Shown here piece by piece: positions 1 to 34,735 of a stretch of DNA of 34,735 nucleotides. The stretch is from Acetivibrio cellulolyticus CD2. Lineage in GTDB: Bacteria; Bacillota; Clostridia; Acetivibrionales; Acetivibrionaceae. The notes beneath the pieces are model-generated. The model searched no databases, had not been told where the DNA came from, and was given only the letters and a program-made list of their open reading frames with translations. The stretch lies in NCBI RefSeq assembly GCF_000179595.2, contig NZ_JH556658.1:623079-657813 (forward strand), given 5' to 3'. Every line of letters starts with the position of its first letter. The first letter of the stretch is position 1. A program made the position numbers and the translations under genes.

Positions 1-10
1 TGTAATTTCA

Positions 11-76
11 TCAACAAGGTTCTGGTTTTTCAGTCAAATCACTAACATATATCCCTCTTAAGTTATCAAAGTCCAT
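11..76 (-). other. Possible 21-residue small ORF, or frameshifted 5' end of a gene that continues left of the window
   Basis: On the minus strand an ATG at 76 follows a purine-rich AGAAGAG about 6 bases upstream and opens a 21-codon frame (MDFDNLRGIYVSDLTEKPEPC) that ends in two stops in a row. If one base of the GG at 18-19 is skipped, the peptide continues as EKPE-LVDEIT and stays open to the window edge, so this may be a broken or mis-sequenced gene start. A second ATG overlaps the second stop. I do not recognise the peptide. It lies downstream of the glycosyltransferase, same strand. It could equally be chance coding in a degenerate spacer. Confidence 0.2.
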
Positions 77-145
77 TTTACATCTCTTCTAACTTTTTAC
101 ATCTGATTTTTTAAGTCATTTTGCAAATGCCTATAATTATTTTTA

Positions 146-182
146 CTAAAAAAACAAACTAAGGATCTTTAAATACAGTGCT
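146..182 (-). repeat. Remnant of an NRPS 3' end overlapping the end of the GT8 gene
   Basis: Bases 150-182 match 23879-23911 at 31 of 33 positions. The latter segment encodes the last residues of the NRPS that starts at 33957. Read in the matching frame, 146-181 encodes ALYLKILSLFF followed by TAG, against ALYLKILSLFLK-stop in the NRPS. The GT8 gene runs into this remnant one base out of phase, so its last codons (Cys-Ile-stop) are borrowed from the remnant. The flanking bases 131-149 also resemble the spacer after the NRPS stop. This looks like a recombination joint. No transcription terminator is visible in 1-168. Confidence 0.75.
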
Positions 183-1617
183 CTTTAATATCAAAAATGG
201 TTGGCTTTTCTACTACAAACATATATCTTTTGTCAGAAGCTCCGAATTCAAGATAATTCATACGAGCCTGACTGAGTGAAACTTCATTGGCACCGCCATC
301 ATAGTTGGGATTTGTAAACTGATCAATATCATTCTGCCAATAACATATTTTGCATATTTCCTCATCATCCCAGTCATTTGCAAAAGTTTGATACCCACAG
401 CAGGGACATGTGTGTTTTTTGCTCACAGATTCCTCCCGTAAATAATTGCGCCGTGGTTTGGGTATCAAAAATCTAAATACAGATAAACCGGCACATGTTA
501 TACTGGAAAGTACTTTGCTATTTATATTAATTTTTCCGCTCTCAATAAAATAGGACATTCCTGCAAGTTTAGAAATATGTTTGATATAAAAGCACCCTAT
601 TGGAAAAAACACGAAATACATTGCTTTAAACAATTGCGATTGCGCCATTCTTTTGCTTAAGGATTCACTGTCTTTTTCATAGTACAAATTAATGATATTG
701 AAATAACCTGTTACTGCTTCTCCTAAACTTGTTCTCAAGAATAATTTCTTAATCCTGTTTTTTAAATTAAGATCTGAAGGAATAAAATCCTTCCAGGGAC
801 TTAATGCCGCGTACTTTAGGTATTCCTTCTTCATCGGATGGAGATTCATATAATGCCACGGCTTCGAAGGTTCGGAATAGTGAATAATTGCAGGGTTATG
901 AACAGCTTCCAGCAAATCATCCCGTATTACCCATTTTTTCTTATAAAACAACTGCAAAGTAGCCACCTGATTCCATTTAGGATGTAAGAGCTTCCACTTG
1001 TCGCATAAAACAGCATTCAAGGCATCTTGATCGGGAAACTTTATCTCGTTTCGATGGGTTAAAAGGTAATCGCTGGTTTGACCCGGTATGTTGTGATTAC
1101 GCCACATAGTCATATTAATCACCATGACTCCGGCATTAAAATACTTTGATTTGCGCTTTATACCAAGACTTCTTTTATGTTGAGTCCCAAATAATCCGTC
1201 ATTTTCTATACCCACATCCTCACCAGCTGCCGCGTAATACCCTGAAACATCCGTTTCCCAAAGTTCTGCAATATCACCTTTTATAATCATGTCACAGTCA
1301 AGAAAAATAATTTTTTCTACTGAAGGATCAAAAAGTTCTGTTACAAAAATTCTGAAAAACGTTACCTGCCCAAAATAGGACATCACCTTAAACGATTGAT
1401 ACCGCTCGGGATTAAGATGCAAAAAGTGCATTTTCAAGCCGTATTTTCCGACAATGGATGCTAAGATTTCTTTATTTTTATCTGTCAGACCTCCATCAAT
1501 CACAAAAAACTCCAGACTCTCCCGTGAATCCGTATTCATTAAGAGTGATGTCAACATAATTCCAAGGTGCTGAACATATCTATCATCAGATGCTGAAACA
1601 ATTTTAATAGTTTCCAT
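169..1617 (-). CDS. GT8-family glycosyltransferase fused to a C-terminal CPCC cysteine-rich domain
   Basis: 482 residues. Residues 1-270 form a family 8 glycosyltransferase, a retaining enzyme that uses nucleotide sugars and a metal. It opens with the IKIVSASDDRYVQHLGI strand, has the metal-binding DCD at 107-109 (FLDCDMII), NAGVMVIN at 161-168 and the HYSEPSKPW motif at 246-254. Residues 270-395 are a linker with hydrophobic stretches near 333-345 and 372-386, possibly membrane-associated. Residues 402-465 form a CPCC domain: HTCPCCGYQTF, then CKIC (422-425), then a GGANEVSLSQAR stretch; this is probably a small zinc-binding fold. Glycosyltransferase and CPCC domains are usually separate proteins, so the fusion is unusual. 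The start is set by GGGGGAG nine bases upstream. The gene follows the last NRPS by 103 bases, so it may glycosylate the peptide, but the acceptor is not known. Its 3' end overlaps an NRPS remnant. Confidence 0.88.
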   Translation of the reverse strand: METIKIVSASDDRYVQHLGIMLTSLLMNTDSRESLEFFVIDGGLTDKNKEILASIVGKYGLKMHFLHLNPERYQSFKVMSYFGQVTFFRIFVTELFDPSVEKIIFLDCDMIIKGDIAELWETDVSGYYAAAGEDVGIENDGLFGTQHKRSLGIKRKSKYFNAGVMVINMTMWRNHNIPGQTSDYLLTHRNEIKFPDQDALNAVLCDKWKLLHPKWNQVATLQLFYKKKWVIRDDLLEAVHNPAIIHYSEPSKPWHYMNLHPMKKEYLKYAALSPWKDFIPSDLNLKNRIKKLFLRTSLGEAVTGYFNIINLYYEKDSESLSKRMAQSQLFKAMYFVFFPIGCFYIKHISKLAGMSYFIESGKININSKVLSSITCAGLSVFRFLIPKPRRNYLREESVSKKHTCPCCGYQTFANDWDDEEICKICYWQNDIDQFTNPNYDGGANEVSLSQARMNYLEFGASDKRYMFVVEKPTIFDIKEHCI

Positions 1618-1720
1618 TTATAAGTTCTCCCCCTAAGCGCAAGTATACAATTCTTATGTCCCTTTATTTTTAAAATGAACAAAGTCTAATATTTTGCAAT
1701 CTCCCTTATATCGCTACTTT

Positions 1721-2875
1721 CTAATCTTGGCTTTCATCGGCAATGCTTATAAGTATTTCATATATCTCCTTAAGTACAGACCATTCTCTTTTCTTTGCCG
1801 AATTAATGGCTTGGATCAAATTTTCTATTTCGACCTTAAGCTTTAACTTAGATTTTTCAATTCGCTCCTGTGAAATATTGTACTGCAAGTCAAAAAACTT
1901 AAGACGAATGTTGTTAAACTCCTCAACTACCTTCAGATACTCTTCATACTTTTCAAGAAGAATATCATGAAGTTCAAACCGGTTCATGATAAAATTCAAC
2001 CTGGTAGCAATGCCTTTCTTATGCTCTGAGAGCATATGCACAGCCCTATAGTCAGTTAAAAACTTACCTTCAACAAATCCATGAAGGGCTCGAATAACAA
2101 CATCATGCACAGCAAAACCATAATTAATGCGCTCTTTTGACATCTTCCAGTAGTAAACTATGGAGTCGTCGCCCTTTGAATACAAGTAATTTTTTATATC
2201 ATGTGCAAATCTTTTAAGCCTGAAAGGATGTTCACATTCAAACCTGTTCATATAAAAGATCTGGACTGCTGACTCATATGCCCACGATGATGCCGGTTCA
2301 TTATAATGTTCTTTTCCCTTCTCATAGGCCTTGCTTACCGAATCATAACTGAAAATATGCTTGTTAAGAACACCTCCTATGTCATACTCGATTACATTAA
2401 ACTGCCTTTCAATGTTGTTGTAGCCGTAAACAAGGGTATGATGGAGGTAATGAGTTTTTTTGTACCGTGCCTTTCCCGGAATATAATACTCATCAATTGC
2501 TACATGGAGATAATAGCCGCGGCTTATTTTGTCAGTGATAAATCCTATAATATCGGTTTCTTTTTCCAAAAGAGGTGCTCCCAATGAAATTTCGTTTATG
2601 ACATCCCGATATGGAGCCCAAGTCTCAAGATACTCAAGCGTAATATAGTCATTGTTGTCAATAACGGAAAATATATTTGTATAGTGCTGAAAATACCATG
2701 TATGTAATTTTGGATCAGTAAGGATCATACATAGAGGCAGTGCACGATGACCATTTAATGTTACTTCCCTTTGAAGCTCAATTTTAAGTTCCTTAACATG
2801 CTCTTCATTTTTTACATACATCGAGGAAGGATGCCAACAGTTCTCTGTTTTATAGACCTCCTGCTTTTCCTCTTC
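1721..2875 (-). other. C-terminal BtrH_N-like / cysteine-peptidase-fold domain fused after the last PCP (candidate release domain)
   Basis: Residues 3261-3644 of the terminal NRPS follow the last carrier where a thioesterase would normally stand. The stretch ISRGYYLHVAIDEYYIP (about 3377-3393), then HHTLVYGY (3405-3412), resembles the core of BtrH_N-type domains, in which a hydrophobic strand ending in D-x-Y-Y-x-P is followed by a catalytic-type His before a GY turn. BtrH itself moves an acyl chain from a carrier protein to the amine of an aminoglycoside. A Cys at 3309 (LPLCMIL) is the only plausible nucleophile upstream, but its motif is not canonical. The last 130 residues look helical. The assignment rests on motif memory. 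Acting as an offloading acyltransferase or cyclase is an inference. Confidence 0.5.
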
Positions 2876-5800
2876 AGGTATTATGGGAGTGACAACTTCC
2901 AAATCAACTGCACTTGTGTTTTCAATAATCTCTGCAATTGTTTTATATCTGAAAATGTCGGCAATAGATATTTCAAGGCCTTTTAGTTTTGCCTCATTGG
3001 CAGCTTTAAGAGCTTTTAAGGAATCTCCCCCTAACAGGAAAAACTCGTCATAGACTCCTACCTTATCTACCTCAAGAAGGTTACTCCAAATCTCTGCTAA
3101 ATCCCATTCTCTTTTGTTTCTTGGCGCCACATATTCGGCTCCTAAGTCAATAGTATCATTAAACTTCAAAAGTGCCTGCCTATCAACCTTTCCGTTTTTC
3201 ATAAGAGGCATCTTCGGAAGGGAGATAAACCTTGAAGGTATCATGAAATCCGGCAATCCCTTTTGGAGATAACCTCTAATATCAGCTACATTAACCTCTT
3301 CTTCTGTCGCAATGTATGCACACAAATATTTTTCGCCATTGCGGTCTTTTTTTACAATTACTATTGCCTCTTTTACCAAGGGGTGTTTTAATAGCTGGGT
3401 TTCAATCTCACCGAGTTCAATTCTGTAGCCCCTTACCTTAACCTGGTCATCTGCCCTTCCCAAAAACTCAATATTACCGTCAGGCAATCTCCTGGCAAGG
3501 TCTCCTGTTCTGTACATCCTACTGCCCACCACATATGGGTCGTCCAAAAATTTCTCTGCTGTAAGGTCGGGCAGGTTTATGTATCCTCTTCCTGTCCCAG
3601 CACCTGTTATATATATTTCCCCGGGAATTCCTGCCGGCTGCATCCTGCCATTTTTACCCAGTATGTATATACCTACATTTGATATAGGTTTGCCAATCGG
3701 TGGTATATCAGGTATCACATCTTCAGGCCCCATAGTGTAGGTTGTTACAACGTGAGTTTCAGAAGGACCATAATGGTTGTGGAGATAAACCCCGTTTGAC
3801 TTCATGAAGCTTTTAAGCTCACCATTCACAATCAATTGTTCTCCCGCAGTGATGATATGCTCAATTGATCTAGGGAGCATTTCAACATATTTCTTTTCAT
3901 TAAGTATAAACTTTAAAAAGGCTGTAGGTAAAAATATCACCTTTATATCTCTTTCTTCAATAAACTTAAACAGTTTTTCTGCATCTTTCTTTTCTTCTTC
4001 TCCTGCTATTATAAGCTCTCCGCCCGAAAGCAACGCTCCGAATATCTCCTGGTAACATACATCAAAACTTACAGTCGCAAACTGCAGCACTTTTTTACTA
4101 AAATCAATATTCGTTTTGCTGTATTGGAAATCCATGAGGTTTGCCATGTTCCTGTGTTCTATCATTACTCCCTTTGGTTTTCCTGTAGTACCTGAAGTGT
4201 AAATTATATAAAGCAGATCCTTTGGATTATTCAGATTTTCAGGATTACTAGAAGACCCTGTAAAGATATCAGCATTTTCAAGGTTTAGAATTTGACCATT
4301 AAAATCAACACCCTCCTTTAAAATACCCTGGGTCAATAAAATCCCGGTTCCGCTATCCTCTAACATATATTGTATACGTTCTTCCGGGTATTCCGGATCA
4401 ATTGGAAGAATGTATCCTCCAGCCTTCAATACCGCCAAAACCGCTGTTACAAACTCAAAAGACCTTTTTGCAATAATTCCGGCAGGCTGACCCGGGTTCA
4501 AACCTTTTTCCCTTAAAAACCATGCCAATCGATTTGCTTTTTCATTGAGTTCTAAATAAGTATATTTTTTATTATCATATTCCAAAGCTGTCTTATCCGG
4601 CGTTTTAATAACCTGTTCTTCAAACATTTCATGAATTGTCTTATATCTCTCCCCATTTCCAGCTATATTGACATTGCTAACGACAGCTTCCTTTTCACTT
4701 GATGAGAGCAGATCTATATCCTTAATCTTTGCACCGGAATCGGATGCAACTGCATCAAGTATCCTAATAAAATACTGTGTCATTTGTTCTATTGTTTCAC
4801 GTTTAAAAAGGCTTGTAGCATATTCAAGGGTAAATTCAATCCTGTCTTCTACTTCCATAGCTTCAAGTAAAAGGTCAAACTTTGCAGTCTTGCGCTCCAT
4901 TGAAAATGGCTTAAACTTAAGTCCATTTATCTCACGGCCTTTGAAATCTGCATTTTGCATTGTAAGCATAGCACTAAAAAGCGGATTTCTGCTTAAATCT
5001 CTTTCCAGGTTTAATCTGCTGACAAGTTCTTCAAACTGATAATCCTGGTTTTCGTATGCTTCAAGGGCATTTTCCTTTACCTCATCCATGAATTGAGCAA
5101 TTGTTTTATCTCCCGATGGTTTGTTTCTGATTGCAAGTGTATTTACAAACATTCCTATTATGTTCTGCAAATCGGCGTGATGTCTTCCAGCTATAGTTGA
5201 GCCTATTACAATATCATCCTGACCCGAATACATAGACAAAAGAATACTATACGCAGCCAGCAGCTCCATAAATACAGTCTTGCCGCTTCCTGCAGCCTTT
5301 TTCAGCTTTGCCAGAAGTTCAGGTCCGACTTCAAAACTCACTGCAGCTCCCTCAAAATTCTGAATTGCAGGTCTTTGATAGTCCAATGGAAGATTTAAAA
5401 CCGGGATTTCGCCAGAATACTTTTCAAGCCAGTATTCTTCCTGCTTTTTCAATTCTCCGTTCTTAATAATCCTATTCTGCCACTCGGAAAAATCTCTGTA
5501 TCTTAAGCTGACATCTGCTAAAGCCTCACCATTATAAAGACTTATAAACTCGTTGATCAAAATCCCCATGGAAGTTCCATCCGAAATGATATGGTGCATA
5601 TCAAACATAAATACATGCTTTTGGCTATTGATTCTCATTACTCCGACTCTTAACAACGGTGCTTTACTCAAATCAAACGGTCTTAAAAATTTAAAAATTT
5701 CAGTTTCAACATCACACTCAAGTCCTTCAATATAGCTTATTGGTATATCAACGTTTCCTACTATTCTCTGCACCGGCTCCCCATCCACAATTTCAAACTG

Positions 5801-8800
5801 TGTTCTGAACGCTTCGTGCCGTGCCGCCAATTTCATTATTACAGATTCGAAATGGTTCTTGTCAAAGTCTCCTTCAATAACTAAAACACCGGGTATATTA
5901 TATACAGCCTTTGAATTGTCAATCCTGTCTATTATATAAATTCTTCGTTGTGCCGAAGAAACAGGATAGAACTCCCTCTTTTCGGAAGGTTTTATTGTTT
6001 TATGCCTACTTTCAGAGGCATTGTCTATGTATGCGGAAAGTTCCCTGATCGTAGGTGTTCTGAAAAATTCAACAAGCGGCAATTCCACATTAAAAACCTT
6101 ATTAACCCTTGAAGTAACTGCAGTAGCTTTCAGCGAATGCCCTCCCAATTCAAAAAAGTTATCCTCAACGCTTATCTGATCCATCTCAAGAACATCTCTC
6201 CAAATAGCTGAAAGTTTTTCCTCCGTTTCGGTTTCAGCAGGTAAGTAACCCTTGCCTGTACAAATATTTTCACCCGGTTCCGGAAGAGCTTTTCTATCAA
6301 TTTTTCCGTTTGAATTGAGCGGAATTTTTTCTATGCCTACAAAGTAAGTAGGTATCATATACTCCGGAAGTTCAGCAGACAGGAAACTTCTCATTTCTGC
6401 GACAGTGCATTCTTTTTCCCATACAATATAGGCACAAAGGTACTTATTCCCGGAAGAATCGGTCTTATCAACTACAACAGCGTCCTTAACCAACTCGTGA
6501 CAAAGCAGCTTGTTTTCAATCTCACCAAGTTCTACTCTGTATCCTCTTATTTTTACCTGGTAGTCCATCCTTCCTAAAAACTCAATATTCCCATCAGGTA
6601 AGAACCTGCCTAAATCACCTGTCCTGTACATCATTGGAGACTCGATCATATTACCTTTATAGAATGGATCAGGAACAAATCTTTCATTTGTCAGATCAGG
6701 TCTATTTATATATCCCCTCGCTACACCCACTCCTCCTATATATAGTTCTCCAGCTACACCTTTAGGCAATGGCTTACGTTCATTATCCAGTATGTAAAAA
6801 GTATTGTTGTCCATAGGCTTTCCATAAGGAATACTCTTCATAGAGCCTTCATTTCCCTTAACAGGATAATATATTGACCATATCGTACCTTCAGTAGCAC
6901 CACCTAATGAAATCACGCGGGCATTTGGAAAGAAATTTACAAGTTTATCAGGAAGCTGTACAGGTATCCAATCCCCACTCATAAATACAAGTCTCAAATT
7001 TTCCTGGAGGTATGCGTTGTCCTTATCCTCAAGAGTAGATACAAGATAATTCATTGTGGATGGAACTGAATCCCAGAAGGTTATTTTGTGCTTTAAAAGC
7101 AGCATTTTTAGCTCATCAGGCTCCTGAACCTGTTCCTTCTTAGCAATTACCACCTTGCCTCCTGCGGCTAATATCCCAAATATATCGTAAACAGATAAAT
7201 CAAAACACATTGAAGTAATAAATAAAAAAGAGTCTTTTTTGCTTACATTAAATTCTCTATTTACCCATGATATAAGGTTTACTGCACTATGATGTTCTAT
7301 CATTACTCCTTTTGGCATTCCTGTGGAACCTGAAGTATAAATTACATAGGCAAGATCTCTGGAATCTTTCTTTATATCAAGGTTTTCATTCGAGTAAGCT
7401 TCTACTTCATCACTGCTGATTTTTATAATATTTAAGCTATCTATCTCATAATCACAATCTACCAAAACAGCAGACACATTTGAGTTTCTGAGAATATACT
7501 CCTGCCTTGCAGCAGGGTATGCAGGGTCAATAGGAACATAAGCTCCTCCGCATTTTAATATAGCAAACATTCCCACAATCATTTCAAAGTCACGCTGTAC
7601 CACTAAACCTACCAAATCTCCATTCTTAACTCCTTTATCTATCAGGTACCTGGCCAACCTGTTTGCTTTCTCATTCAATTCCCTGTACGTCATTTGCCTG
7701 TCATCTACCACCACAGCAATATTACCGGAGTTCTTCACAACCTGCTCTTCAAACAAGCTATACATAGTTTTTTCCTTTGCATAAGGCAACTCAGTATTAT
7801 TAAAATCGTATACCATTTCCTTTAGCTGCAAAGGATTTATTACATCCTCCAAACTCAACTCATCACAGTCTTGGTTTGCAAACACCTCAAGTATACGCAC
7901 ATATAAATCAGCAGCCGTCTCAATTTCTTCTGGGTAGAAGTATTTCATCGAATACTTTATTTGCATTGAGAATGCATCCAGTATTTTTGAAATCTCCAGA
8001 TCAAAAAAAGTAGTTGTCATTTCATTTGTAAAAGTCTTGATACCGCTGTCAGCCTGCTCAACGCCCCCAATATCTGGCACACTTTTTAACACATGTAAAT
8101 CGATAAAATTAAAGAGGGTATCGAATATAGGATTGCCATTAACTCCACTTTCTCCTATAATATCAGCAATATCTGACAGAAAAAGTTCAGTAGATTTTAT
8201 TTTACAATAGCTGTCCCTAACTCTTTCTATAAGTTCAAGTTTTCCAATCCTGTTTTCCGTTGAAACCCTGATAGGTATTGTGTTTGGAAAGCATCCCAAA
8301 ATATTTTCGCTGTCTTCCATAACATGCCTGTCGTGGGTTACAACTCCGGTTACAACATCCGTTTCTGTAGATAGTATCCCCAAAAGGTATATATGCGCAG
8401 CCAAACATATGTCTTTCAATGTACATTGATAGGTCTTTGCCTCCTCCTCAAGTGAATTTAAAAGGCTTCCGGCAAGATTCATCTTTAAAACTGCGCTTCC
8501 GGTTTTATTGCTTACTTTATTATTGGATATGTTAAAGGGTAGTTTATTTCTTGAATATCCTTCAAACAAACCCTTTAATGTTTGTTCCTTATCATACTGA
8601 GTTTTAGTATTGTTATACTCAAAAACCCTCTTATTAAAATCACTTTTTGAAACCAGCTTTGAAGGATCTAGATATGCCTCCTTACCATAAGCGAATTCTT
8701 TTAATATATCAATGTACAATGAAAATGCGATTTCAATATCTTCGTCATAAAAATAATTGGGTGAATATTTTATTTGCATGTAAAATGTATCAAGGGTATT

Positions 8801-11800
8801 TGAAATTTCCAAATCCAAAAGAGTATTAGTCATTTCATTCGATGATATTTGAGGCATATTCTCCAAATCATAAAGATTTTCATTATCATCTATGCTTTTA
8901 AGTACATGGAAGTCTGTAAAATTAAATAATGTTTCAAAAATAGGATTACCACTTCTGTCGTTATCTTTTATAATGCTTGCAATATCTCCCAAAAACAGTT
9001 CATTTGCTTTTGCAATTCTATATGAGTCTTTAACTATATTTAAAAGCTCGATTTTACCAATATTTTCTTTTAGCTTGATCCGTAATGGTATTGTATTTAA
9101 AAAGCACCCCAAGACTTTTTCACTGTCATAAATCGCAGGTCTCTCATGTGTTACAACCCCGGAAATTATATCAGTGTCTGTTGAAGTTATCCCTAGAAGA
9201 TAGAAATGCGCGCAAGTACACAGATCCTTTACAGTACATTCAAAATCTTTTGCTTTGGCTTTAAGGGCAATAAACAGATTATTATCTAAAACACCCTTCT
9301 TAATTTTAATCCCCTTAACATTGTTGATTTTTTTGCTTGAAATATTAAAAGGAAGTTTAGTTTTTTTATAACCGCACAAAGTATCTTTCCAATAGCTCCT
9401 AACCTCATTTGAAACTTTTTTACTTAAGCTTAATGATACATAATCCTTGTATGTAGCTTTTATGTCCGGCAAGACAATTTTTTCACCATTTACAATGCAT
9501 TTTATCAGGTAAAAAAGTTCAGTTGTAAGGCTTGCTACGCTCCAGCCATCTAATATCGCATGTTGAAATGAAAAAATGATACAATATTTGTCGTCACCAA
9601 GATTAAATAATGCCATCCTCCACAAAGGATCGTTATTAAAGCTGAACCTTTTTAATAAATCATGTTCCATATATTCATATATTTCTTTTTGCTGCATTTC
9701 TATTTCATGAGCTGTTAAATCTATCACATTTATACGTGGTAGAAAACCACTATTTGACTTATGTACAACTTGAACAGGCTCTATAAATTCATCAGCTATA
9801 AAGCTCGTCCTTAGAATAGGATGTCTATTAATTAAGATATTCATAGCTTCATTTAAAATATTTCCATTAAAGTTTTCAAGCTTTATGAAATACGGAAACT
9901 GGTCATGATAAATTGGTTCGTCGGGCCTGATTTTAGTGAAGAATACCATACCTTTCTGAATAGCGCTTAATGGATAAAAATCCTCAAAGTCAGTTGGTAA
10001 TTTTATTTTGGCAGCATCATCTTTTAGTATTACATTTTTTATTTTTTCAATCTCGTCATTGCCGTCTTTTAATAACTTTTGCAACCCATCAAAATCTTTA
10101 TTTAAAAGTGAGTCTGATAATCCTTTTATAGTGGGATTTAAATATATATCTCTTACTTGTATATTTGTATTTAGTTCTCTATTTATCTTGCTTACAAGAG
10201 AAATTGCTTTCATAGAATCCCCGCCGCTATTAAAGAAGTTACTATTTATACCTACTTTTTTGATATTCAAAAGGTTTTCAAAAATTGATACCAAAGCTTT
10301 GTCAATATTATTTCTGCAAGGCTCAATCTCAACAGAGTCTAGTTGCTCATCTGGCAGTGGAAGATTTCTTTTATCTATCTTATTGTTTTTATTCATAGGC
10401 AGCTTTGAAAGCTTCATAAAATAAGAAGGTATCATGTAGGAAGGAAGCTTGTTGCCAAGTACCAACTTTAATCCTGAGATATCAAAATCTTCTTGTACAA
10501 CTATATATGCAACAATAGAACTATCACCATTTTTGTCTTTCTTTAGATCAGTAGTAGCTTCCTTTATCCCATTAATGCTTAATAATGCGGCTTCAATTTC
10601 ACCAAGCTCAACCCTATGTCCTCTTATTTTAATCTGTCCATCGATCCTTCCAAAGTACTCCATTTCTCCATTTGGAAGCAAACGCGCATGATCACCTGAT
10701 AGATATAAGCGTTCATTCTTTTTATAAGGGTTTTCAATAAATTTTGTTGCAGTCAGTTCGGGGTTATTCAAGTATCCTCTTCCCACACCATCTCCACCTA
10801 CACATAATTCACCTACTGCTCCTATTGGCAAAAGTCTTTGTTTTGCATCCATGATATATGTAGTCAAAGTTAGAATCGGCTTACCAATATTACTTATATT
10901 TTTTTGTATTTCCAAATCTGTTATCTCTTTATAAGTTACATGCACCGTAGTCTCAGTAATACCATACATATTTATAAATTTAGTACTCGGGCATCTATTT
11001 TTCCATTCCTTTAAAATAGCAGGTTTTAACGCTTCTCCACCAAAAACGACATATCTTAAAGCAAGACCTAACTCTTTAGTTTCAAACGCTATAGCCGTAC
11101 TAAGTCCCATAAACGCTGTAGGTGTTTGATTTAGAACTGTAACCTTCTGCTGTTTAAGGATTTCTAAAAATTCCAAAGGTTCTCTTGCGATGCTTTTTGG
11201 CACAATGACCAACTTTCCTCCATAAAGGAGTGCCCCATACATTTCCCAAACCGAAAAATCAAAACAGAAGGAATGAAACATTGTCCATACATCATCTTGT
11301 GTAAAATTAAAAAGATTTTTTTCATTGAATAAAAGTCTTATAAGATTTCTGTGTTCAATCATCGCAGCTTTAGGCTGTCCTGTAGTACCGGATGTATAAA
11401 TTATATACGCTAAATCAGAGGGTGTATTTATATCCAAAATACTTTTATCATTAATATCTCTATCGTAATGTAACAAAGCTTTGTCCGATAAGTTAAACAC
11501 AGTAATATTATCATTTAAATTACAAAGTAGATCCTCGTCCAAATAAGAAGAATCGTTTATTATAAGATATTTTGCTTTACTGTCATTGAGCATATATAAA
11601 ACTCTTTCCCTTGGCAGATCAGGCTCTATTGGCAAGTATGCTCCTCCAGCTTTTAATACAGCCAGGAGGGATACAATCATTTCAATAGATTTGTCCATCA
11701 TAACCCCAACAATATAATCCCTTGTAACTCCTCTTTCTCTCAATAATAAAGCCAATTGGGTTACCTTATCATTTAACTCAATATAAGTAATTTCCTCATC

Positions 11801-12655
11801 ACCAAAACAAACGGCTGTATTATAAGGTGTTTTCTCTACCTGTCTTTCAAATATTTTGCTTATGGTCATATCAGAAGGATAGCTTGCCATAGTATCGTTA
11901 AACGTATACAATTGCTCATAAATCTCTTCTTTATCAAGTATTTCTATTTCTTTTAATAATACACTTGGATTTTTTGTAACTATCCCTAAAACCCTGTTGA
12001 GATGTTTGCAAATCTTTTCTACCATCCATGTAGGATACTTATTACCATCATAATTTATGCAAAGCTCTATATTTGACTCCTCAATATCAAAAGTGAAAAC
12101 CATATCAGAGTGTATCTCTTTTAATATTTCACTATTGTGAATCTGCCTAAGTAGTATCATTGTTGGGACATATGCTATATCGACTTTATCCTCGTTGAGG
12201 ATTTCAAGTGCTTTGCAAATGGGAAAATTCGAGTTGCTATCTGCTTCCCTAACTGTATTTCTTATCTCAAGTAAAAACTCTTTGAAGCTTTTGTCTTCAT
12301 CAACAAAAGATCTTAATATCAGCACATTCAAAAATTCTTCGTCATCTTCTTCACCTTTAAGGCAAGGCATTCCCAAAAGTATATCCTCACAAGAATTATA
12401 TCTTGCTAAAATATAGTTTATGGTAGAGAGTAAAATAACATACACAGCATATCCTTGCCCATTACCCATCCTTAATACACTTTCGGATATTTCATTATCA
12501 ATTTTATAAAGCAAAATACTATTAGTTTTCTCAAAGGATTCATCAGTCTTTGTTTCTTTCGGAAATGAACTTAGTTCTAAACCTTTTGATAATTTTTCAC
12601 TCCAATATTTGCTTTCATTTAACAATTCCTTGCTGTTTAAATTGATATTATTCAT
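1721..12655 (-). CDS. Non-ribosomal peptide synthetase, three adenylation domains (Thr, Cys-like, Pro), with BtrH-like terminal domain
   Basis: 3644 residues. Order (approximate residues): half condensation domain 10-245; A1 258-775 (TSGTTGQPKAA near 420); PCP1 (SGGDSMK near 809); C 885-1340 with QHAILDGW near 1031; a second C-terminal half-C 1366-1620; A2 1635-2130 (TSGSTGMPKG near 1772); PCP2 (LGGHSLK near 2169); C 2220-2640 with HHIISDGTS near 2353; A3 2670-3170 (TSGTTGKPKG near 2819); PCP3 (LGGDSLKA near 3208); BtrH-like domain 3261-3644. By-eye ten-residue specificity codes: A1 DFWNVGMVHK (threonine type), A2 DLYDFSLIWK (closest to cysteine), A3 DVQFIAHVVK (the classical proline code). 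There is no epimerase and no thioesterase (no GxSxG release domain), so this should be the last synthetase of the line. Its start codon follows the hybrid gene's stop by 12 bases, and its own ribosome binding site contains that stop. The missing N-terminal C half is probably compensated by the C domain that ends the preceding protein. Confidence 0.95.
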   Translation of the reverse strand: MNNINLNSKELLNESKYWSEKLSKGLELSSFPKETKTDESFEKTNSILLYKIDNEISESVLRMGNGQGYAVYVILLSTINYILARYNSCEDILLGMPCLKGEEDDEEFLNVLILRSFVDEDKSFKEFLLEIRNTVREADSNSNFPICKALEILNEDKVDIAYVPTMILLRQIHNSEILKEIHSDMVFTFDIEESNIELCINYDGNKYPTWMVEKICKHLNRVLGIVTKNPSVLLKEIEILDKEEIYEQLYTFNDTMASYPSDMTISKIFERQVEKTPYNTAVCFGDEEITYIELNDKVTQLALLLRERGVTRDYIVGVMMDKSIEMIVSLLAVLKAGGAYLPIEPDLPRERVLYMLNDSKAKYLIINDSSYLDEDLLCNLNDNITVFNLSDKALLHYDRDINDKSILDINTPSDLAYIIYTSGTTGQPKAAMIEHRNLIRLLFNEKNLFNFTQDDVWTMFHSFCFDFSVWEMYGALLYGGKLVIVPKSIAREPLEFLEILKQQKVTVLNQTPTAFMGLSTAIAFETKELGLALRYVVFGGEALKPAILKEWKNRCPSTKFINMYGITETTVHVTYKEITDLEIQKNISNIGKPILTLTTYIMDAKQRLLPIGAVGELCVGGDGVGRGYLNNPELTATKFIENPYKKNERLYLSGDHARLLPNGEMEYFGRIDGQIKIRGHRVELGEIEAALLSINGIKEATTDLKKDKNGDSSIVAYIVVQEDFDISGLKLVLGNKLPSYMIPSYFMKLSKLPMNKNNKIDKRNLPLPDEQLDSVEIEPCRNNIDKALVSIFENLLNIKKVGINSNFFNSGGDSMKAISLVSKINRELNTNIQVRDIYLNPTIKGLSDSLLNKDFDGLQKLLKDGNDEIEKIKNVILKDDAAKIKLPTDFEDFYPLSAIQKGMVFFTKIRPDEPIYHDQFPYFIKLENFNGNILNEAMNILINRHPILRTSFIADEFIEPVQVVHKSNSGFLPRINVIDLTAHEIEMQQKEIYEYMEHDLLKRFSFNNDPLWRMALFNLGDDKYCIIFSFQHAILDGWSVASLTTELFYLIKCIVNGEKIVLPDIKATYKDYVSLSLSKKVSNEVRSYWKDTLCGYKKTKLPFNISSKKINNVKGIKIKKGVLDNNLFIALKAKAKDFECTVKDLCTCAHFYLLGITSTDTDIISGVVTHERPAIYDSEKVLGCFLNTIPLRIKLKENIGKIELLNIVKDSYRIAKANELFLGDIASIIKDNDRSGNPIFETLFNFTDFHVLKSIDDNENLYDLENMPQISSNEMTNTLLDLEISNTLDTFYMQIKYSPNYFYDEDIEIAFSLYIDILKEFAYGKEAYLDPSKLVSKSDFNKRVFEYNNTKTQYDKEQTLKGLFEGYSRNKLPFNISNNKVSNKTGSAVLKMNLAGSLLNSLEEEAKTYQCTLKDICLAAHIYLLGILSTETDVVTGVVTHDRHVMEDSENILGCFPNTIPIRVSTENRIGKLELIERVRDSYCKIKSTELFLSDIADIIGESGVNGNPIFDTLFNFIDLHVLKSVPDIGGVEQADSGIKTFTNEMTTTFFDLEISKILDAFSMQIKYSMKYFYPEEIETAADLYVRILEVFANQDCDELSLEDVINPLQLKEMVYDFNNTELPYAKEKTMYSLFEEQVVKNSGNIAVVVDDRQMTYRELNEKANRLARYLIDKGVKNGDLVGLVVQRDFEMIVGMFAILKCGGAYVPIDPAYPAARQEYILRNSNVSAVLVDCDYEIDSLNIIKISSDEVEAYSNENLDIKKDSRDLAYVIYTSGSTGMPKGVMIEHHSAVNLISWVNREFNVSKKDSFLFITSMCFDLSVYDIFGILAAGGKVVIAKKEQVQEPDELKMLLLKHKITFWDSVPSTMNYLVSTLEDKDNAYLQENLRLVFMSGDWIPVQLPDKLVNFFPNARVISLGGATEGTIWSIYYPVKGNEGSMKSIPYGKPMDNNTFYILDNERKPLPKGVAGELYIGGVGVARGYINRPDLTNERFVPDPFYKGNMIESPMMYRTGDLGRFLPDGNIEFLGRMDYQVKIRGYRVELGEIENKLLCHELVKDAVVVDKTDSSGNKYLCAYIVWEKECTVAEMRSFLSAELPEYMIPTYFVGIEKIPLNSNGKIDRKALPEPGENICTGKGYLPAETETEEKLSAIWRDVLEMDQISVEDNFFELGGHSLKATAVTSRVNKVFNVELPLVEFFRTPTIRELSAYIDNASESRHKTIKPSEKREFYPVSSAQRRIYIIDRIDNSKAVYNIPGVLVIEGDFDKNHFESVIMKLAARHEAFRTQFEIVDGEPVQRIVGNVDIPISYIEGLECDVETEIFKFLRPFDLSKAPLLRVGVMRINSQKHVFMFDMHHIISDGTSMGILINEFISLYNGEALADVSLRYRDFSEWQNRIIKNGELKKQEEYWLEKYSGEIPVLNLPLDYQRPAIQNFEGAAVSFEVGPELLAKLKKAAGSGKTVFMELLAAYSILLSMYSGQDDIVIGSTIAGRHHADLQNIIGMFVNTLAIRNKPSGDKTIAQFMDEVKENALEAYENQDYQFEELVSRLNLERDLSRNPLFSAMLTMQNADFKGREINGLKFKPFSMERKTAKFDLLLEAMEVEDRIEFTLEYATSLFKRETIEQMTQYFIRILDAVASDSGAKIKDIDLLSSSEKEAVVSNVNIAGNGERYKTIHEMFEEQVIKTPDKTALEYDNKKYTYLELNEKANRLAWFLREKGLNPGQPAGIIAKRSFEFVTAVLAVLKAGGYILPIDPEYPEERIQYMLEDSGTGILLTQGILKEGVDFNGQILNLENADIFTGSSSNPENLNNPKDLLYIIYTSGTTGKPKGVMIEHRNMANLMDFQYSKTNIDFSKKVLQFATVSFDVCYQEIFGALLSGGELIIAGEEEKKDAEKLFKFIEERDIKVIFLPTAFLKFILNEKKYVEMLPRSIEHIITAGEQLIVNGELKSFMKSNGVYLHNHYGPSETHVVTTYTMGPEDVIPDIPPIGKPISNVGIYILGKNGRMQPAGIPGEIYITGAGTGRGYINLPDLTAEKFLDDPYVVGSRMYRTGDLARRLPDGNIEFLGRADDQVKVRGYRIELGEIETQLLKHPLVKEAIVIVKKDRNGEKYLCAYIATEEEVNVADIRGYLQKGLPDFMIPSRFISLPKMPLMKNGKVDRQALLKFNDTIDLGAEYVAPRNKREWDLAEIWSNLLEVDKVGVYDEFFLLGGDSLKALKAANEAKLKGLEISIADIFRYKTIAEIIENTSAVDLEVVTPIIPEEEKQEVYKTENCWHPSSMYVKNEEHVKELKIELQREVTLNGHRALPLCMILTDPKLHTWYFQHYTNIFSVIDNNDYITLEYLETWAPYRDVINEISLGAPLLEKETDIIGFITDKISRGYYLHVAIDEYYIPGKARYKKTHYLHHTLVYGYNNIERQFNVIEYDIGGVLNKHIFSYDSVSKAYEKGKEHYNEPASSWAYESAVQIFYMNRFECEHPFRLKRFAHDIKNYLYSKGDDSIVYYWKMSKERINYGFAVHDVVIRALHGFVEGKFLTDYRAVHMLSEHKKGIATRLNFIMNRFELHDILLEKYEEYLKVVEEFNNIRLKFFDLQYNISQERIEKSKLKLKVEIENLIQAINSAKKREWSVLKEIYEILISIADESQD
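7748..9358 (-). repeat. Tandem 271-codon duplication of a C-domain C-terminal half inside the terminal NRPS
   Basis: Two consecutive copies: residues 1100-1370 (bases 8546-9358) and 1371-1636 onward (7748-8545). Both begin KLPFNIS, share SGNPIF/NGNPIF-type, LFNF and DLEIS landmarks, and end in the YNNT/FNNT-to-LFE linker that leads into an A domain. The start-to-start and end-to-end distances are both exactly 271 codons. About half the residues match by eye, so the copies are old or come from different parent C domains. At the joint (residues 1363-1370) the A-domain entry LFE runs straight into GYSRN-KLPF, the middle of a C domain. The protein therefore carries a full C, then an extra half-C without an HHxxxDG motif, then A2. 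Confidence 0.85.
11921..12628 (-). other. N-terminal orphan half condensation domain of the terminal NRPS
   Basis: Residues about 10-245 start at the point where a C domain reads YW-x-x-x-L (KYWSEKLSKGLELSSFP) and continue through the acceptor-side lobe into the A-domain linker (FNDTMASYP). The donor lobe with HHxxxDG is absent. The start codon is well supported (AAGGAG upstream and the preceding stop inside it), so the truncation is genuine and not a mis-called start. The lobe probably acts as a docking or structural piece, with catalysis supplied by the C domain at the end of the preceding protein. Confidence 0.7.
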
Positions 12656-12663
12656 ACATTTCT

Positions 12664-12669
12664 CTCCTT
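12664..12669 (-). promoter_or_regulatory. Ribosome binding site of the terminal NRPS, overlapping the hybrid gene's stop codon
   Basis: On the minus strand the hybrid gene ends TTC-TAA and the stop forms the first bases of TAAGGAG, eight bases before the ATG at 12655. Terminating ribosomes would sit on the next gene's Shine-Dalgarno sequence, so translation of the two giant proteins is probably coupled. Confidence 0.8.
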
Positions 12670-15600
12670 AGAAAACGAATTCAATTTCTTCTTTTATGAC
12701 TTTTTCGCGTTTCTTATATCCGTTAGTTACTTCCATCTCATTTATTTTAATTTTTTTGCCATCTGACACAGTCTTTAGTAGTAAAAGATAATCTTTTGCC
12801 ATCATAGATATGGTTTCTAACTTAAAGAGATCTGTTGTAAACTCAAAGTTTAAATTAAGTTTTTGCTCATGTTCTTCAGCTTGCAAGGTTAAGTCAAACT
12901 TTGAGATGTTGTTTTTCAGTTTATATGGTATAAACTTTAGATCATTTATCTCTTCTTCGTTTGTGTAATTGTTTTGAAGAACAAATGCAACATCAAACAA
13001 TGGATTCCTTCCAAAATCCTTTGGTATATCAAGCTTTTCTACAATATCCTCAAACTGATAATCCTGATTTTCAAAGGCTTTTAATGTCGTCTCTTTGACT
13101 TCCTCCAGATACTCATTAAAGAATATTGAATCCTTTGGATAACTTCTAATTGCAAGAGTATTTACAAACATTCCGATAACATTTTGAAGGTCTGGATGTG
13201 TTCTTCCACCCGATGGTGTACCTATAATTATTTCTTCCTGTCCTGAATACTTTGATAACAATACACCAAAAACCGAAAGCAATACCATAAATAAAGTTGA
13301 TCCTGAGTCCTTTGCTATTGTTTTTATACTGTCCAATATTTCTTTTGGCACTTCAAAGCTAAAATTATCGCCCTCAAAACTTTTTATAGGTGGTCTTTTA
13401 TAGTCATACTTTAACTCAAGAACCGGAATCTTTCCTTTAAAGGCTTCAATCCAATATTTTTCCTGTTGCTTAAGCGTCGATGACTTTTGATGCTGAACTT
13501 GCCACAGGCAATAATCTTTATATTGCAGCTTCAGTTCTGGAAGGCTATAACCTTTGTACATGGTAATAAATTCCTTCACTAATATGTTTATTGAAATTCC
13601 ATCTGAAATAATATGTGGCATGTCACAAATAAGAATATGCTTATTTTCAGAAACCCTTAAAACATTTACTCTAAGAAGTGCATCATTCTTTAAATCAAAG
13701 GGAAGAATCAATTTCCTGATAATAGTCTGTATATCATCTTCCAAGTTCTCTATAAAGTTTATCTTAAAGTCAAAGTCCTTATGTATCCTTTGCATTGGCA
13801 TATCATCTACTATTTCAAATGATGTTCTTAAGGACTCATGCCTTCTGATTAATTCATTGAATACTGTTTCTAATAGATTAAGATCCAGTTCCCCTTCTAT
13901 TTCAAGTGTTACAGGTTGATTATATACAGTGCTGCTGCTATCAATCTGGTTTAAAAGGTACATACGTTTTTGTGCTTTTGACAATGGATAGTAACTGACT
14001 TCAACAGCTTTGTCTATCTTTTTGTAGTACGTCATATCCAAGCCTTCAATATAATTAGCTAATGCTTCTATAGTTGGCATATCAAATATGTCTGTAAGCG
14101 TTAAGCCTTTATTAAATTCTTTAAATACTCTTGAAACAAGACTTGTAGCCTTTAAAGAATCTCCACCAACATCAAAGAAATTATCGTTTATACCTATGTT
14201 TTTAATTCTCAAAATTTCTTGACAAATCCTTGAAAGCTTTTTTTGGGTATCTGTAACTGGCGCATCATATTTCACAATATTATCTTTATTTGTATCAGTT
14301 TTTATTACTTCTGCTGAACCTGAAATGTTGTCTAAGAAGGCTATGTTTTCTTGGTTTCCTGAAATAAAATTCAGCTTTCTTCTTTCTTCAAAGAATCTCT
14401 CTTCCAGATTTGTAAATAACGAAATATCACCAAGTTTTAAATCGGGCTTAAATAAAACCTTATCCAAAAGCATTTCAAAATGTTTTAAAAAGCTTTGCAT
14501 GGTTACTTTTCTAAAAAGATCTGTATTGTATTGCAATGTAAAGCAAATTTCCTCATCATCATTGAAATATGCATCTACCTTAAAGTCCAGTAGTGCACCT
14601 TTTTGATCAATCTTGTATTCACAGAAAACAAGATCCTCTATTTGTATTTTTTCATTTTTATCAAACTGATTATGCAATATGAAAGCTGTATCAAACAAAG
14701 GATTTCTGGAACTGTCCAGTTGATACGACAACTTTTCCAATAATTTATCAAACGGATAATCCTGGTTATCATAAGCTTTCATAACCACATCACTGGCAAA
14801 ACTCAAATACTCATTAAACGTGCTATCTTTAGCTACACTGAATTTAATTGGAATATAATTTATAAAAACACCGATTAGATTTTCTAAATCCATATGATTT
14901 CTGCCAGCTGTTAAAGAGCTTATTACTATATCATTTTGAGCTGTATATTTTGAAAGAAGCAAAGAGTAACATGATAACAGAACTGCATTTGGGGTCGTTT
15001 TATGGTTTAGCGCCACTTCCTTTACTTTATCAGCAAGCCTTTTTTCAATAACAAGCTCTATATTTTCGCCTTGACAAGTCCTTTTATGTGGACGTCTATA
15101 GTCTAACGGCATATTTAATGGCATTACTTTTTCTTTGAATGTATCCAGCCAATATTTTTCCTGTTCACCCATATGCTTTTCAATAAGCTCGTTATGCCAG
15201 AGTGCATAATCTTTATATTGTATTCTTAGGTTTGCAAGATCTTTTGACATATAATTATCTATAAACTCATTCAGGAGTATTTTATAAGACACACCATCTG
15301 CTATTATGTGATGAATATCAAAAAATAATATATATTTTTCATCGTCTACTTTTACAAGACATACTCTAAATATAGGAGCTTTTTTCAAATCAAAAGGCTT
15401 AATCAAACTACTAAGAAGTACATCTATATTTTCTTCTTTTTTAGGCTCTATCTCTTCAATTGAAAATTCCACATTATCTAATATTTTTTGTACAGGCTTA
15501 CCATCTACAAAATAGAATTCAGTTCTTAAAACATCATGTCTATTAATTATTTTTTTAAACGCTTCTTCAAATTGCACCTTATCTACTTTACCGCTGATGC

Positions 15601-18600
15601 TAAGTGCAAAAGCCATGTTATAAGCAGTATCTTGTGGATTTATTTGATTTAATAAGAAAATCCGTTTTTGTGATGATGAAACAGGATAATATTCTCTTTT
15701 AGCTGTAGGTTCTATTTTGTAATAGTTGCTCTTCATAGCATCTTGCAGGCATCTTGAGAAAAGTCTTATGGTTGGCATTTTAAAAATATCTGAAAGTAAA
15801 ATATCTACATCAAATTCCTTGTTAATTCTCGAAATCAAAGTGGTAGCTTTTAACGAATGTCCTCCTAATGCAAAGAAACTATCATTTACACCCACTTTGT
15901 CTATGCCAAGAACCTGCTGCCAAAGCTTAGCCAGTCTTTCTTCTATTTCATTTATTGGTGCTTCATAGTTTGTTCTTATTACTTTTTCTTCATCAACCAT
16001 ATATACCGGAATACTCATAAGTTTCTTTGCAGAGTGGTTATGAAGAGCTAGCAAATAGTTATTGTGCAGTAAATCAGTATTACTTGTATCTACGTCCCAT
16101 ATGCTTTCATAAGCCTCATTTTTCACTTTACCAGCTTCTAAATACAAATTGTATAAATGGGCTCCTTTTTTCTCATAAAACAAATGTTCATTTGATGAAT
16201 TATCCTGAGGAACAATAAGTTCAATTTTCCCAGAACCCTTCATACAAAGCTTTATAACCCGAGTTTTTCCAGCGGCATTTTTTTCATACTCAAAGTTCCC
16301 ATTTGATAAATCATACTCTTTTGCATCTATCTTTTTATATATTTCACTTTCATGACCAGACGTGATATAACTTTCTTTTTGGGTATATCCCATATGATTT
16401 AAAAATTCCATGGCTTTTGAAATATTTTTAACAACTATTTGAGCAACACTTAACTTTTCATCATTATTAGTCATTTCAAAATAATCATCTCCCATTTCAA
16501 GGAGCTCTACCAATCCAAAATTACTGACATTTATAAAAGTTACTTTTTGATTATTAAAAAGAACTGCTTCCTCAGCTTCTTTTATAATCTCATAATTTAT
16601 ATTTTTAAGAGAAAGTTCACTTAAAAAGGTTTCTGCATTTTTTACTCTGTAGCACAAATGATATAAATTTGAATCACAATCTTCCAACATTCTATTTACA
16701 GGAGAGTATTGGTCATAAGGAGCTACAAGTTCTATATTGTCACATCCATCTCTTGTACATATCATAAGAGATGCATCTTGTATTGGATCATAAACATTTT
16801 CACCACAATAAAAGCCTTGAGCCTCATAGTATTTTTTTGCTTTTCCAATATCTCTTACAGCTATAGCAATATGATCTAAAGTATAAACTGTATCCTTCTT
16901 ATTAATGTTATTTGTTACTTCTGGTCTTCTTTCGTAAAAACATGAAATATTATCATTAGGTTTAGGGATAGAATTTACCTCAAGAGCATAAATATGAGGA
17001 TTTGAATTGTCACATTTTTTCCATCCTGACTTTTCCAAAAACTCAAGAAAAGGCGCATTCTTTTGCGTTGGATTAAACATAGCAACTACATTTTCTATTC
17101 CCATTTCTCTGCAATAATTTCCCATGAAATCTAAAATTACATTTTCAATTCCTCTTCCAAGTACTCTGCAGCTAAGTAAAAAAGTATCTATAAATAAATC
17201 TTTTTCGCCTTCTTTTGTAATAACAACTCCAACAAGCCCATAATCTCCAAACTTGTCCCAAACTTCAACCGCAAAGCATTTGATTTTAGGGTCTAAAAGT
17301 AGTGCTGTTATCTCTTCTTCAGATCTTCTTATAGTACTTAAGTTAAATTGGTTTGTTCTTTGTGTAAGCTGAGATACTCGCTTTAGCTGGTCCTCTTCCA
17401 TAGGATTTATACTTACTTTAATCTCAAGTTTTTTTATAAAATCCTCTACAGATAAATCAACATTCTTTAGAGCCTGTCTACTTTTTTCCGTCATATACAT
17501 TTTACTTCTGTCACGATCTTCAGCAGTTATCTCTTCAATATCGAAAGCCCAAATATGATTTAAAAAAGCAGGTATTTGTGTGGTATCTTCCGGAAGTAAA
17601 ATAGTGAGCACAGATGGACACTCTTTCATTACACTCTCGCATTCAAAAGGACTATCATCTATAAATATAAAGCTGTCTAATCCAAGATTTAATTCTTCTG
17701 AAAGTGATTTTATGTTTTTAGCTTTTGATTCCCAATTGATTCTTGTGCTTACAAAATGCTGCTTTTTTAGAACCATATCAGGATTATTTGAGAACACATC
17801 CAGGACATCCTGCTCATTGTTTTTACTGCAAATAGCAAGCAGCATTCCTTTTTCATATTTGTCCACCATGAATTTTTGAAGCTCAATATATTCCTGATGG
17901 ATTTTTACACCGTTTTCTCCAGCTTCGCCGCAGATGCCCTTCCAAAGTGTATTATCACAATCTAAAACAACTACTTTAAAAGGCCTTCTATGCTTACTTA
18001 ATATTTTTCTTGCTGTATAAGTTCCCATAGCAGCAAAATATTCATCTGTAAATGGTAAATGCCCTATTTTATCCTTATTTAAATCAAAAACATCAAAAAT
18101 ATCATATTCTTTATCCAGATTGGAATAATCAATTATTGTTACATTTTCATATTCCTGCACTTGAGTTTTCCATCTGATATTCAGATTTTTAATATAATCT
18201 ATGACTTTAGTGCTTAGATCAAGGTGAGTCGATACTGAAAACAATCCAATATAGCAACTCATTTTATCAGTGCAGTTTCTCATAATTTCGATTAGATTTT
18301 GGTAATTCTCCTCAAGACACGCTATTTTTATATCATCACTTCCATTGAGATTTCTAATCCAATCCTCAAATCTTACCAATAGGACGTTAACCCCTTTATT
18401 GGTATACAAAAGACTTGCAGGGTCCAAAAGCTGTTGAAAAACTTGATTATATGGTGCAAATTTTATTTTGGTCTCAACTCCAAATTTACTGCACCACCAT
18501 TTTAAATAATCTTCAATTGGTTCAGCTGTAAAGCTTGCACAAACAACCACATCCAAAGGAGCAGCCTTAAAGTTTAATTGTCTCTTTCTTTCAAGGTCAT

Positions 18601-21600
18601 TTTTTTCTGATTCATCAAATAATTCAATTGCTTTTAAATGAATATCAAAATCAGATACCACGATATCTATTAACCTGTCAAAATCTTGTGCAAACTTGCT
18701 CATACTGCTTTCACAAAATAAACTTGTGTTATATTCCAAAACGCATGAAAGCTCACCATTTGGCACAGGATAAGCATCAATTTTAAAATCGAGTTTTGAA
18801 GTATTATATTGGAAGTCATAGCTTTTAAATTTCAACTCACCTACTTCAATGCCATCTACCGCCACATACTCATTTTCATTATGAAAAATCAGCATGGTAT
18901 CAAAAATGGGATTCCTCGAAATATCTGGTTTTAAGCTTAGCAATTCAACCATTTTTTCAAATGGGTAGCTTTGATGTTCGTATGCAAGATATAAAGCTTC
19001 TTTCACATCGCGCACAAAATCTTCAAAAGATTTCTCTTCATCAAAGTTTATACAAATTGGCAGAAAATTAATGAAAACACCAATTATATTTGAAACATCT
19101 GCATGTTCTCTTCCCGATACCGTGGTCCCCAGTACAAGCTCATTCTGACCTGAATACTTATATAAAAGAAGAGAATATACAGCAAATACAAAAGTATTTA
19201 ATGTTATTCCAATGTTCCTCGATAACATGTTTACCTTTTCCATTTTATCTTTGGATACACTAAATTTAATTTTTGATCCGGCAAAGGACCTTTCATTTTG
19301 GCGAGCTATATCCAATGGCATATTAAGTAATGGCAAATCTTTACCTAATATATTTCTCCAAAAGTCTTCATGACATTTTTCATTTTGAGTTAAGCTGTTT
19401 TGCCATACTACATAATCTTTGTAATGAATTTTTAAAGGCGATAAATTTTCTCCATTTAAAAGGCTGAGGAATTCCTTTATCATTATTCCCAGTGAAACCC
19501 CATCCCCAATAATATGATTCATATCAAGCATAAGAAGATGTCTTCTGTCGCTAAATTTAACAAGACTCACCCGAAACAACGGTGCTTTCTCTAATTGAAA
19601 TGGATTAATAAAGCTCTTAATTATGTTGTCAGTATTCTCTTCATCCCCATCCATAAATCCCATTTCAAAATCTATATTATTGTGTATTTTCTGAACCAGC
19701 TCATCATTTACAGTAAGGAAGGCTGTTCTAAAAGCTTCATGCCTGTTTACAAGCATTTTAAAGTATGTTTCAAATTTTTCTCTGTCAATGATACCTTCAA
19801 TAATCAAAGCTAATGGTATGTTGTAGCTCGTACTGCTTCCTTGAAGCTTTTCTAAAATATAAATTCTCTTTTGTGAAGATGACATAGGATAAAATTCATT
19901 TAATGGGGCGGATGGAATATTTACGAGGCCCTTATTATCTAAATTTTTATGAATATTATTATCTCTTTCTTTATTATTGCTTTCAGATATATATTTCGTA
20001 AGAGTTTCAACGGTATCGTAGTTCATGATATCTGTAACTTTTATTTTACATCCGATATATTTATTTATCTGATTTGCAATATTTATGGCAATTATTGAGT
20101 CGCCACCCATATCATAAAAACTCATTGTTACATCAATCTCATTATAGCCAAGTTCCTTGCCCCAAACATTTGCTATTTTAATCTCTTCCTCACTATAATC
20201 ATTTTCCGGTCTTCCCATCAGTAAAACATCAAAAGCCTGTGTTAATTCTGCATCTACTTCCTTGCTTGTTTTATCCCCTATTGCTTCACGATTAACACAA
20301 CCTGTATTTTTCTTTTTAATACCCACCGGAATATTAATAAAGCATTTCTTTTTGCTGAATGAATATGTGGGAATGCTCATTTTCCTTGGCCTTGAAGTAT
20401 ACAATAATGAAAAATCAATGATCTCTCCATTAACATAAGCTTTACAAATTTCATTAATCTCACCTGAAGAGTGAGTCTTTTGATTGCATAAATTATTTAT
20501 TTCGCCATAATAAATTCCATCATCTATGTAGGTTTTCAAACCAAAACTTTTTATAAATTTCAGTTTTTCAATAAAATCAGCAACTTTTTTACCAATGACA
20601 GCCAATCTAAATTCATAATGCCCTCTGCCGGTATAAGCTGTGTAACACATATCATCAGTGCAAAGATTCAAATCACTTTCCATAAATGTCAAATACTCTT
20701 CTAGCAAACTCAATAATTCATCAGGCCCTTTAGCTGACAAGCAAAGTATTTTATCTGCATCACTGTCTATATTATCTGGTTTTACACAAGGTGCTTCTTC
20801 CAACACAATATGACAATTTGTACCACTCAAGCCAAACGCACTAACTCCAGCTCTTTTAGGCTGTTCGCCCTGCCAATCATTTAACTTATCATTTACATAA
20901 ACAGGCGAATTTTCAAAGTCAATATTCCTGTTTGGAGTTTTAAAATGTAGTGATGGTGGGAGCTTTTTATTTTTTAATGCAAGTACTGTCTTGATTAACC
21001 CAACCATACCTGCTGCACTGTCTAAATGCCCAAGATTTGTCTTTACTGATCCTATGGCACAAAATTTCTTCTTATCGGTATATATTGAGAATGCCCTTTT
21101 GATCCCATCAATTTCAATGGGATCCCCAAGTCTTGTGCCAGTTCCATGAGCTTCAATATAGCTTATTGTGGCCGGATCAACTCCAGCATCCTTCCAGGCA
21201 TCTATCAAAACCTCCGCTTGTGCAAGAGCATTTGGTGCTGTTATTCCGATAGAACTTCCATCTTGATTTACAGCACTTCCTTTTATAACAGCATATATAT
21301 TATCCTTATCCTTTATCGCTTTTGATAATGGCTTTAATACTATAGCCATTATACCTTCACCCATGCATGTACCAGTTGAGCTATCATCAAAGGCTCTGCA
21401 CATATAGTCATCTGACTCTATTCCAAGCATGTTATTGTCTTCTAACGGCATTAGGCTTAGCTTCCCGCTACCTGCTATGGCCATTTCACAATCTCCATTT
21501 CGCATTGCTCTGCACGCTGTATGGATAGCAACCAGTGAAGATGAACACGCAGTATCTACCAAAACACTAGGACCTTTTAAATCATAAACATACGAAACTC

Positions 21601-22135
21601 TTCCTGGAATAACAGATGCCATATTACCAGGTATAGCACTACCAGCAGAGGCCGGCTCTATATCCTGGATAAGCCTTTGATATCCAAGATCAGAGACAAA
21701 GCCAAAATAAACTCCTGTTTTACTCCCCTTCAAAGCTCCGTTGCCATATCCGGAATCTTCAATAGCTTTAGATGCTATTTCAAGAAATAATTTTTGGTTC
21801 GGATCAATTAAGGTTGCCTCTTTTGGAGAAATATTAAAGAAACCATAATCAAACTCATCAATTGTTTCGATATAAGATCCCCTTTTAAATTTTAAGGTAT
21901 CAGTATCTTTTCCCATGAAGTCAAGATAGGCTTCTGCCATTTTTCTTCTATTCTCCGGAAGATCTGATATTAAGTCTTTCCCATCTTTGAGATTTTCCCA
22001 GAACTGATTTACACTGTCTGCCTTAGGCAGCTTTAAACCTATACCAATTATTGCTATGTCTTTAATACTTTGCTCTTTAATCTCAGTTATGTTCATTTCC
22101 CCAAGATCTTTTGAAAGCTCTTTAAGGCTTAGCAT
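12668..22135 (-). CDS. Hybrid PKS-NRPS without A or AT domains: KS-ACP-C-FkbH-VOC-VOC-CP-C-CP-C
   Basis: 3155 residues. The ketosynthase (25-450) has Cys197 (DTACSSS), His330 (EAHGTGT) and His370 (KTNLGH) all present. A 150-residue post-KS linker ending IPTYSFSKKKCF follows, with no GHSxG acyltransferase. Next come ACP1 (MGGDS, Ser680); C1 745-1180 (NHIIGDG near 872); FkbH-type HAD domain about 1180-1730 (DCDNTLWKG, Asp1391, Asp1393, Thr1395); two VOC folds about 1750-1885 and 1890-2010; carrier 2 (LGGHSLK near 2087); C2 2135-2565 (HHIIADG near 2274); carrier 3 (VGGDSLK near 2656); and C3 2700-3150 (PHIISDG near 2840). FkbH proteins load a glyceryl group from 1,3-bisphosphoglycerate onto a carrier, and here FkbH sits where an A domain would. 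C1 may therefore join the chain to a glycerate hydroxyl or a derived group. Carrier 3 has no loading domain in cis. C3 should serve the first A domain of the next protein. Confidence 0.93.
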   Translation of the reverse strand: MLSLKELSKDLGEMNITEIKEQSIKDIAIIGIGLKLPKADSVNQFWENLKDGKDLISDLPENRRKMAEAYLDFMGKDTDTLKFKRGSYIETIDEFDYGFFNISPKEATLIDPNQKLFLEIASKAIEDSGYGNGALKGSKTGVYFGFVSDLGYQRLIQDIEPASAGSAIPGNMASVIPGRVSYVYDLKGPSVLVDTACSSSLVAIHTACRAMRNGDCEMAIAGSGKLSLMPLEDNNMLGIESDDYMCRAFDDSSTGTCMGEGIMAIVLKPLSKAIKDKDNIYAVIKGSAVNQDGSSIGITAPNALAQAEVLIDAWKDAGVDPATISYIEAHGTGTRLGDPIEIDGIKRAFSIYTDKKKFCAIGSVKTNLGHLDSAAGMVGLIKTVLALKNKKLPPSLHFKTPNRNIDFENSPVYVNDKLNDWQGEQPKRAGVSAFGLSGTNCHIVLEEAPCVKPDNIDSDADKILCLSAKGPDELLSLLEEYLTFMESDLNLCTDDMCYTAYTGRGHYEFRLAVIGKKVADFIEKLKFIKSFGLKTYIDDGIYYGEINNLCNQKTHSSGEINEICKAYVNGEIIDFSLLYTSRPRKMSIPTYSFSKKKCFINIPVGIKKKNTGCVNREAIGDKTSKEVDAELTQAFDVLLMGRPENDYSEEEIKIANVWGKELGYNEIDVTMSFYDMGGDSIIAINIANQINKYIGCKIKVTDIMNYDTVETLTKYISESNNKERDNNIHKNLDNKGLVNIPSAPLNEFYPMSSSQKRIYILEKLQGSSTSYNIPLALIIEGIIDREKFETYFKMLVNRHEAFRTAFLTVNDELVQKIHNNIDFEMGFMDGDEENTDNIIKSFINPFQLEKAPLFRVSLVKFSDRRHLLMLDMNHIIGDGVSLGIMIKEFLSLLNGENLSPLKIHYKDYVVWQNSLTQNEKCHEDFWRNILGKDLPLLNMPLDIARQNERSFAGSKIKFSVSKDKMEKVNMLSRNIGITLNTFVFAVYSLLLYKYSGQNELVLGTTVSGREHADVSNIIGVFINFLPICINFDEEKSFEDFVRDVKEALYLAYEHQSYPFEKMVELLSLKPDISRNPIFDTMLIFHNENEYVAVDGIEVGELKFKSYDFQYNTSKLDFKIDAYPVPNGELSCVLEYNTSLFCESSMSKFAQDFDRLIDIVVSDFDIHLKAIELFDESEKNDLERKRQLNFKAAPLDVVVCASFTAEPIEDYLKWWCSKFGVETKIKFAPYNQVFQQLLDPASLLYTNKGVNVLLVRFEDWIRNLNGSDDIKIACLEENYQNLIEIMRNCTDKMSCYIGLFSVSTHLDLSTKVIDYIKNLNIRWKTQVQEYENVTIIDYSNLDKEYDIFDVFDLNKDKIGHLPFTDEYFAAMGTYTARKILSKHRRPFKVVVLDCDNTLWKGICGEAGENGVKIHQEYIELQKFMVDKYEKGMLLAICSKNNEQDVLDVFSNNPDMVLKKQHFVSTRINWESKAKNIKSLSEELNLGLDSFIFIDDSPFECESVMKECPSVLTILLPEDTTQIPAFLNHIWAFDIEEITAEDRDRSKMYMTEKSRQALKNVDLSVEDFIKKLEIKVSINPMEEDQLKRVSQLTQRTNQFNLSTIRRSEEEITALLLDPKIKCFAVEVWDKFGDYGLVGVVITKEGEKDLFIDTFLLSCRVLGRGIENVILDFMGNYCREMGIENVVAMFNPTQKNAPFLEFLEKSGWKKCDNSNPHIYALEVNSIPKPNDNISCFYERRPEVTNNINKKDTVYTLDHIAIAVRDIGKAKKYYEAQGFYCGENVYDPIQDASLMICTRDGCDNIELVAPYDQYSPVNRMLEDCDSNLYHLCYRVKNAETFLSELSLKNINYEIIKEAEEAVLFNNQKVTFINVSNFGLVELLEMGDDYFEMTNNDEKLSVAQIVVKNISKAMEFLNHMGYTQKESYITSGHESEIYKKIDAKEYDLSNGNFEYEKNAAGKTRVIKLCMKGSGKIELIVPQDNSSNEHLFYEKKGAHLYNLYLEAGKVKNEAYESIWDVDTSNTDLLHNNYLLALHNHSAKKLMSIPVYMVDEEKVIRTNYEAPINEIEERLAKLWQQVLGIDKVGVNDSFFALGGHSLKATTLISRINKEFDVDILLSDIFKMPTIRLFSRCLQDAMKSNYYKIEPTAKREYYPVSSSQKRIFLLNQINPQDTAYNMAFALSISGKVDKVQFEEAFKKIINRHDVLRTEFYFVDGKPVQKILDNVEFSIEEIEPKKEENIDVLLSSLIKPFDLKKAPIFRVCLVKVDDEKYILFFDIHHIIADGVSYKILLNEFIDNYMSKDLANLRIQYKDYALWHNELIEKHMGEQEKYWLDTFKEKVMPLNMPLDYRRPHKRTCQGENIELVIEKRLADKVKEVALNHKTTPNAVLLSCYSLLLSKYTAQNDIVISSLTAGRNHMDLENLIGVFINYIPIKFSVAKDSTFNEYLSFASDVVMKAYDNQDYPFDKLLEKLSYQLDSSRNPLFDTAFILHNQFDKNEKIQIEDLVFCEYKIDQKGALLDFKVDAYFNDDEEICFTLQYNTDLFRKVTMQSFLKHFEMLLDKVLFKPDLKLGDISLFTNLEERFFEERRKLNFISGNQENIAFLDNISGSAEVIKTDTNKDNIVKYDAPVTDTQKKLSRICQEILRIKNIGINDNFFDVGGDSLKATSLVSRVFKEFNKGLTLTDIFDMPTIEALANYIEGLDMTYYKKIDKAVEVSYYPLSKAQKRMYLLNQIDSSSTVYNQPVTLEIEGELDLNLLETVFNELIRRHESLRTSFEIVDDMPMQRIHKDFDFKINFIENLEDDIQTIIRKLILPFDLKNDALLRVNVLRVSENKHILICDMPHIISDGISINILVKEFITMYKGYSLPELKLQYKDYCLWQVQHQKSSTLKQQEKYWIEAFKGKIPVLELKYDYKRPPIKSFEGDNFSFEVPKEILDSIKTIAKDSGSTLFMVLLSVFGVLLSKYSGQEEIIIGTPSGGRTHPDLQNVIGMFVNTLAIRSYPKDSIFFNEYLEEVKETTLKAFENQDYQFEDIVEKLDIPKDFGRNPLFDVAFVLQNNYTNEEEINDLKFIPYKLKNNISKFDLTLQAEEHEQKLNLNFEFTTDLFKLETISMMAKDYLLLLKTVSDGKKIKINEMEVTNGYKKREKVIKEEIEFVF
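16106..18598 (-). other. FkbH (HAD glyceryl-loading) plus double VOC insertion replacing an A domain
   Basis: Encodes residues about 1180-2010 of the hybrid. The FkbH part starts directly after the C domain (APLDVVVCASFTAEP), has the HAD DxDxT motif, and ends with an acetyltransferase-like segment (LSCRVLGRGIENVILD). Two VOC/glyoxalase-like units follow: YTLDHIAIAVRDIGKAKKYY, and LSVAQIVVKNISKAMEFL. VOC enzymes are metal-dependent isomerases, epimerases, lyases or dioxygenases. Here they may act on the glyceryl- or hydroxyacyl-carrier intermediate, which is inference. Metal-ligand conservation could not be settled by eye, and the second unit is the more diverged. Confidence 0.75.
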
Positions 22136-22961
22136 AAATCAGTTCCTCCTTTTCTTTTTCATTATCATCTTGATTTTTAATTCTGCTTCTAATATATAAG
22201 TATCTATAGGCGCCCAGAACTGCTAACAGAAGAACAATTACGCCTATATAAAGGTATGTATCATCAACCCTTTTAAGTTGAACCCAAAGCCCTGTCTTAA
22301 TAGAAATTGCTATTACATAAATACTTGTCACTTGCAGTGTTATCGATGCAAGTATAGACCGCGCAAACACATAGGCTAATGTATATAACAAAGCTGCTAT
22401 GGCTGCATATGCTCCAATTGCAATTCCCATTGTAAATACATTTATAAACCCATAAAGTAAGGCTGATACAATAATTGCCGGGTAAAGAGAAATGCTGTTT
22501 CTTATTTCATTAAATATAACTCCTCTAAATATCATTTCTTCCATTGCATACGTGACAGCAACCATTATTAGAAAAATAACAAAGTTGTTATAACCATAAA
22601 CCTGGTAATTAAGAAATTGCTCAAAAATCGGTATGTTTTTTTCAACAAAGTTTGTGTTACAAAGTAAACATGTTATTGTACCCATTAAAATGCCTGCTAT
22701 GGTAAGTAATATTAGATTTGATGAATCAAGCTTAGAGAAATTACAGGTTTTAATTATACTTTTCTTTCTTGCTTTTAGTATCAATTCATATATGGAAATG
22801 GTAATAACAAACGCAAGGAAAGAAATAATATCATAGTATTTTTGAGATATACTTTCAGGCAAAATACCACTAAACCAAAGTTTACCTATCCCATATGAAG
22901 GAATAAATACTGCTATAAGATATATAATAATATATATTGTTGTTTTTAAATGTTTTTTCAT
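22122..22961 (-). CDS. CPBP (Abi/CAAX-protease-like) intramembrane protein, histidine motifs degenerate
   Basis: 279 residues with about seven or eight hydrophobic membrane segments and a charged, lysine/glutamate-rich tail. Motif 1 of the CPBP family is intact: EEMIFRG at 141-147 (Glu141, Glu142, Arg146). The His of motif 2 is replaced by Asn174 (LLYGFINV), and the His of the last motif appears to be Gln210 (SITLQVTSI). These residues normally hold the catalytic metal or water, so proteolysis is doubtful. Family members often sit in peptide-antibiotic loci as immunity or maturation factors, and that role is inferred here. It starts after GGGAGAAG at 22965-22972, 68 bases past its paralogue. 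Its last 14 bases overlap the hybrid PKS-NRPS start (TTTATGCTAAGCC), which implies translational coupling and co-regulation. Confidence 0.85.
   Translation of the reverse strand: MKKHLKTTIYIIIYLIAVFIPSYGIGKLWFSGILPESISQKYYDIISFLAFVITISIYELILKARKKSIIKTCNFSKLDSSNLILLTIAGILMGTITCLLCNTNFVEKNIPIFEQFLNYQVYGYNNFVIFLIMVAVTYAMEEMIFRGVIFNEIRNSISLYPAIIVSALLYGFINVFTMGIAIGAYAAIAALLYTLAYVFARSILASITLQVTSIYVIAISIKTGLWVQLKRVDDTYLYIGVIVLLLAVLGAYRYLYIRSRIKNQDDNEKEKEELIYAKP
22145..22150 (-). promoter_or_regulatory. AGGAGG ribosome binding site of the hybrid PKS-NRPS, inside the CPBP gene
   Basis: A perfect AGGAGG lies nine bases before the ATG at 22135 and within the last codons of the upstream membrane-protein gene, whose stop follows at 22124-22122. 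It fixes the hybrid start and points to coupled translation. Confidence 0.85.
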
Positions 22962-23029
22962 GGTCTTCTCCCGATTGTTATAATTATTATGGTGCTCAGC
23001 ACTGCTATAATATCTTCATGAAGTTTGCC

Positions 23030-23842
23030 TTAAAAAGGATGTACAACATTGCAATCACCCTTAGGTTCTTGCTGTCTGGCAGCCCTACGAATATTAATTG
23101 CCATAACTGCTAAAAGTGCTGCTATACTTACTGAAAACAATACAATAGATAAGTTTTGTGTAAAATGTCCGTTTATCTCTGTCCTTCTTATTAATGCTAA
23201 CGTCGTACTACAGCAGACCTGAGTTATCAAGGATGAATATATTGATTTGCCAAAGTAAAATACCAATCCAAATGCCAACTGACCTAAAAACCCATAAAAT
23301 ATTATAGAAGGTGAATTACCAAAGTATATCAATTCCCCTGCATAGAACATAGCTTGAATCACAAGAGCTAACGATACTGGTATTACACTTTTAAGCTCAT
23401 TAAAAGCAAGTCCTCTGAAGCAAAACTCTTTATACGCAGAATTGATCAACGTCACAAGTAAAACCAAAATAATGTTTCCACTTAATATCCAGTCGATAGA
23501 TCCACCAACTGATGCCATTTTGAACCCAGATATGTTTACTAATGAATTTGTAAAAACAGCCAATAAAATTCCGACTCCTGCACAAGTAATCCCATTTAAA
23601 AATGTAATTCTTTTAATGCTTGCAAAAGTAATAGGATTTTCCTTTCTAACATATTTTACAAATAATGCTAATAGACTCATTGAGATAATATCCAAAATTA
23701 CAAAAACAGAAGTTGGAGTTTCCTCACGTATGGAATTAATAAATGCAACATCCTTTATAACCCTAAGAACCAAAAGATTTGATACCATTGGTATTACAAC
23801 AAACAAGGCAACAAATAAAACCATTTTCATAAACTTTTTCAT
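23030..23842 (-). CDS. CPBP-like intramembrane protein, strongly degenerate active site
   Basis: 270 residues, hydrophobic, about seven membrane segments, ending in a short basic and polar tail. It is a paralogue of the next gene in the operon. The CPBP motif 1 reads YKEFCFRG, with Lys138 in place of the first Glu and Glu139 and Arg143 kept. The motif 2 position reads FYAGE (Glu170 where His is expected), and the final His position is Gln208 (LITQVCC). By family knowledge it is therefore unlikely to be an active protease. It may act as an immunity, chaperone or binding protein for the NRPS product (inference). A clean AGGAGG at 23852-23857 sets the start, 29 bases after the stop of the first NRPS. 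The weak motifs leave room for another polytopic membrane family. Confidence 0.72.
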   Translation of the reverse strand: MKKFMKMVLFVALFVVIPMVSNLLVLRVIKDVAFINSIREETPTSVFVILDIISMSLLALFVKYVRKENPITFASIKRITFLNGITCAGVGILLAVFTNSLVNISGFKMASVGGSIDWILSGNIILVLLVTLINSAYKEFCFRGLAFNELKSVIPVSLALVIQAMFYAGELIYFGNSPSIIFYGFLGQLAFGLVFYFGKSIYSSLITQVCCSTTLALIRRTEINGHFTQNLSIVLFSVSIAALLAVMAINIRRAARQQEPKGDCNVVHPF

Positions 23843-23871
23843 TTTTTACATCCTCCTGTATAAATATATTT

Positions 23872-24462
23872 TTATTTTAAAAACAAACTAAGAATCTTTA
23901 AATATAGTGCTGCAAACTCCTTCATTTTAGCTTTACTTAACCGATTTCCATTAAATCTTATATACAATGTGGTACATTCCTCTTCGCCATATTCAAATGC
24001 AATATCAAATACATCTAACAGAGCAAAGCTTGCACTTATGTTTTCAGACTTATAGAAAAGAGGCACAATCTCATATGTATCCTTTGCAACTACTTTTCTT
24101 TTTAAATCTTCTGTTCTGTAACTTGCATCTGCTGAAACACTTTTACGAACTTTAAAGACTTCTTTAAATAAATCCTCAAACTTATTTATTTGCCCTAGTT
24201 CAATACTTATTGAAGAGAATGTGTCTGATTCATCGAGTGAAACTTGAAATACTGTATTAGTCTCTTCACTTATTTGTGAAATCAAATATGCACCTACCGA
24301 GATCAGGATATCTGATATCTCAATATTATTAACCGCTGCAGCTTCCTTAAGGCTCTTGTGGGTAGCTAAGTCTATATTCAGATTAAAACCCATTTCCTTA
24401 TTGGCTCCCGCTTCAATACCAAAATACTCTTTAGAAAAAGGAACTCCTTTTAATGAAATTTC
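23872..24462 (-). other. C-terminal orphan half condensation domain of the first NRPS
   Basis: Residues 3166-3361 after PCP3 resemble the second lobe of a C domain (LKEAAAVNNIEISDILISVG, and ending in the LYLKILSLFLK helix), but there is no first lobe and no HHxxxDG. It may be a docking element for the hybrid's KS or the remains of a lost module. A short copy of its 3' end lies at 146-182. Confidence 0.65.
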
Positions 24463-27400
24463 TTTATTCGTCTCTTCTTTTTGGCTATTTATAAACTCTG
24501 CAATCATTGAAATAGTAGGATAAGCAAAAAGATCTGTAATTTTTACCTTTCCCGGGTATAATTCTTCAACCTTTGAATGCATCTTTATAAGTAGAATTGA
24601 ATATCCACCCAACTCAAAGAACCTGTCGTTTATACCGATTTTATCAAGCCCTAAAATTTCCTTCCAAATCTCTAAGAGTTTTTCTTCCACCTCATTTGTG
24701 GGAGCAACATATTCCGTTCCGGTTTCTATCCCTCCATCCACTTGAGGCAGTTCCTTCCTGTCAACCTTTCCGCTTGAGGTCAAAGGTATTTTATCCAGCT
24801 TGATAAAGTAGGACGGTATCATATAAGCTGGAAGGTTCTTGGACAAAAACTCTCTTATTTCGTTAACAGTAAGTTCCCTGCCTGCCACAAAGTAAGCATA
24901 AAGAATCATATCTTTATCACTGTTTTCCCTGGCAACTACGGCTGCATCAGTTATATCCTCATGTTTTAAAAGCTCTGTCTCTATCTCTCCAAGCTCAATT
25001 CTGAAGCCTCTTACCTTAACCTGATTATCTTTTCTTCCAATGTATTCAACATTTCCGTCAGGCAGCCAGCGAGCGATGTCTCCTGTACGGTAAAGCATCT
25101 CACCTTCTTTGAATGGATTTTTCACAAATTTCTCTTTATTGAGCTCAGGCCTGTTAATATACCCTCTAGCAAGGCCATCCCCGGCTAAATGCAGTTCACC
25201 TGGCACTCCTACCGGCTGTATAACATTGTTGTTGCCAAGTATATAGAAACTTGTATTGTCAATTGGTTTGCCTATAGGTACAATATCTACCTCATCTACA
25301 GTCGGGCAGTCGAAATATGACACGTCTATAGTTGCTTCTGTAGGACCATAGAGATTATGAAGGGTTGTGCCATTAGCTTTTGTGAGCAGGCTGTTAAACT
25401 TCTTAACCTGTGCCGGATGAAGTGCCTCCCCACTGCAAAATACCCTTTTGAGGCTCTTTAACTTACTTAGGTCAGCACCCTTGCCTAAATACTCCAGAAA
25501 AGCATTTAGCATTGACGGCACAAAGTGCATAACAGTAACTTTATTCTTATCTATAGCCTCCAAAATCACCTCAGGATTCTTTTCTCCCCCAGGCTCAAGG
25601 AAGCATACTGCTGCGCCAGTCATACCCCACCAGAAAAGCTCCCATACCGATACATCAAATGTAAAAGGTGTCTTTTGCAGTATCACATCCCCATCTCCTA
25701 TAGGGTAAGCCTTCTGCATCCAATTGAGCCTGTTTACAAGTGAATAGTGCTCAATCATCGCACCCTTCGGTTTTCCTGTTGATCCCGATGTGTATATGAC
25801 ATATGCAAGGTCGTTTGGTTTACTTAGTACCTGCTGTTTGCCAGCACTTTCTTCATAAATACCTGCATCTTCAACAAATATCTTCTTTATTCCATCACCT
25901 GATTTGCTGTCAAATGCCCTATTTGTCAAAAGCACAACCGCATTTGAGTCCTCTAGCATGTACAAAATTCTATCATCAGGGTATTCCGAGCTGATAGGAA
26001 GATATGCTCCTCCTGCCTTATGTACTGCTAGAATGCTAATCTCCATCAGAATGGATCTGTCAAGCATTATTGCTGCAATACTGTCCCTTCCAACACCATT
26101 TTGCTGTAAAATAGCCGCAAGCTTATCCGCTCTTAAATTGAGTTCCCTGTATGTTACCCTATCCTCCCCAAATATGGCAGCTACATTATTCGGTGTCTTT
26201 AGAGTCTGTTCTTCAAAAAGCTTATACACCGGCTTTTCCTTATCATACTCAGCTAACGTACTGTTAAACACATTAATAATCTGCTCATGTTCTGCTTTTG
26301 AAAGCATATCTATTTCATCTAAAGTGAGTTCAGCATTATTTATAACCTCATCAACTATATTTTTAAAGTGTCCGGCCATTCGTTCTATAGTCTCCGGTTT
26401 AAAGAGGCGCGTGCAGTATTCAATATTAACAGCCAAGTCCTCTTCGTTCTCAACAACCTCCATTGTCAGATCGAATTTTGAAGTTTTACTTTCTACTTTG
26501 TATGGCAAAAACCTTACGTTTTCAAATTCCATAGTAGGAATGCCCATATTCTGCAGTACAAACATAGTATCGAACAATGGATTCCGGCTTATGTCCCTCG
26601 GAATTTGAAGAGTATCTACAAGCCTTTCAAACTGGTAATCCTGGTTTTCATAAGCTTTCATCGCATTTTCCCTTACTTCATCAAGGAAAAGTGTGAAGCT
26701 TTTATCTCCGCCTGGGAAACTCCTCAAGGCAAGGGTATTAACAAACATCCCCACAACATTTTCAACATCAGCATGCTGTCTTCCGGCTGTCGGCGATCCT
26801 ACCACAATGTCTTCCTGACCGGTATATTTATATAAAAGTGTGTTATATGCCGCCAAAAGAACCATGTAAAGTGTAGCACCTTTTCTGAGCGCCAGTTCTC
26901 TTATCCCATCAAGCGTCTTTTTATCGAAACTGAAAGTATATTTATCTCCCTCACTGCTTTGTACAGCAGGCCTTTGATAATCGGAAGGCAGATTAAGTAC
27001 AGGAATCTCTCCCTTAAACCTGTCAAGCCAGTATTCTTCCTGTCTTCTTAATTCATCGCCTGATTCAAGGGAATTTTGCCATGCTGCAAAATCCTTAAAC
27101 TGGATTTTGAGTTCAGGCACACTTTCTCCCATATAAAGGCTGATAAATTCCTTTGCAAGTATCACCGATGAAACTCCATCAGCAATTATATGGTGCATAT
27201 CAAACATCAGGAAATACCTGGCGGTATTCATTTTAACCAATGCCACCCTGAAGAGCGGTGCTACCTCTAAATTGAAAGGGCTTATAAACCTTTCTGCTAT
27301 TTTCTCCGGCTCTTCTCCTATAGCTTCACAATAATCAAAATCAATCTTCATATTGTCATGAACAATCTGGGCAGGTATTTCTCCAAAAAGCTTAAAGGAA

Positions 27401-30400
27401 GTCCTTAAAGACTCATGCCTCTGTACAAGCTTTTCCAAAGCCAGCTTGAAACGCTCAATATCCAACTCACCTTCAATGATAGACATTGATGGTAGATTAT
27501 AAACTGTGTTGTCGCCTTCGAGCCTGTTTATTATAAACAGCCTCTTTTGCGAAGAAGATACAGGATAATATTCATGTATTTCAATCTTGCCAATCTCTTC
27601 AAAATCCTTTTCTTCCGATTCACTTATCAGAAAAGCCAGTTCTTTTACCGTAGGAGCATTAAATATTTCTCCTATGGTTACTCCCACGCCAAAGTCTCTG
27701 TGAATCTTGACTGCAAGTCCTGCAGCTTTAAGCGAATGACCTCCCAAACGGAAGAAATCGTCATTTATCCCGATTTTCTTATCTATTCCCAATACCTCTT
27801 TCCAAATTTCTATAAGCTTCTCTTCTATAGAATTGGTCGGTGCCTCATACAAGCTCTCATCCTTGTCTTGCTTAGAAGGCTTTGGCAGTGCTTTTCCATC
27901 CACCTTTCCGTTTGGCGTAAGCGGCATTTTATCCAGTACTACAAAATTTGACGGCATCATATAATAGGGCAGTACATTAGCTAATCTCTCCCTTATGTCT
28001 TGAATATCAATATCTTCCCCAGCCTCAATATAACCACAAAGATATTTGTCACCGGCACTGTCTTCTAACGCTTTAACAGCAGCATTCCTAATGTCTTTTA
28101 TTTTTATAAGTTCCGACTCGATTTCCCCCAACTCAATTCTGAAACCTCTTATTTTTATCTGGTTATCCAACCTTCCCAGGTATTCAATATTCCCGTCGGG
28201 CAGCCACTTTGCCAGATCCCCGGTTCTATATATACGCTCTCCTACATAGAATGGATCTGCTATAAACTTTTCAACTGTGAGTTCAGGCCTTCCCAGATAT
28301 CCTCTTGCCAGACCATCTCCGCCTATATGCAGTTCACCCGGTACCCCAATTGGCTGAAGCTTAGCTTTAGAGTCCAAAACATAAAGCCTGATATTATGAA
28401 TGGGTTTTCCTATTGGTATAGTATCAAAATCAACTCTATAAGAGCAGTCAAACCAGGATACATCCACTGTCGCCTCAGTAGGGCCATAGAGATTGATAAG
28501 CTTTGTTCCTATTGGCGCAAACAACCTGTTGAATTTATTTACAAGACCTGCTCCAAGAGCTTCACCGCTTGCAAAAACCTGTCTCAAGCTTTTTAGCTTT
28601 ATAATGTCTATACCGTTTTCCACATAGGTCAAAAATGCAGATAGCATTGAAGGCACGAAATGCATTGTTGTAATCTTATACTTCTCAATTGCATTTATGA
28701 TTTCAGAAGGCTCTTTTTCCCCTCCCGGCTTTAAGAAGCATACTTTAGCCCCTGCCATTGCCCACCAGAAAAGCTCCCATACTGATACATCAAAAGTAAA
28801 TGGAGTTTTTTGAAGTATCACATCACTTTCTCCTATTGGGAAGCTGTTTTGCATCCAGTTCAGTCTGTTTACCATTGAGTAATGCTCAATCATTGCTCCC
28901 TTAGGCTTTCCTGTCGAACCTGATGTATATATAACATACGCCAGATCATTAGGCTCATTAATCTTCTGAATTTCCTTTGCTTCTCCATTAAAGACCTCTG
29001 GATCATCAACAAAAACCGTATTTACATATTCACCGATTTTAGATCTGTGAGCTTCTTCCGTTATCAGTAATACAGCACCGCTGTCCTCCAGCATATAGTC
29101 TATTCTAGCCAAAGGATACTCTGGACTAATCGGCATATACGCCCCACCGGCTTTGTGAATTCCAAAAAGGCTTACCGCCATGGAAACAGAACGATCCAGC
29201 ATAACTGCAACAACACTGTCCCTTGTTACACCTTTATTTCTTAAGACCTCTGCAAGCCTGTTTGATCTCCTGTCAAGCTCTGAATATGACACCGACTCTT
29301 CTCCAAAAAATACTGCTGTTCTGTCTGGTGTTTCTTCTGCCTGTTGCGTTAAGAAATCATATATAGTTTTCTCTTTAGAATATTCAACCTTTGTTGAGTT
29401 AAAATCATTGAGCAGTTGTAACCTTTCGTTTTCAGAGAGCATTTCTATTTCATTAATCTTTATTTTCGGATTTGACAGCACCTCATTAATGATATTTGTA
29501 AAATGCTGAGCAAGTCGCTCAATTGTGCTTTCATAAAACAAATCAACACTGTACTCCAGTATGCACTTTAGTTCACCTGATGCTTCTTCCACTATATCCA
29601 GCTTAAAATCCAGCTTTGAAGTATTGTGCACGACTTCACGATTTGAGAGTGATGCTTCACCGAGCTTGATAATGTTTAGCGAATCAAACTGGTTGTGCAA
29701 AATAAGCATAGTATCAAAGAAAGGATTTCTTGAAGCATCCGCATCCTTAAGATTGTTCTCAACAATATTGTCAAAGGAATAATCCTGATTGGCATATGCC
29801 TTTATCATCATATCCCCGGTTGCTGTTAAAAAGCTTTCAAAGTCGGCATTAGTATCAATTTCCATCCTCAATGGAAGAAAATTATTGAACATACCTGCCA
29901 TACGCCATGTATCCTGCTCACTTCTTCCTGCAACAAGCGAACCAATTATAATATCATGCTGACCCGTATACCTGTTTAAAAGTATGTAATAAGCAGCAGC
30001 AAGAACATTGTTCAACGTGACTCTATTCTTTTTTGCAAGCCTTTCCAACTCATTCTTTTGCTTTTGAGAAAGGTCAAATTTGTAGCTGTTCCCTATAAAA
30101 CTTCTTTTATCATGTCTTTGCATGTCAAGGTGCATGTTAAGAACCGGAATTTCCCCCTTAAGCATTTCATTCCAGAACATGCCCATCTTCGCATACCTTT
30201 CACTCTTTACCTGTTCAAGGTGCCACATTGTATAATCCTTATACTGCACCTTAAGTTCTTCCAACTCTTTACCTTCATAGATTGAAATTAATTCTTCAAT
30301 AAGAATTTTTACTGTAATTCCGTCCGAAACTATGTGGTGCATGTCTAAAAAAAGTACATGTTCAACATCTGATAACTTAAAAAGCTTCGATCTCATAAGG

Positions 30401-33400
30401 GGAGCTATAGATAATTCAAACGGCTGGGCTGCCTCATTAATTAATCTGTCAATGCTCTCATCACATGCATCTATAACAGGAATGTCCATCGTTATATCCC
30501 CATTTATTTTCTGCACGATCTCTCCTTCAAGCATATGAAATGAAGTTCTTAATGCTTCATGCCTCTTAACCAGCAGCTTAATGGAATTGACAAGTTTCTT
30601 TTCATCTATGTGCCCTTTTATTGAGAGCGAAAGCGGCATATTATAAAGAGTCCCAACGTCATCCGAATACTTTTGAACAAAAATACTTTTCTGAGCTGCT
30701 GTTACAGGATAGTATTCCTGTTCTACAGCCTTTTCTATAGGCTTAAAATCGGCTTTATTCAAGTCTGAGATGCAATTAGCCAGAAGCCTTACTGTGGTAT
30801 TTTTAAGCAATATAGCCAAAGGCACTTCAAAACCTAATTCCTTTTTTATTTTTGAAGCAAGCATTGTCGCTTTCAGTGAGTGTCCTCCCAATGAGTAAAA
30901 ATCATCGTTTGCCCCAACTTTCTGAACCTTTAGTACCTGCTGCCATATATCGGCCAGCTTCATTTCCAAACCTTCCTTAGGTTCCTCATATAAGGCCTCG
31001 CACTCGTCTCCATTGACGTATTCGGAGAGTTTTTTAAAATCCACCTTCCCATTAGATGTAACAGGGATTTTATCAACAAGTACAATTTTAGAAGGTATCA
31101 TATATGCAGGAAGTTCTTTTGACAGGAAATTCCGCACTTCATCTCCGGTTAGTTCCTTCTTTACTGCCACATAAGCACAAATATACTGATTTCCATCTAC
31201 ATCCTTCAATATGTTCACAACAGCCTCCCCAATATCCTCATGTGCATTGAGGCAGGCTTCTATTTCACCTGGTTCTATTCTAAATCCCCTGATTTTTACC
31301 TGTTTATCTGCTCTTTCTATAAATTCGATATCTCCCCCGGGAAGCATTCGTACAATATCTCCAGTCTTGTACATAAACCCTTTTGATTTGAACAAGTGTT
31401 TGATGAACCTCATAGATGTGAGTTCAACATCATTTATATAGCCCTTTGCGACACCATCTCCGGCTATGTATAACTCCCCCAAACAACCTGAAAATACAGG
31501 CTTTAAGTTTTTGTCAAGCACATAGATTTCAGTATTTGATATAGGCTTTCCTATTGGAATAGTTACAGAAGAATTATCAATATTGTCAATCGGGAAATAA
31601 GTTGCAAAGGTAGTTGTCTCAGTAGGCCCATATACATGTACAATCTTGCCCTGCCCTGCTGCCTCAAGAGCCTTTGCAGCATGGATGGTAGAAATGCGTT
31701 CCCCTCCGAAAAGGACTTTTCTTATATTTTTAAGGCTCTGTGCATCTGCATCCACTAAAGCATTGAAAAGCGCAGTAGTTATAAAAAATACCGTTATCCC
31801 CTCATCTTTTATAATACCTGTCAGCTTTGCCATATCCAGAAATGTTTCTTTCTTTGTAAGCACAAGCTTTGCACCGTTTAACAGTGCTCCGAAAATATCG
31901 AATGTGGAACCGTCAAAAGCATAATTTGATAGCTGCAGTATTATATCCGAGGGCAATATTTCTATGTAATTGGTATCCTTCACAACCCTGCTTATATTAT
32001 AGTGGGATGTCTGTATCCCCTTAGGTGTTCCGGTTGAACCAGATGTATACATTACATAAGCTGTATCGCAGGATATATTTTTACATACAGGGTTTGAAGC
32101 AGGATATTCACTTAACTTCTCTGTTATTTCTTCATATACTAAGGTTTCAATATCCCACTCAACATTGAAAACATCCCTTGATGGAAATAACCTTTCCCCC
32201 AAAGACTTCTCCATCAAAACAATTCCTGTTTTTGTGCTTCTAATCATGTCTATAGACCTTTGCACCGGGTTATCAGGGTCTAAAGGTAAATAGGCACCCC
32301 CAGCTTTAAGCACTGCAAGTATGCTTATTATCATTTCAAAAGATCTGCCGAACAAAATACCCACCGTTTCATTAGACTTTACTCCCTTATTTATAAGGAG
32401 TGCTGCAAGTCTATTGGCTCTTTCATTAAGCTCCCCATAGGTCATTTCTATATCTTCAAGCTTAAGTGCAACTGCATCAGGTCTTTTTTCTACCTGTTCC
32501 TCAAAAAGTTTCTGCAGAGTTTTTCTTTTTGGATACTTACTTACAGTATTGTTTAAGTCGCTTAATAAAAATTCTCTTTCCTCTTTTTCCAACGTTTCCA
32601 CTTCAAAAAGAGGCTTCTCAATTTTATCTACCATTTCCTCAATAATCATTGTAAAACGCCTTGAAAGGTCTTCTATACAACTTTTTTCAAAAGTCCCCCT
32701 GTTATAAATGAACTTGATTTTCATTTTCTCAAAGTTCATAATTGAAACACTCAAGTCGAAGTTTGATTTTTCAAAAACCTCATAATCTGTTATTCTAAAA
32801 TTCCCTTCAGAATTCAAGAGTTTTGTATCTAAAGGATAATTTTCAAAGGCAATAATTGAATCAAACAGGTTTTCTCTGTTGTTTATTTCGCTTACGTCTT
32901 TGATATCCGAAAGTGAGCAGCACTCAAATTCTTCCCTGCCAATTAAAGCACGGTTTAACTCCTCCAGACATTTGCTTAACTTTTCATCTCCGGCCGCCGT
33001 AAATCTTACAGGTATGGTGTTTATAAATAACCCTACAGTGTTTTCAATTCCCCTTAATTTTAAGTTTCTTCCCGAAACTGTAACCCCAAAAACAACATCT
33101 TTTGAATTGTCAATTTTTTGCAGCAAAATCCCCCATGCAGCAAAAAATAAAGTGGCAGGAGTGAAATTTTTCTCTCTGGCAAAACTCTTAACTTTTTCGG
33201 AAAGCTTAAGAGAGAGATCAAATGTAAATTCCTCTGTACCAAATTGAGCCTCTTTTTTCCCTGTTGAAACCGGAAGTCTCGTTTTTTTGTCAAATCCACA
33301 TAAATAATTCTTCCAGAATTCCGCAAGATGCTCTTTATCCAAAGTCTTTGTCCATTTGATATAATCTCTGATTTTTAATTTATTAATTTCGCTTGAAGGC

Positions 33401-33957
33401 TTAATTCCTTTAATATATCTGTTGTATGCTTCAAAGAATTCCGTTAAAAGTATTCCATTGCTCCATCCGTCATATAAAATATGGTGTCCGCTTATTATTA
33501 CTGCATAATTGTGTCCAGGCATTTTGAGAAGACTTATTCTGAATGGTTCCTTTTCAATATCGAGGCCTTCCATTCTGTCCTCTTCAGACATTTTAACCAC
33601 TTTTTCACGCCATGCACCTTCATCAATACTGGAAAAATCGTATTCCCTGATCTTAAGCCTCTGCTCTTTAAAAATCACCTGTACAGGCTGGTTGAGATTT
33701 TCCCACTTAATTACCGAACGTAGAGCTTCATTTTTTTGGGCTACAGTGCACCATGCTTTTTTAAACCCCTCAACATCCAATTCCCCATATAAATACAAAG
33801 TCAACTGCTGAAAATACTCTTCACTACTGGGATTCTTAAGGTATTGAAACAACATACTTTCCTGCATCGGCGTTAACGGCAGAATGTCTTCTACGGCACT
33901 TTTGCCTTTTGGATTTTTATCCGCCGTAATTTTCTCATCATTATTTAAAGTATACAT
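23872..33957 (-). CDS. Non-ribosomal peptide synthetase, three C-A-PCP modules (Ile-like, Ser, Ser), ending in a half-C domain
   Basis: 3361 residues. C1 25-445 has HHILYDGWS near 157; A1 475-975 (TSGSTGTPKG near 637); PCP1 (LGGHSLK near 1021); C2 1070-1500 (HHIVSDGIT near 1205); A2 1520-2020 (TSGSTGKPKG near 1675); PCP2 (LGGHSLK near 2070); C3 2115-2545 (HHIIADGVS near 2253); A3 2565-3070 (TSGSTGKPKG near 2720); PCP3 (LGGYSI near 3114); half-C 3166-3361. By-eye codes: A1 DGFFLGVTFK (isoleucine/valine type), A2 DVWHFSLVDK (same as the published serine code of EntF), A3 DVWHFSLIDK (serine). No epimerase, methyltransferase or thioesterase is present. An N-terminal C domain in a first protein suggests an acyl starter or a chain handed over from elsewhere. 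C1 is of the TPMQ...HHxxxDGW kind often seen in D-L or starter C domains. This is the first gene of the operon, with GGGGGA at 33967-33972 ten bases before the ATG. Confidence 0.95.
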   Translation of the reverse strand: MYTLNNDEKITADKNPKGKSAVEDILPLTPMQESMLFQYLKNPSSEEYFQQLTLYLYGELDVEGFKKAWCTVAQKNEALRSVIKWENLNQPVQVIFKEQRLKIREYDFSSIDEGAWREKVVKMSEEDRMEGLDIEKEPFRISLLKMPGHNYAVIISGHHILYDGWSNGILLTEFFEAYNRYIKGIKPSSEINKLKIRDYIKWTKTLDKEHLAEFWKNYLCGFDKKTRLPVSTGKKEAQFGTEEFTFDLSLKLSEKVKSFAREKNFTPATLFFAAWGILLQKIDNSKDVVFGVTVSGRNLKLRGIENTVGLFINTIPVRFTAAGDEKLSKCLEELNRALIGREEFECCSLSDIKDVSEINNRENLFDSIIAFENYPLDTKLLNSEGNFRITDYEVFEKSNFDLSVSIMNFEKMKIKFIYNRGTFEKSCIEDLSRRFTMIIEEMVDKIEKPLFEVETLEKEEREFLLSDLNNTVSKYPKRKTLQKLFEEQVEKRPDAVALKLEDIEMTYGELNERANRLAALLINKGVKSNETVGILFGRSFEMIISILAVLKAGGAYLPLDPDNPVQRSIDMIRSTKTGIVLMEKSLGERLFPSRDVFNVEWDIETLVYEEITEKLSEYPASNPVCKNISCDTAYVMYTSGSTGTPKGIQTSHYNISRVVKDTNYIEILPSDIILQLSNYAFDGSTFDIFGALLNGAKLVLTKKETFLDMAKLTGIIKDEGITVFFITTALFNALVDADAQSLKNIRKVLFGGERISTIHAAKALEAAGQGKIVHVYGPTETTTFATYFPIDNIDNSSVTIPIGKPISNTEIYVLDKNLKPVFSGCLGELYIAGDGVAKGYINDVELTSMRFIKHLFKSKGFMYKTGDIVRMLPGGDIEFIERADKQVKIRGFRIEPGEIEACLNAHEDIGEAVVNILKDVDGNQYICAYVAVKKELTGDEVRNFLSKELPAYMIPSKIVLVDKIPVTSNGKVDFKKLSEYVNGDECEALYEEPKEGLEMKLADIWQQVLKVQKVGANDDFYSLGGHSLKATMLASKIKKELGFEVPLAILLKNTTVRLLANCISDLNKADFKPIEKAVEQEYYPVTAAQKSIFVQKYSDDVGTLYNMPLSLSIKGHIDEKKLVNSIKLLVKRHEALRTSFHMLEGEIVQKINGDITMDIPVIDACDESIDRLINEAAQPFELSIAPLMRSKLFKLSDVEHVLFLDMHHIVSDGITVKILIEELISIYEGKELEELKVQYKDYTMWHLEQVKSERYAKMGMFWNEMLKGEIPVLNMHLDMQRHDKRSFIGNSYKFDLSQKQKNELERLAKKNRVTLNNVLAAAYYILLNRYTGQHDIIIGSLVAGRSEQDTWRMAGMFNNFLPLRMEIDTNADFESFLTATGDMMIKAYANQDYSFDNIVENNLKDADASRNPFFDTMLILHNQFDSLNIIKLGEASLSNREVVHNTSKLDFKLDIVEEASGELKCILEYSVDLFYESTIERLAQHFTNIINEVLSNPKIKINEIEMLSENERLQLLNDFNSTKVEYSKEKTIYDFLTQQAEETPDRTAVFFGEESVSYSELDRRSNRLAEVLRNKGVTRDSVVAVMLDRSVSMAVSLFGIHKAGGAYMPISPEYPLARIDYMLEDSGAVLLITEEAHRSKIGEYVNTVFVDDPEVFNGEAKEIQKINEPNDLAYVIYTSGSTGKPKGAMIEHYSMVNRLNWMQNSFPIGESDVILQKTPFTFDVSVWELFWWAMAGAKVCFLKPGGEKEPSEIINAIEKYKITTMHFVPSMLSAFLTYVENGIDIIKLKSLRQVFASGEALGAGLVNKFNRLFAPIGTKLINLYGPTEATVDVSWFDCSYRVDFDTIPIGKPIHNIRLYVLDSKAKLQPIGVPGELHIGGDGLARGYLGRPELTVEKFIADPFYVGERIYRTGDLAKWLPDGNIEYLGRLDNQIKIRGFRIELGEIESELIKIKDIRNAAVKALEDSAGDKYLCGYIEAGEDIDIQDIRERLANVLPYYMMPSNFVVLDKMPLTPNGKVDGKALPKPSKQDKDESLYEAPTNSIEEKLIEIWKEVLGIDKKIGINDDFFRLGGHSLKAAGLAVKIHRDFGVGVTIGEIFNAPTVKELAFLISESEEKDFEEIGKIEIHEYYPVSSSQKRLFIINRLEGDNTVYNLPSMSIIEGELDIERFKLALEKLVQRHESLRTSFKLFGEIPAQIVHDNMKIDFDYCEAIGEEPEKIAERFISPFNLEVAPLFRVALVKMNTARYFLMFDMHHIIADGVSSVILAKEFISLYMGESVPELKIQFKDFAAWQNSLESGDELRRQEEYWLDRFKGEIPVLNLPSDYQRPAVQSSEGDKYTFSFDKKTLDGIRELALRKGATLYMVLLAAYNTLLYKYTGQEDIVVGSPTAGRQHADVENVVGMFVNTLALRSFPGGDKSFTLFLDEVRENAMKAYENQDYQFERLVDTLQIPRDISRNPLFDTMFVLQNMGIPTMEFENVRFLPYKVESKTSKFDLTMEVVENEEDLAVNIEYCTRLFKPETIERMAGHFKNIVDEVINNAELTLDEIDMLSKAEHEQIINVFNSTLAEYDKEKPVYKLFEEQTLKTPNNVAAIFGEDRVTYRELNLRADKLAAILQQNGVGRDSIAAIMLDRSILMEISILAVHKAGGAYLPISSEYPDDRILYMLEDSNAVVLLTNRAFDSKSGDGIKKIFVEDAGIYEESAGKQQVLSKPNDLAYVIYTSGSTGKPKGAMIEHYSLVNRLNWMQKAYPIGDGDVILQKTPFTFDVSVWELFWWGMTGAAVCFLEPGGEKNPEVILEAIDKNKVTVMHFVPSMLNAFLEYLGKGADLSKLKSLKRVFCSGEALHPAQVKKFNSLLTKANGTTLHNLYGPTEATIDVSYFDCPTVDEVDIVPIGKPIDNTSFYILGNNNVIQPVGVPGELHLAGDGLARGYINRPELNKEKFVKNPFKEGEMLYRTGDIARWLPDGNVEYIGRKDNQVKVRGFRIELGEIETELLKHEDITDAAVVARENSDKDMILYAYFVAGRELTVNEIREFLSKNLPAYMIPSYFIKLDKIPLTSSGKVDRKELPQVDGGIETGTEYVAPTNEVEEKLLEIWKEILGLDKIGINDRFFELGGYSILLIKMHSKVEELYPGKVKITDLFAYPTISMIAEFINSQKEETNKEISLKGVPFSKEYFGIEAGANKEMGFNLNIDLATHKSLKEAAAVNNIEISDILISVGAYLISQISEETNTVFQVSLDESDTFSSISIELGQINKFEDLFKEVFKVRKSVSADASYRTEDLKRKVVAKDTYEIVPLFYKSENISASFALLDVFDIAFEYGEEECTTLYIRFNGNRLSKAKMKEFAALYLKILSLFLK

Positions 33958-34005
33958 TTTTTCTAATCCCCCAAATTTAGAATATTTATAGTTATTTGCG
34001 AAATG

Positions 34006-34034
34006 CTATAACGCTTGAATTTACTGCATTTCAA
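34006..34034 (-). promoter_or_regulatory. Candidate promoter of the NRPS operon
   Basis: On the minus strand, TTGAAA (34034-34029), a 17-base spacer and TTATAG (34011-34006) form a plausible sigma-A promoter about 50 bases upstream of the first NRPS start. The spacer and boxes overlap a 7-base inverted repeat (GAAATGC at 34000-34006 with GCATTTC at 34026-34032) that could be an operator or part of the insertion-sequence end. The -10 box is weak. Confidence 0.35.
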
Positions 34035-34047
34035 ATTGATATTTTTA

Positions 34048-34076
34048 TTGTTTTCCCCCTCTGCTTCTAGTAAAAT
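34048..34076 (+). promoter_or_regulatory. Candidate promoter of the transposase gene
   Basis: TTGTTT (34048-34053), a 17-base spacer and TAAAAT (34071-34076) precede the transposase start by about 45 bases. It diverges from the operon promoter, with the two -35 boxes only 13 bases apart. Confidence 0.5.
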
Positions 34077-34117
34077 ATAGGTATCTAATCCAATTTTAAA
34101 CAAGAGAAGGGGAAAAC
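34050..34117 (+). repeat. Inverted repeat enclosing the transposase Shine-Dalgarno sequence
   Basis: GTTTTCCCCCTCT at 34050-34062 pairs with AGAAGGGGAAAAC at 34105-34117 at 12 of 13 positions. The right arm contains the AGAAGG ribosome binding site of the transposase. The left arm lies before the likely transcription start, so only transcripts entering from outside would fold it. Confidence 0.6.
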
Positions 34118-34119
34118 AA

Positions 34120-34735
34120 ATGGTAAAACTTTATAAACAAATTTCTTTTGCTGACACATTCGAAGAATGTAAAGATGTTTTTCAAAATAATAAGCCAAAA
34201 TTTCTTAAGCTACTCTCACAACATCTTGATTTATCTTCGCTTATACCACAGGATTTTTATTGGTCTTACCACAAAACTCTAGGGAGAGACCGTAAATATT
34301 CACTCTCTTCAATGCTTTCAGCATTAGTTCTGCAGAAAATTCTTGGCATTCCTACAGTTTCGCTACTCATTATTTTTCTTAATTTATGCCATGAAGCCCG
34401 TGAATTCTGTGGCCTTCCAGACGTCCCTCATAACTCTCAGTTTACACGGTTCAAACAAGATTTCGTTATTTACCTGGAAAACTTCTTTAACCACCTTGTA
34501 GATATTACAGAACCTATTTGCCAGGAAATTAACACTACTCTTGCATCCACTATCGCTTATGATACTTCAGGTATTGAAACCTTTGTAACTGAGAATAACC
34601 CAAAGTTCATAAATTCTATCATAAAAAAACTCAAGGCTTTCTACAAGGACAAGCCTGATGTCGATGTATATAAAATGGCTTATAGCCTTATGCCTTCTTC
34701 AGCCTCTGCAAACAAAGAAAATCAGCAACTCTACA
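34120..34735 (+). CDS. DDE-type transposase, N-terminal part, open at the window edge
   Basis: 205 codons are visible from an ATG preceded by AGAAGGGG at 34105-34112, with no stop before the window ends. The N-terminus (MVKLYKQISFADTFEECKD) and SLSSMLSALVLQKILGIP form the helical region usual before the catalytic core. CGLPDVPHNSQFTRFKQDF resembles the helix-turn segment of IS4/IS5/IS1182-like transposases. IAYDTSGIE (codons 147-155) gives the likely first catalytic Asp. The remaining DDE residues would lie outside the window. Proteins like this are familiar from clostridial genomes (from memory), but the exact IS family cannot be set. It is transcribed away from the biosynthetic operon. Confidence 0.8.
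   Translation, partial: MVKLYKQISFADTFEECKDVFQNNKPKFLKLLSQHLDLSSLIPQDFYWSYHKTLGRDRKYSLSSMLSALVLQKILGIPTVSLLIIFLNLCHEAREFCGLPDVPHNSQFTRFKQDFVIYLENFFNHLVDITEPICQEINTTLASTIAYDTSGIETFVTENNPKFINSIIKKLKAFYKDKPDVDVYKMAYSLMPSSASANKENQQLY

Follow-up and report, generated by a model that had tools for sequence, protein, structure and literature searches.

P0001, a 3155-aa megasynthase of Acetivibrio cellulolyticus CD2, contains an FkbH module in which a VOC insert interrupts the linker between the FkbH domain and its carrier protein (CP), a linker that is otherwise conserved in our alignments. C-FkbH-CP modules are already known; the new element is the insert, and its recurrence and gene context support a tie between VOC and FkbH. 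We propose, with confidence only just short of even, that FkbH loads a glyceryl unit, that the condensation domain C1 joins it to the chain as an ester, that the first VOC domain (VOC1) epimerises carbon 2 of this unit, and that the following C2-CP3 pair carries a second glyceryl unit.

Domain organization of P0001 and its neighbours

P0001 is encoded at 12668-22135 (contig coordinates C8:635746-645213) of the window, i.e. the whole 34,735-nucleotide stretch of DNA analysed, and lies on the minus strand, as do all features given below with window positions. Annotation of the translated ORF with Pfam/NCBIfam HMMs gave the order KS-ACP-C-FkbH-VOC-VOC-CP-C-CP-C, as the first-pass annotation had read it, with three PP-binding and three Condensation matches, FkbH (TIGR01686) at residues 1387-1706 and Glyoxalase_4 at 1754-1846. 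The KS (residues 26-450; 20786..22060; PF00109/PF02801, own HMM and motifs) has its Pfam match at 26-398, and the KS triad and HAD motif reported earlier are indeed intact (TACSSS 195, EAHGTGT 328 and KTNLGH 365 in the KS; LDCDNT in FkbH). It is followed by a KS-AT-type linker remnant without an AT (residues ~463-640; 20216..20749), recognised from a CurL-like KS linker match (PF22621 CurL-like_PKS_C, 463-525), the lack of an AT match and the post-KS sequence; this remnant may mark an excised AT. The next domain, ACP1 (residues 649-721; 19973..20191; PF00550), is typed as a KS-type carrier (82.5 bits vs 63.7 bits for the A type).

The absence of A and AT domains, claimed previously, was borne out: no A or AT family matched the whole protein in Pfam at E <= 1, Pfam on ten separate segments revealed no hidden A or AT in the linkers, and none of the 10 PF00698 and 59 PF00501 matches in genome-wide scans falls inside the P0001 coordinates. 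With a KS and an ACP but no AT in cis, and a stand-alone AT elsewhere in the genome, P0001 has the features of a trans-AT PKS. An AT would act in trans on the P0001 ACP, and the stand-alone enzyme, a single-domain protein of 428 aa encoded ~9.5 kb left of the window (L002:9340-10626), is a candidate only for this role.

Upstream of P0001, P0003 (23872..33957) is an NRPS with three C-A-T modules and a C-terminal tail of ~200 aa. Downstream, the NRPS P0002 (1721..12655) has the order half-C, A-T, C, half-C, A-T, C, A-T and ends in a domain of ~390 aa that itself matches no Pfam family at E <= 0.01. P0004 (22122..22961; PF02517), of the CPBP/Rce1-like membrane protease family, is a conserved neighbour with homologues in loci L118, L131-L134 and L150, and P0005 (23030..23842; PF02517) is a second CPBP/Rce1-like protein. 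L118 is the nearest relative (CPBP, CPBP, and a KS that is 58% identical).

The FkbH module and its VOC insert

The FkbH N-terminal domain (residues 1196-1386; 17978..18550) was delimited from alignment A1 and a weak PF21211 FkbH_N match (E=0.0054, below the family cut-off). The HAD-type glyceryl transferase/phosphatase domain (residues 1387-1706; 17018..17977) scores 308 bits against TIGR01686, for which the curated cut-off is 146.65, and carries the DxDxT motif as LDCDNT at residue 1391, with D, D and T invariant in alignments A1 and A2. It is the sole FkbH match in the genome and is predicted to load glyceryl from 1,3-bisphosphoglycerate onto a carrier, here CP2 (residues 2063-2135; 15731..15949; PF00550).

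C-FkbH-CP modules occur in vioprolide, corramycin and cystomanamide (NRPS) and in foxicin (PKS-NRPS) (PMC8949500, PMC10099666, PMC5318452). Corramycin and vioprolide are given with the order FAAL-ACP-C-HAD-T, vioprolide with glycerate attached through an ester-bond-forming C domain (PMC8949500, PMC10099666), and foxicin with C-FkbH followed by PCP-TE (PMC5318452). In line with the first-pass suggestion that FkbH takes the place of an A domain, a module type described in the first two of these reports, P0001 resembles vioprolide-type modules in having C directly before FkbH and the carrier after it, and C1 falls among C domains that precede FkbH. It differs from them in having VOC1 and a half VOC2 between FkbH and carrier, KS-ACP ahead and an empty C-CP behind; the excerpts available for the four systems make no mention of a VOC domain. 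In aeruginosins of the suomilide, varlaxin and dysinosin type, the proposed task of FkbH is the loading of an NRPS carrier with glycerate, although there it stands in a starter module, with tailoring by OMT and sulfotransferase; dysinosins are listed with D-glyceric acid, and the excerpts of these descriptions likewise mention no VOC (PMC13122637, PMC10143770). An open-literature search found no paper combining FkbH and glyoxalase, with or without nonribosomal peptide.

The claim of two VOC domains holds in full for the first and in part for the second. VOC1 (residues 1752-1880; 16496..16882; PF13669, invariant residues, AF2 and Foldseek) is a complete glyoxalase-I/methylmalonyl-CoA-epimerase fold that keeps four putative ligands (H1755, E1802, H1826 and E1877), which would bind a metal. 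VOC2 (residues ~1896-1999; 16139..16450; PF13669 at E=0.053, AF2 and residue comparison) is truncated to about one beta-alpha-beta-beta-beta module in the AlphaFold2 model, to which a second, lower-confidence model adds one helix and one strand. It has lost the ligand set and lacks the features of the glyoxalase I branch; the first-ligand position is Q, Q, R, T/R and Q in P0001, L118, L119, L120 and L181, respectively, and VOC2 is degenerate in all carriers examined.

H/E/H/E is present in all eight complete VOC1 domains located after FkbH, and also in L161, and is conserved across Clostridia, Paenibacillus and Aminicenantes; the entries missing one ligand (L064, L084 and L175) are cut or frame-broken stretches. 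In the VOC tree, the eight VOC1 domains placed after FkbH group together (support 0.94). Six VOCs that we label epimerases from their insertion pattern form a clade of their own (support 1.0) without VOC1; methylmalonyl-CoA epimerase shares the fold (TM ~0.64-0.74 by target length) but has two residues inserted close to the last Glu, an insertion absent from VOC1. The nearest solved relative of VOC1 is the glyoxalase I of Clostridium acetobutylicum (2qh0, 3hdp; matched by profile at E 3e-38 and by Foldseek with a TM of 0.82-0.84 by target length), which has the same four residues in alignment. The best Foldseek match is the Ni(II) enzyme 3hdp (TM 0.82 by target length), followed by methylmalonyl-CoA epimerases interleaved with tandem-VOC dioxygenases. 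This glyoxalase I, whose active site lies within one subunit according to a review, is a stand-alone homodimer, whereas VOC1 sits in a megasynthase beside a half-VOC; the gene of 2qh0 was not found among the 397 genomes searched, where the best match had 52% identity. Over a longer stretch, tandem dioxygenases such as HPPD and hydroxymandelate synthase also match the VOC1-VOC2 model (TM ~0.47 by query length). These enzymes use a facial triad rather than H/E/H/E, and a dioxygenase role was set aside for this reason.

The insertion point is marked by a post-FkbH linker segment (W...LLH..YL..L...L..P; residues ~2013-2045; 16001..16099; alignments) that is also present in relatives without VOC. 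This genome is not alone in having C-FkbH-VOC-VOC-CP, and of 80 named relatives 7 (two Clostridia MAGs, four Paenibacillus and one Aminicenantes MAG) show FkbH-VOC-CP. Two further loci have VOC ahead of FkbH (VOC-FkbH-CP). In the other 71, FkbH is not fused to a VOC; a few of these end at a contig edge soon after FkbH (e.g. L135, L137, L144 and L187). Elongation modules (the window and L118) carry the insert, and so does a starter module (L119). Of the two FkbH modules of L118, one has a VOC and the other lacks it; in the FkbH tree, the VOC-bearing domains do not form a single clade. Of the four Paenibacillus modules, the two that were scanned (L120 and L123) carry MaoC-like and SDR/KR domains before FkbH.

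The same VOC1 subfamily also exists as a separate gene adjoining FkbH and ACP genes. Among 18 foreign class-wide VOC matches, all 12 that bear the motif YHxC(Y/F) are fused to FkbH or lie near it (10 placed by the first fetch, L080 and L085 by the wider fetches L228 and L229), and the remaining six, a separate clade, have no FkbH within the ~1.5 kb fetched; in a second sample, FkbH lies within ~1.5 kb of VOC in only 16 of 30 loci. A pattern scan of genome contigs with P0001 alone matched 18 stretches, none of them a relative. In the one annotated case (L067), split ACP-FkbH-VOC genes adjoin, as the three functions do in P0001, but as separate genes and in a nonulosonic-acid sugar cluster with GNAT, NeuB and cytidylyltransferase, so there the acyl unit would go to a sugar and not to a peptide.

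Condensation domains and the empty C2-CP3 pair

C1 (residues 746-1180; 18596..19900; PF00668, tree and motif) and C3 (residues 2713-3144; 12704..13999; PF00668 and tree) flank CP2, C2 (residues 2147-2581; 14393..15697; own HMM and tree), which no loading domain follows, and CP3 (residues 2629-2701; 14033..14251; PF00550). Their motifs are NHIIGDG 873, HHIIADG 2275 and PHIISDG 2840, which means that only the second His remains in two of the three domains. In a C-domain tree built without a vioprolide sequence, C1 and C2 lie inside a 26-tip clade (support 1.0), of which 24 tips, including C1 and one genome counted twice, precede FkbH. That C2, too, is of the pre-FkbH type had been overlooked. 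C3 has as nearest neighbours mostly C domains ahead of A domains. In the donor-side tree, FkbH-VOC carriers are not separated from FkbH or A carriers, and thus it lends no stereochemical support to either D- or L-glyceryl.

The nearest neighbours of C2 are C domains preceding FkbH, L118_1550 first, and L118 has an FkbH where P0001 has the empty C2-CP3, making a second glyceryl unit on CP3 plausible; the second FkbH of L118 may have been gained by duplication, rather than one having been lost from the window. Independently of the VOC question, there is an appreciable, though smaller than even, chance that the C2-CP3 pair instead receives serine or another amino acid from an A domain acting in trans, or is bypassed. 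The second C of P0003, ahead of an A domain that is Ser-like by a code read by eye, falls in the same clade, which could therefore denote a CH2OH acceptor, glyceryl or seryl. Some of the 59 PF00501 matches in the genome lie in ORFs of ~500-600 aa, and the score of CP3 is a little higher for A-type than for FkbH carriers (95.4 vs 92.7 bits), by a classifier that was right for 8 of 15 FkbH carriers. The kinship of C2 to pre-FkbH C domains and the FkbH at this place in L118 argue against this alternative.

The proposed pathway and the putative role of VOC1

Our model places P0001 in the middle of a hybrid NRPS/trans-AT-PKS line. Its KS would add one malonyl unit, presumably from an AT in trans, to the P0003 peptide; FkbH would take up 1,3-bisphosphoglycerate, remove phosphate and leave D-glyceryl on CP2; and C1 would link a hydroxyl of the glyceryl unit to the beta-ketoacyl chain. 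Of the two products suggested earlier for C1, the ester is more likely than the amide because glyceryl has hydroxyls alone to offer. VOC1, with its glyoxalase-I-type metal site, would convert the alpha-hydroxyacyl thioester on CP2 to a metal-bound enolate, the most likely outcome being inversion at carbon 2, from D- to L-glyceryl, and VOC2 would be a half domain without catalysis. C2-CP3 would probably bear a second glyceryl unit supplied by the same single FkbH, before C3 hands the chain on to the P0002 amino acids.

Glyoxalase I and methylmalonyl-CoA epimerase both shift a proton beside a thioester carbon, and the latter inverts the alpha carbon of an acyl thioester; glyceryl-S-CP is similar to the lactoyl thioester that glyoxalase I makes. 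The closest VOC of solved structure is catalogued as a glyoxalase I, which counts against the epimerase reading and suits a different outcome of the same enolate, namely loss of the C3 hydroxyl (to pyruvyl or enolpyruvyl) or reverse-glyoxalase isomerisation to a hydroxypyruvaldehyde hemithioacetal, leaving a unit other than glycerate. By its fold and four-ligand site, VOC1 suits proton abstraction beside a thioester, and in L120 and L123 the C3 unit may be processed further because of the added MaoC-like and SDR/KR domains. However, the module in the window is without such extra domains, an aldehyde-level hemithioacetal would be useless to the next C domain, and we know of no VOC dehydratase acting this way; we consider this outcome unlikely. 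It is rather improbable, too, that VOC1-VOC2 has no catalytic role on the chain, serving for structure or carrier docking or surviving as a relic, with the module making a D-glycerate ester as in vioprolide. The preponderance of VOC-free loci, the degenerate VOC2 and the coexistence of both module types in L118 would agree with this, but the ligands of VOC1 are kept in three distant groups, and a mere linker would not explain the separate-gene and front-fused versions.

The earlier suggestion that a fused VOC pair may isomerise or epimerise the unit is supported as regards the link to FkbH, although the pair is one catalytic-looking domain and a half domain without the ligand set. With somewhat less than even confidence, we speculate that VOC1 serves as an integral epimerisation domain acting on alpha-hydroxyacyl units, a metalloenzyme of the glyoxalase fold, with no relation to the C-like E domains of NRPSs, by which glyceryl would be inverted in cis on its carrier; that the separate-gene FkbH-VOC-ACP cassette would make L-glyceryl for surface sugars; and that some Clostridia enzymes labelled glyoxalase I are glyceryl-ACP epimerases. 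If so, assembly lines would own a second, structurally unrelated route to alpha-carbon stereochemistry, one usable for hydroxy acids derived from glycolysis. The recurrent FkbH-VOC gene pair, with its one annotated surface-sugar cluster, would be explained, and a VOC insert after FkbH would be a sequence mark predicting the glycerate configuration in unknown natural products.

Domain make-up of P0001

Based on Pfam and NCBIfam, the megasynthase P0001 (12668-22135, minus strand, 3155 aa) contains a KS, a KS-AT-type linker without an AT domain, three carriers, three condensation domains, an FkbH domain that scores far above the NCBIfam cut-off, and a Glyoxalase_4 domain. In a genome-wide scan of the host (6.16 Mb, 10 contigs), this was the only FkbH match, and none of the 10 matches to PF00698 or the 59 matches to PF00501 fell within the gene. 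The first-pass annotation that P0001 lacks A and AT domains is, therefore, borne out, and motif reading of the sequence confirmed that the KS and FkbH motifs are intact.

The same annotation counted two VOC domains. VOC1 (residues 1752-1880) is, indeed, a full two-module VOC domain with H1755, E1802, H1826, and E1877; VOC2, however, is about one module, and its ligand set is gone in P0001 and in the relatives examined. Two AlphaFold2 models, one of 951 residues (25 sequences, pLDDT 81, pTM 0.62) and a weaker one of 328 residues (7 sequences, pLDDT 62, pTM 0.67), agree in predicting this one-and-a-half VOC make-up. The top Foldseek match of the VOC model is Clostridium acetobutylicum glyoxalase I with bound Ni(II) (TM 0.82 by target length), and lower rows include methylmalonyl-CoA epimerases and tandem VOC dioxygenases. 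Profile ranking for VOC1 placed the C. acetobutylicum glyoxalase I structures 2qh0/3hdp first (E 3e-38), followed by the mitochondrial methylmalonyl-CoA epimerase (1.2e-13).

FkbH and VOC in other genomes

Relatives were collected by a pattern scan of contigs of GTDB species genomes with a six-sequence FkbH alignment as the query, and the best 80 of 130 were kept. FkbH-VOC-CP was identified in 7 of these 80, i.e., in two Clostridia MAGs (SZUA-474, locus L118; G249, locus L119), in Paenibacillus monticola, sanguinis, caui, and ferrarius (L120-L123), and in an Aminicenantes MAG (L181) with a frame broken near undetermined bases. The figure of 7 in 80 is enriched, since the ranking was by similarity to a query that itself bears VOC. 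VOC lies ahead of FkbH in two of the best 80 (L161, Thiosymbion; L175, Parabeggiatoa), and nine, all Bacilli by title, have KS-T-C-FkbH without VOC (L124, L126, L130-L134, L138, and L150). Based on alignments, the linker that carries the VOC insert is also present in relatives without VOC. In L119, the FkbH-VOC module stands at the starter position and has no C domain; L118 has two FkbH modules with VOC in the first only. In both Paenibacillus loci scanned for further domains (L120:8444-10006 and L123:8450-10006), MaoC-like and SDR/KR domains are located between C and FkbH of the FkbH-VOC module. Separately, a 4261-aa megasynthase (L054/L055; G022 C1:1043876-1056658) contains a tandem pair of closely similar C-FkbH-T modules; their predicted output is a glyceryl-glycerate dimer.

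A class-wide search with the VOC pair, in which only the first five candidates were scored in many genomes, gave matches in at least 19 of 391 genomes, the host's own included. FkbH is present in the fetched stretch for 10 of the 18 foreign matches, one of these fused; in L080 and L085, it was revealed by wider fetches. Six of the 18 have no FkbH in ~1.5 kb and make up a separate VOC clade. In a second, family-wide sample with 2qh0 as the query, 39 of 397 genomes matched; among the 30 loci fetched, at least three of which coincide with places of the first sample, 16 have FkbH within ~1.5 kb and two have an ACP alone. FkbH and VOC genes adjoin in L064, L065, L066, and L068, and in L067:9065-11333 (G008), Pfam identified separate genes for ACP, FkbH, and VOC in a row. 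This row sits in a nonulosonic-acid cluster together with NeuB, a DegT aminotransferase, a nucleotide-sugar dehydratase-type protein, a cytidylyltransferase, and a GNAT protein, a setting that suggests a glyceryl-type acyl group on a sugar. For one region of the locus compared among Campylobacter jejuni strains, a passage of PMC7099621 names both cj1301, which it describes as "annotated as an epimerase", and an fkbH-domain gene (cj1302).

Condensation domains and neighboring genes

A tree built from 180 C domains, with a few genomes represented twice, places C1 and C2 of P0001 in a 26-tip clade with a support of 1.0. All but two of the tips (24/26) precede FkbH, the remaining two being C2 of P0001 and the second C domain of the upstream NRPS P0003. 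C2 groups as sister to the two C domains of L118, and an FkbH follows the second of these. L118 is the nearest relative (two CPBP proteins, 41% and 43%; KS, 58%). We therefore suggest a glycerate module as the most likely counterpart of the empty C2-CP3, which would have either lost its FkbH in the window or kept the state that preceded FkbH duplication in L118. CP3 scored 95.4 bits as an A carrier and 92.7 bits as an FkbH carrier with a classifier that is correct for 8 of 15 FkbH carriers.

The CPBP/Rce1-like pair P0004/P0005 (22122-23842) lies immediately upstream of P0001, and homologous pairs precede KS-T-C-FkbH megasynthases in L118 (3828-5523) and in L131-L134 and L150 (~4.7-6.4 kb), i.e., in 6 of 113 loci searched. 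The pair occurs in Clostridia, Cohnella, and Paenibacillus and marks a wider Bacillota cluster family; self-protection, export, or maturation are candidate roles. P0003 ends in a ~200-aa tail (23872-24477), and similar NRPS ends are found in L112/L119, L045, L054, L124, and L131. These tails are partly matched by a condensation model, the next megasynthase begins with KS in several clusters, and the tail looks like a docking device. Behind its last carrier, the downstream NRPS P0002 has a ~375-390-aa C-terminal domain (1724-2890) with no Pfam match at E <= 0.01; it recurs in a neighboring NRPS (L002:3551-4672) and in NRPSs of genus g5 (L046, L049, L050, and L052, from G016, G019, G020, and G022) and is perhaps an unusual release domain. 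Two similar proteins, of 482 aa (169-1617) at the end of the P0001 cluster and of 484 aa (L002:7825-9279) in the adjacent trans-AT cluster, look like family-8 glycosyltransferases with a CPCC cysteine-rich tail, based on Pfam for the L002 copy only. A gene start adjoining the cluster (34120-34734) has a weak IS1182 transposase match (18.7 bits, below the cut-off).

The assembly line and the predicted role of VOC1

The A-domain pocket residues were read by eye at what we take to be the Stachelhaus positions, with a sequence script recovering only some motifs. As leads, the codes point to Ile-Ser-Ser for P0003 and to Thr, a Cys-like residue, and Pro for P0002. The line could make acyl-Ile-Ser-Ser followed by one ketide unit, a glyceryl unit, possibly a second glyceryl unit, and then Thr-X-Pro. 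According to PMC8949500 and PMC10099666, FkbH loading of glycerate replaces an A domain; for vioprolide, the C domain forms an ester bond, and activation of D-3-phosphoglycerate was shown for its FkbH.

The two VOC1 relatives named above, methylmalonyl-CoA epimerase and glyoxalase I, act by proton transfer beside a thioester, and the glyoxalase I product is, like glyceryl-S-CP, an alpha-hydroxyacyl thioester. By analogy, VOC1 may epimerise C2 of the glyceryl unit on the carrier; of the outcomes that keep the acyl group usable as a donor, this would be the simplest. Alternatively, the outcome would be dehydration or isomerisation. Against the epimerisation reading, members of the VOC subfamily also occur apart from FkbH, and FkbH domains do not group in their tree by whether VOC is present. 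In a donor-side C-domain tree, FkbH-VOC carriers were not separated from FkbH or A carriers.

No paper combining FkbH and a glyoxalase was found in the open PMC library. Altogether, we conclude that FkbH-VOC-CP is a real, recurring variant of the glycerate NRPS module that is undescribed within this library, and the predicted biochemical role of its VOC domain is directly testable.
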